DNA from: Halomonas korlensis
GTDB taxonomy: Bacteria; Pseudomonadota; Gammaproteobacteria; Pseudomonadales; Halomonadaceae
Assembly (NCBI RefSeq): GCF_900116705.1
Contig: NZ_FPBP01000003.1
Coordinates: 186,001 to 250,000, forward strand
Reading direction: 5' to 3'
Length of the DNA: 64,000 nucleotides
Shown: positions 1-64,000 of the stretch, piece after piece
How the letters are laid out: every line of letters starts with the position of its first letter
How positions within the stretch are numbered: position 1 is the stretch's first letter
Position numbers and translations under genes: made by a program
Notes under the pieces: generated by a model
The model's input: only the letters and a program-made list of their open reading frames with translations
What the model was told of the DNA's origin: nothing
Databases searched by the model: none

Positions 1-2
1 TA

Positions 3-329
3 CAGCGCGCGCGTCTGTTAGTGGCGCCCGATACTGGTCCCGTACACATGGCCAACGCGCTCGGCACCCCGGCCCTGGGCCTTTACGCCACCTCGAACGT
101 CGACCGGGCGGGCCCCTATCTCTGGCGAGCGTTCGCGGTCGATCGCTATCCCGAGGCCGTGCGTACTTATATGCACAAGGCGCCCGAGGAGCTGAGCTGG
201 GGCCAGCGGGTTCGCCATCCCGATGCCATGTCGCTGATTCGGGCCGAGGACGTGATCGAACGCCTCGATGCCCTGCTTGTGCAATCGCCAGTCCCACAGG
301 ATACGGAGTCCCGCGCCGATGAAGCTTGA
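3..329 (+). CDS. Glycosyltransferase family 9 (heptosyltransferase-like), C-terminal part
   Basis: The reading frame is already open at the left edge, so the 5' end lies outside the window. The visible part begins with the family 9 signature [21 protein letters not shown], the conserved C-terminal donor-binding region of ADP-heptose:LPS heptosyltransferases. Members add heptose to the lipopolysaccharide inner core at the cytoplasmic face of the inner membrane. The gene overlaps the start of hldE by 11 bases, and hldE makes the ADP-heptose donor, which supports an LPS-core role. The exact acceptor (WaaC, WaaF or WaaQ type) cannot be decided from this fragment. Confidence 0.8.
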
Positions 330-1749
330 TCTCACTGCCCTGGAACACTCGCGCCTGCTGGTGGTGGGTGACGTGATGCTCGATCGCTACTGGCACGGCG
401 GCACCTCGCGCATCTCGCCGGAAGCGCCGGTCCCGGTGGTCCGCGTCGACGAATGCGAGGACCGCCCGGGTGGGGCCGCCAACGTGGCCCTCAATATCGC
501 CTCGCTGGGCGCGCATGCCGCATTGGCCGGGCTGGTCGGCAATGACGACAACGCCGTGCGCCTCGACAGTCGTCTGGAAAGCGCCGGAGTGAGCACTCAC
601 TTCGAGCGCAGCCCCGGCATTCCCACCATCACCAAGCTGAGGGTGATGAGCCGCAACCAGCAGCTGATTCGCCTGGACTTCGAGGAAGGGCTCGGCGATG
701 TCGATACCGCCGGGCTGCTGGCGCGGGTCGAACGCGCCTTGCCCGACTGCGATCTGGTGATTCTTTCCGACTACGGCAAGGGCACACTCAACCGGGTCGA
801 GGAACTGATTCAGCTGGTCCGTCGCAGCGGCAAGCGCGTGCTGGTGGACCCCAAGGGTAGCGATTTTCGGCGCTATCGCGGGGCCAGCGTGATCACCCCT
901 AACCTGACGGAGTTCGAGACGGTGATGGGCCCTTGCCGCGACGACGCCGAACTCGCCGCCAAGGGGGAAATGCTGCGTACCGAGCTCGAACTCGAGGCGC
1001 TGCTGATCACCCGCAGCGAGAAGGGCATGACGCTGATTCGCGAAGGGCACGAGCCGCTGCATCTGCCGACCCGCGCTCGCGAGGTGTTCGATGTCACCGG
1101 CGCCGGCGACACCGTGATCGGCGTGCTCGGGCTGGCCCTGGCGGCGGGCCATGGCTTCCCCGAAGCGATGACCCTGGCCAACCTGGCGGCCGGCCTGGTG
1201 GTCGCCAAGCCCGGCACCGCGACGCTCTCGATTGCCGAACTCTATACCGCCCTGCACGGCGACAAGCTGGCCGAGTTCGGCCTTATCGAGGAGGCGCCGC
1301 TCATCGAGGCCGTGCGGGCCGCGCAGGCGCGTGGCGAGCGCGTCGTCATGACTAATGGCTGCTTCGACATCCTGCACGCCGGCCATGTGGCCTACCTAGA
1401 GCACGCTCGCCAGCTCGGCGACCGCTTGATCGTGGCGGTCAACGACGATGCCTCCATCGCCCGCCTCAAGGGCCCCCGGCGCCCGATCAACCCGTTGATG
1501 CGGCGCATGCAGGTACTGGCCGGTCTTGGCGCAGTGGACTGGGTCGTGCCCTTCGCCGAGGACACCCCCGAGCGTCTGATCGAGGCGGTGCTGCCGGATA
1601 TACTGGTCAAGGGCGGCGATTATCGCCCCGAGGAGATCGCCGGCGGCGAGGCCGTGCGCAGGGCGGGAGGCGAGGTGCGGGTGCTCGGCTTCGAGGATGG
1701 TGTTTCCACCACGGCGATGATCTCCACGATTCTCGACCGCGAGCGCTGA
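319..1749 (+). CDS. hldE: Bifunctional heptose 7-phosphate kinase / heptose 1-phosphate adenylyltransferase HldE
   Basis: HldE makes ADP-heptose for the LPS inner core. It phosphorylates heptose 7-phosphate at C1 and later adenylylates heptose 1-phosphate. The first ~320 residues form a ribokinase-type (PfkB) domain, with the GGAAN motif near the start and the DVTGAGDT anion-hole motif at about residue 258. The second domain is a nucleotidyltransferase with [12 protein letters not shown] from about residue 345, which contains the HxGH signature. The length, 476 residues, matches the E. coli protein (477). An earlier ATG at 268 is open in frame, but family alignment and the overlap with the upstream gene favour the start [10 protein letters not shown]. 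The stop overlaps the waaA start by one base, so the two are probably translated together. Confidence 0.96.
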
Positions 1750-3068
1750 TGTTCCGCCCAACCACCGCCCGCAAGCGCCGCCCCTGGGCCCGCCGCCTCT
1801 ATGGGGTCGCGCTTCGGCTGCTTGCACCGCTGATCGTCTGGCGCGTCTGGCGTGAGCACCTCCCGGCAAGCCCGCGCCGGGAGCGGCTAGGCTACATTCC
1901 ACCGTCCGGTGATGGGGAGCGCGTTATCTGGCTGCATTGTGCGTCGGTCGGCGAGGTGCAGGCCGCCCGACCGTTGATCGAGGCCCTGCTGGCGTGCTAC
2001 CCGAGTTATCGTCTCGTCGTCACCACCATGACCGCTACCGGCGCCGAACGGGTGAGGGCGCTGGCGAAAGGGCTTCGTGAGCAAGGCGTTTCGGGCGAAG
2101 TGAGCCATCACTTCGTGCCGCTGGATTTTCCCGCCGCGACGAGGCGTTTCGTGTCTCGCTTGCGCCCGGCGCTTGCGCTTTTCTTCGAGACCGAACTCTG
2201 GCCCAACCTGCTGGCGGCTTGCGCGCGGGGCGATATTCCGGTGGCGGTGGTCAACGGACGCCTCTCGCCGCGGGCCTATCTGAGCTATCGTCGCTTGGCG
2301 CCCTTGATGGAGGAGGCCCTGGGCCAGGTGGATTGGCTGGCGGCCAAATCCCCTGACGACGCCGAGCGCTTCCAGACGTTGGGGATGTCGCCTGACAAGA
2401 TCGAGGTGGTGGGGTCGTTGAAGTTCGCGTTGTCGATTAATGACGCGGATCAGCTGGTAAGTGAGCACTTGCGTACTCGGCTGGGAAATCGGCCCGTCTG
2501 GGTCGCCGGGTCGACCCACGAAGGCGAGGAGGAGCAATTGCTGGCCGCCCATGGCCGGCTACTTGAGACCGTGCCGAATGCTTTGCTGATCCTGGTGCCG
2601 CGTCACCCGCGACGCTTCGACGCCGTCGCGACGCTCTGCGTTCGACAGGGCATGAGCCTGGCAAGACGCTCGCGAGGCGAGTGGCCGACGTCTGACATGG
2701 CCGTCTACCTGGGCGATACCATGGGCGAGCTGCTGTCGCTCTATGGGGCTGCCGACCTGGCCTTCGTCGGCGGCAGCCTGGTGCCGATCGGCGGTCATAA
2801 CCTGTTGGAGCCCGCGGCGCTGGGCGTGCCGGTGCTCAGTGGTCCGGCGCTGGACAATTTCGCCGACATCGCCGAGGTCATGCGCGAGGCGGGGGGGCTG
2901 GTGGAAGTGGCCGATGCCGATGAGCTCGTCGCTGCCCTGCGGCGGCTCTTCGCCGATGCCGGCGAACGCCACCGCCTGGCCGCGGCCGGGCACGGCGTCG
3001 TCACTGCCAATCGCGGGGCACTCGACCGCACCCTGGCAGGCCTGGCGCGTCTTCTGCCGCCTGCCTGA
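1749..3068 (+). CDS. waaA: 3-deoxy-D-manno-octulosonic acid (Kdo) transferase WaaA
   Basis: WaaA transfers Kdo from CMP-Kdo to lipid A precursor at the inner membrane, an essential LPS step. The 439-residue protein has the family layout: a hydrophobic N-terminal anchor (about residues 17-33), then LHCASVGEVQAARP with the conserved acidic residue of the acceptor domain, ETELWPN, GSLKF, STHEGEE, LVPRHP and GDTMGEL...FVGGSLVPIGGHN in the C-terminal nucleotide-sugar domain. The ATG uses the last base of the hldE stop codon (TGATG), so it is the third gene of an LPS-core operon. The gene ends 30 bases before the convergent rpiA. Confidence 0.96.
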   Translation: MFRPTTARKRRPWARRLYGVALRLLAPLIVWRVWREHLPASPRRERLGYIPPSGDGERVIWLHCASVGEVQAARPLIEALLACYPSYRLVVTTMTATGAERVRALAKGLREQGVSGEVSHHFVPLDFPAATRRFVSRLRPALALFFETELWPNLLAACARGDIPVAVVNGRLSPRAYLSYRRLAPLMEEALGQVDWLAAKSPDDAERFQTLGMSPDKIEVVGSLKFALSINDADQLVSEHLRTRLGNRPVWVAGSTHEGEEEQLLAAHGRLLETVPNALLILVPRHPRRFDAVATLCVRQGMSLARRSRGEWPTSDMAVYLGDTMGELLSLYGAADLAFVGGSLVPIGGHNLLEPAALGVPVLSGPALDNFADIAEVMREAGGLVEVADADELVAALRRLFADAGERHRLAAAGHGVVTANRGALDRTLAGLARLLPPA

Positions 3069-3098
3069 GCCTCCCCAGCGCTTTCAAGCGGGTTGCTG

Positions 3099-3773
3099 TC
3101 AGGCAGGCAGGAGACGCTGCACGCCGTCCGCGGTGCCGAGCAGCAGCACGTCGGCGCCGCGGGCGGCGAAGAGGCCGTTGGTGACCACGCCGACAATAGC
3201 GTTGATCCGCGCTTCCATGGCCACGGGGTCATCGATCATGAATTCGTAGCAGTCGATGATCTCGTTGCCGTTATCGGTGACTACGCCCTGGCGGTAGACC
3301 GGCTCGGCGCCGAGCCTGACCAGCTCGCGGGCCACATAGGAGCGCGCCATTGGGATCACCTCCACGGGCAGGGGGAATTCACCAAGGCGCTCGACCTTCT
3401 TCGAGTCGTCGGCGATGCACACGAAGCGCTCGGCGCAGGCGGCGACAACCTTCTCGCGCGTGAGGGCCGCGCCGCCGCCCTTGATCATCTGCAAGTGAGC
3501 ATTCACTTCGTCTGCGCCGTCGATGTACACCGGGACGGTGCCGATGCTGTTAAGCTCGAACACTTCGATGCCGTGGCGGCGCAGGCGCTCGGCGCTGGCC
3601 TCTGAGCTGGCCACCGCGCCCTGGAAATCATCGCGCAAGGGGGCGAGGCGGTCGATGAAACGATCGGCCGTGGAGCCGGTGCCGATCCCGAGCACGCAGT
3701 TTCTGGCCAGCAGGGGGCGGATTTCATCGATGGCGGCGGCGGCCACGGCGTCCTTCAGTTCGTCCTGGGTCAT
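3099..3773 (-). CDS. rpiA: Ribose-5-phosphate isomerase A
   Basis: RpiA interconverts ribose 5-phosphate and ribulose 5-phosphate in the pentose phosphate pathway. Visible family motifs are GIGTGSTAD (phosphate loop), [15 protein letters not shown] with the catalytic acidic residues, and [12 protein letters not shown] with the catalytic lysine. An ATG 20 codons further upstream is open, but the start [10 protein letters not shown] gives 224 residues, close to the E. coli length (219), and removes an unconserved leader. The gene is divergent from ilvA across about 180 bases, an arrangement also seen in other gammaproteobacteria. Confidence 0.96.
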
Positions 3774-3951
3774 GCGTCTGGCTCCGGTGAGAATAGGGGG
3801 GTCGCTCGTTGGCGGGTCATTATAAGTCAGCAAAGCGCTGCTGCCGATATCGGTGCGCTGGACGCCATGGCAACGGTAATGCTACCAATAGGGGTTCTCT
3901 GCACTGCAGCACTGCAGGTCGTCTTTCGCGCCATTCCTCTGGGACATCAGG

Positions 3952-5466
3952 ATGCTAGAAGCTACCGTCAAGAAGATTCTCCAGGCCCGGGTCTACGAGG
4001 CCGCCGTGGAAACGCCGATATCGCCGGCACCCTTTCTCTCGCGACGCTTCGATAACCAGATTCTGATCAAGCGCGAAGACCTTCAGCCGGTCTACTCCTT
4101 CAAGATTCGCGGCGCCTACAACAAGATGGCGCAGCTCAGCGAGGAGCAGAAGGCCAAGGGTGTGATCGCCGCCTCGGCGGGCAACCATGCCCAGGGGCTC
4201 GCCATGGCGGCCAAGCTGATGGGCGTCAAGGCGGTGATCGTGATGCCGCGCATCACCCCCGAGATCAAGGTCCAGGCGGTGCGCGCTCGCGGCGCCAGGG
4301 TGGTGCTAAAAGGCGACGCCTTTGCCGAGGCGGCGGCGCACGCTCAGGAGCTGATCGCGGAGCATGGCTATACCTATGTGCCGCCGTTCGACGATGTCGA
4401 CGTGATCGCCGGCCAAGGCACCATCGCTGTCGAAATCCTGCGCCAGCACAGCGGCCCGATCCATGCCGTATTCATCCCGGTGGGCGGTGGGGGCCTGATC
4501 GCCGGCATGGCCGCCTATATCAAGTACCTGCGACCGGAAATCAAGGTGATCGGCGTGGAAGCCGAGGACAGCGCCTGTCTCAAGGCGGCACTGGCGGCAG
4601 GCGAGCGGGTGGTGCTGGACCAGGTGGGCGTCTTCGCCGAGGGCGTCGCCGTGGCACAGGTCGGTGAGGCGCCTTTCGCGATCATGCGTGATCTGGTCGA
4701 TGACGTCATCACCGTCACCACCGATGAGATGTGTGCGGCGGTGAAGGACATCTTCGAGGACACCCGGGCGGTCGCCGAGACCTCCGGTGCCCTTTCTCTG
4801 GCCGGCCTCAAGAAATACGTCCAGCAGACCGGCGTCGAGGGCGAGACCCTGATCTGTATCAATTCGGGCGCCAATACCAATTTCGACCGCCTGCAGCATA
4901 TTGCCGAGCGTACCGAGCTTGGTGAACAGCGCGAGGCGATCCTCGCCGTCACCATTCCCGAGAAGCCCGGTAGCTTCAAGAAGTTCTGCAAGACCATCGG
5001 CAAGCGTATGGTCACCGAATTCAACTATCGCTATGCGGACCCCGAGAATGCGCATATCTTCGTCGGCGTGCAGGTCAAGCCAGGGGGGGAGGACCGCCAA
5101 GGTGTGATCGACAAGCTGTGCGATGCGGGCTATCCGGTGGAAGACCTGACCGATAATGAGCTGGCGAAGCTGCATATTCGTCATCTGGGCGGCGGTCGAC
5201 CGAAGGAGCATTTCGAGGAGGAGGTGTATCGCTTCGAGTTTCCCGAGCGCCCCGGCGCGCTGATGAACTTTCTTACCCACCTGCCGCAGAACTGGAACAT
5301 ATCCCTGTTTCATTATCGCAACCACGGCGCGGCTTATGGCCGGGTGCTGGTGGGAATGCAGGTGCCCAACGGCGATCGCTTACACGTCGAGGAGCACTTC
5401 GAGAAGATCGGCTATCGCTTTTGGAAGGAGAGTGATAATGCTGCCTACCACCTGTTCATGGCGTGA
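3952..5466 (+). CDS. ilvA: Threonine ammonia-lyase, biosynthetic
   Basis: IlvA is a PLP enzyme that deaminates threonine to 2-oxobutanoate, the first step to isoleucine. The catalytic domain carries the PLP lysine in PVYSFKIRGAYNKM, SAGNHAQG for substrate binding, and the glycine-rich phosphate loop PVGGGGLIAG. The C-terminal third holds two ACT-like regulatory repeats, beginning near EAILAVTIPEKPGSF and EEVYRFEFPERPGAL, which bind isoleucine and valine. The length of 504 residues matches the long allosteric class rather than the short catabolic TdcB type. The start ATG follows a weak GGACATCAGG ribosome site. No leader peptide or attenuator was seen upstream. Confidence 0.96.
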   Translation: MLEATVKKILQARVYEAAVETPISPAPFLSRRFDNQILIKREDLQPVYSFKIRGAYNKMAQLSEEQKAKGVIAASAGNHAQGLAMAAKLMGVKAVIVMPRITPEIKVQAVRARGARVVLKGDAFAEAAAHAQELIAEHGYTYVPPFDDVDVIAGQGTIAVEILRQHSGPIHAVFIPVGGGGLIAGMAAYIKYLRPEIKVIGVEAEDSACLKAALAAGERVVLDQVGVFAEGVAVAQVGEAPFAIMRDLVDDVITVTTDEMCAAVKDIFEDTRAVAETSGALSLAGLKKYVQQTGVEGETLICINSGANTNFDRLQHIAERTELGEQREAILAVTIPEKPGSFKKFCKTIGKRMVTEFNYRYADPENAHIFVGVQVKPGGEDRQGVIDKLCDAGYPVEDLTDNELAKLHIRHLGGGRPKEHFEEEVYRFEFPERPGALMNFLTHLPQNWNISLFHYRNHGAAYGRVLVGMQVPNGDRLHVEEHFEKIGYRFWKESDNAAYHLFMA

Positions 5467-5496
5467 GGTGAGCAGTCACTTACCGGCGAACTGCCG

Positions 5497-5530
5497 CATT
5501 AAGTATTGTTTTAAAATGTAATACTTAATG
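5497..5530. repeat. AT-rich perfect inverted repeat
   Basis: CATTAAGTATT at 5497-5507 is mirrored exactly by AATACTTAATG at 5520-5530 around a 12-base TTTTAAAA-containing loop. It lies 30 bases after ilvA and stands out as AT-rich in a GC-rich region. It could be a transcription factor operator for the small gene downstream or part of the ilvA 3' end. It has no terminal U-run, so an ordinary terminator is unlikely. Confidence 0.6.
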
Positions 5531-5659
5531 AGTAACGGTTGTCACGAGATTACCGTTGGCCCTATAGTTCCCCACGAATTGGACGCCATATTGATGATGG
5601 CCCGTCAACCTTCAGGTATTCCACCGACCGCTGCGGTCATGCCTCCCATGGAGTCGACA

Positions 5660-5755
5660 ATGAAGCGCAAGCCCGACCTGATCATGACACTGATGTTGCT
5701 GTTCGGCATCGGCGTGGTGGCGACCGGCTATGCCCAGACATTGGTGGGCAGCTGA
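5660..5755 (+). CDS. Small hydrophobic peptide, 31 residues
   Basis: A short reading frame encodes a 31-residue peptide: a basic N-terminus (MKRKPD), a single hydrophobic helix of about 18 residues (LIMTLMLLFGIGVVATGY), then a short polar tail. A GGAG ribosome site lies six bases before the ATG, and a strong hairpin follows at 5818. The topology suggests one inner-membrane span with the N-terminus in the cytoplasm. The frame stays open further upstream to 5528, but that extension shows no ribosome site. The function is not recognised. Confidence 0.5.
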   Translation: MKRKPDLIMTLMLLFGIGVVATGYAQTLVGS

Positions 5756-5817
5756 CCTCGGGGTAGCCAAGTAAATTTCCGCACCCTGTGCCCCTTGGCG
5801 AGTGTCACGAGACGCTA

Positions 5818-5848
5818 CCGACGGCCGATGTCACCCATCGGCCGTCGG
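5818..5848. terminator. Hairpin between the small peptide gene and ygfA
   Basis: A perfect 13-bp GC-rich stem (5818-5830 with 5836-5848) closes a five-base loop. It lies between the plus-strand small gene and the convergent minus-strand ygfA. Only CGTTTG follows on the plus strand, so the U-tract is weak. It may serve both directions as a terminator or as an RNA-stabilising hairpin. Confidence 0.6.
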
Positions 5849-5874
5849 CGTTTGTGGCCTATATACGATGGTTT

Positions 5875-6507
5875 TTAGGGGCGGACGACGCGTCTGTCGC
5901 TGACGATGGCGTCCAGGGGAACGTCCCAAGGCGCTACCGGCAGCCGCTCGACCCGCTGGCCGTCATGCGCCAGGCCGATCAACCGTGGGCGAGGCCCCGG
6001 GCGGCGGGTAAATGCCAGCGTGCGGTCATAGAAGCCGCCGCCCATGCCGATGCGCTGTCCGTGGTCATCGAACCCCACCAGCGGCAGCAGAATTAGGTCC
6101 AGCGCCCAGGCGGGAAGACGCCGTGCGCGATGGGCGCCGTGGCGTGTCTCGGGCTCGGCGATGCCGAAGCGATTGGTGACCATCGGCGTATCGGCATGAT
6201 AGTGGACAAACCACAGCGCATTGTGGGAGAGCGGACGCAGCACCGGCAGGTAGACACGGGCATGTCGGCGCCGAAACCAGCCGATCAGCGGGGTCGGGTC
6301 GATCTCGCCATCGTTGGGCAGGTAGAGGGCTACACGGCGGGCACGACGAACTTCCGGAAGCTGACGCAGATGCCTGCAGAGCCTTTCGGTAGCCTGACGG
6401 CGTTGTTCGCGGGTAAGCGCATGACGCCGACGACGCAACTCGCGACGCAGGTCATGGCGGGTCCTGTCGCAAGACAGGGGAGCGGCGGTTTCCTTCATGA
6501 TAGGCAT
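5875..6507 (-). CDS. ygfA: 5-formyltetrahydrofolate cyclo-ligase
   Basis: The enzyme uses ATP to convert 5-formyl-THF to 5,10-methenyl-THF. Family features are the basic N-terminal helix (RRELRRRRHALT), VALYLPNDGEIDPTPL, and the nucleotide loop GQRIGMGGGFYDRTL near the C-terminus. The two candidate starts are MPIMKET (6507) and MKETAAP (6498); the first is used here because it lies nearer the GGGGAAC stretch upstream. The gene starts only about 8 bases after the 6S RNA 3' end, the usual ssrS-ygfA arrangement of gammaproteobacteria, so it is probably read through from the 6S promoter. Confidence 0.93.
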   Translation of the reverse strand: MPIMKETAAPLSCDRTRHDLRRELRRRRHALTREQRRQATERLCRHLRQLPEVRRARRVALYLPNDGEIDPTPLIGWFRRRHARVYLPVLRPLSHNALWFVHYHADTPMVTNRFGIAEPETRHGAHRARRLPAWALDLILLPLVGFDDHGQRIGMGGGFYDRTLAFTRRPGPRPRLIGLAHDGQRVERLPVAPWDVPLDAIVSDRRVVRP

Positions 6508-6514
6508 GTCGGAT

Positions 6515-6702
6515 GAGGTTCCCCAGAGTGCCGCTGTCGTTCTGGCCCTTGAACCCATTGGTTCAAGGTGGGTGGCCGCAGCCGAACCGTCAGGCTTTCC
6601 GACGCACGGACATGCACACGGGTCCGGCTAGCATTTGGCCCCCTGGGTACTGCGCATAGGCTCGAGGGACGATAACGACTGGCAAACACCCCAGGGAACC
6701 CC
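6515..6702 (-). ncRNA. ssrS: 6S RNA (SsrS), RNA polymerase regulator
   Basis: On the minus strand the 3' half contains CACCTTGAACC, a short loop and GGTTCAAGG, which matches the most conserved stem of gammaproteobacterial 6S RNA. The 5' end GGTTCCC pairs with GGGAACC at the 3' end to form the closing stem, and the central part can fold as a long bubble hairpin. The length, about 188 nt, agrees with E. coli 6S (184 nt). The position between zapA and ygfA is the classical one. 6S RNA mimics an open promoter and sequesters sigma-70 holoenzyme in stationary phase. End points are good to a few bases. Confidence 0.93.
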
Positions 6703-6705
6703 TTT

Positions 6706-6733
6706 ATCCTAACAGAGCGTGAGGGGAGGCCAA
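6706..6733 (-). promoter_or_regulatory. Probable sigma-70 promoter for 6S RNA
   Basis: On the minus strand, TTGGCC (6733-6728) and TAGGAT (6711-6706) are separated by 16 bases and lie just upstream of the predicted 6S 5' end. The fit to TTGACA/TATAAT is moderate, but the position is right. Confidence 0.5.
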
Positions 6734-6750
6734 AGCAATGAATACCGGCT

Positions 6751-7050
6751 TCAACGTTGCGGGGTATCGACCAGGGCCTGCTCAAGGCGCTTGCTGAGCT
6801 GGCTCAGCTGCTGCTCGTCGCTGCGTTGCGCTTCCAGGGCCTCGAGGTAGTCATTGGTGATATTGAGCGCTGCCATGATGGCGATTCGCTCGGCCCCGAG
6901 CACCTTGCCGCGGGCATGAATGCCCTGCATGGCACGGTCCAGGTAGCGAGCCGAGCGCTCGAGCTTGTCCTGCTCATCGGGAGGACAGGCGATGATATAG
7001 CTATGTCCGAGCAGGGTGATTTCGGTAGTCGGCCGCGTGGCGTCGTTCAT
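6751..7050 (-). CDS. zapA: Cell division protein ZapA
   Basis: ZapA binds FtsZ at mid-cell and promotes bundling of FtsZ protofilaments. The 99-residue protein has the N-terminal beta strand/turn TEITLLGHSYIIACPPDEQDKL, typical of ZapA, followed by a long helix with heptad character ending in QQLSQLSKRLEQAL. An upstream in-frame ATG adds 23 unconserved residues; MNDATRPTTE is preferred on family length. The gene lies upstream of ssrS and ygfA on the same strand and is divergent from the UPF0149 gene ygfB, as in E. coli and Pseudomonas. Confidence 0.93.
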   Translation of the reverse strand: MNDATRPTTEITLLGHSYIIACPPDEQDKLERSARYLDRAMQGIHARGKVLGAERIAIMAALNITNDYLEALEAQRSDEQQLSQLSKRLEQALVDTPQR

Positions 7051-7242
7051 GACGGGCTCCGGTTCGGTCCGGTCGGGGCGATTGCCGCGCGTCCCGGCGT
7101 CCCGATGCGTTAACATCAATGGGTGTAAGCGATTCGAACGCCACTATAAGAGAGCCTTTCTCGGCCGGTCAACGCGCTCGCGCTGCCGCCGAAGGATACC
7201 ATCAAGGCGCTTGGCATGTGTGGCCTCATCACGGATTTTTCC

Positions 7243-7821
7243 ATGTCACTGATCAATGAACGCCTCGATTTTTCCACCGTCGCCGACCTGTTCCTGCTGC
7301 ATGGCAGCATGCAGTCCCCGGCCTTTCTCGATGGGCGGCTGTGCGCCGCGCTGGCGCTGCATGATATTTCTGTCGAGTCCTGGTTGCAGGAAGTCTGCTT
7401 GACCCTGGGCGTGGAGCAACCGCGCGACGAACAAGCCGCCGAGCGGTTCCTGGCCTGGCGCCGACAGACGCTCGACGCGCTCGCCGCGGTCGAGCTCGAT
7501 TTCGAGCCGCTGTGGCCAGACGAGCTTTTCACGCTGGGCGAGCGGGCGCAGGGGCTCAAGGAGTGGGCGCTGGGCTTTCTCGAGGTTGTCAGCGACGCCG
7601 GAGACACGCCCCGCGACGCCTGGTCGAGCGCCCTGCGCGAGGCCCTGACCGACCTGGAGGAAGTGGCCGCGATGGATACCGACATCGACGACAGCCCCGA
7701 GAACGAGAACGACCTGTTCGCACTGGCCGAGCATGCCCGGATGGCGGCCATGTTGCTCTACACCGAGCAACATCCCGGCATGCCCCAGGTCGAAAAGGCC
7801 GATGACCCGACCCACCACTGA
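7243..7821 (+). CDS. ygfB: UPF0149 family protein YgfB
   Basis: YgfB/YecA-type cytoplasmic all-helical protein of 192 residues (E. coli YgfB has 194). Recognisable features are the LHGSMQSPAFLDGRLCA region near the N-terminus, DELFTLGERAQGLKEWALGF in the middle, and the C-terminal DDSPENENDLFALAEHARMAAMLLY. The protein is strongly acidic. In Pseudomonas aeruginosa the homologue modulates expression of an AmpDh amidase; whether that holds here is unknown. It heads a plus-strand run ygfB-pepP-ubiH-ubiI, the conserved gammaproteobacterial order. The start MSLINERL was chosen over an ATG nine codons upstream by family length. Confidence 0.9.
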   Translation: MSLINERLDFSTVADLFLLHGSMQSPAFLDGRLCAALALHDISVESWLQEVCLTLGVEQPRDEQAAERFLAWRRQTLDALAAVELDFEPLWPDELFTLGERAQGLKEWALGFLEVVSDAGDTPRDAWSSALREALTDLEEVAAMDTDIDDSPENENDLFALAEHARMAAMLLYTEQHPGMPQVEKADDPTHH

Positions 7822-7857
7822 GATCGTCAAGCCATCCACCATCATCGAGGAGCTGCG

Positions 7858-9195
7858 ATGCTGCCCGAGAGTCTGCCCCGTCCCGCCCCCATCAGCAATA
7901 TGGAATACCGCGAACGCCGCGAGGCCCTGATGGCCTCGCTACCCGCCGATAGTGCGGTGTTGCTGCCCGGGGCGTCGATGGTCACACGTTCGCGCGACAG
8001 CGAGTTTGCCTTCCGCCAGGACAGCGATCTGCACTACCTGACCGGCTTTCCCGAGCCGGACGCCCTGCTGATGCTGTTGCCGGGGCGTGCGGAAGGCGAG
8101 AGCGTATTGTTCTGTCAGGACCGCGACCCAGCGCTGGAGGCCTGGACCGGTATTCGTCTGGGTGCCGACGGCGTCGTTCGCGAGCACGGGCTCGACCAGG
8201 CCTTCGAGAACGCCGAGCGTGACGAGCGCCTCGAGGCGCTGCTCGACGGGCGCACCACGCTCTACCTGCCGCTGGCGAACAGCGAGGCAATGGCGCTGGC
8301 CGAAGGGGTGCGCCAGCGCCTGGCGGCTCGGGCACGACGCGGTGCCCGGGCCCCCGAGGCCTTCGCCGACCTGGCATCGCGCCTTCACGAACGTCGCCAG
8401 ATCAAGAGCGAAGCGGAGCTTGCGCTGATGCGCCATGCCGCGGCGATCTCCGCTCAGGCGCACCGGCGTGCCATGCGCGTCTCCCGGCCGGGTCTTGTCG
8501 AGTATCAGCTGCAGGCGGAACTCGAACACGAGTTCGTCTGGCAGGGCGGCAGCGGCCCGGCCTACGCCAGCATCGTCGGTGGCGGCCGCAATGCCTGTGT
8601 GCTGCACTACATCGAGAACCGCGATGTCCTTCGCGACGGCGATCTGGTGTTGATCGATGCCGGCGCCGAGTTCGATCTGTATGCCGGCGACATCACCCGC
8701 ACCTTCCCGGTCAATGGGCGTTTCAGTGCCGCGCAGCGCGCGCTCTATGACGTGGTGCTGGGCGTGCAGATGCAGGCCGTTGACGCCATTCGCCCCGGAG
8801 TCACCCTACTCGAGGTCCACGACGGCGTCGTGCGCGGCCTCGTCGAAGGGCTGATCACTCTGGGGCTGCTCGAGGGAGAGGTGCAGGCGCGCATCGATGA
8901 CGACAGCTACCGGCGCTTCTACCTGCACTCGACGTCGCATTGGCTGGGGCTCGATGTACATGATGTCGGGCCCTATCGTCACGATGGCGAGCCGCTGCCG
9001 CTTCGTCCCGGCATGGTGCTCACCGTCGAGCCGGGGCTCTACATTCCCGCTGACGATGATATTCCCGAGGCCTTTCGCGGGATCGGCATTCGTATAGAAG
9101 ACGATGTCGCAGTGACCGAGGCGGGACACGAGGTCCTCACTGCCTCCGTGCCCAAGCAGGTGGCTGATATTGAGGCCCTGATGGTCAGGAAGTGA
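7858..9195 (+). CDS. pepP: Xaa-Pro aminopeptidase P
   Basis: Cytoplasmic dimanganese peptidase that removes an N-terminal residue preceding proline. The N-terminal AMPP_N domain (about 1-150) begins MEYRERREALM after a 16-residue leader. The C-terminal pita-bread domain carries the five metal ligands: D267 (LIDAG), D278 (GDITRTF), H361 (TSHWLGLDVHD), E391 (LTVEPGLY) and E414 (IRIEDDV), spaced as in the E. coli enzyme. The length of 445 residues is normal. It lies 36 bases after ygfB and upstream of ubiH, matching the conserved pepP-ubiH-ubiI order. Confidence 0.95.
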   Translation: MLPESLPRPAPISNMEYRERREALMASLPADSAVLLPGASMVTRSRDSEFAFRQDSDLHYLTGFPEPDALLMLLPGRAEGESVLFCQDRDPALEAWTGIRLGADGVVREHGLDQAFENAERDERLEALLDGRTTLYLPLANSEAMALAEGVRQRLAARARRGARAPEAFADLASRLHERRQIKSEAELALMRHAAAISAQAHRRAMRVSRPGLVEYQLQAELEHEFVWQGGSGPAYASIVGGGRNACVLHYIENRDVLRDGDLVLIDAGAEFDLYAGDITRTFPVNGRFSAAQRALYDVVLGVQMQAVDAIRPGVTLLEVHDGVVRGLVEGLITLGLLEGEVQARIDDDSYRRFYLHSTSHWLGLDVHDVGPYRHDGEPLPLRPGMVLTVEPGLYIPADDDIPEAFRGIGIRIEDDVAVTEAGHEVLTASVPKQVADIEALMVRK

Positions 9196-9259
9196 TCAAT
9201 CCCAAAAGAGCCTCGCATTTCATTACGTAAAGTACATTATGAAACTATCGGGAGCCGGG

Positions 9260-10471
9260 ATGCGCGAGACGGCGGAAACACATGTGGATATCGCCATCGT
9301 CGGCGGCGGGCTGGTGGGCGCCAGTCTGGGCTGCGCCCTGGCGTCCTTGATCGAGCGGCTGGGGCTGACGGTCGCGATCATCGAACCCGCGCCGCTGCAG
9401 CAACGGGCTAAAACGCCCTGGCAGCCCAGCTTCGACGCCCGGGCCAGCGCCATCGCCCAGGGGTCGGCGATCCACTTCGCCAGGATGGGTGTGTGGTCGG
9501 ACATGCGCGACCAGGCGACACCGATTCGCCAGATCCACGTCAGCGAGCAGGGACGTTTCGGTGCCACACGACTGCGCCACGACGACCTGGACGTCGACGC
9601 GCTGGGGTATGTCATCCCTAATGCCTGGATGGGTCGGGTATTGCATCGCCGCCTGCAGACGCTGCCCTTGGGCTGGCATTGCCCCGCCGCGGTCGAAGAG
9701 ATTGCCCCCGTGGCAGAGGGGTATCGGCTGCAGCTCTCCACCGGTGAGCACTTGCGGGCCGGCTTGACGGTGCTGGCCGACGGGGGGCGTTCGGGCCTCA
9801 AGGAGCGCCTCGGCATCGACAGCCATGAGAAGCCCTACGACCAAGTGGCGGTCATCGCCAGCGTGGAGACCAGTGAGCCCCATCACGGCACGGCTTGGGA
9901 ACGTTTTACGCCGGAAGGACCGATTGCGCTGCTACCGCTGCAGGGCCAGGCGATGGAACTGGTATGGACCCACGAGGCCGGTCGCGAGACGCATCGCCTG
10001 TCGCTGAGCGACGGCGATCTGCTGATTGAATTGCAGCGGGCCTTCGGCGATCGAGCAGGGCGCTTCCGTCGGATCGGCAAGCGCCATGCCTACCCCTTGT
10101 CGCTGGTCACCGCGCGGGAAACGATACGTCCGGGGCTTGCCGTGCTGGGTAACGCGGCGCATTCGTTGCACCCGGTGGCCGGGCAGGGCTTCAACCTGGC
10201 CCTGCGCGGGGTCATGGACCTCGTCGCCGCGCTCGACGCTGGCCTGTCGCAGGGCGAGGACGTCGGCAGCCTGGCGGTGTTGAACGACTTCGATGCCCGG
10301 CGCAGCGCCGATCGGCATAATGTGATCCGTTTCAGCGATGGCTTGATCCGGCTGTTCGGGATCGACAGCCCGCTGCTCTCCCATGCGCGCGCGGCGGGGC
10401 TGGTGGGGCTCAACCTGGCCGGGCCGATGAGACGCACCCTGGCCAGGCGAGCCATGGGGCTGGAACGTTAG
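9260..10471 (+). CDS. ubiH: 2-octaprenyl-6-methoxyphenol hydroxylase UbiH
   Basis: FAD-dependent monooxygenase of aerobic ubiquinone synthesis, acting on the ring inside the Ubi complex. The N-terminal dinucleotide motif DIAIVGGGLVGASLG, the middle VLADGGRSGLKERLGI (DG motif) and the C-terminal GLAVLGNAAHSLHPVAGQGFNLALRG (GD motif, with N replacing the usual D) are all present. The start at 9260 is preferred because GGGAG lies six bases before it; the ATG at 9239 has no ribosome site. UbiH versus UbiF is judged from position next to pepP and ubiI. The 403-residue length is normal for the family. Confidence 0.9.
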   Translation: MRETAETHVDIAIVGGGLVGASLGCALASLIERLGLTVAIIEPAPLQQRAKTPWQPSFDARASAIAQGSAIHFARMGVWSDMRDQATPIRQIHVSEQGRFGATRLRHDDLDVDALGYVIPNAWMGRVLHRRLQTLPLGWHCPAAVEEIAPVAEGYRLQLSTGEHLRAGLTVLADGGRSGLKERLGIDSHEKPYDQVAVIASVETSEPHHGTAWERFTPEGPIALLPLQGQAMELVWTHEAGRETHRLSLSDGDLLIELQRAFGDRAGRFRRIGKRHAYPLSLVTARETIRPGLAVLGNAAHSLHPVAGQGFNLALRGVMDLVAALDAGLSQGEDVGSLAVLNDFDARRSADRHNVIRFSDGLIRLFGIDSPLLSHARAAGLVGLNLAGPMRRTLARRAMGLER

Positions 10472-10554
10472 ACCCTATTAGACGCTGGTTAGCGACCGAG
10501 CCCGTCCATGAATCCCTAACGTCAAGCATGCCCAACACCAAGAGGTAGCACGAG

Positions 10555-11799
10555 ATGCAGCAGCCCGCGCGGAGTCCGGACACCTTCGAGGTGATTATCG
10601 TCGGCGGTGGCATGGTGGGCGCTTGTCTGGCCTGTCTGCTGGGCGAGGCGGGGATCGAGGTGGCATTGCTGGATGCGCGAAGCGCTCCCCTCGACACCGA
10701 GACGGTCGGCGCGGGCAAGCCTGGCCTTCGTGTCAGCGCGTTGACGCCGGTATCGCAACGGCTGCTGGAGGGCATCGGTGCCTGGCCCTGGATGCAGGCG
10801 CGTCGCGTCAGCCCTTATCGGTTCATGCAGGTATGGGACGGTGAGGGCAGCGGTGAGGTGAACTTCTCCGCCGACCAGGCCCGGGTCTCGGTGCTCGGGC
10901 ATATTGTCGAAAACGATGTGATACTCGCCGGCCTCGAGGCACGCCTCGCCAGTCTGCCGTCGGTTCACCTGCGCTTCGATGCGAGGGTCACGGCGCTGGA
11001 AGGGGAGAATGATGAGCGAGTCGTGCGACTCGCGGCTGGCGAGCGACTGGCTGCGCCGCTGGTGGTCGCCGCCGATGGTGCTCGCTCACCGTTGCGCGAT
11101 CTGGCGGGCATCGGCGTGCAGAGTCGCGAGACCGGCCATTCGGCGCTGGTGACCACGGTCCGCACACAGCGCCTCCATGGCGCTGTGGCGCGTCAGGTAT
11201 TCTTGCCAACCGGGCCGCTCGCCTTCCTGCCGCTGCTCATCGACAATGCCGAGCATCACTGCTCGATCGTCTGGTCAACCTCGCCGCAGGAGGCCGAACG
11301 CTTGGCAGCCCTGTCGCCCGAGGCGCTCGGGGCCGAGATGGGCGCCGCCCTGGAGCATCGACTGGGCGAGGTAAACGTGATCGACCGTGCCGTAACGGTG
11401 CCCCTGACCCAGCGCCACGCCGAGTGTTACTCGATGTCGGGGCTGGCGTTGGTGGGTGATGCGGCGCACAGCATTCACCCTCTCGCCGGTCAAGGGGTGA
11501 ATCTGGGCTTGATGGATGCCGCCGTGTTGGCGGAGGAATTGGTCCGAGCGCACTCCCGAGGTGTACCGCTGGGGGATGCGCGCGTGCTGGCACAGTATGC
11601 GCGCCGCCGGCGCGGCGACAACGCCGCCATGCTGGCGCTGATGGACGCCTTCCAGCGGCTGTTCGGCGCTCGCCACCCGGCCATCAGCTTGGCGCGCAAT
11701 CTTGGCCTGTCCGGTGTCGATCGCCTGGTGCCGGTCAAGCGACTGCTGATGCAGCAGGCGCTTGGCCATCGCGGCCGGCTGCCGGTCTCGTGTCGCTGA
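10555..11799 (+). CDS. ubiI: Ubiquinone biosynthesis flavin hydroxylase UbiI (VisC type)
   Basis: Second UbiH/UbiI-family flavin hydroxylase, 414 residues, that follows ubiH after 83 bases. The FAD motif is FEVIIVGGGMVGACLA, the DG motif VVAADGARSPLRDL, and the GD motif ALVGDAAHSIHPLAGQGVNLGL, all intact. In E. coli UbiI adds the C5 hydroxyl of the ubiquinone ring under aerobic conditions. AGGTAG precedes the ATG by a suitable distance. Its C-terminus ends three bases before the convergent ctpA stop. The assignment to UbiI rather than UbiF rests on gene order; enzymatic regiospecificity cannot be read from sequence alone. Confidence 0.88.
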   Translation: MQQPARSPDTFEVIIVGGGMVGACLACLLGEAGIEVALLDARSAPLDTETVGAGKPGLRVSALTPVSQRLLEGIGAWPWMQARRVSPYRFMQVWDGEGSGEVNFSADQARVSVLGHIVENDVILAGLEARLASLPSVHLRFDARVTALEGENDERVVRLAAGERLAAPLVVAADGARSPLRDLAGIGVQSRETGHSALVTTVRTQRLHGAVARQVFLPTGPLAFLPLLIDNAEHHCSIVWSTSPQEAERLAALSPEALGAEMGAALEHRLGEVNVIDRAVTVPLTQRHAECYSMSGLALVGDAAHSIHPLAGQGVNLGLMDAAVLAEELVRAHSRGVPLGDARVLAQYARRRRGDNAAMLALMDAFQRLFGARHPAISLARNLGLSGVDRLVPVKRLLMQQALGHRGRLPVSCR

Positions 11800-11801
11800 G
11801 C

Positions 11802-13160
11802 TCAGCGATCGCGCTGGCTGAGAACATTAAGCGCCTTGAGTAGGTTTAGCGCTTCGCCGAGCTGATAATCCTCGCGCAGACGCTCACTCAGCTCGCTGCG
11901 CTGGCGCGGGCCGTTGCGGTTCTCAAGATGACCCTGCAGGTCCGCTTCACGCACTTCCAGGCGACTGGTTTCGGCGACTTCGACCCGTCCACGCACCACT
12001 TCCACGTCGGGCTCGATGCCCTGGGCCTGGATCGAACGCCCATTGGGGGTGAAGTACAGGGCCGTGGTCAGCTTGAGCCCCTCGCCATTGCCCAGCGGCA
12101 TGACCTGCTGCACCGACCCCTTGCCGAAGCTGCCGGTGCCCATCACCACGCCGCGGCGCTGGTCCTGCAGGGCGCCGGCGACGATCTCCGCCGCTGAGGC
12201 ACTGCCGCCATTGATCAACACTACCAGCGGGACATCGGCGGCGATGGTGGTGGGGTTGGCCGAGAAGCGCATGCCGGCACCGTTCAGGCGCCCCTCGGTG
12301 TAGACGATCAGGCCTTCATCGAGGAACACGTCGGCGACGTCCACCGCCGCCTGCAGCACGCCGCCGGGATTGTTGCGCAGGTCCAGCACCAGGCCTTCGA
12401 GTGGCCCATCACGCTGCATAGCGGTGATGGCATCACCGACCTGTTCGCCGGTGCGGTTCTGGAACTGGCTGACGCGCAGGTAGCCGAAGCCGGGTTCCAG
12501 CAGCTCGCTCTTGACGCTCTCGGTGCGGATGACCTCGCGGGTCAGCGTGACCTCGCGCGGCGCGTCGGCGCCCTGGCTGAGGATGGTCAGCCGGATCTCG
12601 CTGCCGGGCTCACCGCGCATCAGGTTGACGGCTTCTTGCAGGGACAGCCGGTCGGTGGGCGTGTCGTCGATGCGCAGGATAGCATCCCGGGCTTGCAGGC
12701 CGGCCCGCGACGCCGGAGTGTCGTCGATGGGCGTGATCACCGTGAGCTGGCCGTCCTGCAGGCCGACCTCGATGCCCACGCCGCCGAACTCGCCCTGGGT
12801 CGTCTCGCGCAGGCTCTCGAACTCGTCCTTGTCGAGATAGGCGGAATGCGGATCGAGCTCGCTGAGCATGCCGCGCATGGCGTTGCGCAGCAGGGTGCTG
12901 TCGTCGACCTCTTCGACATAGGCACGCTTGATGCGCTCGAACACCTCGGCGAAGGTCTGGATGTCTTCTACGGGAAGCGCATCCTGCTGGGCCCCGTCCT
13001 GCTGAGCCCTGTCTTGCTGAACCTCATTCTGCTGGGCAATGACAGCCAGCGGCAGGGCCAGCAGCACAACGGCGATAAGCATCGCCAACCCACGTCGCGT
13101 TTGGCGCCGTCGTGTCGGGCGCCGTCGCGCAAGGGTAGGACCGGCGGGACGTGAAGACAT
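11802..13160 (-). CDS. ctpA: S41 family carboxyl-terminal processing protease (CtpA/Prc-like)
   Basis: Exported serine protease of 452 residues. A very basic N-terminus (RRRPTRRRQTRR) and hydrophobic segment LAMLIAVVLLALPLAVIA form a signal peptide or anchor. A four-copy five-residue repeat follows. Then come the N-terminal helical region (FAEVFERIKRAYVEEVDD), a PDZ domain with EFGGVGIEVGLQDGQL, and the S41 core with the serine in NGGSASAAEIVAGALQD and the lysine in TGSFGKGSVQ. Such proteases trim envelope proteins and peptidoglycan hydrolases. It is the last gene of gpmI-envC-ctpA, an order common in gammaproteobacteria; EnvC controls amidases, so a cell-wall role is reasonable. Confidence 0.92.
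   Translation of the reverse strand: MSSRPAGPTLARRRPTRRRQTRRGLAMLIAVVLLALPLAVIAQQNEVQQDRAQQDGAQQDALPVEDIQTFAEVFERIKRAYVEEVDDSTLLRNAMRGMLSELDPHSAYLDKDEFESLRETTQGEFGGVGIEVGLQDGQLTVITPIDDTPASRAGLQARDAILRIDDTPTDRLSLQEAVNLMRGEPGSEIRLTILSQGADAPREVTLTREVIRTESVKSELLEPGFGYLRVSQFQNRTGEQVGDAITAMQRDGPLEGLVLDLRNNPGGVLQAAVDVADVFLDEGLIVYTEGRLNGAGMRFSANPTTIAADVPLVVLINGGSASAAEIVAGALQDQRRGVVMGTGSFGKGSVQQVMPLGNGEGLKLTTALYFTPNGRSIQAQGIEPDVEVVRGRVEVAETSRLEVREADLQGHLENRNGPRQRSELSERLREDYQLGEALNLLKALNVLSQRDR
12982..13041. repeat. Four 15-bp tandem repeats in the ctpA leader
   Basis: Four consecutive 15-base units (starting 12982, 12997, 13012, 13027; core TCCTGCTGRGCC on the plus strand) encode the protein repeat EVQQD/RAQQD/GAQQD just after the signal segment. 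Because 15 is a multiple of three, copy changes stay in frame. Confidence 0.85.
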
Positions 13161-13228
13161 GCAAACTCCGCAGTACCAGCAATAGGGTTGCCCAGCATAG
13201 CCCGGCCCCGGGCGACAAGGGAATAGCG

Positions 13229-14452
13229 CTAGCGGCTGGCGATCCAGGATTGCGGGTCGATGGGGTCGCCATTGCGGCGGACCTCGAAGTACAACCCCGG
13301 GCGCTCCTGGCCGCCGCTGACACCGACACTTCCGAGGGTGTCACCGCGCGAGACGGATTGGCCGGCCTGCACGCCGAAATGCTGCAGGTGGGCATGAAGG
13401 GTCATTACTTGGTCGCCGTGATCGATGATCAACAGGTTGCCGAAGCCGCGCATCCAGTCGCTGAAGACCACCCGGCCGGCATGCACCGCCCGGACCGGCG
13501 TACCTTCCGCAGCCAGGATCAGCATGCCGTTGCGATGCACCCCGTCACCATTCTGAAAACGCGATGCAAGCGAGCCCTGTACTGGCCAGGGCAGCTCGCC
13601 GCGGGTTTGCTCGATGGCGGTGGATGGCGGGGGGCGTTCCAGGCGTGCCAGCTCTTCCTGTACCTGGCGCAGCACCCGCTCGGCATGGGCGCGGTCCTGG
13701 TTAAGATCTTCCATGCGGGCCTGCTCGGTGGCATAGCGACCGTCGAGTTCGGCCAGCAGCGTCCTGCGCTCGGCCATGCGTTCGGCCAGCTCGGCACTAC
13801 GCTCGGCCAGTTCGGCGGCGAGGGCATCGAGTCGCTCGCCCTGGGTCTGGAGGCGGCGGCGATTGTCGGCCAACGCAGCGTCCAGTTGCTTCAGTTGGTC
13901 GAGGCGCTGGTGACGGGCGTCGGCCAGCGCGTTGAGGTAGCGCTGCAGGCGGTCCAGCCGAGCGGGGTCGTCCTGGTTGAGCAGCAGCTTGAGCTGCGGG
14001 GTCGGGCCGAGGCGATACAGCGCCTTCAGCAAGCCTTCGAGTGCCGCGACCTGCTCGGTGCGTTCGGCCTCGAGATCGTCGCGCCTGGCCTGGAGGGACT
14101 CGATCTCGACGGTGAGCCCGCGACGCTCGGCCTGCATGGCGTCCAGGCGCCGGTGGGTCTTGGCCAGCGAGATTTCCACGTCGCGCAGCGCCTCGTCGGC
14201 CTCGTTGCGGGCCAGCTGGGTCGAGGACAGGCGCTGGTTCAGCGCCTGGATATCCTCGCCGATGGCGTCCAGGCGCTGCCGGGCAGCCGCCTCGTCGGGC
14301 GGCGAGCCCGTCTGGGCCGCTGCGGTCTGGACTAGCGTGGGCTGAGCTAGCATGAGCTGGGCTAGCGTGGAATAGCCCAGGCCGATGCCGAGCAGCAGCA
14401 CGACAAGCCTGGCGATGTGCCCAACCACCCCTTGGTTTTCGGCGCGCAGCAT
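13229..14452 (-). CDS. envC: Murein hydrolase activator EnvC
   Basis: EnvC is a periplasmic activator of AmiA/AmiB amidases during septal peptidoglycan splitting. The 407-residue product has an N-terminal hydrophobic export segment (HIARLVVLLLGIGLGYSTLAQL), a long coiled coil of about 220 residues rich in RLDAL/ELAERSAEL heptads, and a C-terminal LytM fold. In that fold the zinc-binding signature is degraded: MLILAAEGTPV stands where an active enzyme has HxGxD. That loss is characteristic of EnvC, which activates rather than cuts. The ATG at 14452 shares a base with the gpmI stop codon and fixes the start, although the frame remains open upstream. Confidence 0.93.
   Translation of the reverse strand: MLRAENQGVVGHIARLVVLLLGIGLGYSTLAQLMLAQPTLVQTAAAQTGSPPDEAAARQRLDAIGEDIQALNQRLSSTQLARNEADEALRDVEISLAKTHRRLDAMQAERRGLTVEIESLQARRDDLEAERTEQVAALEGLLKALYRLGPTPQLKLLLNQDDPARLDRLQRYLNALADARHQRLDQLKQLDAALADNRRRLQTQGERLDALAAELAERSAELAERMAERRTLLAELDGRYATEQARMEDLNQDRAHAERVLRQVQEELARLERPPPSTAIEQTRGELPWPVQGSLASRFQNGDGVHRNGMLILAAEGTPVRAVHAGRVVFSDWMRGFGNLLIIDHGDQVMTLHAHLQHFGVQAGQSVSRGDTLGSVGVSGGQERPGLYFEVRRNGDPIDPQSWIASR
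14331..14375. repeat. Three imperfect 15-bp repeats in the envC leader
   Basis: Units beginning 14331, 14346 and 14361 share the core CTAGCRTGRGCTGR on the plus strand and encode LAQLM/LAQPT/LVQ at the C-terminal end of the export signal. The reading frame is kept. Confidence 0.7.
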
Positions 14453-16026
14453 CAGGAGAAGTCGATCAGCACCTGGCCGGTCATGTCCTCGGGAACCGGC
14501 TGGCCCATCATCGCCAGCAAGGTCGGCGCCAGGTCGCACAGGCGGCCATCATCGCGAAGCGATGCCGCGCGGGTGCCGACATAAATCAGCGGCACCTCGA
14601 AGGTGGTGTGGGCCGTCTGCGGCGCGCCGGTCTCGGGGTTGACCATCTGTTCGGCGTTGCCGTGGTCGGCGGTGACCAGGCAGGCGCCACCGGCACGCTG
14701 CAGGGCTTCCACCACCCGGCCGAGACAGGTATCGACGGTCTCGATGGCCTTGACCGCGGCGTCGAAGTCGCCGGTATGCCCGACCATGTCGCCATTGGCG
14801 TAATTGCAGACGATCAGGTCGAAGGTGCCCGAATCGATAGCCTCGACCAGCCTGTCGGTGACTTCGACGGCGCTCATCTCCGGCTTCTCGTCGTAGGTCT
14901 TCACGTCACGGGGCGATGGCACCAGGATACGCGTCTCACCGACGTACTCGGCTTCACGGCCACCGGAAAAGAAGAAGGTGACGTGAGGGTACTTCTCGGT
15001 CTCGGCGATGCGCAGCTGGGTCAGGCCGCGCTGCTCCATGACCTCGCCGAGGGTATTGTGCAGCGCGGTCGGTGGAAAGGCCGCAGGGGCGGGAATGTTG
15101 TCCGCGTACTGGGTCAGCGTGACCAGGCCATCGGCGGCGAGCGTCGGGCGAACCCGGCGCTCGAAGCCGTCGAAGTCTTCATCGACCAGGGCGCGGGTCA
15201 GCTCGCGGGCGCGGTCGGCGCGGAAGTTCATGAAGATTGCGGCGTCGCCGTCCTCCATGGTGACCGGGGCGCCATTGGGGCGCAGGCTGGTGGCGGTGAC
15301 GAACTCATCGTTCTCGTGGCGCGCGTAGGCGTCGCGCAGCCCGATTTCGGCACTGGACGCCTCGAACTCGCCGATGCCTTCGGTAATCAGGCGATAGGCC
15401 TTCTCGACACGATCCCAGCGGTTGTCGCGGTCCATGGCGAAGTAACGGCCGATGATCGAGGCGACGAAACCGTTCTCGGCGCCGACCAGCTCGGCCAGGC
15501 GCGCATTGGTGCGCTCCAGCGAGCTCATGGCGCTCCTGGGCGGCATGTCGCGTCCGTCTAGGAAGGCGTGCACATAGAGGCGCCGCGCGCCGCGGCGAGC
15601 GGCCAGCTCGGCCATGGCCAGCACGTGATCCTCATGGCTGTGCACGCCGCCCGGCGACAGCAGGCCGAGCAGATGCACCGCCTTGCCCGCGGCCACGGCG
15701 GCATCGATGGGCCGGGTCAGGGCCTCGATGGTATCCAGATCGCCATCCTCGATGGCCTTGGTAATGCGGGTAAAGTCCTGGTAGACGATGCGTCCGGCGC
15801 CCAGGTTCATGTGGCCCACTTCCGAGTTGCCCATCTGGCCGTCCGGCAGGCCGACGTGGCGGCCGTCGGTGTGGATCAGACTGTGCGGGTGCGACTGCCA
15901 GAGCCCGTCCATGATCGGCGTGCGGGCAGCCAGCACGGCATTGTGCTCGGCATCCGGGTTGTGGCCGTAGCCGTCGAGAATGATCAGGGCGACGGGGCGC
16001 GGCGCGGGAGTCGCGGAATGGGTCAT
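14452..16026 (-). CDS. gpmI: 2,3-bisphosphoglycerate-independent phosphoglycerate mutase
   Basis: Dimanganese enzyme that interconverts 3- and 2-phosphoglycerate in glycolysis and gluconeogenesis. The 524-residue sequence shows the alkaline-phosphatase-superfamily signatures: [10 protein letters not shown] near the start with the metal aspartate, [15 protein letters not shown] with the catalytic serine, [10 protein letters not shown], and the late metal-binding blocks [12 protein letters not shown] and [11 protein letters not shown]. It begins the minus-strand unit gpmI-envC-ctpA, facing away from the rhodanese-secB genes across about 230 bases that must hold both promoters; TATACT at 16176-16181 is a possible -10 for the plus strand. 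Confidence 0.96.
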
Positions 16027-16259
16027 GGGAAGTGCCTCGTGATGGGGGCGACCCCACGGTGAACACGGGACGCTAATCGGGGTCGCGACTTGTGGCTGCT
16101 TGCGGCATCATATCGCACGGTAGCGTCGGGCGTCATGACCGTCCCCCACCGGCCGTGGCGCACTGACGCTTCGTGTATACTGATTTTCGCCCGGCGAGGT
16201 GCCCATGGCCCCTGCCGGTCTTTTCTCCTTCAAGACCCCGACGAGAGCTATCAGGACCC

Positions 16260-16682
16260 ATGATCGACCAGCTGATCGACTTCGTGCAGAACCACCCACT
16301 GCTGGTGGGTGCCTTCCTGCTGGTGCTGACCGCCTGGATCGCCTACGAGATCCGCAGCAGTGGCGCCAGCGGCGTGACATCCAACCAGGCCACCCAGCTG
16401 ATCAACCGTGAGGATGCGATCGTCGTCGACATTCGCGAGGCGGGCGACTTCAAGGCCGGCCATATCGCGGGTGCACGCAATTTTCCCCAGAGCCGCCTCG
16501 ACACGCGCCTCAGCGAGCTCGACAAGTTCAAGGACAAGCCGGTCGTCGTGGTCTGCAAGCATGGCCAGAGTTCCGGTGCGGCGCTTGCCAAGCTGGAGAA
16601 GGCCGGTTTCGAGCGTGCGGTCAAGCTCAAGGGCGGCATGAGCCAGTGGCAGGCCGATGGCTTGCCGGTGGTCAGGAAATAA
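16260..16682 (+). CDS. Membrane-anchored rhodanese-like sulfurtransferase (YibN type)
   Basis: A 140-residue protein with one N-terminal membrane helix ([20 protein letters not shown]) and a rhodanese domain facing the cytoplasm or membrane surface. The active-site loop is [13 protein letters not shown], with the catalytic cysteine at about residue 99 and the CxxGxxS pattern. Rhodaneses carry persulfide sulfur; the substrate of YibN-type proteins is not firmly known. It lies 49 bases before secB, the same neighbour as yibN in E. coli (there with grxC in between). The ATG at 16260 with AGGA upstream is preferred to an upstream in-frame ATG. Confidence 0.88.
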
Positions 16683-16731
16683 CCGATCCTTTTCTTCTAT
16701 TTCGTTTCATCGTTTCAAAGGACCTTTCCCC

Positions 16732-17247
16732 ATGGCGGAAGACAATAACCAGAACGCTGGCGCGGCAGCCGGTCAGCAGGACAAGCCGCAGCTGCAGTTC
16801 GCCCTCCAGCGTATCTACGTCAAGGACATCTCCTTCGAGTCGCCGAACTCGCCGGCGGTCTTTCAGAAGCCGTTCAAGCCCAAGGTCGGCCTGGACCTGA
16901 ACACCTCCAGCCAGCAGATCGACGAGGGCCTCTACGAGGTCGTGATCAAGGTTACCGCCCAGGTCTCCCACAGCGAGGAAGGCACGACCTCCTTCCTGGC
17001 TGAGATCGAGCAGGCGGGCCTGTTTCGCATCAGCGGGATCGAGGGTCAGCAGCTCGAGCACACCCTCGGCGCCTTCTGCCCCAATGTGCTCTTCCCCTAC
17101 GCCCGTGAGTGCATCGATAACCTGGTCAACCGGGGTGGCTTCCCGCCGCTGATGCTGGCACCGGTCAACTTCGAGGCGATCTACGCCCAGAAGAAGAAGC
17201 GCCAGGCTGAACAGGCCAAGCAGCAGGGCGAGCAGACGACCCAGTAA
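16732..17247 (+). CDS. secB: Protein-export chaperone SecB
   Basis: SecB is a homotetrameric cytosolic chaperone that keeps precursor proteins unfolded and hands them to SecA. The family core is complete: [30 protein letters not shown], the [12 protein letters not shown] strand, [39 protein letters not shown]. The N-terminus is a polar Q/A-rich tail and the C-terminus a Lys/Gln-rich helix ([12 protein letters not shown]). The length of 171 residues is slightly above E. coli (155). An upstream in-frame ATG exists but precedes unconserved sequence. Confidence 0.96.
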
Positions 17248-17263
17248 GCGTTTCGGGACCACC

Positions 17264-18001
17264 ATGAAGACGCCAGCGAAAGCCCCGCGCCTTCATGTCG
17301 CCGCCGACTTCACCGTCGGCGGCGACGTCGTTCTGCCCGAAGGCCCGGCCCGTCATGTGGCACGCGTGCTGCGCCTGTCGCCAGGCGAGCCCCTGGTGCT
17401 GTTCGATGGGTACGGACGCGTCGCCCAGGCGCTGCTGGTCGAGGCCGACCGCAAGCGGGTCGTGGCACGCGTGGAGGCCGTCGAGGCCGGCCGCGGCGAG
17501 TCGCCGCTGGCAGTACACCTGGGCCAGGCGATCTCCAAGGGCGATCGCATGGACTACGCGATCCAGAAGGCGGTGGAGCTGGGCGTGGCGGCGATCACGC
17601 CGCTCTACACCGAGCATGGCGACGTGCGCCTCAGGGGCGAGCGCGAAGCGAAGAAACTGGCCCACTGGCAGGCGGTGGCCGCCAGCGCCTGCGAGCAGTG
17701 TGGCCGCGCCACCCTGCCGCCGGTCCATCCGCCGCTGTCGCTTGTCCGGTGGCTCGCTGGCCGCGACGAGGCACTGCGGCTGGTGCTGCATCCCGGCGCT
17801 GCTGGCGCGCTGGATCAGCACCAGTCGCCGGCCAGTGCGGCACTGCTGATCGGCCCCGAGGGCGGGCTCTCGGCGGACGATTTCGCGGCGGCGCTAGCCG
17901 GCGGCTTCTCGCCGCTGTCGCTCGGCCCGCGCATCCTGCGCACCGAGACCGCCCCGGTGGTGGCCCTCTCCTTGCTGCAGTATCGCTTCGGGGATCTGTG
18001 A
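17264..18001 (+). CDS. rsmE: 16S rRNA (uracil-1498-N3)-methyltransferase RsmE
   Basis: SPOUT-family enzyme that methylates U1498 of 16S rRNA in assembled 30S subunits. A PUA-like N-terminal region (HVARVLRLSPGEPLVLFDG) precedes the SPOUT domain, with KGDRMDYAIQKAVELGVAAITPLYTEH and the knot region LLIGPEGGLSADDF and LGPRILRTETAPVVAL, which bind S-adenosylmethionine. The length of 245 residues is normal. In many gammaproteobacteria rsmE is directly followed by gshB; here an S1-type gene lies between them. The start is MKTPAKAPRLH with GGGACCACC upstream. Confidence 0.94.
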   Translation: MKTPAKAPRLHVAADFTVGGDVVLPEGPARHVARVLRLSPGEPLVLFDGYGRVAQALLVEADRKRVVARVEAVEAGRGESPLAVHLGQAISKGDRMDYAIQKAVELGVAAITPLYTEHGDVRLRGEREAKKLAHWQAVAASACEQCGRATLPPVHPPLSLVRWLAGRDEALRLVLHPGAAGALDQHQSPASAALLIGPEGGLSADDFAAALAGGFSPLSLGPRILRTETAPVVALSLLQYRFGDL

Positions 18002-18069
18002 ACGCCGCCGGCAGGTTGGTCCTTCGTCGCTCATTTTCTATTCTTCCTACACCGCACCGGAGGCCTGCC

Positions 18070-18804
18070 ATGCCCGATTCCCGAGACCGTCGCCCGCCGC
18101 GTTCCGCCCCGTCGCGCCCGGCGGGTACGCGAAACTATCGCGCGCCCAAGGTGGCGGTGGGCGATGTCGCCTACCTTGAGGTGGTCACCGTCAACGAGAC
18201 GGGCGCCTTTCTCGACTGGGGGCACCCTCGCGACCTGCTGCTGCCCTACGGCGAGCAGCTTTTCCGCCCCGATGTCGGCAAGCGCGTGCTGGTGGTCGTC
18301 TATGCCGACCAGCAGGGTCGTCCGGTGGCCTCCCAGCGACTCGACCGGCACATCGAGGACGAATCCCACGGCCTGGCACCTGGCGATGCGGTGCAGTTGG
18401 TGATCGCCGAGCAGACCGACCTGGGCTTCAAGGCGGTGGTCGAGCATCGTTTCTGGGGGCTGCTCTACCGTGACGACGTCACCCAGCCGCTGCGGCGGGG
18501 CCAACGCCTCGGCGGCTATGTAAAGCGCGTGCGCGACGATGGCCGACTCGACCTCTCGCTGCTGCCGCCCGGCTCGGCGCGTCTCGACGTGGTGGGTGAG
18601 GCGGTGCTCAAGGCACTGCGCGAGAGCGGCGGTTACCTGCCGCTCTCCGACAAGAGCTCGGCGGAGGAGGTCAAGCGTCGCCTCGGGGTCAGCAAGAGTG
18701 CCTTCAAGCAGGCGATCGGTCGGCTCTACAAGCATCAGCGTATCGTCATCGACAAGGGCGGGATTCGGCTGGTGCCCGGCGGCGAAGGATCGAGCGAGCG
18801 CTGA
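18070..18804 (+). CDS. S1-domain RNA-binding protein, CvfB/YitL-like
   Basis: A 244-residue protein with tandem OB/S1-type domains: VGDVAYLEVVTVNETGAFLDWG, a second GDAVQLVIAEQTDLGFKAVVEHRFWGLLY, a third GQRLGGYVKRVRDDGRLDLSLLPPG, and a C-terminal winged-helix domain (SSAEEVKRRLGVSKSAFKQAIGRLYKHQRI). This layout is that of the CvfB/YitL family, whose Staphylococcus member affects virulence gene expression, while its bacterial role is otherwise poorly defined. The first 27 residues are a basic, proline-rich tail. It lies between rsmE and gshB on the same strand. The ATG at 18070 follows GGAGG. Confidence 0.85.
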   Translation: MPDSRDRRPPRSAPSRPAGTRNYRAPKVAVGDVAYLEVVTVNETGAFLDWGHPRDLLLPYGEQLFRPDVGKRVLVVVYADQQGRPVASQRLDRHIEDESHGLAPGDAVQLVIAEQTDLGFKAVVEHRFWGLLYRDDVTQPLRRGQRLGGYVKRVRDDGRLDLSLLPPGSARLDVVGEAVLKALRESGGYLPLSDKSSAEEVKRRLGVSKSAFKQAIGRLYKHQRIVIDKGGIRLVPGGEGSSER

Positions 18805-18875
18805 ACGCTCTTGGTGCTGCTCAGGGCCCTGCGGCATACTGGGGGTATCCACCTTCAGAGCGGAATCCGAATCAC

Positions 18876-19832
18876 ATGAGCGAACGCACCCTCCGGGTGG
18901 GTGTGGTGATGGACCCCATCGCCGACATCACCTACAAGAAAGACACCACCATGGCCCTGTTGTGGGCCGCGCGGGATCGGGGCTGGTCGTTGCACTACCT
19001 GGAACAGGAGGACCTGTTCCTGCGCGAGGGGCGAGCCTTCGGCCTCATGCGTGACCTCGAGGTGCATCGCGATCCGAGCCACTGGTATGACCTGGGCGCG
19101 CCCAAAGTCGAGCCCCTGGCGGATCTGGACGTCATCCTGATGCGCAAGGACCCGCCGGTGGACGCCCACTTCCTCAATGCCGTGTACCTGCTGGGCTTTG
19201 CCGAGCGCGAGGGCGTGCTGGTGGTCAATCCGACCCGGGCGCTGCTCGAATGCAACGAGAAGCTCTTCGCCCAACAGTTTCCGCACTGCTGCACGCCGAC
19301 GCTGGTGTCGTGCCGTGATGAAGTATTGCGCGCTTTCCATGCCGAGCATCGTGACGTGATCTTCAAGCCGCTGGACGGCATGGGCGGCAGCGGGATCTTC
19401 CATGTGCAACCCGAAGGGCGCAATCTCGGCGCGATCATCGAACTGCTCACCGAGCGCGGCCAGCGCCAGATCATGGCCCAGCGCTACATCCCCGAGATCA
19501 AGGACGGCGATACCCGCATCCTGCTGGTCGACGGCGAGCCGGTGTCCTACGGCCTCGCCCGAGTGCCCATGGCCGGCGAGACCCGCGGCAACCTGGCCGC
19601 CGGGGGCAACGGCGTCAGCCGCGAGCTCACTGCGCGCGATCACTGGCTGGTCGACCAGGTCAGGCCGATGATCCGCGACAAGGGGTTGTTGTTCGTGGGA
19701 CTCGACGTGATCGGCGACTACATCACCGAGATCAATGTCACGAGCCCCACCTGCGTACGCGAGATCGACGACCAGCGCGGCACCGACATCGCCGGCCTGC
19801 TGATGGACGCCATCGAGCGCCGCCTGGGATAA
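18876..19832 (+). CDS. gshB: Glutathione synthetase
   Basis: ATP-grasp enzyme that joins gamma-glutamylcysteine and glycine to form glutathione. Conserved blocks are VGVVMDPIADITYKKDTT at the N-terminus, RKDPPVDAHFL, FKPLDGMGGSGIFHV (ATP loop), AQRYIPEIKDGDTRILLVDGEP, and the late metal and ATP site FVGLDVIGDYITEINVTSPT. The length of 318 residues matches E. coli (316). It is followed after three bases by a tonB-like gene, then yqgE and ruvX, which is the Pseudomonas-type order. Confidence 0.96.
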   Translation: MSERTLRVGVVMDPIADITYKKDTTMALLWAARDRGWSLHYLEQEDLFLREGRAFGLMRDLEVHRDPSHWYDLGAPKVEPLADLDVILMRKDPPVDAHFLNAVYLLGFAEREGVLVVNPTRALLECNEKLFAQQFPHCCTPTLVSCRDEVLRAFHAEHRDVIFKPLDGMGGSGIFHVQPEGRNLGAIIELLTERGQRQIMAQRYIPEIKDGDTRILLVDGEPVSYGLARVPMAGETRGNLAAGGNGVSRELTARDHWLVDQVRPMIRDKGLLFVGLDVIGDYITEINVTSPTCVREIDDQRGTDIAGLLMDAIERRLG

Positions 19833-19835
19833 GCC

Positions 19836-20762
19836 ATGTCGGCGCCCGTCAGCGACCCCACCCATTATGCCCCGGTCACGCGGCCCTACCGCCGCTGGCT
19901 GGCCGTGTCGCTGGCGCTGCTGATTCATCTGGTGGTGCTCGGCGTGGTGGCGAGCTGGCAGTTCGCCCCGCCGCCGGCCGAGCGTACCAGCCTCGATGTG
20001 GTGCTGGTGACCCGTCCCGCCGCGCCGCCCAAGGAGGCCGAGGCCATCGCCGAGGCCGATCAGCGGGCCGCGGGCGAGCAGCAGCAACAGGCTCCGACCG
20101 AGGCGCGAGCCGCCCCCAGTGAGGCAATGACGTCGAGCGACATGGAGTCGGCCACTCCGGAGGCGGCGCAGCCGCCCGAACGGGCCATATCCGACGCGCC
20201 CCCCGAGGAAACCGGGCCTGCGGCCACCGAATCGCCTGACGAGACGCAGACGCCGCCCGAGCCCCAAGCGTTGTTCGAGACACAGATCAGCGCCCCTCAG
20301 GCCGCCGCGACCCCCGAGCGGCCCACGGCAGCGGCGTCCTCGACGTCGGGTCGCGAACTGCTGGCCCAGGCGACCGACAGCATCCGCGAGCAGGGGCTTG
20401 CCGCCGAGACGCAAGGTCCCAGCGGCGATAGCCACCAGCAGGCCGCACGGCGCGCCGCCGAGGCCCGTTATATCGACGACTGGACCCGCCGGGTGGAAGA
20501 TTACGGCAACCGCGTGCACCCCGCCCCCCGCGAGTTGTCCGGCCAGCTGCGTATCCGGGTGGTGATCGGTCGCGATGGCGAGCTTCGCCAGGCGGAGGTG
20601 GTACAATCGTCAGGACACACCGAACTCGACCAGGCGGCACTGGATACCGTGCGCGGCGCGGCGCCCTACCGTCCCTTCGATCCGGGCATGGGCGAGCTTG
20701 ACAGCCTGTCGATCACCCGCGTCTGGCGGTTCGGCCAAGGCAATCATTACGGCGTGCGTTAG
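19836..20762 (+). CDS. tonB: Energy transducer TonB
   Basis: 308-residue TonB-family protein that should couple inner-membrane proton motive force (through ExbB/ExbD, not in this window) to outer-membrane receptors. One N-terminal membrane helix (WLAVSLALLIHLVVLGVVA) contains the conserved histidine of TonB. A long proline- and glutamate-rich periplasmic spacer of about 180 residues follows. The C-terminal TonB domain has SGQLRIRVVIGRDGELRQAEVVQSSGHTELDQAALDTVRGAAPY and a final ITRVWRF. The spacer is notably acidic. It lies in a gshB-tonB-yqgE-ruvX run with almost no gaps, the typical place for this paralogue in Pseudomonas-like genomes. Confidence 0.9.
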   Translation: MSAPVSDPTHYAPVTRPYRRWLAVSLALLIHLVVLGVVASWQFAPPPAERTSLDVVLVTRPAAPPKEAEAIAEADQRAAGEQQQQAPTEARAAPSEAMTSSDMESATPEAAQPPERAISDAPPEETGPAATESPDETQTPPEPQALFETQISAPQAAATPERPTAAASSTSGRELLAQATDSIREQGLAAETQGPSGDSHQQAARRAAEARYIDDWTRRVEDYGNRVHPAPRELSGQLRIRVVIGRDGELRQAEVVQSSGHTELDQAALDTVRGAAPYRPFDPGMGELDSLSITRVWRFGQGNHYGVR

Positions 20763-20779
20763 GATCGCCGAGGAGTCCC

Positions 20780-21352
20780 ATGCAATCCTTGCAAAACTTC
20801 GGCTTGAAGAATCATTTCCTGCTGGCGATGCCGCACTTGGAAGACCCCAATTTCGCCGGCAGCCTCAGCTATCTCTGCGACCATGATGAGAACGGCACCA
20901 TGGGCGTCATCGTCAATCGTCCGCTGGAGTTGACCCTGGACGCGCTCTTCGAGCAACTCGAGCTCGGCGGCGACGAGAGTCCGCATCGTCAGGCACCGGT
21001 CTATTACGGTGGCCCGGTCCACAAGGATCGCGGCTTCATCCTGCACCGCGGTGACAGCGCTCCCTGGGATTCCAGCATTCAGGTTGCCGAGGACATCGCC
21101 CTGACAACCTCAATGGATATACTCCAGGCGCTGGCCGCGGGTACCGGGCCCGAGCAGTTCCTCATCTGCCTGGGCTGCGCCGGCTGGGAATCCGGTCAGC
21201 TCGAACAGGAGCTGCTGGACAACGCCTGGCTGACCGTCGATGGGCGCACCGACATCCTCTTCGATGTGCCGGCCGAGCAGCGCCTGGGCGCCGCGGCGGG
21301 CATTCTCGGGGTCGACCTCAACCTGATGACCCGCGAGGCGGGGCATTCGTGA
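20780..21352 (+). CDS. yqgE: UPF0301 family protein YqgE
   Basis: A 190-residue conserved cytoplasmic protein of unknown biochemical role. Family marks are LKNHFLLAMPHLEDPNFAGSLSYLC at the start, MGVIVNRPLELTL, VYYGGPVHKDRGFILH, and LGCAGWESGQLEQELLDNAWL. It sits directly before ruvX, a pairing kept across most gammaproteobacteria, which suggests a shared function that has not been defined. The ATG follows CGAGGAG. Confidence 0.93.
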   Translation: MQSLQNFGLKNHFLLAMPHLEDPNFAGSLSYLCDHDENGTMGVIVNRPLELTLDALFEQLELGGDESPHRQAPVYYGGPVHKDRGFILHRGDSAPWDSSIQVAEDIALTTSMDILQALAAGTGPEQFLICLGCAGWESGQLEQELLDNAWLTVDGRTDILFDVPAEQRLGAAAGILGVDLNLMTREAGHS

Positions 21353-21373
21353 TGGCCGACGTGGGGTGTGTTG

Positions 21374-21817
21374 ATGACTGAGCCTGGCCAGCGCACGGTG
21401 CTGGCCTTCGACTTCGGCACCCGACGCATCGGCGTGGCGGTGGGCAATGAACTGCTCGATAGCGCGAGTCGGCTCGACCCGCTGGCCGCCCGGGACGGCA
21501 TTCCCGACTGGCGGGTGGTCGAGCGGCTGGTCGCGACCTGGCAGCCGGAACTGTTCGTCGTTGGCCTACCGCTTGAGCTCGACGGCAGCGAACTCGAGAT
21601 GTGCCTGCGGGCCCGCAAGTTCGGCAAGCGCCTGTTCGGCCGCTTTGGCATTCCCTGCGAAATGGTCGATGAGCGGGGCTCGACCCGCGAGGCCAAGGCG
21701 ATTGCCAGGGAAGAGGGGCATCAGGGCAACTATCGCCAGGACGGCGTAGACGGCATCGCCGCCGCCCTGATTCTGGAGAGCTGGTTCCTCCGGCGCAAGG
21801 AACCGCCGAGCGCGTGA
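21374..21817 (+). CDS. ruvX: RuvX/YqgF family Holliday junction resolvase-like protein
   Basis: RNase H-fold nuclease-like protein of 147 residues. The family motifs are VLAFDFGTRRIGVAVGN at the N-terminus, VVGLPLELDG in the middle, and DERGSTREAKAIAREEG and DGIAAALILESW at the C-terminus, which contain the acidic residues of the active site. Members act in resolving recombination intermediates and in pre-16S rRNA 5'-end maturation; the second role is the better supported one in E. coli. The start chosen is ATG at 21374; a GTG two codons earlier is also open. It ends the gshB-tonB-yqgE-ruvX unit. Confidence 0.92.
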   Translation: MTEPGQRTVLAFDFGTRRIGVAVGNELLDSASRLDPLAARDGIPDWRVVERLVATWQPELFVVGLPLELDGSELEMCLRARKFGKRLFGRFGIPCEMVDERGSTREAKAIAREEGHQGNYRQDGVDGIAAALILESWFLRRKEPPSA

Positions 21818-21850
21818 TTCGCGCCGGCGGCGTTAGTCAGCCCGGCGGGC

Positions 21851-22498
21851 TCAGGCGGCCGGGGCCTTGTCGTCGCCGTGCTGGGCGCGAAGATCCTGCA
21901 GCGTGATGCAGGTAAACGTCTGGACGAAGTAGGCGAGCGTCGAAGGGCGCTTGAAGCTCTTTACGAAGGTTTCTTCCTGCTCACCGTAGCGGCGCGTCAC
22001 GCTGGCCTGGTAGCGATCGCCTGTCTTGACCATTCTGACCTTCGCCTGGCGATCGGCCTCCTGCTTCTCGACTACCAGCTCGGGCTGGCTTTCCAGAAGC
22101 TGCCCCAGATGGTGGCCTTCCTCGATTTCCTCATCCGAAGCCCACAGGTCCTGATCGCGATCGCCATAGCGGTAAAGAATGGCGAGCAGCATCGCCGAGA
22201 AGATGGCACCGCTGAGCAGCCAGGTGATGTCGGCATTGGTGACCGGCAGGGTGAACACCGCCAGCAGCTGGAGCACCACACCAATGGCCAGCATCACGGT
22301 AAAGGGCCGCCAGCTGTGAGAGTTCATGAACCCCTTGCCGAGGATATAGCCCCACAGGCCGAGCACCGCCACGGCGCCCACCAGCAGCTGGGCGATGGAT
22401 ACCAGCGAACCGGCTCCCATCATCAGGGCGATCAGGCCCACCACGATCAAGGCGCTGTAGAATATCGCCAGCAGGATATAGGCTCGTTGCAGGTTCAT
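21851..22498 (-). CDS. Predicted inner-membrane protein, four helices, unknown function
   Basis: 215-residue protein not recognised beyond its topology. Four hydrophobic helices occupy the first ~110 residues (AYILLAIFYSALIVVGLIAL, SIAQLLVGAVAVLGLWGYIL, FTVMLAIGVVLQLLAVF, ITWLLSGAIFSAMLLAILY). A ~100-residue charged cytoplasmic tail follows, with DEEIEEGHHLGQLLES and a C-terminal segment of alternating strand-like residues (RYQASVTRRYGEQEETFVKSF). The ribosome site AGAGAGG precedes the ATG. It lies convergent with ruvX and downstream of pyrB on the same strand. Confidence 0.75.
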   Translation of the reverse strand: MNLQRAYILLAIFYSALIVVGLIALMMGAGSLVSIAQLLVGAVAVLGLWGYILGKGFMNSHSWRPFTVMLAIGVVLQLLAVFTLPVTNADITWLLSGAIFSAMLLAILYRYGDRDQDLWASDEEIEEGHHLGQLLESQPELVVEKQEADRQAKVRMVKTGDRYQASVTRRYGEQEETFVKSFKRPSTLAYFVQTFTCITLQDLRAQHGDDKAPAA

Positions 22499-22626
22499 GG
22501 GATTCCTCTCTCCTTGTTATCGATTTGCCATTCTCGGCACGTATCTTGTCGTACTGCGGGCGATACCACCACTCTTGCCCCTGTTGGGTCATTAGCTTAG
22601 GCGATCTCGGCGCGTCCGGGTACCGC

Positions 22627-23658
22627 TTATAGCGCCGGGTCGTCAACGCCCAGGGAGGGCGGGACGAACCAGCGTACCGGGCGCAGGTCATGCTCGATCA
22701 GCGTGTCCACTTTGAGCAAGGTGGCGAAGATCGCCATGCGCACGGGGATCCCATTGTCGGTCTGGCGGAAGATCGCCAGCCGCGGGTCGCCGTTGAGATC
22801 GGTGTCGAGATCGTTGGCGTCGGCGCGGCTGTCGCGGGGCAGCGGGTGCATGACGATGGTACTGTCGTTGCAGCGACCGTCGAGAAAGGCGCGATCCACG
22901 GTGAAGTCACGGCTGAGCCCGCCGAAGCTCTCGTTCATCTCGGCGGTGAAGCGCTCCTTCTGGATGCGGGTGGCGTAGATCACGTCCAGGTCGCCGAAGT
23001 CACCGGCCAGGCTGTCGCGCTGCTCCACCCGGTGGCCGCGCGACACGACCCGGTCGATCACCTGGCTCGGCATCTCGAGCCCCGGCGGCGAGACCAGCGT
23101 GAAGCGCATGGGCGCATAGAGCGAAAGCAGCTTGATCAGCGAATGCACGGTGCGTCCGTACTTCAGATCGCCGGTGAGCAGCACATGGGCGCCGGCAAGC
23201 CGCTTGCCGAGCCGGGTGAATTCCTTGTCGATGGTGTAGAGGTCGAGCAGCGCCTGGCTGGGGTGCTCGCCGGGGCCGTCGCCGCCGTTGATCACCGGCA
23301 CGTGAGTGGCCGCGGCGAACTCGGCCACCGAGCCCTGGTCGGGATGGCGCATGACGATGGCGTCGCAATAGCCGCTCATCACGCGGCTGGTGTCGTAGAG
23401 CGACTCGCCCTTGGCCATCGACGAGAAGGTGAAGCCGGTGGTGTCGCAGACGCTGCCGCCCAGCCGGCAGAAGGCCGCGTTGAAGCTGACCCGGGTGCGG
23501 GTGCTGGCCTCGAAGAACAGGTTGCCGAGCACCGCGCCTTCTAGTACCCGCGTCACCTGCCGTCGCTGGGCGATGGGCTCCATGCGCGCGGCGACCCGCA
23601 GCAGATGATCGACATGATCGCGGGACAGGGAATCTACGGACAGCAGGTGGGAACTCAT
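22627..23658 (-). CDS. pyrB: Aspartate carbamoyltransferase catalytic chain
   Basis: Transfers the carbamoyl group to aspartate, the committed step of pyrimidine synthesis. The carbamoyl-phosphate loop FFEASTRTRVSFNAAFCRLGG, the mobile loop SMAKGESLYDT, the HPDQGSVAEFA and GDGPGEHPSQALLDLYTI regions and the aspartate-site block HPLPRD are all there. At 343 residues it is longer than E. coli PyrB (310), and no pyrI regulatory subunit or pyrC-like gene is adjacent, unlike the E. coli and Pseudomonas arrangements respectively. Quaternary structure and regulation therefore cannot be read from context. An ornithine carbamoyltransferase is less likely given the HPLPRD context. Confidence 0.9.
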   Translation of the reverse strand: MSSHLLSVDSLSRDHVDHLLRVAARMEPIAQRRQVTRVLEGAVLGNLFFEASTRTRVSFNAAFCRLGGSVCDTTGFTFSSMAKGESLYDTSRVMSGYCDAIVMRHPDQGSVAEFAAATHVPVINGGDGPGEHPSQALLDLYTIDKEFTRLGKRLAGAHVLLTGDLKYGRTVHSLIKLLSLYAPMRFTLVSPPGLEMPSQVIDRVVSRGHRVEQRDSLAGDFGDLDVIYATRIQKERFTAEMNESFGGLSRDFTVDRAFLDGRCNDSTIVMHPLPRDSRADANDLDTDLNGDPRLAIFRQTDNGIPVRMAIFATLLKVDTLIEHDLRPVRWFVPPSLGVDDPAL

Positions 23659-23760
23659 CGAGGCGGCCTCGGCTGGCGACGGGGAACGGGCGCTAGTGTA
23701 ACGCTACCCCGCGCTGGCTTCACGAAACGCGCAGGGCCTTGTGCAAGGGCTGCAAGAAAA

Positions 23761-24588
23761 TCAGTGGGTCGGTGGCACCCGACCACCGAGGCTCGCGGTG
23801 ATCTCGGCCGCGGTATCACGCACCATCTTCCCGAGTTCCAGTAGCCGCGCTTCGGGAATACGAGCGACCGGGCCGGACACCGAAATGGCGGCCAGCGGGT
23901 TGCCGTGTTCGTCATGCAGGCAGGCGGCCACGCAGTGCAGGCCGATGGCGTGTTCCTCGCGGTCGCAGGCGAAGCCCTGGCGTCGCACCTCGAGCAGCCC
24001 CTCGCGAAGTGTTTCGGGAGTGTGCAGGGTGTTCTCGGTGACCCGGGCCAGGCCCCGCTCGTCGAGGACGCGCTCGAACTCGTCCTCCGGCAGCCAGGCC
24101 ATCAATGCCTTGCCGACGCCCGAGGCATGCAGCGGCGCTCGCGAACCGAGCCGGGTGATCATGCGCATCATCTGCGGCGACTCGCTCTGGGCGAGGAATA
24201 CCGCCGTGCCGTTGTCGCGCACGCCGAGATTGGCCGTCTCGCCGGTCTGCGCGGTCAGACGACGCAGGAAGGGGCGGCTGGCGCCGACGAAGTCCCGCGC
24301 TTCGAGGAAGCTGTTGCCGATACGGAAGGTCTTGACGTCGATTTTCCAGACGCCGAGTTCGTTGTCCTGAGTGACAAACCCCTGGCTCTGCAAGGCCTGC
24401 AGCAGACGATGGGTGGTGGACGGGGCCAGGTCGGTCTGTTCGGCCACCTCGGAGAGCACCAGGCCGCCGGGGCTGAGTGACAGACGCTCGAGGAGGTTGA
24501 GCCCCCGCACCAGCGACTGGCTATGTCCACTGGTGCTCTTGCCTGAACCGGCGGGACGTCCCGCCGTTCTGCGCTTGCCTTCACTCAC
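23761..24588 (-). CDS. IclR family transcriptional regulator
   Basis: 275-residue regulator with a basic N-terminal tail, an IclR winged helix-turn-helix (SLVRGLNLLERLSLSPGGLVLSEVAEQTDLAPSTTHRLLQAL, about residues 24-90), and a C-terminal effector domain with the typical RLGSRAPLHASGVGKALMAW and EHAIGLHCVAACLHDEHGNPLAAISVSGP blocks. The start is GTG at 24588, supported by GGGAG seven bases upstream. It is divergent from the omega-amino acid aminotransferase gene across about 230 bases, so that enzyme is the likely target, with beta-alanine or a related catabolite as effector; this is inference from position. Confidence 0.9.
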   Translation of the reverse strand: MSEGKRRTAGRPAGSGKSTSGHSQSLVRGLNLLERLSLSPGGLVLSEVAEQTDLAPSTTHRLLQALQSQGFVTQDNELGVWKIDVKTFRIGNSFLEARDFVGASRPFLRRLTAQTGETANLGVRDNGTAVFLAQSESPQMMRMITRLGSRAPLHASGVGKALMAWLPEDEFERVLDERGLARVTENTLHTPETLREGLLEVRRQGFACDREEHAIGLHCVAACLHDEHGNPLAAISVSGPVARIPEARLLELGKMVRDTAAEITASLGGRVPPTH

Positions 24589-24816
24589 CCGCTTTCTCCC
24601 TTTGAGCCATCGTCACGCCGGGAGACAGGATACCGTCTCCGCGCGTTGCTGTCTTGATGCGGAAATGCGTTCCATTGTCTATTTAGACGGCGCTCGTCTT
24701 GCATTCAGGTAAGCTTTTCTGAACGTTTAAGACAGTAAGGTCTCATTTTATTAACCGTAAGGCCGGTCCATGCTGGTTTCATGACAGTAACCGCGAATCC
24801 GCAAGAGGGCAGCACC

Positions 24817-26190
24817 ATGGTCGAACTGCGCACCCAACCCATGGATGACACCGATGACGCTACGCAGTCGGCAAAGGCCGACGGTGGCGCGCTCAATCAT
24901 CATTACTGGATGCCGTTCAGCGCCAACCGCGACTTCCACGACCACCCGCGAATGATCACGGCGGCGGACGGGCGTTACTTCATCGACGATCAAGGTCGGC
25001 GACTGTTCGATTCGCTGTCGGGCCTGTGGACCTGTGGCGCCGGCCATAATCGAGTCGAGATCCAGCAGGCGGTGGCCGCCCAGCTCGGCAGCCTGGATTT
25101 CGCGCCCGGCTTTCAACTCGGTCATCCGCTGGCGTTTCAGCTCGCCGAGAAGGTCGCGAACCTCACGCCGGCGGGGCTCGACCATGTGTTCTTCACCAAC
25201 TCGGGGTCGGAGGCCGCGGATACCGCCGTGAAGATGGCCAAGGCCTACTGGCGTCTCAAGGGGCGCCCAGAGAAGACCCGCATGATCGGGCGCGCCAAGG
25301 GTTATCACGGGGTCAATATCGGCGGCACCAGCCTCGGCGGCATCGGGGGCAACCGCAAGCACTACGGCCAGCTGATGGACGTCACCCACCTGCCGCATAC
25401 CCTCCAGCCAGCGCTGGCCTTTACGCGTGGCCAGGCCGAGTCCGGCGCGGCGCTCGCCGATGCGCTGCTCGACCAGATCGCCCTGCACGATGCCTCCAAC
25501 ATCGCCGCGGTGATCGTCGAGCCGATGTCGGGGTCGGCTGGCGTGATCGTGCCGCCCATGGGGTATCTGGAGCGGTTGCGCGAGATCTGCACCGCCCATG
25601 ACATCCTGCTGATCTTCGACGAGGTGATCACCGCCTTCGGCCGAAGCGGCGCCAATACCGGGGCCGAGGCCTTCGGCGTGACGCCGGACCTCATGACCCT
25701 CGCCAAGCAATTGACCAACGGTGCCGTGCCCATGGGCGCGGTGGTCGCCTCCGGCGAGATCTTCGATACCTTCATGCACGCCGGGGGGCCGCGCCACGCC
25801 ATCGAGTTCCCGCACGGCTATACCTACAGTGCCCATCCGGTGGCCTGTGCGGCGGGACTGGCGGCTCTGGCGATGTTCGAGCGTGAGGACTTCCCGGGGC
25901 AGGTCCGCCATATTACCCCGGTATTCGAGGACAAGCTGCACGCCCTGAAGGGCCGCCCGCACGTAGTCGATATCCGCAATTACGGTCTGGCCGGGGCGGT
26001 CCAGCTAGCACCGCGCAACGGTGACCCGACCGTTCGCCCCCGCGATGCGCATATGGCGTTATGGGATGCCGGCTTCTATGTGCGTTACGGCGGCGATACC
26101 CTGCAGTTCGGCCCGCCCTTCGGCACCACGCCCGAGGAACTCGAGCGGCTTTTCGACGCCGTGGCGACCGCCCTCGACCTGCTGGATTGA
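24817..26190 (+). CDS. Omega-amino acid (beta-alanine)--pyruvate aminotransferase
   Basis: Class III PLP aminotransferase of about 457 residues. The sequence begins with the family hallmark HHYWMPFSANRDFHDHPRMI, then SGLWTCGAGHNR, FTNSGSEAADTAVKMA (cofactor phosphate), GYHGVNIGG, IVEPMSGSAGVIVPP, LLIFDEVITAFGR with the cofactor aspartate, and LAKQLTNGAVPMGAV with the Schiff-base lysine. These match the beta-alanine:pyruvate aminotransferases of Pseudomonas. ATG 24817 has AGAGGG at the right spacing; ATG 24781 lacks it. No methylmalonate-semialdehyde dehydrogenase gene follows, although that partner is common elsewhere. Regulation by the divergent IclR protein is likely. Confidence 0.9.
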   Translation: MVELRTQPMDDTDDATQSAKADGGALNHHYWMPFSANRDFHDHPRMITAADGRYFIDDQGRRLFDSLSGLWTCGAGHNRVEIQQAVAAQLGSLDFAPGFQLGHPLAFQLAEKVANLTPAGLDHVFFTNSGSEAADTAVKMAKAYWRLKGRPEKTRMIGRAKGYHGVNIGGTSLGGIGGNRKHYGQLMDVTHLPHTLQPALAFTRGQAESGAALADALLDQIALHDASNIAAVIVEPMSGSAGVIVPPMGYLERLREICTAHDILLIFDEVITAFGRSGANTGAEAFGVTPDLMTLAKQLTNGAVPMGAVVASGEIFDTFMHAGGPRHAIEFPHGYTYSAHPVACAAGLAALAMFEREDFPGQVRHITPVFEDKLHALKGRPHVVDIRNYGLAGAVQLAPRNGDPTVRPRDAHMALWDAGFYVRYGGDTLQFGPPFGTTPEELERLFDAVATALDLLD

Positions 26191-26339
26191 TCAACCGGAC
26201 AAGGCGTCTCGGCGCCCGACGAGACGCCGATTCGTCGCTGATGAGCAGGCATGATGACGTTCACGGCACACGGCATCGGGGGCAGGCGAAGGGCCAAACG
26301 CATCAAATTTTAAACGCGTATATCACTATGGTTCCATTG

Positions 26340-26376
26340 ATAGGACATGGCTATCAATTTGATAGATCTTAATGGG
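26340..26376 (+). promoter_or_regulatory. OxyR-type operator upstream of ahpC
   Basis: Four tetranucleotide half-sites are spaced by exactly seven bases each: ATAG (26340), CTAT (26351), ATAG (26362), then TGGG (26373) where CTAT is expected. Three of four match the OxyR consensus ATAG-N7-CTAT-N7-ATAG-N7-CTAT. The site directly abuts a -35-like element, as at OxyR-activated promoters, and precedes a peroxiredoxin gene. Confidence 0.8.
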
Positions 26377-26405
26377 TTTAGACTTTAGGTTAATGTCGTT
26401 ATCCT
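26377..26405 (+). promoter_or_regulatory. Probable ahpC promoter
   Basis: TTTAGA (26377-26382) and TATCCT (26400-26405) are separated by 17 bases, each matching four of six consensus positions. The weak -35 touching an OxyR site fits an activator-dependent promoter. The leader to the ahpC ATG is about 40 bases and ends in a good ribosome site, AAGGAG. Confidence 0.55.
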
Positions 26406-26452
26406 GCGTAAACACTTAATTACTTGGTCTTTCGCAAGGAGCAATACCAGAG

Positions 26453-27016
26453 ATGTCTTTGATCAATACCGAAATCAAACCATTCAGCGCAACGGCCTAC
26501 CACAATGGCGAGTTTATCGACGTCACCGAGGAAAGCCTGAAGGGCCAGTGGAACATCTTCTTCTTCTACCCGGCCGATTTCACCTTCGTCTGCCCCACCG
26601 AGCTGGGTGACCTCGCCGACAAGTACGAGGAATTCAAGCAGCTGGGTGTCGAGATCTACAGCGTTTCTACCGATACGCATTTCACCCACAAGGCGTGGCA
26701 CGACAGCTCCGAGACCATCGGCAAGCTGCAGTATCCGATGCTCGCCGATCCGACCCACACCATTTCGCGCAATTTCGAGGTGCTGATCGAGTCCGACGGC
26801 GTCGCCGAGCGTGGCACCTTCGTGGTCGATCCCGACGGCAAGATCCAGATTGTCGAGCTCAATGCCGGCAACATCGGCCGCAATGCCGAGGAGCTGCTGC
26901 GCAAGGTCAGGGCCGCTCAGTACGTGCGCGCCAACCCGAATGAAGTCTGCCCGGCCAAGTGGGAAGAAGGCCAGGACACCCTGGCTCCGTCCCTGGACCT
27001 GGTCGGCAAGATCTAA
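26453..27016 (+). CDS. ahpC: Alkyl hydroperoxide reductase subunit C (2-Cys peroxiredoxin)
   Basis: Typical 2-Cys peroxiredoxin, 187 residues as in E. coli, that reduces H2O2, organic peroxides and peroxynitrite. The peroxidatic cysteine is C47 in [18 protein letters not shown], the resolving cysteine C166 in [11 protein letters not shown]. The C-terminus carries a SLDLVGKI tail (the YF-type motif region is altered). AAGGAG precedes the ATG. A strong terminator follows, and ahpF, its reductase, starts 181 bases after the stop, so basal co-transcription may occur but ahpC is likely made in excess. Confidence 0.97.
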
Positions 27017-27061
27017 GCGACTCGACCCGCCGACGAAGCCTGTTCTCGCTTCGTCTGTCCA

Positions 27062-27104
27062 CGCCCGGGCCCGGCTAAATAGCTGCCCGCCCGGGCGCTT
27101 TTTT
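27062..27104 (+). terminator. Rho-independent terminator after ahpC
   Basis: A nine-base stem (CGCCCGGGC at 27062-27070 with GCCCGGGCG at 27089-27097) is followed by C and six T residues. This is the clearest intrinsic terminator in the window and separates ahpC from ahpF. Confidence 0.85.
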
Positions 27105-27197
27105 CAGGAAGCACGATACGCCGTGTCCCGCATGGTGGGTGCGTGATGGCGTCATGTTTCCGATCCTGTTACCCAGACATGAAGGACTGCCGCTGCC

Positions 27198-28754
27198 ATG
27201 TTGGACGATACGCTGAAAAGCCAGCTCAACGCTTATTTGCAAAAAGTCACTCATCCGTTCGAGATCGTCGCGTCCCTCGATGACGACGACAAGTCCCAAG
27301 AACTCCATCGGCTGCTGACCGATATCGTCGGTCTGACCGACAAGATCAGTCTGACCACCGACGGTAACGATGCCCGCAGGCCATCCTTTACCCTGAAGCG
27401 TTCAGGGCAAGAGACCGGCATCGTCTTCGCCGGCATCCCCATGGGGCACGAGTTCACCTCCCTGGTGCTGGCACTGCTGCAGGTGGGTGGCCATCCGCCC
27501 AAGGCCTCCGTTGACGTGATCGAGCAGATCAAGAGCCTTGAGGGTGAGCTGTATTTCGAGACCTACTACTCGCTCTCCTGCCAGAACTGCCCCGATGTGG
27601 TCCAGGCGCTGAACCTGATGGCGATCCTCAACCCGGGCGTCCACCACGTGGCCATCGATGGTGCGTTGTTCAAGGACGAGGTCGAGCAGCGCCAGGTGAT
27701 GTCGGTGCCGAGCATCTACCTCAACGGCGAGCCCTTCGACCAGGGCCGCATGAGCCTGGAGCAGATCCTCGCCAAGGTCGACACCGGCACCGCCGAGTGC
27801 GAGGCCGCCAAGCTCAGCGAGAAGCCGGTCTTCGATACCCTGATGATCGGCGGCGGCCCGGCCGGTGCCGCGGCGGCGATCTACGCTGCACGCAAGGGCA
27901 TCCGCACCGGTGTGGCTGCTGAACGCTTCGGCGGCCAGGTGCTCGACACCATGGCCATCGAGAACCTCATCTCCGTGCCTCACACCGAAGGCCCCAAGCT
28001 GGCCGCGGCGCTGGAGGAGCACGTCAAGGAGTACGAGGTCGACATCATGAACCTGCAGCGCGCCGTGGCGTTGGTGCCGGCGGCCGAGGCTGGCGGCGAG
28101 CATGAGGTGCAGTTCGCGTCCGGCGCCAGCCTCAAGGCCCGGACACTGGTGCTGGCCACCGGCGCCCGTTGGCGCGAGATAGGAGTGCCCGGTGAGGCCG
28201 AATATCGCAACAAGGGCGTGGCCTACTGCCCGCATTGCGACGGCCCGCTGTTCAAGGGCAAGCGCGTGGCGGTGATCGGCGGCGGTAACTCTGGCGTCGA
28301 GGCGGCCATCGACCTGGCCGGCCTGGTGGCCGAGGTGACGCTTATCGAGTTCATGGACGAGCTGCGCGCCGATGCGGTGCTGCAGAAGAAGCTCGCCAGC
28401 CTGCCCAATGTCGAGATCATCAAGGGCGCACGTACCACCGAGGTCAACGGCGACGGCAAGCGCGTCAACGGCCTGACCTATGAGGAGCGCGCCAGCGGTG
28501 AGATTCGCAAGGTAGCGCTGGAGGGCGTGTTCGTGCAGATCGGCCTGGTCCCTAATACCGAGTGGCTGAAGGACTCGCCTATCGAGCTGTCACCGCATGG
28601 CGAGATCATCACCAACGAGCGGGGCATGACCTCGGTGCCCGGCATCTTCGCCGCCGGCGATGTCACGACCGTGCCCTACAAGCAGATCGTCATCGCCCTG
28701 GGTGAGGGGTCGCGTGCGGCGCTGGGCGCCTTCGACCACTTGATTCGTAGCTGA
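27198..28754 (+). CDS. ahpF: Alkyl hydroperoxide reductase subunit F
   Basis: FAD- and NAD(P)H-dependent disulfide reductase, 518 residues, that recycles oxidised AhpC. The N-terminal double thioredoxin-fold domain carries CQNC (C128/C131). The C-terminal thioredoxin-reductase-like part begins at [23 protein letters not shown] (FAD), with the redox pair in YCPHCDGP (C344/C347), the NADH motif [14 protein letters not shown], and the final FAD motif [24 protein letters not shown]. Order and spacing match E. coli AhpF. It has its own ribosome site (GAAGGA, slightly far) and probably its own promoter after the ahpC terminator. Confidence 0.97.
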
Positions 28755-28918
28755 CCCGGCCGCTCGGGTCTTGGACCTGTGGCCAATAGCCGGGCTTGAG
28801 CGAGCGTGCAAGGATTCGCCGCGACGTCGCCAGGGGGAGGGGGTGATCGCGTAAACCACTTCGGCAGCGCAGGCTTTCAGGCGTGCCATAGTCCTGCCTT
28901 TTCCGGAGATAGCCCGCC

Positions 28919-29822
28919 ATGCCTACCGCGTCACCAAGCACCCGCAGCCCGGTGAGCGCGACCCAGCCCAGCGGCTGTGTGCTGATTCTCGATACCGATG
29001 CCTCGCGGGTCCTGCAGACCAGTGCCAACCTGCCGGAGATACTGGGCGTACCGGTCGATGCGGCGCTCGCAGAAGGGCCGGGGCATGTACTGGGTCACGA
29101 CTTGGCCGGACACGCAGTCTGCAACTCGATGCCCGGCGCAGCGGCGAGCGGGTATTGGTCGAGATCGAGCCGCTGATCCGGCAAGGCAAGCAGCGGCTGC
29201 TGGCGACGTTGAATGCCTGGCTGATGCGCCATGGCGACAACTGGTTGGAGCTGTTTCGTGCCCAGGGGCTGGCGCTGGTGATGCCTGTGGCCTGCTGGCC
29301 GTGGCCTTTCCGCTGGGGGAGTCGCGGCGCGGCTGGCTGCTGCTGTTTCGCCCCGAGCAGCGCGAGACCTATGCCTGGGTGAGGTTGCTCGACACCGGGC
29401 TTGCGGCCGCCTGCCCGGGCGACACTCCCCTGCTCGGACAGTTGTTCAATCAGTGGCAGGAGGAGATCAGCGGTCATAGCGCTGCCTGGGAGCGAGTCGA
29501 GCGGCTGGCGGCCAGGGATCTCGCCGAGGATCTGGCGGTCATGGCCTCGGCCCAGCAGATCAACCGCCTCTATGCCAGCCTGCGCCAGGAACAGCAGGCG
29601 CTGGCCGAGGCCAACCGCCGGCTCGAGCACCTGGCCCATCACGACACCCTGACGCGGATATGGAACCGCTATCGCATCGAGCAGGCCATGGATGTCGAGC
29701 TGACCGCCGCCGAGCGCTATGCCCGGCCGGTGGCGCTGCTGCTGTTTGATATCGATCATTTCAAGCGCATCAATTATCGCGCCAAGGAGGCGGGCCGCGA
29801 CCGTCTCGAAGCCCAGGGGTAG
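28919..29822 (+). pseudogene. Remnant of a bacteriophytochrome-like diguanylate cyclase
   Basis: Pieces of one gene lie in three frames. Frame A (from ATG 28919) gives QPSGCVLILDTDASRVLQTSANLPEILG, a phytochrome PAS_2 start. A second frame from about 29120 gives RRSGERVLVEIEPLIRQGKQRLLATLNAWLMRH...ELFRAQGLALVM. A third gives a PHY-like part (GWLLLFRPEQRETYAWVR, WERVERLAARDLAEDL), a coiled coil and the start of a GGDEF domain (HHDTLTRIWNRYRIEQAM, LLLFDIDHFKRIN). That jumps straight to YRAKEAGRDR, the normal GGDEF C-terminus. The chromophore-binding GAF domain and the GGDEF motif itself are missing. At least two frameshifts and two deletions make a functional product very unlikely. Confidence 0.75.
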
Positions 29823-29956
29823 CATTTTTCTAATCAATAACGCCATCATGGGCGTAGAAAACGTCATTGTTTTGCATGACCGCGCTCATTGGCGTCGACA
29901 CGGCCAGGCGAACAGGCACGGCGTCGGGGCTTCATCGTTCACCGGGGAAGCGAATC

Positions 29957-32641
29957 ATGGTAACAGCCGAAGAGGCCTTTCGGCAGCTGGCCGACGGTCT
30001 CGGGCGCAGCGGCGCTGACGACTTCTTCAAGACCCTCGTCCAACGCCTGGCCACACTGCTGCGGGTCGATCACGTGATAATCGCCGAGGTGGTAGAGAGC
30101 GATCATGCCCAGACGCTCGCGGTGTGGTCCGGCGACAAGCTGAGGGCGAACTTTCGCTATCAATTGGCCGGCAGCCCCTGCGAACGGGTGGTGGGCCACG
30201 AGGCCTGCTTCTTTCCCGGTAATGTTTGCGGACTCTTTCCCGATGATACCCTGCTGCGGGCGCTGGCAGTCGAAAGCTACCTGGGAATGCCGCTGTATGC
30301 GGTCGACGGGTCGCCGCTGGGGCTACTGGCGGTGCTGCATGACCAGCCGATGCAGTTCGACCGTCTGGCACATGAAGTGCTGCGCATCGCTGCCACCCAG
30401 GCCGGCGCCGAGCTGGGCCGGCGTCATGCCGAACAGGCACTCACACACAGCGAGGCCGCCGCCCGCGAGAGCGAGCGGTGGCTCGACGCCCTGATGCACC
30501 AGCTACCCGGCATGGTCTATCGCTGCCACAACGACCGCGAGTGGACCATGCAGTTCGTCAGTCACGGCGCACTCGTGCTCACTGGCTACCGCCCCGAGGC
30601 CCTGCTCGGCAACCAGCCGACCAGTTACGGCCGGCTGATTCACCCCGGCGACCGTGACCGCGTCTTCGACGTGGTGCAGGATGCCGTGGCGCGCCATTCG
30701 CCCTTTCGCGTGATCTATCGCCTTGCCTCTGGTGACGGCACAACCCGTTGGGTGTGGGAACAGGGCCAGGCCGTCTATGCCGCCACCGGCGAGGTGGAGT
30801 GGCTCGAGGGTTTCATCATCGACATCACCGAGCAGCACGAGTCGCAGCGCATTCAGCAGGCAGTAGTGCAGGTCGCGACCACCGTGTCCACCCGGCTCGG
30901 CGATGACTACTTTCACCAGCTGGTACGCAATCTGGTCGAGATCCTCGAGGCCGATGCCGGGTTCGTGGCGACCCTCGATACGACTCAAGAACCGGCGACG
31001 ACCCTGACCACCCAGAGCCTGATGGTCGACGGCCAACGGCTCGACAACATCACCTATCCCATCGAAGGCTCGAAATGCGCCCAGGTGCTCGCCGGCCAGG
31101 AATGCATGAAGGCCGCGGGTGAAGCCGTCAGCCTGCCCGGCGACGCGCCCGGCCGTCAGCCGGCGCAGGCCTGGCTCGGCCGGCGGCTCGACAACGTCGA
31201 GGGCCAGCCCATCGGCGTGATGATGGTGCTGTACCGCCGCCCGCTGGAAGACAACAACTTTCCCACCTCGGTGCTGCGTATCCTCGCCACTGGGGCCGCC
31301 GCCGAGCTGGAGCGCCGCCGCGATCATCAGCGCATGCAACAGCTCGCCTATCGTGACATGACCACTGGCCTGCCCAATCGCATCAGCTTCGTGGAGGTGC
31401 TGGCCGAGTGGCGGGCACGCGCCGAGAGGCGTCAGCGCCCGCTGGCGATGCTGTGTCTCGACGTGCGACGCTTCAAGGAGATCAATGACACTCACGGCCA
31501 TCAGGTCGGCGACCAGCTGTTGGCGATGGTAGCCCGGCGCTTTCAGGGGGCGCTTGGTACCGGGGAGTTCCTGGCCCGCCTGGCTGGCGACGAGTTCGCC
31601 CTGCTGCTTGCCGATGCCGACGAGGCGGCAATTGCCGACGCGATGCGGCGCATGCCGGAAGCGCTTTCCAGCCCTATCGTGCTGGGGCATCGCAGCTTCA
31701 CGCTCGAGGTCAGCGTCGGTGTCGCCGAGTATCCCCGGGATGCCCTGACGCCGGACGATCTCTTCACCGCCGCGAGTATCGCGCTCTTTCATGCCAAGCA
31801 GCACGCCAAGCAGAGCGGCAACGGCAGTAGCCATTTCAATGATGCCATGGCGCGTGACCTTCATCACCGCCAGCGGATGACCGAGCGCCTCCTGGCGGCC
31901 CTAAAAGGTGACGGCCTGCAGCTTTGCTACCAGCCGCAGTTCGACCTGACCACCGGCGAACTGGTTGGCGCCGAGGCCCTGTGCCGCTGGCACGACGCCG
32001 AATGGGGCTGGGTCAGCCCGGGTGAATTCATTCCGTTGGCCGAGGAGCGCGGGCTGATTCGCCCGCTCGGTGACTGGGTGCTGCAGGAAGCCTGCCGCCA
32101 GCTGGTGGCCTGGCGCCATAGCGGGTTGCGCCTGCCAGGGCGGTTGTCGATCAACATCTCCGCGCAGCAGTTTGACGATCCGCAGCTCGCTGGGCATATC
32201 GCCGGGCTGATCGAGGACACTGAAATCTCATCGATCGCCCTTGAGATCACCGAGAGCGACTTCATGCGCGACCCCGAGCAGGCCGTGGACATTACCCGGG
32301 CCCTGCGCCAGGCCGGCTTCGCACTGTCCATCGACGACTTCGGTACCGGCTATTCGTCGCTCGCCTATCTGCGCCGCTTCGCCGCCGATGCGCTGAAGAT
32401 CGACATTTCCTTCGTGCGCGACATGCTCACCAGCCACCACGACCGCGCCATCGTCGACACCATCATTGCCATGGCTCGCGCCCTCGGGCTCAGGACCGTG
32501 GCCGAAGGTGTGGAAACCCGCGAGCAGGCCGCAGCGCTGGCCGAACTCGGTTGCGATCAGGCCCAGGGGTACTATTTCGGCCGGCCGGTGTCCGGCGTCG
32601 CCTTTTTCGAGCAGTGGGGCGCTACGGTGGGGCGGGACTGA
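29957..32641 (+). CDS. GAF-PAS-GAF-GGDEF-EAL cyclic-di-GMP signalling protein
   Basis: 894-residue soluble protein without membrane helices. A first GAF domain (about 10-165) has a conserved SPCERVVGHEACFFPG region; a PAS domain (about 180-300) follows, then a second GAF (about 310-460), GGDEF (about 470-625) and EAL (about 640-885). The cyclase motif reads AGDEF (residues 543-547) and there is no RxxD inhibitory site before it. The EAL phosphodiesterase part looks complete: EAL at 673, NISAQQF, EITESDF, DDFGTGYSSLAYL, KIDISFV, VAEGVET. Net activity may be c-di-GMP breakdown with a regulatory GGDEF. Start MVTAEEAF is preferred over an ATG 30 codons earlier because GGGGAAGCG precedes it. Confidence 0.9.
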   Translation: MVTAEEAFRQLADGLGRSGADDFFKTLVQRLATLLRVDHVIIAEVVESDHAQTLAVWSGDKLRANFRYQLAGSPCERVVGHEACFFPGNVCGLFPDDTLLRALAVESYLGMPLYAVDGSPLGLLAVLHDQPMQFDRLAHEVLRIAATQAGAELGRRHAEQALTHSEAAARESERWLDALMHQLPGMVYRCHNDREWTMQFVSHGALVLTGYRPEALLGNQPTSYGRLIHPGDRDRVFDVVQDAVARHSPFRVIYRLASGDGTTRWVWEQGQAVYAATGEVEWLEGFIIDITEQHESQRIQQAVVQVATTVSTRLGDDYFHQLVRNLVEILEADAGFVATLDTTQEPATTLTTQSLMVDGQRLDNITYPIEGSKCAQVLAGQECMKAAGEAVSLPGDAPGRQPAQAWLGRRLDNVEGQPIGVMMVLYRRPLEDNNFPTSVLRILATGAAAELERRRDHQRMQQLAYRDMTTGLPNRISFVEVLAEWRARAERRQRPLAMLCLDVRRFKEINDTHGHQVGDQLLAMVARRFQGALGTGEFLARLAGDEFALLLADADEAAIADAMRRMPEALSSPIVLGHRSFTLEVSVGVAEYPRDALTPDDLFTAASIALFHAKQHAKQSGNGSSHFNDAMARDLHHRQRMTERLLAALKGDGLQLCYQPQFDLTTGELVGAEALCRWHDAEWGWVSPGEFIPLAEERGLIRPLGDWVLQEACRQLVAWRHSGLRLPGRLSINISAQQFDDPQLAGHIAGLIEDTEISSIALEITESDFMRDPEQAVDITRALRQAGFALSIDDFGTGYSSLAYLRRFAADALKIDISFVRDMLTSHHDRAIVDTIIAMARALGLRTVAEGVETREQAAALAELGCDQAQGYYFGRPVSGVAFFEQWGATVGRD

Positions 32642-32897
32642 CGGTGTTCTTCGTTTTATCGCGACCTCCGGTTATATGATGACTTTCTGATGCTTAATCG
32701 GTGACTTTTGCATAGCAGCATCAGCAGGGCCATGATAGCGACAGTAAAATTTTCTTTATCCCCGTCGATCCAGAACGGGCAAGCCAAAACGGGTAATCGG
32801 CGTAGTGCCGGCAGGCAACGGGATGGCGTCCCGTTGCGCGCCGACAAACCGTGCAGGGACCAGGCCCCTGGCATCCAGGACTGAGGGGAGGGCGGCC

Positions 32898-33902
32898 ATG
32901 TCGATTGGCTGGTGGCGGTGGAGTCTGGCCTTGCTGGTGGGGGTGAGTCTCGGTGGGTGGGCGCAGGAAAGGCCCGACGCGCAGTCACAATCCTCGAGCA
33001 GGAACGACGAGATACGCCTGGTGATTCCCTTCGGCCAGGGCGGGGCGACAGATGCGCTGTTTCGCTTGATCGTCAGGCCCGCAAGCAAGCGGCTGGGCCG
33101 GGATATCGTGCTGGAAAACGTCCCTGGAGCGGCCGCGACGCGTGGTGCCCAGCGGGTAAGAGAGGCAGCCTCGGATGGCCGTACCCTGCTGGCCAGCCAT
33201 CAGACGCTGATCCTGTCGTTCCTGTCGGGCATCTCGACCCATGATTTCCAGGCCTTCGTCCCGGTGGCACTGCTGATGCGCACGGTCAATATCCCCACCA
33301 CCTACCCGCAGCATGAAGTGCAATCAGCTGCCGAGTTCGCCGAGCATGTGCGATCGCAAGCGGAAAATAAAAGCGCCCGACCGGTGCGCATCGGCATGAT
33401 CAAGGGGTCGACCGATCATTTCTTCTGGTTGCAATTCCTGAAGGCGGTTGAAGTCGAGCCCGAGGCGGTACAGATGGTGGGCTATCCCGATACGGCCTCT
33501 CAGGTGGCGGCGTTGCTCGGCCGCGAGATCGATTTCTCGATGCTCAATCTACCCTCGGCGGGCGAGATGTACGCGAAGGGCATTCTCCATCCGCTGGGAG
33601 TCGCCGATGACCGTCGCCTCGCGGGCCTTCCCGAGGTGCCGACCCTTGAGGAGCAGGGCGTCGCGGTACTCAATACCACCAACCGGGGACTCTTTGCCCC
33701 GCTGGGCACGCCTCGCGAGCTGCTGGAGCCGCTGACCGCGGCCTTTGCCGACACCCTTCAGAACGACGCGCTGGCCGAGCGGCTGGAGCGTGAGTTCGGT
33801 ACGCGGGTGGATATTCGCCTGTTCGAGGACTACGCCGCCTATCTTTCCACGCGTACCCAGGAGCTCAAGGCGCTTGCCAATGAAGTGGAGTTCGTCCGAT
33901 GA
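32898..33902 (+). CDS. TTT/Bug-family periplasmic solute receptor
   Basis: 334-residue exported binding protein of the tripartite tricarboxylate transporter (TctC/Bug) type. A signal peptide (WWRWSLALLVGVSLGGWAQE) precedes the family core IRLVIPFGQGGATDALFRLI, LGRDIVLENVPGAAATRGAQRV, DGRTLL, and late PLGTPRELLEPLTAAFADTL. Such receptors bind carboxylates or related small molecules. No tctA or tctB membrane component is nearby. Its stop overlaps the ATG of a large membrane GGDEF-EAL protein by four bases (ATGA), so the two are translated as a pair. A sensory rather than transport role is inferred. GGGGAGGG precedes the chosen ATG. Confidence 0.88.
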   Translation: MSIGWWRWSLALLVGVSLGGWAQERPDAQSQSSSRNDEIRLVIPFGQGGATDALFRLIVRPASKRLGRDIVLENVPGAAATRGAQRVREAASDGRTLLASHQTLILSFLSGISTHDFQAFVPVALLMRTVNIPTTYPQHEVQSAAEFAEHVRSQAENKSARPVRIGMIKGSTDHFFWLQFLKAVEVEPEAVQMVGYPDTASQVAALLGREIDFSMLNLPSAGEMYAKGILHPLGVADDRRLAGLPEVPTLEEQGVAVLNTTNRGLFAPLGTPRELLEPLTAAFADTLQNDALAERLEREFGTRVDIRLFEDYAAYLSTRTQELKALANEVEFVR

Positions 33903-36900
33903 CTGTCCGACGGGCAACGAGAGGCCTCGCAAGCGCCGCGATGCCGTACAAGGCGTGTGACATCGCGCTGGAAACGGCGCTGGTGATGACGGCGGCCACC
34001 TTCATGGTGCTCGGCGTGTTGGGGCTGCTGACGTTCACGCTGGGCCTGGCCTATCCCCTGCGCAGTGTGCTGGTGCCCGATGCGGCGCTGGCGGCACTGT
34101 TGGGTGGCGCCGGGCTGCTGTCCGCCAGCTTTGGCTGGCATCGTGCCCGGTGTCTCGCCGGCGCCGTACTGATGTCATTGTTTCTCTTCTCGCTGTTTCA
34201 GGATGTCACCGCCCCTGAGAGCGCCTCCTGGCTGACCGGCCGTGAGCGCGTCGTGCCTTTAGCGGCTGTCGTGATGTGCGGCGTGGCACTGTGTTTGATA
34301 CTGGGGATTCGAGGCCGTACCCGGCGCTGGCTATGGGCGGGGATGGGGCTAACGCTGATCGGCCTTGGAGTGACAGCGCTGGGTGTGCTGCTGTTGGGTG
34401 GCGACAGTCGCGGGACCGAGTTCTATGTGTCATCGCCCGTGGCGGCCACGTTATGTGCCCTGATCTGCGGATTGGCCATGGGGTTGATAGCACTGCGCGG
34501 TGAGCGGCAGGCCCTGCAGGTGGGCAGGATGGCCATACTGGCAGGGCTGCTCGGCATTGTGCTGAGCGGCTCGGCCTGGTACCTGCTCAGTTGGCAGCAC
34601 CAGTACGACAAGCGCCAGCAGGCGAGCTTTGTACTCGACAACATTCAATTGAATACCGAACAGGCGATGGCCTCTCAGCTAGCGTTGATGCAGCGCATGG
34701 CCGAACGGCTGGATGCGGTGCAAGGTCGCTTCGACCAGACGGTGCTGGAGCGCGATGCTCGCAACTACCTTCGGGATGCCCCCGGGCTGCAGGCCATCGG
34801 GCTGCTGAACGCCCAGGGCGCCTGGATCTGGGGGCACGTTCGCGATGAACGAGCGTGGGGCTGGCTGGGGCGGACTCTGGTCGACCCTCGGGTAGAAGCC
34901 TGGCTCGAACTTGACTTTTACCAGCCGCGCTTGATGCTCCCCGATGAGGAGGTCCAGCAGATGGCGCTGATGGTGTTGCCGGTCGCAGCATCGCGCTACC
35001 AACTGCTGGCCAGCCTGGACATGGCCATCCTGTTAGATGAGGAGTTGCGGGTGCAGCTGGGAACGTACCTCGTGCGCGTGCGCCGTGGTGACCAGACGCT
35101 GCTCGAGATCCGTGCGCCGGGGCGTACGGGAACGCCGGGCGAGAGCCACTTCCCGCGCCTGGAGCAGCGCCATGTTGGCTTGCCGGGCGGCATCATGCTC
35201 ACCCTCGAGGTGTACCCTGATTCGGCACGGGACATGCTCGAGGCCGGCCTGGTACCCGGTGGCGTGGGGATCGCCGGGCTGATGCTGAGCTACCTGCTGG
35301 CCTACAGCCTGGGGCTGGCGCAGCTGGTACTGGGTCGTTCGCGTGAGCTCGCCGCGGCGCGCCGTTATCTGGAAGCGCAGCAGGACGTTCAGGCGTTGAT
35401 CGCCCGCGAGGCACCGCTGGACGAGACGCTGCGACGTATCTGCCGGATGCTTGAGCAGCAGATACCGGGGGCACTGTGTTCGATCATGCAGCGCTGTGGT
35501 GACAACCACCTAGTGCTGATGTCGGGTGACAGTCTGCCGCCAGCGTATCGTGAGGCTCTCGGTGAGATCGAGATCGGTGCCGATATGGGCGCCTGTGGCA
35601 GTTCGGCTTTCCTGCGCGAGACAGTCATCTGCGAGGATATTCTCGCGGATGCACGCTGGCAGGGGTTTCATGGCATTGCCGCCGCCGCCGAGCTGCGCGC
35701 CTGCTGGTCCTGCCCGGTGATCGCTTCGGACGATCGGTTGCTGGGTACCTTCGCCACCTATTATCGCGTCGTTGGCGGCCCCGAAGAGCGGGAGCTCGAG
35801 CTGTTGCACAAGGCGGCGGAGCTGGTGGCTCTGGCCATCGAGCGCCACCAGGATCGCCGCGCGTTGTGGGAAAGCGAGCAGCGCTATCGTTCGCTGTTCG
35901 CCTATAACCCCGATGCCGTGTTCTCGCTGGACCTGACGGGGCACTTCGCCACCGCCAACGCGACCTGCAGCGAGATCACCGGGTTCACCAACGAGGCGAT
36001 CATCGGGGCGCATTTTTCTGAGTTTATCCAGCCCAGCGACGTTGAATGGATCAAGGAGCGTTTCAAGACGGCCTCCGCGGGGGAGTCAACCCGTTATGAG
36101 CTGACGCTGATCGACCGCGGTGGCGACGAGCGGGTACTCGATCTCACCAACCTGCCTATCGTGGTGGAGGGGCGTATCGAGGGCGTCTACGGCATCGCCA
36201 AAGACATCTCCGACCGCAAGGTGTATGAAGCGCAGCTGTCCTACCACGCCAGCCACGATGGCCTTACGGGGCTGGCCAATCGCTCGCTGTTCGAGGACCG
36301 CCTCGCCCATGATTTCGCCCTGGCTCGTCGCCATGGCCACTGTCTTGCGGTGCTGTTTGTCGATCTCGACGATTTCAAGCCGATCAACGACAGTCTGGGT
36401 CATGCGCTGGGCGACAAGGTGCTGATCGAGGTGGCAAACCGGCTCGCCGCGGGTATGCGACCCGGCGATACGCTGGCTCGTCTGGGCGGTGACGAGTTCG
36501 TGGTGCTGCTCCCCGACCTGACTGACGCGCTGCAGGCCAGGCAGATGGCGGAGCGCCTATTGCCGATAGTCGCGCAACCCTACTGCATCGATGAACTGGA
36601 ATTGCACCTCACCTGCAGTATCGGTATCGCCGTGAGCGATGGAAAGACCGAGCATCCCATGATACTGATCCAGCAGGCCGACATGGCGATGTACCGGGCC
36701 AAGCGCCAGGGGCGCAATGCGTATCATTGGTTTACCCACGAGATTACCGCCAAGGTCAATGAACGCGTCGCGCTGCGCAACGAGCTGCAAGAGGCGATCG
36801 ACACGCAACAGTTGGAGCTGCATTACCAGCCGTTGCTGGATCGTGAGGGCGAGGTAGCGAGCGTCGAGGCGCTGCTGCGCTGGAAGCATCCTGCCAAGGG

Positions 36901-37534
36901 CTATATCCCGCCAGACGTGTTCATTCCGCTGGCCGAGGAAACCGGCCAGATCATGCCGATCAGCCAGTGGGTGCTGGAGCGCGCCTGTCTGGACATGGTC
37001 CACCTGGAAGCCACCGGCTACGGTACCCGACGCGTGGCGGTGAACCTCTCTCCGCTGCAGTTCCATCGCTCAGGCTTCCTGGCGACACTGAGTGAAACGC
37101 TCGCGGCCACGGGGCTGCCGGCCGAGCGCCTTGAGCTCGAGCTCACCGAGGGTATCCTGATGGACGATACCGCGGTCGCCATCAAGATCCTCCACGCGCT
37201 TCGCGCCATGGGCATCGAGGTTGCGGTCGACGACTTCGGCACCGGTTTTTCCAGCCTCAGCTATCTCAAGCACCTGCCCATCGGCAAGGTCAAGATTGAC
37301 CGCAGTTTCGTCAAGGAGCTGGCCCAGCGCGCTGACGACGCTGCTATCGCCCAGGGCATCATTTCCATGGCGCATCATCTGGGGCTCGGCGTGGTCGCCG
37401 AAGGCATCGAAACCAGCGAGCAGCATGACCTGTTGCTGCGTTACGGTTGCGATGCCTTCCAGGGTTTCCTGCTCGCCCGCCCGATGCCGCTTGACCGGCT
37501 GAAGTGCTTCCTGGCACAGCGTGTAGCGGTGTGA
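33899..37534 (+). CDS. Membrane-bound GAF-PAS-GGDEF-EAL cyclic-di-GMP enzyme with periplasmic sensor
   Basis: 1211 residues. Seven hydrophobic helices fill about residues 22-232, followed by a ~220-residue periplasmic region (SWQHQYDKRQQASFVLDN... to about 452), one more helix (about 455-480), GAF (about 500-650), PAS (about 660-775), GGDEF (about 785-940) and EAL (about 955-1205). GGDEF is intact at 863-867 and is preceded by RPGD at the right distance, a product-inhibition I-site. EAL starts at 990; VNLSPLQF, LELTEGIL, DDFGTGFSSLSYL, KIDRSFV and VAEGIET are present. Both activities are possible. Translation is coupled to the upstream periplasmic receptor, which could dock on the periplasmic region; that is inference. 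Confidence 0.9.
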   Translation: MTVRRATRGLASAAMPYKACDIALETALVMTAATFMVLGVLGLLTFTLGLAYPLRSVLVPDAALAALLGGAGLLSASFGWHRARCLAGAVLMSLFLFSLFQDVTAPESASWLTGRERVVPLAAVVMCGVALCLILGIRGRTRRWLWAGMGLTLIGLGVTALGVLLLGGDSRGTEFYVSSPVAATLCALICGLAMGLIALRGERQALQVGRMAILAGLLGIVLSGSAWYLLSWQHQYDKRQQASFVLDNIQLNTEQAMASQLALMQRMAERLDAVQGRFDQTVLERDARNYLRDAPGLQAIGLLNAQGAWIWGHVRDERAWGWLGRTLVDPRVEAWLELDFYQPRLMLPDEEVQQMALMVLPVAASRYQLLASLDMAILLDEELRVQLGTYLVRVRRGDQTLLEIRAPGRTGTPGESHFPRLEQRHVGLPGGIMLTLEVYPDSARDMLEAGLVPGGVGIAGLMLSYLLAYSLGLAQLVLGRSRELAAARRYLEAQQDVQALIAREAPLDETLRRICRMLEQQIPGALCSIMQRCGDNHLVLMSGDSLPPAYREALGEIEIGADMGACGSSAFLRETVICEDILADARWQGFHGIAAAAELRACWSCPVIASDDRLLGTFATYYRVVGGPEERELELLHKAAELVALAIERHQDRRALWESEQRYRSLFAYNPDAVFSLDLTGHFATANATCSEITGFTNEAIIGAHFSEFIQPSDVEWIKERFKTASAGESTRYELTLIDRGGDERVLDLTNLPIVVEGRIEGVYGIAKDISDRKVYEAQLSYHASHDGLTGLANRSLFEDRLAHDFALARRHGHCLAVLFVDLDDFKPINDSLGHALGDKVLIEVANRLAAGMRPGDTLARLGGDEFVVLLPDLTDALQARQMAERLLPIVAQPYCIDELELHLTCSIGIAVSDGKTEHPMILIQQADMAMYRAKRQGRNAYHWFTHEITAKVNERVALRNELQEAIDTQQLELHYQPLLDREGEVASVEALLRWKHPAKGYIPPDVFIPLAEETGQIMPISQWVLERACLDMVHLEATGYGTRRVAVNLSPLQFHRSGFLATLSETLAATGLPAERLELELTEGILMDDTAVAIKILHALRAMGIEVAVDDFGTGFSSLSYLKHLPIGKVKIDRSFVKELAQRADDAAIAQGIISMAHHLGLGVVAEGIETSEQHDLLLRYGCDAFQGFLLARPMPLDRLKCFLAQRVAV

Positions 37535-37571
37535 TTACCGCCTGACAGGTTCACGAGCAGGACAGCCAACG

Positions 37572-37880
37572 ATGAATTATTGTGCAAGAGTCGCGGGCCA
37601 CTGCGGCCGTTGCGAGGGCGAGCTACCCTTCGCTTTCACCATGGCCTTTCAACCGATCGTGGAACTGGCCGAAGCCAGGGTCGTGAGTTTTGAAGCGCTG
37701 GTGCGCGGGGTGAAGGGGCTGGCCGACGAGCTGGACATCGCGCTGATCGCCGAAGGGGTGGAAACACGCGCCGAAGCCTTGTGGCTGGGTCGCCTGGGGA
37801 TCACTCGCCAACAAGGGTTCTACTTTGCGAGGCCCTAGCTGGAATCGCTGGGCGAGGATCTTCGCTTCGTCCGCGCTTGA
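37572..37880 (+). pseudogene. Remnant of an EAL-domain phosphodiesterase with internal deletion
   Basis: The frame begins [46 protein letters not shown], the N-terminal part of a small stand-alone EAL domain with a cysteine-rich start. It then jumps to LADELDIALIAEGVETRAEALWLGRLGITRQQGFYFARP, the C-terminal part. About 150 residues holding the NFLPN, TE and DDFG motifs are missing. A TAG follows FARP, and the expected tail (LESLGEDLRFVRA) continues in the same frame to a second stop at 37880. The product could not catalyse. It lies 37 bases after the large GGDEF-EAL gene. Confidence 0.8.
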
Positions 37881-37926
37881 AGGCATTGCGCAGGGAGATG
37901 CGCCTCAGTAGGGAGGCCGGTCTGTC

Positions 37927-38988
37927 ATGATCATAGGGGACGTCGTGATACGCCCCCAGGGAGAGCCACCATCGATGGCAGCAAGACCACCACACCGGGA
38001 AGATCGGGGACGGCGTGAAGGCGAGGCTCGATCCGACGTCATACACTTTCTCCAGCAACCGAAGAGCTATCCCGAGCCAACCTCGCAAGTGGAGCTCCGC
38101 GAGACGCACCTTTCCTGCGTCTTCCTGACCGATCAGTGGGTCTACAAGCTCAAGAAACCCCTGCGCTACGACTTCCTGGACTTCAGCACCCCGGAAGTAC
38201 GACGGCGCAACTGCGAAACCGAGGTCAGGCTCAATTCAGAGCTGGCGCCATCCATCTACGAGGGCGTGGTGACCCTGGCCGAGGACCCCGAAGACGGCCT
38301 CAACCTGGAGGGACGAGGGCGACCCATCGAGACCCTGGTGAAGATGCGGCGTTTGCCGGATGAAGGGAATCTCGAGGCACGCCTCGAAGAGGATCGGGTC
38401 GAGGCCCAGGATGTGAATAAGGCGGCGAGGCAGCTGGCGCGATTCTATGCCGGTCGGCAAGCCAGGGGACGCGTCAGGGTCGATGATATCGAGGAGAAGG
38501 TCGGCGAATGGCTGAAGGAGCTGGCGGCGCTGCCGGTGGATGTTGGCGACGAGCTGACGGCCCTGGGGGATGCGCTGTTCCAGCGCCTCCGCTCCATGCG
38601 CCGTCAGCTCGAACAGCGTTACCGGGCGGACGTTCACGGCGACCTTCGCCCCGAACATGTCTATCTCGGCAATGAACCGGTGTTCCTCGACCGTCTGGAA
38701 TTCAACCCCGAGCTGCGCCTCATGGATCCGGTGGAGGAGCTGAGCTTCTTCGCCATGGAGTGCGAGCGGCGCAACGCCGCCTGGATCGGCAGGCAGTTCC
38801 TCGATGCCTACCGGGAGGAGACCGGTGACCCTGCGCCCGAGCCCTTGGTGGCGCTCTATACGGCATACCGCGCCCTTCTCTGGGCGGTTCTCAGCGCCCG
38901 CCATCTGGAGCGGGAGGATCACCGCAAGCCCTGGAGCCTTATTACCCGCGACTACCTGCAGCGGGGCCTGAGGGCGCTAGGGACGTGA
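37927..38988 (+). CDS. Aminoglycoside phosphotransferase-fold kinase (COG2187-like)
   Basis: 353-residue protein related to the N-terminal kinase part of the COG2187 family, whose longer members add a P-loop ATPase domain that is absent here. Features are ETHLSCVFLTDQWVYKLKKPLRYDFLDFS (nucleotide lysine region), VKMRRLPDEGNLEARLEED, the catalytic loop VHGDLRPEHVYL and FLDRLEFNPELRLMDPVEELSFF with the metal-binding acidic residue. The substrate is unknown; the fold alone does not imply antibiotic resistance. GGGAGG lies upstream of the ATG. It is convergent with the PRPP synthetase paralogue. Confidence 0.8.
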   Translation: MIIGDVVIRPQGEPPSMAARPPHREDRGRREGEARSDVIHFLQQPKSYPEPTSQVELRETHLSCVFLTDQWVYKLKKPLRYDFLDFSTPEVRRRNCETEVRLNSELAPSIYEGVVTLAEDPEDGLNLEGRGRPIETLVKMRRLPDEGNLEARLEEDRVEAQDVNKAARQLARFYAGRQARGRVRVDDIEEKVGEWLKELAALPVDVGDELTALGDALFQRLRSMRRQLEQRYRADVHGDLRPEHVYLGNEPVFLDRLEFNPELRLMDPVEELSFFAMECERRNAAWIGRQFLDAYREETGDPAPEPLVALYTAYRALLWAVLSARHLEREDHRKPWSLITRDYLQRGLRALGT

Positions 38989-39013
38989 GACGCTCCCTTG
39001 TCCCGAGGGGCGC

Positions 39014-39982
39014 CTATTTTCCATGGAGTGTCGTGATGGCCCGGGCGAAGAGGTCGGCCACCGGTATGACTGTCACTCCGCCCTTGCCCTGTGTGGGCAT
39101 CTCCAGCCGTGGCTTGACGCTGTCGGTGATCAGCAACTGGTCCAGCTCTTCGGCATCGAAGAGCTTTTCCGAGCCCGGCCCGAACAGGGCATGGGTGATC
39201 ACCCCATAGACCTTTGTGGCGCCCTGGCCCCGGCATGCCTGAGCGGCACGCAGCAGGGTGGTGCCACCGGCGACCAGGTCATCGACGATGATTGCCACCT
39301 TGCCCGACATGTCACCGACCACGGCCTCGCCGGACACCACGCCCTCACTTCGCCGTTTCTCCATGACATCGCTGGGTGGGCGGCTGCCGGTGCGTGCTTC
39401 CCAGATATCGCGGAATCGATCCACGCGCTTGGCGCCGCCGGCATCGGGGGAGACGATGACCACGTCGTCTCCCTGGTGTTCGTGCAGGGCGTCCACAAAG
39501 AGTTCATGGGCCTCGAGGTGTTCCGTCTGGCAACGAAAGGCATTGTCGAAGGCGGCCCGGTTGTGGACTTCCAGCGCTACCATGCAGTCCGTGCCCAGGG
39601 CCTCAAAAAGCTGACCCACATAGCGTGTCGTCACCGGGTCGTGATCCTTGGTGCGCCGGTCCTTGCGGGCATAGGCGAGATAGGGGACCAGGGCGGTGAC
39701 CCGCCGGGCGCCGGCATCTTTCACCGCACCGATGAAGAACAGCAGACGCACCAGCTTGTCGTTGACGCTGGATGTCTCGTCCCCGAAGAGGGTGTGGAGG
39801 ACATAGACATCCTGGCCGTGGAGGTCGACGAGGGAGCGCGCCTTGTGCTCGCCATCCTCGAAGTGGCGCTCCTCGTGGGAAGCGAGCTCGATGCCCAGCC
39901 GGGACGCCACCGACTCGCCGAATGCCTGACTGCCCTCCAAGGCAAACACTACTGGTTCGCTCTGCACCGGTTCGCTCTGCAT
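39014..39982 (-). CDS. Ribose-phosphate pyrophosphokinase paralogue
   Basis: 322-residue member of the PRPP synthetase family. Both phosphoribosyltransferase-like halves are visible: LVPYLAYARKDRRTKDHDPVTTRYVGQLFEALGTD near the catalytic flexible loop, SPDAGGAKRVDRF, and the PRPP loop VAIIVDDLVAGGTTLLRAA. The sequence is clearly divergent from housekeeping Prs (the usual N-terminal SGNANPALA and LGDAAVGRFSDGE are replaced by FALEGSQAFGESVA and HFEDGEHKARSL), so it is probably a second, specialised enzyme. Its N-terminus carries a duplicated QSEPV made by a 15-bp repeat. No obvious pathway partner is next to it. Confidence 0.8.
   Translation of the reverse strand: MQSEPVQSEPVVFALEGSQAFGESVASRLGIELASHEERHFEDGEHKARSLVDLHGQDVYVLHTLFGDETSSVNDKLVRLLFFIGAVKDAGARRVTALVPYLAYARKDRRTKDHDPVTTRYVGQLFEALGTDCMVALEVHNRAAFDNAFRCQTEHLEAHELFVDALHEHQGDDVVIVSPDAGGAKRVDRFRDIWEARTGSRPPSDVMEKRRSEGVVSGEAVVGDMSGKVAIIVDDLVAGGTTLLRAAQACRGQGATKVYGVITHALFGPGSEKLFDAEELDQLLITDSVKPRLEMPTQGKGGVTVIPVADLFARAITTLHGK
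39951..39980. repeat. Two 15-bp tandem repeats at the start of the prs paralogue
   Basis: ACYGGTTCGCTCTGC occurs at 39951-39965 and 39966-39980 with one mismatch. On the minus strand it encodes QSEPV twice, right after the start methionine. Confidence 0.85.
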
Positions 39983-40091
39983 AGTGCCTCCTGAGGCAAT
40001 GACAGGGTCTCTTCAGTGAAACTCGGACGGCGGATTCTTGCCAGTCCTGGACGAAAAAACCGGCCATCGAGGCTAATCGGAGGAGGCGATG

Positions 40092-40457
40092 TCATTCGAT
40101 CAGCCACACGAAGGGCAGCAGCGACAGCGCCAGGATGGCCAAGGTCAGTGCACTTAGCAGTGCGATGCGAAGGGGATGGCGCCACAGGCGCCGCCAGAGC
40201 GTGGGCGCCTGGCCCCTTGCCGCAAGCTCATCGCGCTCGCGCCGGACGCGTTCGCCGAGCGCCTGCTGGTACTGGTCGATCGCCTGGCGGGCGCTTGCCA
40301 GCTGGGCATCGTCGTGCAGCCAGATCGCCGCCACCCCCAGCCCCCAGAAGCCGGCACGAGTCTCGTAGGTATCGAAGCCGTGGCCCTCAAGCAGGCTGCG
40401 AACCTCATCGGCCTCTTCGTCGGGCACGTTGTTCAAGCGAAACAGTAGGGTTGCCAT
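40092..40457 (-). CDS. DUF6164 family membrane protein
   Basis: 121-residue protein. An N-terminal soluble domain (ATLLFRLNNVPDEEADEVRSLLEGHGFDTYETRAGFWGLGVAAIWLHDDAQLASARQAIDQYQ) precedes a basic linker and one C-terminal membrane helix (IALLSALTLAILALSLLPFVWLI). The N-terminal pattern resembles proteins I know as DUF6164, found in Halomonas and Pseudomonas relatives; their function is unknown. The start MATLLF is preferred to an upstream ATG that would run through a palindrome. The gene follows the histidine phosphatase gene on the same strand, separated by that palindrome. Confidence 0.7.
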   Translation of the reverse strand: MATLLFRLNNVPDEEADEVRSLLEGHGFDTYETRAGFWGLGVAAIWLHDDAQLASARQAIDQYQQALGERVRRERDELAARGQAPTLWRRLWRHPLRIALLSALTLAILALSLLPFVWLIE

Positions 40458-40488
40458 CAGGATCTCCCGCGTCGCTGAAGGCCCAGTA

Positions 40489-40556
40489 TGCCATGAGGGC
40501 TCATGCCAGCGGGGTGACGCTGGCATGAGCCCTCATGGCAGCGGGGTGACGCTGGC
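40489..40556. repeat. Perfect 22-bp hairpin plus 17-bp direct repeat
   Basis: Bases 40489-40510 are the exact reverse complement of 40519-40540, around the loop GGGGTGAC. The loop and its flanks (AGCGGGGTGACGCTGGC, 40508-40524) recur directly at 40540-40556. The right-hand part contains the stop codon and last codons of the histidine phosphatase gene. There is no U-run, so it is not a standard terminator. The structure looks like a duplicated and partly inverted copy of the gene end. Confidence 0.9.
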
Positions 40557-41123
40557 CGGCGCCAAGGCAGGCCGGTCGCGGTGGTGGCTCAAGGGCCGGC
40601 CCTCCAGCGCGGTCAGCAGGATCTGCAGCGGGTCGCCGTGACTGACCAGCAGGATGGTCTCGCCGCTGAGCGACGCCTCGAGCGACTTGATCACCGCACC
40701 CATGCGCTCGGCCACGGCCACCACGGGCTCGACCCCATGCCGGCGGTGGCCCGGGTCGTGGGCATCCAGCGCCCAGACCTGCTCATAGCGACTGACCGGC
40801 TCGGCCTCGAAGTCGCCGAAGTGGCGCTCGCGCAGGCGTGGCTCGGGCTGGAGGGTGATACCGAAGTGCTCGCCCACACGGGCGGCCGTCTGGGTGGTGC
40901 GCAGGAAATCCGAGTGAACGATACGGCTCGGCGGTGGCCAGTGCCAGCCCTCGATGAGCTGTGCCAGTTGATCCTCGCCGCCGCGTGAGAGCCCGTAGTC
41001 ACTCAGACCGTGGCGTGGGTCGCTGATGATCAGACCGCGTTCGTTCGCCTGGCTGTGGCCGTGGCGCATCAACAGGTAGCGGTTACCCCGTGGCGTCGGG
41101 GCGTTGAGAGTGTCGTGTGGCAT
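40533..41123 (-). CDS. Histidine phosphatase superfamily protein
   Basis: 196-residue phosphoglycerate-mutase-like (branch 1) protein. The catalytic histidine lies in YLLMRHGHSQANERGLI, the second arginine in SDFLRTTQTAARV, the acid in LRERHFGDFE, and the second histidine in LLVSHGDPLQILL. The substrate is not evident; annotation as a specific mutase would be unsafe. It is divergent from phnD, with 134 bases between the two starts. Its stop codon is embedded in a perfect hairpin. Confidence 0.88.
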   Translation of the reverse strand: MPHDTLNAPTPRGNRYLLMRHGHSQANERGLIISDPRHGLSDYGLSRGGEDQLAQLIEGWHWPPPSRIVHSDFLRTTQTAARVGEHFGITLQPEPRLRERHFGDFEAEPVSRYEQVWALDAHDPGHRRHGVEPVVAVAERMGAVIKSLEASLSGETILLVSHGDPLQILLTALEGRPLSHHRDRPALAPASVTPLP

Positions 41124-41257
41124 CTGCTTGTCATGAAGAGGGAATTGGGCGACAGTTTTCCTATGTGGATAGTCTACGCCGAGATGTGTTCGGTTTCGCT
41201 CATCCGCCTGGCCTTTTTACTTTCAGGGTCAAGAATAACCATAAATCGAGGTACGCC

Positions 41258-42262
41258 ATGACAATCTCTCTATCGGCTGGAAAGTTCCCCCTGGCGGCGC
41301 TGGCCGCCGCCACCCTGTTGCCGCTGTCGATGCTGGCTGCCGCCCCGGCGCAGGCGCAAGACGATTGCGAGCGCGGCGACCTGGCCGACATCTACTGCGA
41401 CGAGAACGGCGACATGGTCGCCGACCGTCCCGACGACGAATCCGAGTGGGCCAACCCCGATACGCTGATCTTCGCTTACACCCCGGTCGAGGACCCGGCG
41501 ATCTACTCGGACATCTGGCAGCCATTCATCGATCACCTCGAGGAGGTGACGGAGCGCGACGTGCGCTTCTTCGCCGTGCAGTCCAACTCGGCTCAGGTCG
41601 AGGCCATGCGCAGCGGTCGGCTGCACATCGCCGGTTTCTCCACCGGCCCGACGCCCTTCGCGGTCAACCTGGCCGGGGCGGTGCCCTTCGCACTGATGGG
41701 CTCCGACGATGGTCGCTTCGGTTATACCCTGCAGCTTTATACCCACGTTGATTCCGGCATCGACGAGATGGAAGACCTCAAGGGCAAGCGGGTGGCTCAT
41801 ACCTCGCCGACCTCCAACTCGGGCAACCAGGCGCCGCGTGCGCTCTTTCCGGAGGAGGGCATCGTGCCCGGCGAGGACTACGAGGTGGTCTATTCCGGCA
41901 GTCACGACCAGTCGATGCTCGGCGTGGTCGCCCAGGACTACGACGCCGCGCCGGTGGCCTCCGAGGTGGTCGAACGCATGGCGGCGCGCGGCCTCTATGA
42001 CGAGGAGGACGTGAAGATCATCTACGAGTCGGATCGCTTCCCGACGACCTCCTACAACTATGCCCATAACCTGCATCCCGATCTGGTCGAGAAGGTCGAA
42101 GAGGCCTTCTTCAGCTTCGACTTCGCAGGCACCGATCTGGGCGAGGAATTCGAAGGCGTCGAGAAGTTCATTCCCATCAATTACGCGGAAGACTGGAAGG
42201 TCATCCGTACGATCCAGGAAGCCAACGGGGTCGAGTACACCCCCGACAACCTCGAGGAATAG
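41258..42262 (+). CDS. phnD: Phosphonate/phosphite ABC transporter substrate-binding protein
   Basis: 334-residue periplasmic receptor. The signal peptide (FPLAALAAATLLPLSMLAAAPAQAQ) is followed by an acidic insert with two cysteines and YCDENGDMVADRPDDE, which resembles a calcium-binding loop. The PhnD core follows: TLIFAYTPVEDPAIYSDIWQPFIDHLEE, RSGRLHIAGFSTGPTPFAVNLAG, DLKGKRVAHTSPTSNSGNQAP, GSHDQSMLGVVAQDYDAAPVAS. It binds phosphonate, phosphite or a similar oxyanion; which one is not decidable. The start is ATG 41258, because upstream in-frame codons lack conservation. It leads a phnD-phnC-phnE-phnE operon with no catabolic genes. Confidence 0.9.
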   Translation: MTISLSAGKFPLAALAAATLLPLSMLAAAPAQAQDDCERGDLADIYCDENGDMVADRPDDESEWANPDTLIFAYTPVEDPAIYSDIWQPFIDHLEEVTERDVRFFAVQSNSAQVEAMRSGRLHIAGFSTGPTPFAVNLAGAVPFALMGSDDGRFGYTLQLYTHVDSGIDEMEDLKGKRVAHTSPTSNSGNQAPRALFPEEGIVPGEDYEVVYSGSHDQSMLGVVAQDYDAAPVASEVVERMAARGLYDEEDVKIIYESDRFPTTSYNYAHNLHPDLVEKVEEAFFSFDFAGTDLGEEFEGVEKFIPINYAEDWKVIRTIQEANGVEYTPDNLEE

Positions 42263-42308
42263 TACCTCGAGGAGTCGTACTTAGAGGAGTCGTGCTTAGA
42301 GGAGTCAA
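42249..42308. repeat. Four 15-bp tandem repeats across the phnD stop codon
   Basis: Units beginning 42249, 42264, 42279 and 42294 share the core ACYTMGAGGAGTCGT. The first copy encodes the last residues (NLEE) and supplies the TAG stop. The remaining three lie in the phnD-phnC spacer. Confidence 0.85.
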
Positions 42309-42417
42309 ACCGAGCCGAGCGCCTGGTTTAGCTCTCTCTGCAATGATCTCGCCAGCGGCCCTCCGTGCAGGGTCGCCGGCGGGGTTGTCATGATGCTTTT
42401 CCCAGCCTGGATTCGCG

Positions 42418-43221
42418 ATGCTAGAAATTTCCCATCTGACCAAGCGCTACGGACACGACGAGCCGGTGCTCAAGGGGCTCGACCTGCGTGTGGAAGACAA
42501 CAGCGTGGTGGCGATCGTCGGCGCCTCGGGCGCCGGCAAGAGCACCATGCTGCGTTGTATCAACCGCCTGGTGGAACCCACCTCGGGCTCGATCATCCTC
42601 AACGGCATGGAACTGGTCGCGCTGCGCGGCGGCGCCCTGCGGCGGGCACGGCGCAAGATCGGCATGGTCTTCCAGGGCTTTAACCTGATCGACCGTCTGA
42701 CGGTGATGGAGAACGTGCTGGCCGGCCGGCTCGGCTACGTCAGCCTCTACCAGGCGATCTCGCGACGCTTCCCGCAGACCGACATCGAACGCGCCTTTAC
42801 GCTGATGGAGCGCGTCGGCATCGCCCAGTACGCCAACAAGCGCGCCGACGAGCTGTCCGGCGGCGAGCGCCAGCGGGTCGGCGTGGTGCGGGCACTGATG
42901 CAGGAGCCGGAACTGCTTCTCGCCGACGAGCCGACGGCCTCGCTGGACCCGCGGACCTCCGAGCAGATCATGATGCTGCTGCAGAGCCTGGCAAGCGAGC
43001 TGTCGCTGCCGGTGCTGATCAACATCCACAACGTCGCCCAGGCCAAGACCTATACCGAGCGTATCGTCGGTCTTCGGCATGGCAAGATGATCTTCGATGG
43101 CGCCCCCGACGACTTCAACGAGGAGGCGCTGGATGCCATCTACGGGGGAATCGAGGCCCCCGATGACGCGACCACCGAGTCGCCGACGGCGTCTCGGGAG
43201 GTGGGCCATGACGCGATCTGA
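42418..43221 (+). CDS. phnC: Phosphonate ABC transporter ATP-binding protein
   Basis: ATPase subunit of the phn transporter, 267 residues. Walker A is GASGAGKST (about residue 35), the Q-loop GMVFQGFNL, the ABC signature LSGGERQRVGVVRAL, Walker B LLLADEPTASLD, and the switch histidine is in INIHNVAQA. The loop between Q-loop and signature is long (VLAGRLGYVSLYQAISRRFPQTDIERAF), as is usual for PhnC. Its end overlaps the start of the first permease gene by 14 bases. Confidence 0.95.
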   Translation: MLEISHLTKRYGHDEPVLKGLDLRVEDNSVVAIVGASGAGKSTMLRCINRLVEPTSGSIILNGMELVALRGGALRRARRKIGMVFQGFNLIDRLTVMENVLAGRLGYVSLYQAISRRFPQTDIERAFTLMERVGIAQYANKRADELSGGERQRVGVVRALMQEPELLLADEPTASLDPRTSEQIMMLLQSLASELSLPVLINIHNVAQAKTYTERIVGLRHGKMIFDGAPDDFNEEALDAIYGGIEAPDDATTESPTASREVGHDAI

Positions 43222-44023
43222 GACCAGCGCCCCGGCAACGCCGCGTACCTGGCGCAAGCCACCGTTCATCGCCAATCCGCTGCTGCGCTACGGCCTGCTG
43301 GCGGTGCTGGTCATCTATCTGGTCTGGGCCTTCGGCAGCCTGCCGTTCAACTGGGCGCGCATCAGTGAGGGCCTGCCGCGGGCAGCTCGGATCTTCGGCG
43401 GTGGCTTCCCGCCGAGCTTCGAGCGATTCGACCTGCTGCTCACCGGCTTCAAGGAGAGCCTGCAGATCGCTGTTTTGGCCACGCTGCTCGGCGTACTGCT
43501 GTCGATCCCCTTTGCGGTGATGGCGGCGCGCAACGTCGCGCCGCTGCCGGTGTATTTCCTGGGTCGCGCGGTGATCATCCTCTCGCGCAGCTTTCATCCG
43601 GTGATCGTCGCCATCCTCTTTGTGGCCGCGGTGGGCTTCGGCCCGCTGGCGGGCATCCTGACGCTGACGCTGTATTCGATCGGCTTCGTCGGCAAGCTGC
43701 TCGCCGAGGAGATCGAGGAGATCGACTGGGGGCAGGTGGAGGCGATGAAGGCGACCGGCGCGGGCTATTTCGCGATTCTCGTCTATGCCGTCTTTCCGCA
43801 GATCCTGCCGCGTCAGGTGGGGCTCTCGATGTATCAGCTCGACAGCAACCTGCGCGCCTCGGCGGTGGTCGGCATCGTCGGCGCCGGCGGCATCGGCGGT
43901 ACCCTGATGAACGCCTTCGGGCGCTACGATTATGCGTTCGCGTTCGCGATCCTGCTGGTGATCATCGCGGTGATCCTGATCAGTGAGGGCGTCAGCGGCT
44001 GGGTAAGGAAGAAGATATGGTAG
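43208..44023 (+). CDS. phnE: Phosphonate ABC transporter permease, first copy
   Basis: 271-residue inner-membrane permease of the PhnE type. The first helix is YGLLAVLVIYLVWAFGSL; five or six further helices follow. The cytoplasmic EAA-like loop reads LLAEEIEEIDWGQVEAMKATGAGYFAILVYAVFPQILP. Late glycine-rich GIVGAGGIGGTLMNAF is typical. GGGAGGTGGG precedes ATG 43208. It overlaps phnC before it and the second phnE after it, so all four genes are one transcript. Confidence 0.93.
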   Translation: MTRSETSAPATPRTWRKPPFIANPLLRYGLLAVLVIYLVWAFGSLPFNWARISEGLPRAARIFGGGFPPSFERFDLLLTGFKESLQIAVLATLLGVLLSIPFAVMAARNVAPLPVYFLGRAVIILSRSFHPVIVAILFVAAVGFGPLAGILTLTLYSIGFVGKLLAEEIEEIDWGQVEAMKATGAGYFAILVYAVFPQILPRQVGLSMYQLDSNLRASAVVGIVGAGGIGGTLMNAFGRYDYAFAFAILLVIIAVILISEGVSGWVRKKIW

Positions 44024-44826
44024 ATCAAGCCGGTGCCCTAGCGGATCGCGTCTGGAAACGCTACGACCGCCGCGAACGCCTCATTCGCTACGCCGTGATG
44101 CTGGTGACGCTGATGGTGGTGGTCTGGGCGGTACGCGACATCGATATCTTCTGGCCCTGGGTGTGGGACGCGCCGAACCAGATCTCGTCGCTGGGCGCGC
44201 GCATGTGGCCGCCCGACCCGAGCCGCCTGGAAGAGATCGTCAATGCGATGATCGAAACGGTGCACATCGCCACGCTGTCGACGATGCTGACCATCTTCAT
44301 CGCGCTGCCGGTCGCCTATATCGCCGCCCAGAACACCACGCCCAACCGGGCCTGCCTGTGGCTGGGACGCTTCATCCTGGTCTCCAGCCGCTCGGTGAAC
44401 ACCATCATCTGGGCGCTGCTGTTCGTGGCGATCTTCGGCCCCGGCGTGCTGGCAGGGATACTCGCCATCATGTGCCGCTCGGTGGGTTTCATCGGCAAGC
44501 TGATGGGCGAGGCCATCGAGGAGATCGACCGGCGGCCGGTCGAGGCCATGCAGGCCACCGGCGCCTCGAAGCTCCAGGTGATCGCCTATGCCGTGGTGCC
44601 TCAGGTGATGCCGGCGTTCTTCGCCATCGTCATCCTGCGCTGGGATATCAACATCCGCGAGTCCACGGTGCTGGGGCTGGTCGGCGCCGGCGGCATCGGG
44701 GTCATCCTGCAAGGGTCCATCGATACCTTCGCCTGGACCACGGTGGCGACCATCCTGATCGCCATCGTCGTGCTGGTGCTGATCGGTGAGGCGATCACCA
44801 GCCTGTTGCGGCGCAAGGTAATCTGA
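44017..44826 (+). CDS. phnE: Phosphonate ABC transporter permease, second copy
   Basis: 269-residue PhnE paralogue that overlaps the first permease by seven bases. Helices include YAVMLVTLMVVVWAVRDI near the N-terminus. The EAA-like loop is LMGEAIEEIDRRPVEAMQATGASKLQVIAYAVVPQVMP and the glycine-rich tail GLVGAGGIGVILQGSID. The two permeases probably form a heterodimer for the channel. The gene ends nine bases before the convergent periplasmic gene of the nos operon. Confidence 0.93.
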   Translation: MVDQAGALADRVWKRYDRRERLIRYAVMLVTLMVVVWAVRDIDIFWPWVWDAPNQISSLGARMWPPDPSRLEEIVNAMIETVHIATLSTMLTIFIALPVAYIAAQNTTPNRACLWLGRFILVSSRSVNTIIWALLFVAIFGPGVLAGILAIMCRSVGFIGKLMGEAIEEIDRRPVEAMQATGASKLQVIAYAVVPQVMPAFFAIVILRWDINIRESTVLGLVGAGGIGVILQGSIDTFAWTTVATILIAIVVLVLIGEAITSLLRRKVI

Positions 44827-44835
44827 CGGCGAGGC

Positions 44836-45399
44836 TTACGGCGCCTGGAGGGAGGCTGCGGCGCAGCGCTGGCTCATCCGGGCGATGGCCGCATCGGCGC
44901 CGTCGAGGCTGAAGGTCATGAACCAGGGGTCGTCCTCGCCGCGCATCAGGCGTAGGCGCAGTGTCTCGCCGGTGCGCATTTCCTCGAGCAACAGCGCCTG
45001 TTGCTCAAGCTGGAAATGCACGTAGAAGCCCCGGTCGCCGCGCTCGGTGACGAATTCGGCACGCCCGCTGTGGATGGTGGCCTCATCGACCCGCAGGTCG
45101 GCGGGGACGACATTCACCGTGCGGCTCTCGTCCTGATACGCCTCGAGTTCGATGCGCAGTTCCAGCCAGGGCAGGTCGCAGACGCCAGTAGTGGCGTTGA
45201 CGCTGAGGATCGAATCGCTGTAGCTCTCCGCCTCTATGGCCCGCCAGTGGCGCTCGTCGCCCAGGCTCAGGGCCAGCGAGTGCCAGGCGCCATGGGTCTG
45301 CACCTCGCTGGTGTTGAAGTTGGTAGCCGATACCGCTCCGGCCAGGGTCAGGCAGAGCGGCAATAACAGGTAAGAGAGGTGACGGGAAATGCGGGGCAT
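44836..45399 (-). CDS. Exported protein of unknown function, distal to nosL
   Basis: 187-residue protein with a cleavable signal peptide (HLSYLLLPLCLTLAGAVSA). The mature part is strand-rich and acidic, with two cysteines far apart (VCDLPWLELRIEL and MSQRCAAASL) that could pair in the periplasm. Phrases such as GDRGFYVHFQLEQQALLLEEMRTGETLRLRLM suggest a small beta-rich domain. I do not recognise a named family. It lies 87 bases after nosL on the same strand and may be the last gene of the nos transcript; a link to nitrous oxide reduction is only positional. Confidence 0.7.
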   Translation of the reverse strand: MPRISRHLSYLLLPLCLTLAGAVSATNFNTSEVQTHGAWHSLALSLGDERHWRAIEAESYSDSILSVNATTGVCDLPWLELRIELEAYQDESRTVNVVPADLRVDEATIHSGRAEFVTERGDRGFYVHFQLEQQALLLEEMRTGETLRLRLMRGEDDPWFMTFSLDGADAAIARMSQRCAAASLQAP

Positions 45400-45486
45400 G
45401 GCGAGAGGCTTCCTCGGGCCGACGATAGCTGTCCGAGGCTAGCATGCGGGTGTGGGCTGGCCTATCCCCGGCGCCCCTCGCTTCCG

Positions 45487-46038
45487 CTACTCATGGCCGT
45501 GCGTGTCATTCATGCCCTCGTTGCTATCGCCGCCCAGCTCGCCGCGGCCCAGTCGGCCCAGCAGGTCGAGGTCGATCGCCTCGAAGCTCACCAGCTCGCC
45601 GCCATGCGCTTCGCGGAATGCCTCGGCGTCGGCCTGTGCGGCGAAGGAGGCCAGGGTGTGTCCCATGGAGCCGCGCTGGTCGTGACCCACCACGTAGATC
45701 GCCTCGCTGGCCAGCACGAAGGCCTCGTCATCCGGGGTCGCCCAGGGCGCGGCGGCCACGTCGTGCACGTAGGCGTGGGAGAGGCGTGTCTCGTTTTCGG
45801 GCTGCTTGAGGAAGGCGAACAGATCCATGGTGGAGCAGAACTTCAGCGCCTCGCTCTGCTTGTCCAGGAAGGCCTCGCCCTTGGGGCCGGGGTGCTCGCT
45901 GATCAGCATGCCGCAGACGTGACAGCTGTCACCTTCCTCGATGGGCACGGGGGCGGCCAGGGCCTCGGGCTCGGTCTCGCCGCAGCCGGTCAGCAGCAGC
46001 GAGAACAGCAGCGGTAGCAGAACGAGCAGGCGGGGCAT
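45487..46038 (-). CDS. nosL: Nitrous oxide reductase accessory copper lipoprotein NosL
   Basis: 183-residue lipoprotein: hydrophobic signal with lipobox LLTGC (C19), then the copper-binding DSCHVCGMLISEHPGPKGEAFL. NosL delivers Cu(I) for the CuZ site of NosZ. The Met-rich and Cys motifs match the family; the C-terminal tail is His/Asp-rich (MNDTHGHE). It follows nosY by 31 bases. Confidence 0.93.
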   Translation of the reverse strand: MPRLLVLLPLLFSLLLTGCGETEPEALAAPVPIEEGDSCHVCGMLISEHPGPKGEAFLDKQSEALKFCSTMDLFAFLKQPENETRLSHAYVHDVAAAPWATPDDEAFVLASEAIYVVGHDQRGSMGHTLASFAAQADAEAFREAHGGELVSFEAIDLDLLGRLGRGELGGDSNEGMNDTHGHE

Positions 46039-46069
46039 GAGATGACTCCGGTAAAGGGAAAGGGTGGCG

Positions 46070-46894
46070 TCAGGCCGAACGGTGACGGAAACGCCGCAGC
46101 GCCAGGCCCAGGGGCACCAGTATCCAGGCCACCAGGATCGCCGTCACCACAGTAGGGCGAAAGGCGCCGCCCTCGGCGATGGAGGTGAGGCCGGTGTAGC
46201 TGCGGGCCGCCTCGAAGCCGGCCAGGTTGATCAACCGGAAGCATTCGGTGGGGTTGAGCAGCAGCAGCCAGGGCAGCCAGTCGCCGCCCTGCTCGACGCT
46301 GACCAGCAGCGCCAGCAGGCCCAGGTCGAAGACCAGCACGAACAGGAACCACACTACCAGCGCCAGGCCGGCGGCGCGGGCCTTCTCGGAGACCCACACG
46401 CTGATCAGGTAGGCGAAAGCGATGAACACCCAGCCCAGCAGGATGCTGCTGCCGATCAAAAGACCCATGCCGGTGGCCAGCTCGGCGAGTGCCACGCCCT
46501 CGGCACCCACCGCGATCACCGCTCCGGCGACGCCGAAACCCAGTGCCGTGGCGGCGGCGAGAATCAGGCCGTGGCCCAGAAACTTGCCCAGCAATAGCTG
46601 GGTGCGGCTGATCGGATAGGTGAGCAGCAGCAGCAGGGTGCCGGCCTCCTGCTCGCCGACCACCGCGTCATAGGCCAGCAGCAGGGCGATCAGCGGAATC
46701 AGGAACACCGCGAGGGTCGCCAGGCTGACGATGGTCGTGGCAAGCGACGTGAAGCCCAGGCCGCCACTGGCGGCGGCGCCGAAGGCTGCGATGCCTACGG
46801 CGAGAAAGGCCAGCACCAGGGCGATGGCCAGCACCCAGCGGTTGCGCAGGCCGTCGCGGAACTCCTTGCCGGCGATAGTCAGGATGGCGTTCAT
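46070..46894 (-). CDS. nosY: Nos ABC transporter permease NosY
   Basis: 274-residue integral membrane protein with about six helices, starting ILTIAGKEFRDGLRNRWVLAIALVLAFLAVG and ending VVTAILVAWILVPLGLALRRF. The cytoplasmic YDAVVGEQEAGTLLLLLTYPISRTQLLLGKF block is conserved in NosY. With NosF it forms the ATPase-permease that supports CuZ maturation, probably with NosD in the periplasm. It overlaps nosF by four bases (ATGA). Confidence 0.94.
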   Translation of the reverse strand: MNAILTIAGKEFRDGLRNRWVLAIALVLAFLAVGIAAFGAAASGGLGFTSLATTIVSLATLAVFLIPLIALLLAYDAVVGEQEAGTLLLLLTYPISRTQLLLGKFLGHGLILAAATALGFGVAGAVIAVGAEGVALAELATGMGLLIGSSILLGWVFIAFAYLISVWVSEKARAAGLALVVWFLFVLVFDLGLLALLVSVEQGGDWLPWLLLLNPTECFRLINLAGFEAARSYTGLTSIAEGGAFRPTVVTAILVAWILVPLGLALRRFRHRSA

Positions 46895-47835
46895 TCGGCG
46901 TCTCCTCGTTGCGCGGGCGAGAGCCCGGCAGAGAAGTGGGTGTAGAGGTGTTCCAGGGTCGGCGGTAGCAGCTCGATGTCCTCGATGCCTGGAGTATCGG
47001 TGAGCCGACGCAGCACGGTGAGCTTGGCGTCCGGCGGCACCGTAAGCGCCACTTCGTGGCCGTTGACGGCTCGGGCCTCGATGCGCGGGTCGTCCCAGCG
47101 GGCAAGCTGGTTTGCCAGTTCGGCCTCGGCGCCGCGGCCGCGGGCACGCACGGACAGTGGCAGGGCGGCCTGCTGGCGCAGGTCGTCCAGGCTACCCAGC
47201 GCCAGGCGCTTGCCGCCGCCGAGGATCAGTGCGCGGTCAATGTAGGGCTCCACTCCGGGCAGCACATGCGATGACAGCAGCACCGTGCAGCCGCGCTCGC
47301 GCAGGCCGCGCACCGTGTCGTAGAAGTCGCGGGTGGCGGCCGGGTCGAGCCCGGTGGTGGGCTCGTCGAGCAGCAGCAGTCGCGGGTCGCCGAGCAACGC
47401 CTGGGCCAGGCCAAGGCGCTGGCGCATGCCCTTGGAGTAGGTCTTCACGCGCCGGTGGGCGGCCGCGCCGAGGCCCACCTGATCCAGCAGTTCTTCCACC
47501 TGGCGGCGGTCGACCCGCTTGAGTCGGGCGAAGTAGTCGAGCACCTCGCGGCCGCTGAGCTGCTCATAGAAGCTGACGTTCTCGGGCAGGTAGCCCAGAC
47601 GTCGACGCAGGGTCTCGGCGTGGGCACCGTCGGGGGCGCCGCCGAGCACCGCCACGCGCCCTTCGCTTGGCGAGAGCAGACCGAGGATCAAGTGCATGGT
47701 GGTGGTCTTGCCGGCCCCGTTGTGGCCGAGCAGCGCCAACACCTCGCCTTCGTGCACCTGGAGGTCGAGGGCATCGAGGCGTACCAGCTTACCGTCGCGC
47801 CGGGTCACGCTCTGAAAATCGATCACCGCGGTCAT
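46891..47835 (-). CDS. nosF: Nos ABC transporter ATP-binding protein NosF
   Basis: 314-residue ATPase. Walker A GHNGAGKTTTMHLILGLL, the Q-loop region GYLPENVSFYEQLSG, the signature YSKGMRQRLGLAQALL, Walker B LLLLDEPTTGLDP and the switch histidine in LLSSHVLPG are all visible. The C-terminal ~80 residues form an additional domain. Four-base overlaps on both sides tie it to nosD and nosY. Confidence 0.95.
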   Translation of the reverse strand: MTAVIDFQSVTRRDGKLVRLDALDLQVHEGEVLALLGHNGAGKTTTMHLILGLLSPSEGRVAVLGGAPDGAHAETLRRRLGYLPENVSFYEQLSGREVLDYFARLKRVDRRQVEELLDQVGLGAAAHRRVKTYSKGMRQRLGLAQALLGDPRLLLLDEPTTGLDPAATRDFYDTVRGLRERGCTVLLSSHVLPGVEPYIDRALILGGGKRLALGSLDDLRQQAALPLSVRARGRGAEAELANQLARWDDPRIEARAVNGHEVALTVPPDAKLTVLRRLTDTPGIEDIELLPPTLEHLYTHFSAGLSPAQRGDAE

Positions 47836-49190
47836 GCGTCGGCGTCTCCGAAGTTGTGTTGATTCAAGTCGGCTTCAAGCAAGTCGGGTTCATTCATCAG
47901 TGGATGGCTGTCCTTGACGCCCTGGGGGCGAAATACCGGGAACTGACGCTGCACCCAGCGCAGCGCCAGGACTGCGGGGCTGTGCATCAGCAGCCGCGCC
48001 ACCGGATAGCGCCACAGCAGGCGGTCCATGGCGTCGTTGGGTTCGAAGGGCGTGTCACCGACGCCATCGCTGTCCAGGTCCCAGCCGAGGTAGTCGCTCC
48101 AGTGGTTGCCGCGGCCTTCCTCCGACCACTCCTGGGCGCGGTTGGCTACGTACATCACCTGTTGGCGGTTGTCGACGAAGGCGTTGCCCACCAGAGCGTT
48201 GTCCTCGGAACCAGCGGTGAGATGGATGCCGATATCGCTGGTCGCGAAGCGATTAGCCTCGAAACGGTTGTATTGGGCGTTGTAGACGAACAGCGCCTTG
48301 CCCTCGCCACCGCTGACCAGCCCCTGGCCCTGGGCGTCGCGGCGCTGGTTGATGCCGCTGACGCGGTTGCCGCGCAGGGTGGAGTCGGTGATGTTGTTCA
48401 TCAGGATGCCGTAGTGGCGGTCGTCATCCGAGCGGTTGCCGATCACCTCGAGTCGCTTGGACTGCATCAGCGCGTAACCGGTGCGAGTATCGCGGGTGGT
48501 GTTGCCCTCCAGACGGTTGTCGTGGGCGTACATATAGTGCACGCCGTAGCGCAACTCCTGCATGTGGTTGCCGCGCAGCAGGCTGTCGCGGCTGGTATCG
48601 ATATAGATGCCGTCGCGGGTGTGGCGAATGTCATTGCCCGCCACCGTGACGTCGCGGACGTTGAAAAGGTGCACACCGTTGCCGCGATCCTGGGAGCGCA
48701 GCGAGGCGTCTCCGCGGATAACGTTGTCGAGTACCTGCACCTCGGCCACGGCGTCGAGCCAGATGCCGAAGCCGGGGCCCGTGAGGCGCGAGTCGCGGAT
48801 CACGCTACCGGTGGCACTGGTTGCCACGAAGATGCCGGCATCCATGTCGGTGAGGTCGGCGCCCCAGTTCTCCACCGTGATGGTGTCGAGGACGATATTG
48901 GGGGCCTCGAGCACCACGGCGTGGCCGTCGCCGCCGCCGTCGATCACCGCGCCCGGTTCCCCCTCGAGGGTGAGCGTGCGGTCAATGGTCAGCGGTCCGG
49001 GATAGCGTCCTTCGGGCAGCAACAGGCGGTCGCCGTCGCTTGTCTGGTCGATCAGCGGCTGCAGCGGCTCGCCGGGACTGGCTGTCCACTCGGCAGCCAG
49101 CACGCCGCCTGGCAACCACGCGAGCAGCCAGGCGGCAAGAATCAGTCGGGGGACGACGAGAGACAGTCGTCGGGTCATGCATCTCTCCAC
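47832..49190 (-). CDS. nosD: Periplasmic copper-site assembly protein NosD
   Basis: 452-residue exported protein with a signal peptide (LSLVVPRLILAAWLLAWLPGGVLA) and a right-handed parallel beta-helix of the NosD/CASH type. Repeats show N-R/D-I-turn spacing, for example VIRDSRLTGPGFGIWLDAV, VTVAGNDIRHTRDGIYID and LRGNHMQELRYGVHYMYAHDNRLEGN. NosD works with NosF and NosY in building the CuZ centre. The gene follows nosZ by 43 bases. Confidence 0.94.
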   Translation of the reverse strand: MERCMTRRLSLVVPRLILAAWLLAWLPGGVLAAEWTASPGEPLQPLIDQTSDGDRLLLPEGRYPGPLTIDRTLTLEGEPGAVIDGGGDGHAVVLEAPNIVLDTITVENWGADLTDMDAGIFVATSATGSVIRDSRLTGPGFGIWLDAVAEVQVLDNVIRGDASLRSQDRGNGVHLFNVRDVTVAGNDIRHTRDGIYIDTSRDSLLRGNHMQELRYGVHYMYAHDNRLEGNTTRDTRTGYALMQSKRLEVIGNRSDDDRHYGILMNNITDSTLRGNRVSGINQRRDAQGQGLVSGGEGKALFVYNAQYNRFEANRFATSDIGIHLTAGSEDNALVGNAFVDNRQQVMYVANRAQEWSEEGRGNHWSDYLGWDLDSDGVGDTPFEPNDAMDRLLWRYPVARLLMHSPAVLALRWVQRQFPVFRPQGVKDSHPLMNEPDLLEADLNQHNFGDADA

Positions 49191-49233
49191 AAGAAACGGG
49201 GCCGGGCGGCTGCCCGGCCCCGGTGAGGGCGTA

Positions 49234-51108
49234 TCAGGCCTTCTCGACCAGCATGCGGCCAGTCATTTCCATGTGCATGGCATGGCAGAACCAGGAACAG
49301 TAGTACCAGTACACCCCAGCCTTGTCGGCGGTAAAGGTGACGCTGGCGGTCTGCTGCGGGCCGATCTCCATCGAGGCGCCATGATTGACCATGACGAAGC
49401 CATGGGTCAGATCCTCGACCTGGTCGAGGTTGGTGACTACCACGGTCACCTCGTCGCCCTGCTTGACCTTGAACTCGGAGAGGCCGAACTGCGGGGCGAT
49501 GGAGGTCATGTAGACCCGCACCTGGCTGCCGTCACGGATCACCGTGTTGTCGCGCTCAAGGGTCACCCCGTCTGCCTCGGCCATGGCCACTGTCTCGGCG
49601 AAGAAGGGGTCATCACGCGTCCAGACCCGGCTTGGACTGAGCTGGTCGGCGCGCATCAGGATGCAGTCGTGGGGCTCGGCGAAAGTGGGGCCGTCATGGA
49701 CCAGCTTCATCTCCTCGCCGGAGATATCGATCAGCTGGTCGTTCTCCGGATGCAGCGGGCCGACCGGCAGGAAGCGGTCCTTGGAGAACTTGGAGAGCAC
49801 CACCAGCCACTTGCCATCGGCATCACGAGACTCGGTGAGGCTGGCGTGGTTGTGGCCCGGCTGGTAGTGGACGTCGAGCTTCTGGCGCAGGTAGTTGACC
49901 TCCTCGCCATCGTAGGCGCGGATGGCGTCCTCGATGTTCCATTTGGCCACCTGGCTGTCGATGAACAGCGTGGTATAGGCGTTGCCACGACCGTCGAAGG
50001 TGGTGTGCAGCGGCCCCAGGCCCAACTCCGGCTCGCCGACCACGGTATCGCGCGGCTCGATGGCGTCATCGAACAGCTCGGGGAGCTTGTCGATGGCGAG
50101 GATAGTGCAGGTCGGCGAGAGCTTGCCGTTGGCGATGAAGTACTTGCCGTCCGGCGAGGTGTTAAGGCCGTGGGGGTTCTTGGGCACGGGGATATAGCGC
50201 GTCAGCTTCGAGCCCTCGCGGCCGTCGAGCACCGGCACCTCGTTGTCGCCCAGGGTCTCGAACTCACCGGCTTCCACGGCGGCTTCGATCGCCTCGACGT
50301 CGAACACCACCACCCAGTCACGCTCGGCGCGCATGGTGTCGGCCAGCGTCATGCCTTTCTCGGAGTTGTAGCAGGTAGACGCCACGAAGCGGCCGGTGTA
50401 GTCGGCGTCGGTGTTGTCGAGGTTGCCGTTGACGATCACCTGCCAGGCCACTTCCATGCTCTCGGCGTCGATAGCGTTGAACATCGTCCAGTAGTTTTCC
50501 GGGCTCTCCAGGTCGCGGCCGTCGTTGACCTGGGGGATCGGCAGTTCGGCGTTGGCGAACACGTACTTGGTGTGCGGTACCTTCTGCAGGCGCAGGCCAT
50601 GGATCGCCTGGACGTTGGGAATGGTGGTGATCTTGTCCGTCTTCATGATGTCGAGACGGATGCGCGCCACCCGAGTGTTGGCCTTGTCGTTGATGAACAG
50701 GTACTTGCCATCGTAGTGGCCGTCGGTCATCGAGACGTGCGGGTGGTGGCAGTCACCGTTGAGGAAGCGCGCCGAGTCGCCCATGATGCGCTTCGACTCG
50801 TTGGTGATGCCCCAGCCGGTGGCGCTGTCGATGTTGAAGACCGGAATGCGCATCAGCTCACGCATGGAGGGAACGCCCAGTATTCGCACCTCCCCCTGGT
50901 GGCCGCCGCTCCAGAAGCCGTAGTACTCGTCGAGTTCGCCGGGTGCGACCTCGATGCCGTCCTCGGCGGCGCGGGCCTCGCGGCTGCTCATCAGCGCCCC
51001 GGCGCCGAAGCCGCCGGCCAGGCCGGCACCGGCGACCCCAGTTACCGCGCTGTTGCGCAGGAAGTGGCGGCGGCCCAGGTTTTCGATCGCTTTCTTTTCG
51101 TCACTCAT
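49234..51108 (-). CDS. nosZ: Nitrous oxide reductase NosZ (clade I, Tat-exported)
   Basis: 624-residue periplasmic multicopper enzyme that reduces N2O to N2. The N-terminus has a twin-arginine signal ([22 protein letters not shown]), which marks clade I. CuZ histidines occur in [41 protein letters not shown] and EPHDCI; the C-terminal cupredoxin domain carries the CuA ligands in [13 protein letters not shown]. Nothing is missing. The frame opens 27 codons upstream, but [16 protein letters not shown] fits the family and has AGGAG before it. It lies four bases after nosR. Confidence 0.97.
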
Positions 51109-51112
51109 GGAT

Positions 51113-53251
51113 TCACTCCTCCTGAAGAGTGGGGATTCGTTGTAGCTTGCGTTGTCCGGCACTGCCGGGGTCGTGGGTTTCGACACCACTCTGTCCGCTG
51201 GCCATGCGGGCCGCCTTCTCGTAGCGCTTGCGGCGCTTGATCACCGGCGGGCAGCGCTGGTCATCGTGGTAGGTGACCTGGCAGTCGAGGCAGTAGTGGC
51301 ACTCGTTGGCGTTGATGCGGCCATCGGGATGAATGGCGGCCACTTCGCATTCGTTGGCGCAGATCTGGCACGGGGTGCCGCAGCTGCCGCGGTGCCGCTT
51401 CAGCCAGTCAAACAGGCGCAGGCGGGCGGGGATCGCCAGGCCGGCGCCCAGCGGGCAGACGTAGCGGCAGTAGAACTTGTGGTTGAAGGCCGAGATCGCC
51501 ACCAGCGCCAGGGCGTAGAGCACGAACCCCCACTCGCGCTGGAAGCGCAGGGTAATGGCGGTCTTGAAGGGCTCCACCTCGGCGTAGCGCTCGGCGGTGC
51601 CCAGCGAGTGCAGCGAGAGGCCGAACAGCGCCAGCAGGATGATGTACTTGAGCGCCCAGAGCCGCTCGTGCAGTCCGAAGGGCAATTCGTACTGCTTCAC
51701 ACCCAGCTTGCGGGCGGCCTTGTTGACCAGGTCCTGCAGGGCACCAAAAGGACACAGCCAGCCGCAGAACACGCCGCGCCCCCACAACAACAGGCTCACC
51801 GCCACGAAGGACCAGAGAATGAACATCATCGGATCGATCAGGAAGGAGCCCCAGCTGAAGTCGGTGATCAGCGAGTTGGTAAAGGTCAGAATATTGACTA
51901 CCGAGAGCTGGGCCAGGGAGTACCAGCCGATGAACACCAACGTGTAGACCAGAAAACCCAGGCGCAGCGGGCGCAGGATCTTCGGATGGCGCGCCAGCAC
52001 GTCCTGAAAGAGCATGACGCCGGTGAGCACCAACAGGCCGGCGCCGAGCACGGCGATCTGGAAGGCCTTGTCGCGCCATACCTGCACCCAGATCGGCTCC
52101 TCCACCGGCGGCTCGGGGCGCTCGATGTAGGCCTCGGGCACGCTGTAGTCGGCACTGAAGCGGCTGAATTCGGTGTCCAACGGCCCCGAGGCACGGCGCA
52201 CCAGCAGTTCCAGCTGCCAGGGTTGGCCGGGGTCGAAGGCGGCGTCCTCGCGAACGATGAAGATGTCGCGCTCGTCAAATGTCGGCGCCCCCTCAATGCC
52301 CAGGTTACCCAGGCGGATATGGTCGCGGTCGTGGAAGCTGACGTTGGTGTTGCCCTGGGAGAGCTCGATGCGATCGAAAATACCGCCGCGTACATAGCCC
52401 GAGCCCTTGAAGGAATAGTCACCGCGACCCATCACGGCGATGGCGTGCTCGTCCTCACCCAGCTGATCCATCAGCTGGTCGTAGCCGTTGTCGCCCAGCA
52501 TGTTGCGGCCAGCGGTGGGCGGGTTCAGGTAGGTATAGAAGAGTTCGATGAAGGTACGATCGGCCGGCTGCGGGGTATGCAGGTAGTCTTCGGCAGGGGT
52601 GCCGACGAAGGATTCATCGACCTCGCCGTGGGTCAGGCGGAGGCGGCGAATGGTGCCGTCGCCGGTGAGCGTCTCCCAGTCGGCGGGCTCAAAAACATCC
52701 TCAAGGACCCGGGCCGGCGGGGTGGCGGAGGGATCGGCGATCAACCCCTGCTCGGCGGCCACCTGGCGGGCGGCGCGCATGATGGTGTCGCTGACCACGA
52801 TGACCGTGACGGTGGCGCCCGAGATGGCGTCCAGATTGTCGCCGACCTTCATGCGGTCATTGACGTGGGCGGGGACGTGGTCGTCGGCGAAGTCCTCGAG
52901 CTTCGACTCGGGGATGCCCACCAGCATGATGGGTTCCTCGTGGCCGAGGACGTCGGCCTGAACGACTCTTCCTTCCAGGTCGATACCCACCAAGAGGTTG
53001 ACCGGCTTGCCCGAGTAGGCCGGGATCGGTGCGATATCGACGCTCTCGAAGGCATAGCCGAGCAGTTCGTCGCCCGAGCGAACCTCGCTCACCGGCCACT
53101 GTGACTCGGCCATTTCGATGCGGTCGGCACCGGGAAAGCCCTCGCGGACCTGCTCCAGCTCCAGGGCGTGGAGGGTCGGGGCGATCAGCAAAAGACATAG
53201 GCTGAACAGCAGTCCGGCAATGCCGACTGGCCGAGGGTATCGTGCGGGCAT
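51113..53251 (-). CDS. nosR: NosR membrane flavo-iron-sulfur protein
   Basis: 712-residue polytopic protein needed for nos expression and electron supply to NosZ. After a signal segment ([21 protein letters not shown]) comes a periplasmic FMN-binding domain with the flavin attachment motif DAISGATVT. Several membrane helices follow, with cytoplasmic [14 protein letters not shown] and [11 protein letters not shown], and a C-terminal ferredoxin-like block [17 protein letters not shown] and [19 protein letters not shown] holding two [4Fe-4S] clusters. The C-terminus is basic. It follows a small cytochrome c gene by 82 bases and is probably co-transcribed with it. Confidence 0.95.
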
Positions 53252-53333
53252 GGCGAGGTCCTTGCAGGCGTAAGCCTAGGCGGCGCAGGACGGCCGCCGA
53301 TCAAGAAAGGCCGGCCCGAAGGCCGGCTGGGTG

Positions 53334-53651
53334 TCAGGGCTCGAGGCTGGCGTAGTAGGCGGACATATCGGCGATATCCTCATCGGAGAGGCCCTGGGCC
53401 TGGGGCACCATGAGGGCAGACATGCCACCGCCGCGCTCACCATCACGGTACGCCTTCATGGCGCTCTCCAGGTAGGCGGCGGACTGGCCGGCCAGGTTTG
53501 GATAGATCGGCGAGGTGCCCATACCATCGGTGCCGTGGCAGGCGGCGCAGGCGGCAATCTTGCCTTCTCCGGCTTCTGGATCACCGGCAGCCTGCGCCCC
53601 CATGGCCAGGAAGGTGCCGCTCAATAGCGTGGCAGCGAGGAGTAATTTCAT
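53334..53651 (-). CDS. Small periplasmic c-type cytochrome at the head of the nos operon
   Basis: 105 residues: a signal peptide (LLLAATLLSGTFLAMGAQA), a single heme site C35-A-A-C38-H39, PIYPNLAGQSAAYLESAM and a likely axial methionine at M81 (LMVPQAQGLSD). This is the class I cytochrome c553/c4-half type. Position before nosR suggests an electron donor for nitrous oxide reduction. A ribosome site CGGAGG precedes the ATG. An FNR/ANR-type promoter lies about 70-110 bases upstream. Confidence 0.9.
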   Translation of the reverse strand: MKLLLAATLLSGTFLAMGAQAAGDPEAGEGKIAACAACHGTDGMGTSPIYPNLAGQSAAYLESAMKAYRDGERGGGMSALMVPQAQGLSDEDIADMSAYYASLEP

Positions 53652-53663
53652 AAGATACCTCCG

Positions 53664-53674
53664 AGATGCATCTT
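53664..53674 (-). promoter_or_regulatory. NsrR-like half site before the nos operon
   Basis: On the minus strand the sequence reads AAGATGCATCT, matching 10 of 11 positions of the NsrR half site AAGATGYATTT. It sits between the predicted transcription start and the ribosome site of the first nos gene, where a bound repressor would block transcription. The core AGATGCATCT is also self-complementary. Confidence 0.45.
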
Positions 53675-53728
53675 TAAGTGCTTGAAAAGGCCCGGTTCGG
53701 GCAATGGCCTCGCCAGGCGAATGAGGCC

Positions 53729-53770
53729 ATGATGCCAGACGACGCCCGGGTGAGGCTTGATGTGCGTCAT
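53729..53770 (-). promoter_or_regulatory. FNR/ANR-type promoter of the nos operon
   Basis: The minus strand carries ATGAC-GCAC-ATCAA (53770-53757), 9 of 10 matches to TTGAC-N4-ATCAA, and CATCAT (53734-53729) as a -10. The gap between them is exactly 22 bases, which places the box centre at -41.5 from a start near 53722. This is the geometry of a class II FNR-dependent promoter. Confidence 0.7.
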
Positions 53771-53801
53771 GTTTATCCTAGATCGCATGTTTATCCTAGA
53801 T
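53768..53801. repeat. 18-bp-period direct repeat next to the nos promoter
   Basis: CATGTTTATCCTAGAT occurs at 53768-53783 and again at 53786-53801, a period of 18 bases. TTATCC in the second copy also faces GGATAA at 53102+700 (53802-53807) as an inverted pair. The repeats lie at about -47 to -80 from the predicted nos start, immediately upstream of the FNR-type box, and may bind an additional regulator. Confidence 0.8.
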
Positions 53802-53854
53802 GGATAAGTCCAAAAGGCAAAATAAACTGCTAATGCAGAAAGTGTAGGTGTGGC

Positions 53855-54307
53855 TCAGGCGTCGGGTAGGGTGTCGTCAAGTTGCAGCAAACTGATCAGC
53901 CGGGAGCGTCGCTGGCCGAGCAGGTCGGCCAGGGTATAGTGGTCGAGCACCGCAAGAAAGGCGCTGAGCGCCTCGGCCAGGATCGGCTTGAGCCGACAGG
54001 CGGGCGTGATGATGCACTCGTTGTCGTCGCCAAAGCACTCCACCAGGGCCAGGTCGCGCTCGGTGGTGCGTACCAGTTCGCCCAGCGAGATCGAGGCCGG
54101 GTCGCGCTTGAGCAGCAGGCCGCCGTTCTTGCCGCGGATGGAGGTGATGTAGCCATGATGGTTGAGGTCCTGCACCACCTTCATCAAATGATTGCGGGAG
54201 ATGTCGAAGCGCTCGGCGATCTCGGCGATGGTAGAGCGCTGCTCGCCCTTGACGGCCAGGTACATCAGCACGCGCAGGGAGAAGTCGGTGAATCGGGTCA
54301 GATGCAT
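53855..54307 (-). CDS. nsrR: Rrf2-family NO-sensing repressor NsrR
   Basis: 150-residue regulator. The winged helix-turn-helix (MHLTRFTDFSLRVLMYLAVKG, IAEIAERFDISRNHLMKVVQDL) is followed by SIRGKNGGLLLKR and three conserved cysteines C91, C98 and C104 in VECFGDDNECIITPACRL, the ligands for an NO-sensitive Fe-S cluster in NsrR. The spacing is slightly longer than in E. coli. It is divergent from nnrS and lies upstream of the nos operon on the same strand, consistent with a local NO-responsive regulator. IscR is unlikely given the context and cysteine pattern. Confidence 0.88.
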   Translation of the reverse strand: MHLTRFTDFSLRVLMYLAVKGEQRSTIAEIAERFDISRNHLMKVVQDLNHHGYITSIRGKNGGLLLKRDPASISLGELVRTTERDLALVECFGDDNECIITPACRLKPILAEALSAFLAVLDHYTLADLLGQRRSRLISLLQLDDTLPDA

Positions 54308-54450
54308 GGGAACCCCGGCGCGTCAGGCGTCTCGCAAGCCGTAATGTGAAAAACAGTACATTTTAACATCGTGTCGATTCGTTCTGATTCGTCGCTGTGA
54401 CATTTAGTCGCGTGTTGGCCCGAAGGGGCGCGATTGGCTTGGCTGTCTTA

Positions 54451-54473
54451 AAGATGTAATTTACACGCATGTT
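54451..54473 (+). promoter_or_regulatory. NsrR-like operator at the nnrS start
   Basis: AAGATGTAATT (54451-54461) matches 10 of 11 positions of the NsrR half site. After one base a weaker inverted partner ACACGCATGTT (54463-54473) follows, giving the usual 11-1-11 layout. It lies in the nsrR-nnrS divergent region and overlaps the annotated nnrS ATG. Confidence 0.55.
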
Positions 54474-55665
54474 AAGATTCGTTGCCAATGATTCAGGTCA
54501 AGCCGACCGCATTCGGCGGATCGACCGACGCCCTGCCTGGTCACTGTTCTTTCCGCTCGCCGCCTTGCATGCCGCCCTGATGGTGCCGCTTTCGCTGGCG
54601 GCGATGCTTGGCTGGCTGGCCTGGCTGCCGGGCCTGGCGACGCCAGGCGGGCATGGCCGCGAGCTGCTGTTCGGCTTCGCCCTGGCGGTGATGGCGGGTT
54701 ACCTGCTGGGGCCTTTGCCTTCCCGGCGGCTGGCACTGCTGGGGGGGCTGTGGCTGGTTGGGCGTCTCGGTGGGCTGGCGGGTTACCCGGCCTGGCCGGC
54801 CCTGCTGGCCGATGCCGCCTTCGCCTTGCTGCTGGCCGCCTGGGTGGTGCCGCGCTTCCTGGCGGCCAAGAAATGGCGCAACCGCCTGCTTTCGCCGCTG
54901 CTGGGGTTGCTCTGTCTGCTGGCGGTAGCCAGCCTGGCGGCGCGCCTGGCCTTTCCGGCTCTGCTCACGCCCCTGCTGCATCAGGGGGTGCTCTGGCTGC
55001 TGCTGCTGATGGCCTTCATGGGAGGGCGGGTGATTGCCCCGGCGGTGAACGGGCACCTGATGGCACGCGACCGCGTGGCTGGAGCCGGTGTCCAGCCGCG
55101 AATCGAGGCGGTCCTGATCGTCCTGCTGGGCGCCGCCGGGCTCCTGGCGATCTCCTCAGCTCTGTGGCCGGTGGCCAGTGCGCTATTGGCACTGGCCGGG
55201 GCGGTGATCCTGGTGCGGCTCTGGCGCTGGTCGCCTTGGACGCTTCGAGATAGAGCGGACCTGCTCGGTCTGCTGCTCGGCTACGCCTGGCTGGGCGTGG
55301 GGGCATGGCTGATGGCGTGGGATCTCCTGGCGGGTGTCGCACCGGCGGGTCGGCTCCATGCGATCACCGTGGGAGCGCTCGGCACCCTGGCCAGCGGCAT
55401 CATGCTGCGCCAGGCGATCCTGAGGGCCAAGGGGCGTCCGGCGGACGAGCGGTGGCTGCCGTACCTGGCGGTGCTGTTTGCTCTGGCGGCGGGGCTGCGG
55501 CTGGCGCTGCCTTCGGCCGGAGCGTCCTGGTCACCGGTGTTATGGGGCGCTGTCGGGGCCTGGAGCCTGGCGTGGCTGCTGGTGGCGTGGCGGCTGATGT
55601 ATTGGCGCCGCCGAGGGGCCGCTATAGCGGCAGTGCGTCCTACGGCGCCCCCTACGTCGACTTGA
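54469..55665 (+). CDS. nnrS: NnrS family heme/copper membrane protein
   Basis: 398-residue polytopic protein with about twelve helices. The first is preceded by RRPAWSLFFPLAALHAALMVPL, the NnrS opening with a conserved histidine; others include GHGRELLFGFALAVMAGYLLG and GRLHAITVGALGTLASGIMLRQAI with further family histidines. NnrS proteins protect against NO stress and often lie beside denitrification genes. The ATG at 54469 has no ribosome site and falls inside an NsrR-like operator, so the true start may differ or the message may be nearly leaderless. Confidence 0.85.
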   Translation: MLRFVANDSGQADRIRRIDRRPAWSLFFPLAALHAALMVPLSLAAMLGWLAWLPGLATPGGHGRELLFGFALAVMAGYLLGPLPSRRLALLGGLWLVGRLGGLAGYPAWPALLADAAFALLLAAWVVPRFLAAKKWRNRLLSPLLGLLCLLAVASLAARLAFPALLTPLLHQGVLWLLLLMAFMGGRVIAPAVNGHLMARDRVAGAGVQPRIEAVLIVLLGAAGLLAISSALWPVASALLALAGAVILVRLWRWSPWTLRDRADLLGLLLGYAWLGVGAWLMAWDLLAGVAPAGRLHAITVGALGTLASGIMLRQAILRAKGRPADERWLPYLAVLFALAAGLRLALPSAGASWSPVLWGAVGAWSLAWLLVAWRLMYWRRRGAAIAAVRPTAPPTST

Positions 55666-55675
55666 TCTGGGTCAG
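55662..55675 (+). promoter_or_regulatory. FNR/ANR-type box before hemN
   Basis: TTGAT-CTGG-GTCAG matches 9 of 10 positions of TTGAT-N4-GTCAA. The box overlaps the nnrS stop codon and lies 110 bases before hemN. CATAAT at 55716-55721 could be the -10, which puts the box near -60, a class I arrangement. Confidence 0.55.
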
Positions 55676-55784
55676 CTACCTCGTGAAGGGTACCGACGCG
55701 CCCGGTCATGGCTGGCATAATTCGCCCATGCGGCGGTGGCCCCGCCCGGCCGCCGCCTTACAGATCCAGAGGCTTGATTCGATC

Positions 55785-57170
55785 ATGCAAGACACCCTGC
55801 CGTTCATCCGCCCGCTGGTTGAGAAGTACGACCGCCCAGGGCCGCGCTATACCTCCTATCCCACGGCGCCCCAGTTCCAGGCGGCCTTCGCCGAGGACGA
55901 CTATCGTGCCGCTGCCGAGCGCAGCAACCGGGCCGCGACGCCCAAGCCGCTGTCGGCCTATGTGCATATTCCGTTCTGCGAGAGCCTCTGCTACTACTGC
56001 GCCTGCAACAAGATCATTACCCACAACCGCGAGCGGGCGGCGGAGTACCTCGCCTGGCTCAAGCGAGAGGTTGCGCTTCAGGGCGCGTTGTTCGACGACT
56101 CGCGACGCATGACCCAACTGCACCTGGGCGGTGGTACGCCCACTTACCTGAGCAATGACCAGCTTGGCGAACTGATGACGGCGCTGGACGCCGCCTTCCA
56201 CTTTGCCGAGCCCGAGGCGCGGGAGTTCTCCCTTGAGGTGGACCCTCGCACCGTGACCCCCGAGCAGATCCACGAACTGCGCGAGCTGGGCTTCAATCGC
56301 CTGAGCTTCGGGGTGCAGGATTTTGACACCAAGGTCCAGGAGGCGGTCAACCGCCTCCAGAGCGAGGCGCAGGTGGTGGAGCTGGTGGGTGCGGCCCGCG
56401 AGGCCGGCTTCCAGTCGGTGAGCGTCGACCTGATCTACGGCCTGCCGCTGCAGACCGTGGCGAGCTTCGACGCCACCCTGGACAAGGTCATCGCCCTGCA
56501 CCCCGATCGCATCGCCGCCTACAGCTATGCCCACCTGCCGGAGCTGTTCAAGGCCCAGCGGCTGATTCGTCCGGAGGACATGCCGCCCCCGGAGCGCAAG
56601 ATTGAGCTGCTTGAGCTGACCATCCGCCGCCTCACCGAGGCAGGCTATGTCTATATCGGCATGGACCATTTTGCCCTGCCCGAGGATGAGCTCTCGCTGG
56701 CGAAGGAAAATGGCACCCTGCAACGCAACTTCCAGGGCTACTCGACGCATGCCGACTGCGACCTGATCGGCCTGGGCAATACCGCCATCGGCAAGGTAGG
56801 CGACAGCTACAGCCAGAACGTCAAGGAAACCGCCCAGTACCAGACGCGCCTCGAAACGGGGCGGCTGCCGGTGATGCGCGGTTACCGCCTGAACGCCGAC
56901 GACGTGCTGCGCCGCGACGTGATCAACGCCCTGATGTGTCATGGGCGCATCGACTTTGCCGCGATCGAAGCGGCCCACGAGATTGATTTTCGCGACACTT
57001 TCGCCGACGCCCTCGCCGAGCTCGAGGAGATGGCGGACGACGGCCTGCTGGCGATCGATGACGAGGCCATCGAGGTGCTGCCGGCCGGGCGGCTGATGAT
57101 GCGCAATGCCGCCATGGCCTTCGATGCCTACCTGGCACGCAGCGAGGGGCGTTACTCGCGCACCGTCTGA
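55785..57170 (+). CDS. hemN: Oxygen-independent coproporphyrinogen III oxidase
   Basis: Radical SAM enzyme that forms protoporphyrinogen IX without oxygen, 461 residues (E. coli 457). The cluster motif is YVHIPFCESLCYYCACNK (C65, C69, C72, with the additional C74). Other blocks are LHLGGGTPTYL, EVDPRTVT, NRLSFGVQDF, VDLIYGLPLQT, HFALPEDEL and a C-terminal HemN domain (RGYRLNADDVLRRDVINALMC). The frame extends far upstream, but MQDTLPFIRPLVEKYDRPGPRYTSYPTA is the family start. It is needed for heme in anaerobic respiration. Confidence 0.96.
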   Translation: MQDTLPFIRPLVEKYDRPGPRYTSYPTAPQFQAAFAEDDYRAAAERSNRAATPKPLSAYVHIPFCESLCYYCACNKIITHNRERAAEYLAWLKREVALQGALFDDSRRMTQLHLGGGTPTYLSNDQLGELMTALDAAFHFAEPEAREFSLEVDPRTVTPEQIHELRELGFNRLSFGVQDFDTKVQEAVNRLQSEAQVVELVGAAREAGFQSVSVDLIYGLPLQTVASFDATLDKVIALHPDRIAAYSYAHLPELFKAQRLIRPEDMPPPERKIELLELTIRRLTEAGYVYIGMDHFALPEDELSLAKENGTLQRNFQGYSTHADCDLIGLGNTAIGKVGDSYSQNVKETAQYQTRLETGRLPVMRGYRLNADDVLRRDVINALMCHGRIDFAAIEAAHEIDFRDTFADALAELEEMADDGLLAIDDEAIEVLPAGRLMMRNAAMAFDAYLARSEGRYSRTV

Positions 57171-57189
57171 GGAGTTGACATATCCCGAT

Positions 57190-57221
57190 GCGACACGGCG
57201 CCTCTTGAGGCGCCGTGTCGC
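57190..57221. terminator. Bidirectional hairpin between hemN and gdhA
   Basis: A 14- to 15-bp perfect GC-rich stem (57190-57204 with 57207-57221) lies between the convergent hemN and gdhA genes and is followed by GTTT on the plus strand. Position and stability fit a terminator for hemN; the U-run is short. Confidence 0.6.
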
Positions 57222-57249
57222 GTTTGGTGGGGCCCGGCTGGCGGCAGGC

Positions 57250-58602
57250 TCAGACGACGCCCTGCTCGATCATGGCATCGGCCACCCTGCGGAACCCGGC
57301 GATGTTAGCGCCCAGCACCAGGTTGGTGGAGTCATCGAACTCGGCGGCGGTCTCGGCACACTGGTGGTGGATGTTGGTCATGACCTCCTTGAGCTTGGCG
57401 TCGACCTTTTCCAGCGGCCACTGCTGCATGCTGCTGTTCTGGGCCATCTCCAGTTGGCTGGTGGCCACGCCGCCGGCATTGGCGGCCTTGCCAGGTCCAT
57501 AGGCGACCTTCGCTGCCAGGAAGCGGTCCACGGCAGTGGCGGTGGAAGGCATGTTGGCCCCCTCGCTGATGCAGGTCACACCGTTGTTCAGCAGCGCTTC
57601 GGCATCGGCCTCGGTCAGCTCGTTCTGGGTGGCGCAGGGGAAGGCCACGTCACCCGCCAGGCGCCAGACCGCATGGCCATCGGCCGGGTAATCGCTGGCT
57701 GGCAGGTAGCAGGCCTTGGGGTGCTTCTCCAGGTAGGCCTCCAGCGAGGCGCGCTTGACCTCCTTGAGCTCCTTGAGTAGGTCCAGGTCGATGCCACGAG
57801 AGTCATGGAGAGTGCCACCCGAGTCTGAGCAGGTGACGGGGGTCGCGCCGAGCTCATAAAGCTTCTCGATGGTGTAGATGGCCACGTTGCCGGCACCTGA
57901 AACCAGACAGGTCTTGCCTTCCAGGGTTTCGCCGCGGGCCTCGAGCATGTTTTCGGCGAAGTAGACGGCGCCGTAGCCGGTGGCCTCCTTGCGGCCGATG
58001 GAACCACCCCAGTTGAGGCTCTTGCCGGTCAGTACCCCCTCGTAGCGGCCGGTCAGGCGCTTGTACTGGCCGTAGAGGAAGCCGATCTCACGGGCCCCCA
58101 CGCCGATGTCGCCTGCCGGCACGTCGGTGGTCGGGCCGATATGACGATGTAGCTCGCTCATGAAGGCCTGGCAGAAGCGCATGATCTCGCCTTCCGAGCG
58201 ACCCTTGGGGTCGAAGTCCGACCCGCCCTTGCCGCCGCCGATGGGCAGCCCGGTCAGGGCATTCTTGAAGATCTGCTCGAAGCCCAGGAACTTGATGGTC
58301 CCCGAGGTGACGCTGGGGTGGAAACGCAGCCCCCCCTTGTAGGGACCGAGGGCGGAGTTGAACTGGACGCGGTAGCCCTTGTTGACCTGCACCTTGCCGG
58401 TGTCATCCATCCAGCAGACGCGGAACATGATCTGGCGCTCCGGCTCGACGATGCGCTCGATGATGCTGTGGTCGAGGTAGTGCGGGCTGCGCTCGAAGAG
58501 CGGACGCAGGCACTCCAGTACTTCTTCTGCGGCCTGGTAAAACTCGGTCTGGGCGGGGCTGCTCCTGCGCAGTGCCTCGAGGGTATCGTGGACGTAGGGC
58601 AT
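57250..58602 (-). CDS. gdhA: NADP-type glutamate dehydrogenase
   Basis: 450-residue hexameric GDH that aminates 2-oxoglutarate. The substrate block KGGLRFHPSV, the catalytic lysine region PIGGGKGGSDFDPKGRS, PAGDIGVGAREIGFLYGQYKRL, the coenzyme fold CLVSGAGNVAIYTIEKLYELG, EGANMPST and the C-terminal GANIAGFRRVADAM are typical of the E. coli-type enzyme (447). The start MPYVHDTLEAL has AGGAAA upstream; an ATG 24 codons earlier is rejected. It is convergent with hemN. Confidence 0.96.
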   Translation of the reverse strand: MPYVHDTLEALRRSSPAQTEFYQAAEEVLECLRPLFERSPHYLDHSIIERIVEPERQIMFRVCWMDDTGKVQVNKGYRVQFNSALGPYKGGLRFHPSVTSGTIKFLGFEQIFKNALTGLPIGGGKGGSDFDPKGRSEGEIMRFCQAFMSELHRHIGPTTDVPAGDIGVGAREIGFLYGQYKRLTGRYEGVLTGKSLNWGGSIGRKEATGYGAVYFAENMLEARGETLEGKTCLVSGAGNVAIYTIEKLYELGATPVTCSDSGGTLHDSRGIDLDLLKELKEVKRASLEAYLEKHPKACYLPASDYPADGHAVWRLAGDVAFPCATQNELTEADAEALLNNGVTCISEGANMPSTATAVDRFLAAKVAYGPGKAANAGGVATSQLEMAQNSSMQQWPLEKVDAKLKEVMTNIHHQCAETAAEFDDSTNLVLGANIAGFRRVADAMIEQGVV

Positions 58603-59203
58603 GGAAAGTTTCCTGTGCGGTCGAAACGGTTCGGCAGCACTATAAGGCAATGCACCATTATGCAGCAAATGCATGGCTCATGCGGGAAATGGTCATTAAA
58701 TTGAACCGAAATCCCTTTAAATGTACGAAAAGTTATGAACTAGTTTTATCCATTAAAGTTATTTAATAGACGATATTTAAACGCTGCTGACTGGCTGGCA
58801 CTCCTGGTCGATGGCCAACCGTGCCAGGTCGTAAAGGCCGTCGCTTGGGCTGGTTTTCTTCAAGCCTGGTTATCTTGTCGTCCCATGACCCTTACCCTGA
58901 CGCCTGAACCTTTCTGTAGACCTGTCATTCAACGGTGTCCTTCTCTGGATTCAGCTCGGCCGGTCTTGTCGCGTTGAAGGATTTTTTCGCGCATCTTGTG
59001 CTTGAAGCGGGCAAGGGGACTATATATGGTATGCAGGCGCCGCCAATACGGTTTACCTGTTTACCGCTAGTCAAGAGGGGACGCGCCTGTTCCTTGTCCG
59101 CGATACGATGCAGGGAGCGGTGTGGACAAGGACTCGGCCCCTAGCGCCATGCTTTCTGTTACGCCTGTAAACCGTCCATCCAGACACTGTCGGAGACCCC
59201 CGA
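58603..59203. other. Long intergenic region between gdhA and nrdJa
   Basis: About 600 bases without a convincing gene. The gdhA-proximal part (58690-58790) is AT-rich and should hold the gdhA promoter. The nrdJa-proximal part holds an NrdR-like box at 59017. No cobalamin riboswitch pattern was recognised. An open frame at 58935-59144 lacks a ribosome site and resembles nothing known to me. Confidence 0.6.
59017..59032 (+). promoter_or_regulatory. NrdR-like box upstream of nrdJa
   Basis: The 16 bases with the core ACTATATATGGT match about 13 positions of the NrdR consensus acaCwAtATaTwGtgt. It lies 170 bases before a ribonucleotide reductase gene, the expected target. NrdR usually needs two boxes; a possible second at 59041 is poor. 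Confidence 0.55.
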
Positions 59204-61315
59204 ATGAACACTCCCGCCAAGGCCGTGAAGACTTCACTAGAAGTGCCGCTGCAATTGCCTTCTCGTGATATCTGGGATTCCAAGTATCGCCTCAAGGACC
59301 GTCACGGGGATCCCGTGGACAAGGATGTGGACGCGACCTGGGAGCGGGTGGCGCGTGCACTGGCCGCGGTGGAAGGCGATCAGGCCGAGGCCTGGCTCAC
59401 GAAGTTCCGCTGGGCGCTGGAGAACGGCGCCATCCCCGCCGGGCGCATCATGTCCAACGCCGGCGCCGAAGACTACAAGCCGGCGGTGAGCCTGATCAAT
59501 TGCACCGTCTCCCGCACCATTCGCGACTCCATGCACGATATCCTCGACTCGGTGGTGGATGCGGGCATGACCCTGAAGGCGGGCTGCGGGATCGGCTACG
59601 AGTTCTCGACCCTGCGCCACAAGGGGGCCTTCGTGTTCGGTGCCGGTGCCGGCACCAACGGCCCGCTGGCGTTCATGGATATCTACGACAAGATGTGTTT
59701 CACGGTGGCCTCGGCGGGCGGGCGCCGCGGTGCGCAGATGGGCACCTTCGACGTCGGCCATCCCGATGTGCGCGAGTTCATCGAGGCCAAACGCGAGGCC
59801 GGCCGGCTGCGCCAGTTCAACCTGAGCCTGCTGATCACCGACGAGTTCATGGAGGCGGTCAAGCACGATACCGACTGGCCGCTGGCGTTCCCGCTGCATG
59901 CCGGCGAGAAGGCCGACGTCAAGGAAGACGAGCTGATCTATCGCGACTGGCCGGTGGTCGAGGATGATTACACCGTCGACGAAGAGGGCCGCGTAGCCTG
60001 CCGCATCGTCGAGGTGATCAAGGCCCGCGAGCTGTGGGACACCATCATGAAGTCGACCTACGACTTCGCCGAGCCGGGCTTCATCCTGATCGATCAGGTC
60101 AATCGCATGAACAACAACTGGTTCTGCGAGGAGATCCGCGCCACCAACCCCTGTGGCGAGCAGCCACTGCCGCCCGAGGGTGCGTGCCTGCTGGGCTCGG
60201 TGAACCTGACGCGCTTCGTCATCGATCCCTTCGGCAAGAAGCCGCGCTTCGACTGGGAACGCTACCGCAAGGTGGTGGCCATCTTCACCCGCATGCTCGA
60301 CAACGTGGTGGAGATCAGCGGCCTGCCGCTCGAGGGCCAGCGTCGCGAGATCGAGGCCAAACGTCGCCATGGCATGGGCTTTCTGGGCCTGGGCTCGACC
60401 CTGACCATGCTCAAGATTCCCTACGGCTCGCCCGAGTCGCTGGCCTTCACCGAGGAAGTGAGCCGCAACCTTGCCATCGAGGGCTGGAAACAGGCGCTCG
60501 AGCTGTCGCGTGAGAAGGGCATGGCGCCGATTCTCGCCGAGGACGTCGAGCTCACGCCGAAGATGATGCGCGAGCGGCCGGAGCTCAAGCAGGACGGCTA
60601 CGAGGTTGGCGACAAGGTGCCAGGGCGCATCCTGCTTGCTCGCTACAGCCGCTACATGCAGAAGGTCGCCGAGGTGGCACCGGAACTGGTCGCCTCACTG
60701 GCCGAGCATGGCGCGCGCTTCACCCACCACAGCTCGATCGCGCCGACCGGCACCATCTCGCTGTCGTTGGGCAACAATGCCTCCAACGGAATCGAGCCGT
60801 CGTTCTCGCACCGCTATTTCCGCAACGTCATCCAGGCCGGCAAGAAGACCAAGGAGCAGGTCGAGGTGTGTTCCTTCGAGTTGGCCGCCTATCGGCACTT
60901 CATCGCCGCCGACGCGGTGGAGAGCGACCTGCCCGACTACTTCATCACCGCCGATGCGGTGACGCCACCCCAGCACGTGGCGGTGCAGGCCGCCGCCCAG
61001 AGCTGGGTCGACTCGGCCATCTCCAAGACAGTCAACGTGCCGACAGAGTTTGCCTTCGACGAGTTCAAGGATCTGTATCTGGATGCCTACACCAGTAAGC
61101 TCAAGGGCTGCACCACCTTCCGCTTCAACCCCGAAGCTTTCCAGGGGGTGCTGGTGCGCGAGGACGACTTGAAGAACACCACCTACGTCTTCGAGCTGGA
61201 CAACGGCGAGACCGTCGAGCTGACCGGCGACGAGACGGTGATCTATGACGGCGAGGAGCACAATGCGGCCAATCTCTACGACGCGCTGAAGGAAGGAACC
61301 TATGGCAAGTGGTAA
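59204..61315 (+). CDS. nrdJa: Class II (B12-dependent) ribonucleotide reductase, catalytic part NrdJa
   Basis: 703-residue main part of the adenosylcobalamin-dependent reductase, which makes deoxynucleotides with or without oxygen. The redox cysteine is C100 in SLINCTVS, the active-site block NPCGEQPLPPEGACLLGSVNL has N315, C317 and E319, and APTGTISLSLGNNASNGIEPSF is the conserved phosphate/substrate loop. The chain stops after ...NLYDALKEGTYGKW and lacks the C-terminal cysteine motif, which is encoded by the next gene. This split is known from Pseudomonas aeruginosa. The ATG follows CGGAGACC. Confidence 0.94.
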   Translation: MNTPAKAVKTSLEVPLQLPSRDIWDSKYRLKDRHGDPVDKDVDATWERVARALAAVEGDQAEAWLTKFRWALENGAIPAGRIMSNAGAEDYKPAVSLINCTVSRTIRDSMHDILDSVVDAGMTLKAGCGIGYEFSTLRHKGAFVFGAGAGTNGPLAFMDIYDKMCFTVASAGGRRGAQMGTFDVGHPDVREFIEAKREAGRLRQFNLSLLITDEFMEAVKHDTDWPLAFPLHAGEKADVKEDELIYRDWPVVEDDYTVDEEGRVACRIVEVIKARELWDTIMKSTYDFAEPGFILIDQVNRMNNNWFCEEIRATNPCGEQPLPPEGACLLGSVNLTRFVIDPFGKKPRFDWERYRKVVAIFTRMLDNVVEISGLPLEGQRREIEAKRRHGMGFLGLGSTLTMLKIPYGSPESLAFTEEVSRNLAIEGWKQALELSREKGMAPILAEDVELTPKMMRERPELKQDGYEVGDKVPGRILLARYSRYMQKVAEVAPELVASLAEHGARFTHHSSIAPTGTISLSLGNNASNGIEPSFSHRYFRNVIQAGKKTKEQVEVCSFELAAYRHFIAADAVESDLPDYFITADAVTPPQHVAVQAAAQSWVDSAISKTVNVPTEFAFDEFKDLYLDAYTSKLKGCTTFRFNPEAFQGVLVREDDLKNTTYVFELDNGETVELTGDETVIYDGEEHNAANLYDALKEGTYGKW

Positions 61316-61366
61316 TCGCCCGATCTTTTCCTGCGTCATGAAGACAAGCATTCAAGGAGCCCGCTG

Positions 61367-62137
61367 ATGGCCGTCGAAATCAAGTCCAAGATCGTTTCCT
61401 ATAGCGTCAAGAAGGCGGTCGAGCCGCCGCCGTTGGCCGATGAGAACCCGCTCACGGTGCGCATTCCCTCGCGCCCCGAGGGCACGCTTGAGGCCGTGTC
61501 GGAGAAGATCTCCTACGTGGGCGCCGAAGGGCGCAAGAAGGTCTACCTGCTGGTGTCGTTCATGCCGGTGGAAGGCGTATTGAACGGCAAACGGGTGATC
61601 GTCGAGCGCCCGGTGGAGTTCTTCTTCCCCTCCGGCCAGCTCTCCAGCGAGCACCAGTGGATCACCGCCACCATGCGCAGCCTGTCGCTGGCCGCCCGCG
61701 GCGGCTACGTCACCCAGGCGGTGGCGGATCTACGCAAGGTGGCCTGGGACAAGGGCCTGGTGCGCTGCGGCATGAATCGCTGGGGCAAGCCGATGTTCCA
61801 CGATTCCGAGGTCGCGGCCATCGCCTGGTCGATCCAGCAGATCCTCTACCGTCGCGGTTTCCTTGACCAGGACGGCAACCAGGTGCCGGCCGAGGAACTG
61901 GTCAGCCGCTACGCCCACCGTCTGACCCACGGCCACCCCTGGCAGCCACCGGCCCATGAAGAGAGCGCCGAGCCCGCTGGTGCCGTGTCCATGATCGGCG
62001 GCGGTGAAGCCAGCCGCAAGGAGAAGGGCGACGGCCCTACCGTGGTCGGCCACTGTCCCGAGTGTCGCGGCGAGCTGATCATGATGGACGGCTGCCCGAC
62101 CTGCTATGCGGGCTGCGGCTGGTCAAAGTGCGGTTGA
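61367..62137 (+). CDS. nrdJb: Class II ribonucleotide reductase, C-terminal subunit NrdJb
   Basis: 256-residue partner of NrdJa. An N-terminal domain (IKSKIVSYSVKKAVEPPP, LTVRIPSRPEGTLEAVSEKISYVG, YLLVSFMPVEGVLNGKRVIVERPVEFFFP) and a helical part (WITATMRSLSLAARGGY, DLRKVAWDKGLVRCG) lead to the cysteine-rich end CPECRGELIMMDGCPTCYAGCGWSKCG. That end should reduce the active-site disulfide of NrdJa. The gene begins 51 bases after nrdJa, with AAGGAG upstream. A GC-rich hairpin follows at 62162. Confidence 0.93.
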   Translation: MAVEIKSKIVSYSVKKAVEPPPLADENPLTVRIPSRPEGTLEAVSEKISYVGAEGRKKVYLLVSFMPVEGVLNGKRVIVERPVEFFFPSGQLSSEHQWITATMRSLSLAARGGYVTQAVADLRKVAWDKGLVRCGMNRWGKPMFHDSEVAAIAWSIQQILYRRGFLDQDGNQVPAEELVSRYAHRLTHGHPWQPPAHEESAEPAGAVSMIGGGEASRKEKGDGPTVVGHCPECRGELIMMDGCPTCYAGCGWSKCG

Positions 62138-62161
62138 GTCGAACCTGAGAGTCCGTTACCT

Positions 62162-62188
62162 CACGGGGCCGCATCGCGCGGCCCCGTG
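62162..62188 (+). terminator. Hairpin after nrdJb
   Basis: An 11-bp perfect stem (62162-62172 with 62178-62188) with a five-base loop lies 24 bases after the nrdJb stop. There is no clear U-run. Confidence 0.45.
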
Positions 62189-62259
62189 GCGATTCTGGCT
62201 GGCTCACCGGCGACATCGCAGCGGTAGCGGACATCGTCCGTCATGGAAATGGCATCGGG

Positions 62260-62300
62260 TTGATGCATGTCAGTGCTCTCCCTCGCGACCCTGCCAGAAT
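62260..62300 (+). promoter_or_regulatory. FNR/ANR-type promoter of ubiT
   Basis: TTGAT-GCAT-GTCAG at 62260-62273 matches 9 of 10 positions of TTGAT-N4-GTCAA. CAGAAT at 62295-62300 is a -10 candidate 21 bases further on, close to class II FNR geometry. It lies 76 bases before the ubiT start. Confidence 0.65.
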
Positions 62301-62349
62301 GCACTGTTCTGTGTTTCCGTCTCGTGTGTGCTTGTCAGGAGTGTTTGCC

Positions 62350-62850
62350 ATGTCCTTGCCGCCTCTTCCCTTTTTTTCGGCCATGACCTCGATGGCGCGA
62401 CCTCCCACTCCGACACGCCTGTTTCGTGTTCTCGATACTCGGGTTCCGCTCGCGCTCAAGCGACGTCTGGTCGAGCCATTGCTCAATCGGACCTTTGCCG
62501 TGCCCCTCGAGGAGGGCGAGTTCGATGCCCTGCAGGGACGCCGCATCGCCCTGATAGTAGAAGACCTGGGGATAACCCTGACCCTTGGCCTTGCGGGCAG
62601 GCAGATCATGCTCAGCGATGCACCGGGCGAGGCAAGCATCCGCGGAGGCTGGCGCGAATTCCTGTGCCTGGCGACGCGTCACGAGGACCCCGATAGTCTC
62701 TTCTTTCAGCGTCGTCTGTCGATAGAAGGTGATACCGAGCTAGGCTTGATGGTCAAGAATCTGCTCGATGGCTGCGAGGAAGGGCTGGCCCAAGGCCGCC
62801 TGGGTGAGTGGTTATCGCGTTTTGAGCGCTTCGTCGAGCGCCGACACTGA
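62350..62850 (+). CDS. ubiT: Anaerobic ubiquinone biosynthesis accessory factor UbiT (SCP2 domain)
   Basis: 166-residue protein with a C-terminal SCP2 lipid-binding domain. The opening LKRRLVEPLLNRTFAVPLEEGEFDALQGRRIALIVEDLGI and the late LATRHEDPDSLFFQRRLSIEGDTELGLMVKNLLDGCE are characteristic of UbiT (YhbT). UbiT acts with UbiU and UbiV, not in this window, in O2-independent ubiquinone synthesis. AGGAG lies eight bases before ATG 62350, so the longer frame from 62260, which would overlap the FNR-type box, is rejected. Confidence 0.88.
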   Translation: MSLPPLPFFSAMTSMARPPTPTRLFRVLDTRVPLALKRRLVEPLLNRTFAVPLEEGEFDALQGRRIALIVEDLGITLTLGLAGRQIMLSDAPGEASIRGGWREFLCLATRHEDPDSLFFQRRLSIEGDTELGLMVKNLLDGCEEGLAQGRLGEWLSRFERFVERRH

Positions 62851-62948
62851 GACGTTATTCCCTCGTGGCCGGCATGCCAGGGTTGCCATGCCAGTCGCCG
62901 CACAGGTCGCGGCTTCCGCCAGCGCTATGTGATCAGAAAACAATGCGC

Positions 62949-62982
62949 ACCGCCCCAGGCCACTCTCATGCCCCGGGGCGGT
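62949..62982. terminator. Hairpin between ubiT and the DUF6448 gene
   Basis: ACCGCCCC (62949-62956) pairs with GGGGCGGT (62975-62982) between two convergent genes. On the minus strand GCGCATTGTTTTC follows, giving a modest U-run for the DUF6448 gene. Confidence 0.4.
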
Positions 62983-62985
62983 TGC

Positions 62986-63579
62986 TTAGTGATCGTGGGA
63001 GCCGCTGTTGCCGGCGATCACGTTGTGCACATCCTCGAGGTAATGCACGTAGTGCACATAGTGCTCGACGTACTCACGGCCCTGGTCGGGACTTTCGCCC
63101 GCCTGTTGCTTGGCCGCCAGGGTGGCTTCGAAGGCCGAGCGGGCCTCCCGTTCGAACTTGTCGACCACGCGTGCCAGGAAGGCATCGATCTCGCCTTCTT
63201 CCAGCGCTGTATCGGCCGCCTGGATCGCAGGGTCGATCTCGCCTGCTGGCTTGACGCCGGTGAAGGGAGCGCCTTCGTAGGCGCGGTGTATCTCTACCAG
63301 AGTCGCGAAGAATTGCTGATCGGCCAGTTCCTGGGCGTCGTCGCCGAGCTTTCTCACCTCGAGCGTCTTGTCGAAGGCGCTCGTCAAGGCTGCCCCGTCC
63401 GTGGCCGGCACCCATTTCAGCAGCGGGGTGATATCGCCCGAACTCAGTGCCGTTTGCGCTTCCGTGATCACCGGGCCGTCCATGGCGTCGCAATGAGCGA
63501 ACGCTGGGGTGGCCAGCGACATTGCTAGGGCAGAGGTGGTTGCGATAATCAGCAGGCGCTTGCGAAAAATTGCGGTCAT
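62986..63579 (-). CDS. Exported DUF6448 family protein
   Basis: 197 residues: a signal peptide (RKRLLIIATTSALAMSLATPAFA) cut just before HCDAMDGPVITEAQTAL, the conserved N-terminus of proteins I know as DUF6448. The rest is helical: VRKLGDDAQELADQQFFATLVEIHRAYEGAPFTGVKP and a C-terminal REYVEHYVHYVHYLEDVHNVI with clustered histidines, ending GSHDH. Histidines at both ends hint at metal binding, but no function is established. Start MTAIFRKR follows GGGAG at a rather long distance. Confidence 0.75.
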   Translation of the reverse strand: MTAIFRKRLLIIATTSALAMSLATPAFAHCDAMDGPVITEAQTALSSGDITPLLKWVPATDGAALTSAFDKTLEVRKLGDDAQELADQQFFATLVEIHRAYEGAPFTGVKPAGEIDPAIQAADTALEEGEIDAFLARVVDKFEREARSAFEATLAAKQQAGESPDQGREYVEHYVHYVHYLEDVHNVIAGNSGSHDH

Positions 63580-63761
63580 GATGCTGTGCTCCCGTGTGGT
63601 GAAAGTATCAGTCGCTGTGCTGCTTGACTGTGCTTCCATGATAGGGAGTCGCAGTGGCCGGGTCGTTCGATAGCGCGCCTTCGTACATTTTTTTATTTTT
63701 CGGAAATATAACTGAAATCAACAGGATGCAAGTTCGATCTCGGTCTTCTGAAAGTCGAACC

Positions 63762-64000
63762 CTAGCCCTGGGCACGATAGGCGCTGGGAGTCATACCGGT
63801 GGCCTTCTTGAAGGCCGTGTTGAAGACCGACTTGGAGTTGAAGCCCGCGTCATACATCACCTGCAGGATGGTGGTGCCCGCCTCGGCAGCTTGCAGCTGC
63901 CGACAGGCTTCGACGATGCGGTAGTCGCTGACGAATTCAAAGAAATTCTTCTCGAGCCCCTGATTGATGGCTTGTGATAGCTCACGGGTGGGCACGCCAA
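63762..64000 (-). CDS. AraC-family transcriptional regulator, C-terminal part
   Basis: The 5' end lies beyond the right edge. The visible 79 codons give the AraC/XylS DNA-binding region: PTRELSQAINQGLEKNFFEFVSDYRIVEACRQL (end of the first helix-turn-helix and the linker helix) and ILQVMYDAGFNSKSVFNTAFKKATGMTPSAYR (second helix-turn-helix and signature). The effector domain is not visible, so its target is unknown. Confidence 0.9.
   Translation of the reverse strand, partial: GVPTRELSQAINQGLEKNFFEFVSDYRIVEACRQLQAAEAGTTILQVMYDAGFNSKSVFNTAFKKATGMTPSAYRAQG

Follow-up and report, generated by a model that had tools for sequence, protein, structure and literature searches.

A TctC-type periplasmic receptor gene beside a membrane GGDEF-EAL protein gene in Halomonas and its relatives: a candidate two-gene c-di-GMP sensory unit

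A gene for a TctC/Bug-type periplasmic receptor lies directly upstream, on the same strand, of a gene for a membrane-bound GAF-PAS-GGDEF-EAL protein in Halomonas korlensis, and we consider it reasonably probable that the two constitute a c-di-GMP sensory unit in which the receptor gates the enzyme, in a manner resembling NspS-MbaA, with a receptor from an unrelated family; docking, the class of ligand and the direction of the output are what we infer here. Direct support exists for the genes themselves, their conserved linkage, the single origin of the linked receptors, the absence of tctA beside them, the sensor-like fold and the catalytic motifs. The pair is located in a window of 64,000 nucleotides (the whole stretch of DNA analysed), which is part of a 4.04 Mb genome, and is made up of the following features, given in window coordinates.

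32898..33902, + strand: TctC/Bug-type periplasmic solute receptor, 334 aa, with an N-terminal signal-peptide-like segment seen by eye (ORF, Pfam, clade of enzyme-linked receptors)
33887..33890, + strand: GGAG, possible ribosome-binding site for the ATG at 33899, eight bases before that ATG (sequence, by eye)
33899..37534, + strand: membrane GAF-PAS-GGDEF-EAL protein, 1211 aa as read, 1197 aa from the conserved Met15 at 33941 (ORF, Pfam)
33941..33943, + strand: conserved start codon position, Met15, 38 bases past the receptor stop (comparison with relatives)
33953..34591, + strand: seven N-terminal helices, residues 19-231, no convincing Pfam family (AlphaFold model; Pfam)
34592..35221, + strand: predicted periplasmic tandem-PAS/dCache-like domain, residues 232-441 (AlphaFold model; VIA-align; Foldseek, no E <= 0.001)
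35225..35323, + strand: eighth membrane helix, about residues 443-475 (AlphaFold model)
35411..35842, + strand: GAF domain, residues 505-648 (Pfam)
35909..36220, + strand: PAS domain, residues 671-774 (Pfam)
36248..36718, + strand: GGDEF domain with I-site-like RPGD, residues 784-940 (Pfam, sequence)
36776..37483, + strand: EAL domain, residues 960-1195 (Pfam, sequence)

The Pfam domains of the 1211-residue ORF bear out the architecture initially assigned to the enzyme (GAF, PAS, GGDEF with I-site, EAL). The signature motifs of GGDEF and EAL are both present, and an RPGD five residues ahead of GGDEF fits the RxxD I-site motif. With the motifs of both catalytic domains in place, the enzyme is a predicted bifunctional GGDEF-EAL protein. 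Both motifs also occur in 27 of the 29 loci in which receptor and enzyme are paired, the remaining two loci being broken. The receptor ORF, correctly taken at the outset for a complete Bug/TctC-type binding protein, matches Pfam TctC (PF03401) with an E of 1.5e-22 (80.8 bits versus a cut-off of 27), counts BugD, Bug27 and a terephthalate-binding protein among its relatives of solved structure, and has a hydrophobic N-terminus, the signal peptide being recognised by eye. Its pincer loop P-F-x-x-G-G-x-x-D reads PFGQGGATD (residues 44-52); the version of this Bug motif in the excerpted text of PMC5812351 has A as its fourth letter. Since the enzyme-linked receptors retain the pocket loop that the same text describes for TctC structures (PMC5812351), a carboxylate-like compound is the likely ligand, as far as sequence can suggest it.

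The N-terminal part of the enzyme was modelled with AlphaFold from 32 aligned relatives (pLDDT 79, pTM 0.67). The seven N-terminal helices counted in the initial annotation are all found in the model (residues 19-47, 60-78, 81-104, 120-135, 140-165, 180-200 and 210-273), but the count overlooked an eighth membrane helix: the seventh extends out of the membrane into a mixed domain that ends at about residue 441, after which a further long helix (443-490) returns into the membrane. Pfam gave no convincing family for the N-terminal 491 residues (E 0.11 for the window; best value 0.00094 in one of 26 members), nor a significant dCache match (dCache_1 with E 0.16 in one of 26 members). The periplasmic region, originally estimated at about 220 residues and modelled here as residues 232-441, does have a sensor-like fold. 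For residues 227-451, the best structural matches obtained with VIA-align were tandem-PAS/dCache-type sensor domains (Z up to 14.3 over about 200 residues), with a Vibrio GGDEF-protein domain at the top (2p7j, Z 14.3), plant AHK4, PcrK and KinD as other good matches, and LuxQ in its complexes with LuxP likewise among the best (1zhh_B, Z 13.7, rmsd 3.4, 188 aligned residues; 2hj9, Z 13.3, rmsd about 3.5, about 190 residues); Foldseek returned nothing for this domain at E <= 0.001. The layout typical of dCache proteins, with a long N-terminal helix followed by PAS-like subdomains and placed between membrane helices, is present in the model. The periplasmic part is thus well supported, at the level of a model, as a member of the tandem-PAS/dCache fold class; a close relative with a solved structure was not among the matches. 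Many dCache domains bind ligand themselves. The periplasmic domain of the enzyme might do the same, which counts against gating by the receptor, and its fold is in line with an alternative according to which the enzyme senses its ligand directly via the tandem-PAS domain, while the receptor, co-transcribed with it, would only bind or buffer that compound or adjust how sensitive the response is, docking not being obligatory. We judge this alternative unlikely overall, yet of appreciable weight, as further observations below speak on either side of it.

The genome search for the same pair that had been suggested as a check was carried out on 275 genomes of the family, using the N-terminal part of the enzyme or the receptor as query (E <= 1e-35; best 5-7 candidates per genome scored). 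It located the enzyme part at 129 places in 101 genomes and the receptor at 99 places in 76 genomes. A receptor gene lies upstream and on the same strand at 29 of the 129 enzyme homologs, which is not chance; 27 of these pairs are spaced within about 320 bases (26 within 94), one by about 0.8 kb and one by about 4.2 kb. Profile searching of the ORFs in 120 enzyme loci reproduced the identical 29 pairs with no extra one and left 91 loci with no TctC-like ORF (120 of the 129 rows were examined, then four more; G222, G013:C24, G212:C61, G250:C108 and the second piece of G085:C42 were omitted). Paired genomes belong to three genus groups, g1 (4), g2 (1) and g23 (24), and include the species H. jincaotanensis and H. 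shengliensis (g1), Aidingimonas halophila (g2), and Vreelandella (V.) hamiltonii, V. stevensii and V. nanhaiensis (g23). All 35 loci returned by a scan of named genomes were from Halomonas, Vreelandella or Aidingimonas. In an order-wide sample of 390 genomes, the N-terminal part of the enzyme was detected in 20 genomes (E <= 1e-20), and matches to a profile of the linked receptors better than 1e-120 were confined to the family, with six outside genomes reaching just 1e-41 to 1e-47 (best 5-7 candidates per genome scored); a TctC-like ORF was absent from all 18 additional enzyme loci examined, 13 of which lie outside the family. A search of plasmid DNA gave no record covering 80% of the query, the annotated rows among the matches listed being mostly EAL-type proteins.

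Most enzymes of this type occur with no receptor upstream (100 of 129 homologs), and the enzyme therefore does not generally need one. The initial annotation had named precisely such a general occurrence of homologous membrane proteins without the receptor as evidence against its proposal, and, as worded there, this is what the counts show. The 91 enzymes at loci lacking a TctC-like ORF retain the EAL motif in 83 cases and a GGDEF-type motif in 64, an observation that favours direct sensing. A tblastn search of up to 3.5 kb ahead of each of the 91 unpaired enzymes detected no receptor remnants. Pfam analysis of 88 of the 158 upstream gene calls at unpaired enzymes, a selection favouring the nearest genes, listed no TctC among the 25 commonest of 62 families, and three SBP_bac_3 genes found upstream of unpaired enzymes are on the opposite strand. 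Within g23, enzymes that have a receptor and enzymes that lack one are found at one and the same site, just after an M20-peptidase-like gene. The enzyme tree took 114 of the 120 rows (six short rows were omitted, two of them paired) and placed the 27 paired rows inside one group of 80 rows with at least 7 state changes, the mean of shuffled data being 24.5. The absence of the receptor beside most homologs and the lack of any remnant upstream of the unpaired ones could also be explained by accidental neighbourhood, that is, by one ancestral insertion that was kept by drift. We consider this very improbable, as linkage, order and strand have been kept in three genus groups despite extensive divergence: sister species excepted, the linked enzymes are 36-43% and the receptors 44-56% identical to those of the window.

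The enzyme-linked receptors form a single clade (28 sequences; support 97/99, 98% of 200 bootstrap trees) that remained intact after addition of 40 unlinked receptors (SH-aLRT 100, quick method) and that contains none of the 61 unlinked receptors in the tree. This tree comprises 28 of the 29 linked loci, the broken locus of G266 being omitted, and 61 of 69 unlinked receptor rows, G259, G215, G072, G115, G258:C88, G212:C75 and two too-short G266 pieces being left out. Because the linked receptors are one clade and no receptor from elsewhere falls inside it, the receptor-enzyme pair is, on the evidence of the trees, an evolutionary unit, and the receptor most likely goes back to a single recruitment from a tripartite tricarboxylate transporter (tctCBA operon), after which it was passed on alongside the enzyme and frequently lost; the pair may also have moved between lineages. 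The same clade structure is hard to explain for a generic scavenger and thus disfavors direct sensing by the enzyme. As to the transporter genes, 48 of the 61 unlinked receptors have a TctA in the stretch examined, three are cut at a contig end after a tctB-like gene (by eye) and 10 are without TctA. No TctA-like ORF was found in any of the 120 enzyme loci, including that of the window (one TctA query, E <= 1e-20), so that the first impression of missing tctA holds for the pair at large; for tctB, it applies to the four neighbouring window proteins checked with Pfam, none of which is TctB.

The receptor might nevertheless still serve a transporter encoded elsewhere, for example the TctAB of its nearest paralogue in the same genome (contig C13, tctA-linked, 46% identical), adjacency to the enzyme gene then reflecting co-expression only. 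Its nearest relatives are indeed transporter receptors (48 of 61 with TctA nearby) and the pocket motif has been retained, but three findings make this reading quite unlikely. First, a receptor-like gene sits next to every one of the six TctA genes in the window genome; five of these neighbours are recognised as TctC, and the sixth (contig C22), located beside TctB, matches TctC weakly (E 0.0046). Second, among the up to 7 candidates scored per genome, a further receptor of this subfamily was not seen in 18 of the 29 paired genomes at E <= 1e-35. Third, the linked receptors are more diverged, with a mean identity of 55% within the 28 linked versus 78% within 19 transporter-linked sequences. 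A tctAB locus using this receptor as its normal partner, the other observation that had been announced as contrary to the proposal, thus did not come to light. There are also fixed differences between the two sets, such as Gln102 in 28 of 28 linked receptors versus Asp in 18 of 19 transporter-linked ones.

Co-variation of the receptor with the periplasmic region, likewise suggested as a check, was found, but not in a form specific to that region. Among 26 pairs, receptor distances correlated with those of the periplasmic, membrane and catalytic parts of the enzyme with Pearson coefficients of 0.87, 0.90 and 0.83, respectively; for the 19 pairs with an M20-peptidase-like neighbour, the values were 0.83, 0.88 and 0.75, and 0.76 for the neighbour. 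Partial correlation given the neighbour gene left 0.71 for the periplasmic part (reached in 0 of 2000 permutations), but also 0.71 for the membrane part, and by rank the receptor correlated at 0.67 with the periplasmic part and at 0.78 with both the membrane part and the neighbour. As the periplasmic correlation is no better than that of the membrane part or, by rank, that of the neighbour, receptor and enzyme are inherited together and the distances do not point to the periplasmic part as a specific site of contact. The rank correlations, which do not favour the enzyme over the neighbouring gene, weaken the sensory-unit reading somewhat. The relative rate of the periplasmic part did not differ between paired and unpaired enzymes (14 versus 22 comparisons, p 0.26), and the membrane and catalytic parts behaved likewise; this test relied on hand-picked tree neighbours, with some rows used twice and 22 of 23 unpaired comparisons usable. 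A position-by-position contrast of paired and unpaired periplasmic domains singled out no interface residues. Mean entropy was lower in the paired set (periplasmic 1.08 versus 1.39, membrane 1.13 versus 1.25), a difference that we set aside because the effective sizes of the two sets differ (11 versus 20).

V. hamiltonii (L116) and V. stevensii (L137) have near-identical receptors, and their DNA identity is mostly 0.93-1.00 through the receptor and enzyme genes, but falls to 0.53-0.83 over about 540 bases that cover most of the periplasmic domain, and then recovers; shorter dips to 0.78-0.88 occur elsewhere, e.g., further down the enzyme gene. Judging from this profile, recombination probably exchanged the periplasmic domain and left the receptor as it was. 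No other single finding speaks as strongly against an interface that has co-evolved tightly, unless receptor and domain touch outside the altered surface, and it also speaks for direct sensing by the enzyme. Together with the 100 of 129 enzymes lacking a receptor, the rank correlations, the equal rates, the absence of singled-out interface residues and the chance that the domain binds a ligand itself, it makes up the case against the sensory unit.

The sensory-unit reading draws on several known systems. NspS-MbaA of Vibrio cholerae and Sinorhizobium meliloti, the nearest working model, also consists of a periplasmic binding protein and a membrane GGDEF-EAL protein, the ligand state of the receptor setting cyclase versus phosphodiesterase activity, as outlined in excerpts of PMC8967002 and PMC9993111; NspS with its ligand bound keeps MbaA working as a cyclase, and MbaA on its own acts as a phosphodiesterase (PMC8967002, excerpt). 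Linkage of the receptor gene to the enzyme gene, a trait of this system, is seen here as well, in the 29 homologs that include the window pair. Our pair differs in that the enzyme has GAF and PAS domains and seven additional helices, and that the receptor is of the TctC family (PF03401). NspS, which recognises polyamines, belongs to a different family of binding proteins. ScrABC of Vibrio parahaemolyticus combines a binding-protein-like ScrB with the GGDEF-EAL protein ScrC, but has a different receptor and an extra signal-making gene. LuxP-LuxQ of Vibrio shares the predicted tandem-PAS periplasmic domain, LuxQ being among the best structural matches, and LuxP docks on LuxQ; unlike the window enzyme, however, LuxQ is a sensor kinase, and LuxP belongs to another binding-protein family than TctC. 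TctCBA transporters are the systems to which this receptor family belongs, and TctA is encoded near most close relatives found outside the pair; the search of the 120 enzyme loci, by contrast, gave no TctA-like ORF. A characterised precedent on the receptor side is BctC-BctDE of Bordetella pertussis, where a TctC/Bug receptor signals to a membrane sensor, the kinase BctE (excerpts of PMC5812351 and PMC9602780); the receptor family is the same, and signalling to a membrane sensor, a feature of BctC, is what we propose here by analogy. In contrast to the window receptor, BctC according to these excerpts is still part of a bctCBA transporter, and the sensor that it addresses is a histidine kinase rather than a c-di-GMP enzyme. 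Docking is proposed on the strength of NspS-MbaA, BctC-BctE and LuxP-LuxQ combined. That binding proteins can act on c-di-GMP enzymes is stated in an excerpt of PMC9602780, and according to an excerpt of PMC8846402, SBP_bac_3 is the sole member of the binding-protein clan to have been investigated as a domain of c-di-GMP networks. Full-text literature searches turned up no evident report of a TctC/tripartite tricarboxylate receptor with a GGDEF/c-di-GMP enzyme, although a mention in a review on binding-protein signalling is possible; work on Halomonas DgcY/HhmR proved unrelated to the pair. As far as these searches go, the TctC receptor family beside a c-di-GMP enzyme appears to be new, while gating by a binding protein (NspS-MbaA) and TctC signalling to a kinase (BctC-BctE) were already known.

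In the mechanism that we favour, the TctC-type receptor would bind a small periplasmic solute, probably of the carboxylate class, and the closed, liganded receptor would dock on the tandem-PAS domain of the enzyme. Docking would shift the long helices that lead through the membrane to GAF-PAS and thereby alter the balance between diguanylate cyclase (GGDEF) and phosphodiesterase (EAL), with c-di-GMP going up or down. The receptor would descend from a tripartite tricarboxylate transporter receptor of the same bacterial family, having been recruited once and having lost its transporter role. An outside nutrient would then probably control c-di-GMP in salt-loving bacteria of the Halomonas type via a captured transporter receptor. 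More tentatively, and with somewhat less confidence than an even balance would warrant, we envisage that an undescribed 7TM-dCache family of c-di-GMP proteins captured the transporter receptor once and turned it into a co-receptor, that the receptor was repeatedly dropped, and that one lineage swapped its periplasmic domain but kept the receptor, such that nature would have switched between receptor-dependent and direct sensing with the same output enzyme. Many TctC/Bug receptors are orphans lacking a transporter, for which a signalling role has been suggested (PMC5812351, excerpt). With a defined clade of transporter-less TctC receptors tied to one c-di-GMP enzyme family, and with close relatives of the enzyme that lack the receptor as natural controls, the question of whether orphan Bug proteins act as signalling subunits becomes directly testable. 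If true, a new receptor family would be added to the few known inputs of c-di-GMP enzymes.

A minor point concerns the start of the enzyme gene, for which translational coupling to the receptor gene had been proposed in the initial annotation. Scans for promoters and terminators around the pair gave no promoter-like site and one weak terminator-like site each. The two ORFs of the window do overlap by four bases (ATGA), as is the case in the sister species H. (Halomonas) jincaotanensis, but nowhere else among the readable close pairs: in 23 of 24 other close pairs with a readable start, the enzyme begins 24-50 bases after the receptor stop, and 108 bases after it in the remaining one, Aidingimonas (one further close pair, L145, is broken at this site). 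These starts are mostly at a conserved M/V-P-x-x-x-R-D, the equivalent of which in the window is Met15. It is doubtful, then, that the ATG in the overlap is the true start, as relatives appear to begin at the Met15 equivalent. Since the overlap is confined to the window and its sister species and the others start 24-108 bases past the stop, coupling by overlap is, on this alignment of starts, not a conserved feature, and close co-orientation is; either start, 33899 or 33941, keeps the two genes tightly spaced.

Within the enzyme gene, the DNA of two Vreelandella loci differs sharply over one interval: between V. hamiltonii (locus L116, ~5160-5700 in enzyme-gene orientation) and V. stevensii (L137) identity there is 0.53-0.83, as against mostly 0.93-1.00 in the flanks, and other, shorter dips occur elsewhere in the gene. 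Judged from this alignment, the periplasmic domain of the enzyme has probably been replaced between the two species.

The enzyme reading frame is broken, either by sequencing error or by decay, in at least five assemblies (L109, L143, L145, L177 and L155), four of which are paired with a receptor gene, and in L109 the receptor frame is interrupted as well. L107 and L108 lie on a 52,533-base contig common to G070 (C48) and G250 (C51), two genomes with different genus codes, and their enzyme stretches are identical. Since the public records matching this contig are metagenome assemblies, the duplicate suggests binning contamination.

Around the pair in the window, further genes and remnants of the c-di-GMP type are found:

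28998-29822, phytochrome-GGDEF gene fragment
29867-32641, gene for a GAF-PAS-GGDEF-EAL protein of 924 aa (listed start TTG), immediately 5' of the pair
37572-37838, EAL-like remnant of 88 codons, closely 3' of the pair

The fragment encodes a partial PHY domain and only positions 1-47 of the 161 of GGDEF, followed by a stop. By eye, the EAL-like remnant retains the start and the end of the domain and lacks its middle. The pair is probably a unit of its own, because in the sister species, H. jincaotanensis, the gene upstream of it lies on the opposite strand.

TctA was absent from the fetched stretch at L213, L214, L328-L334 and L336, all loci of TctC receptors of the same subfamily as the linked receptor. 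Several of these are flanked by genes that, on visual inspection, resemble those for aldehyde dehydrogenases and amidohydrolases, or by one that resembles the gene of a thiamine enzyme.

In H. shengliensis (L110), an extra binding-protein/cyclase pair sits between receptor and enzyme:

within oriented 4511-7383, NMT1-like receptor gene, overlapping its partner gene by 4 bases
within oriented 4511-7383, gene for a phosphonate-binding-domain-PAS-GGDEF protein, the partner of the NMT1-like receptor
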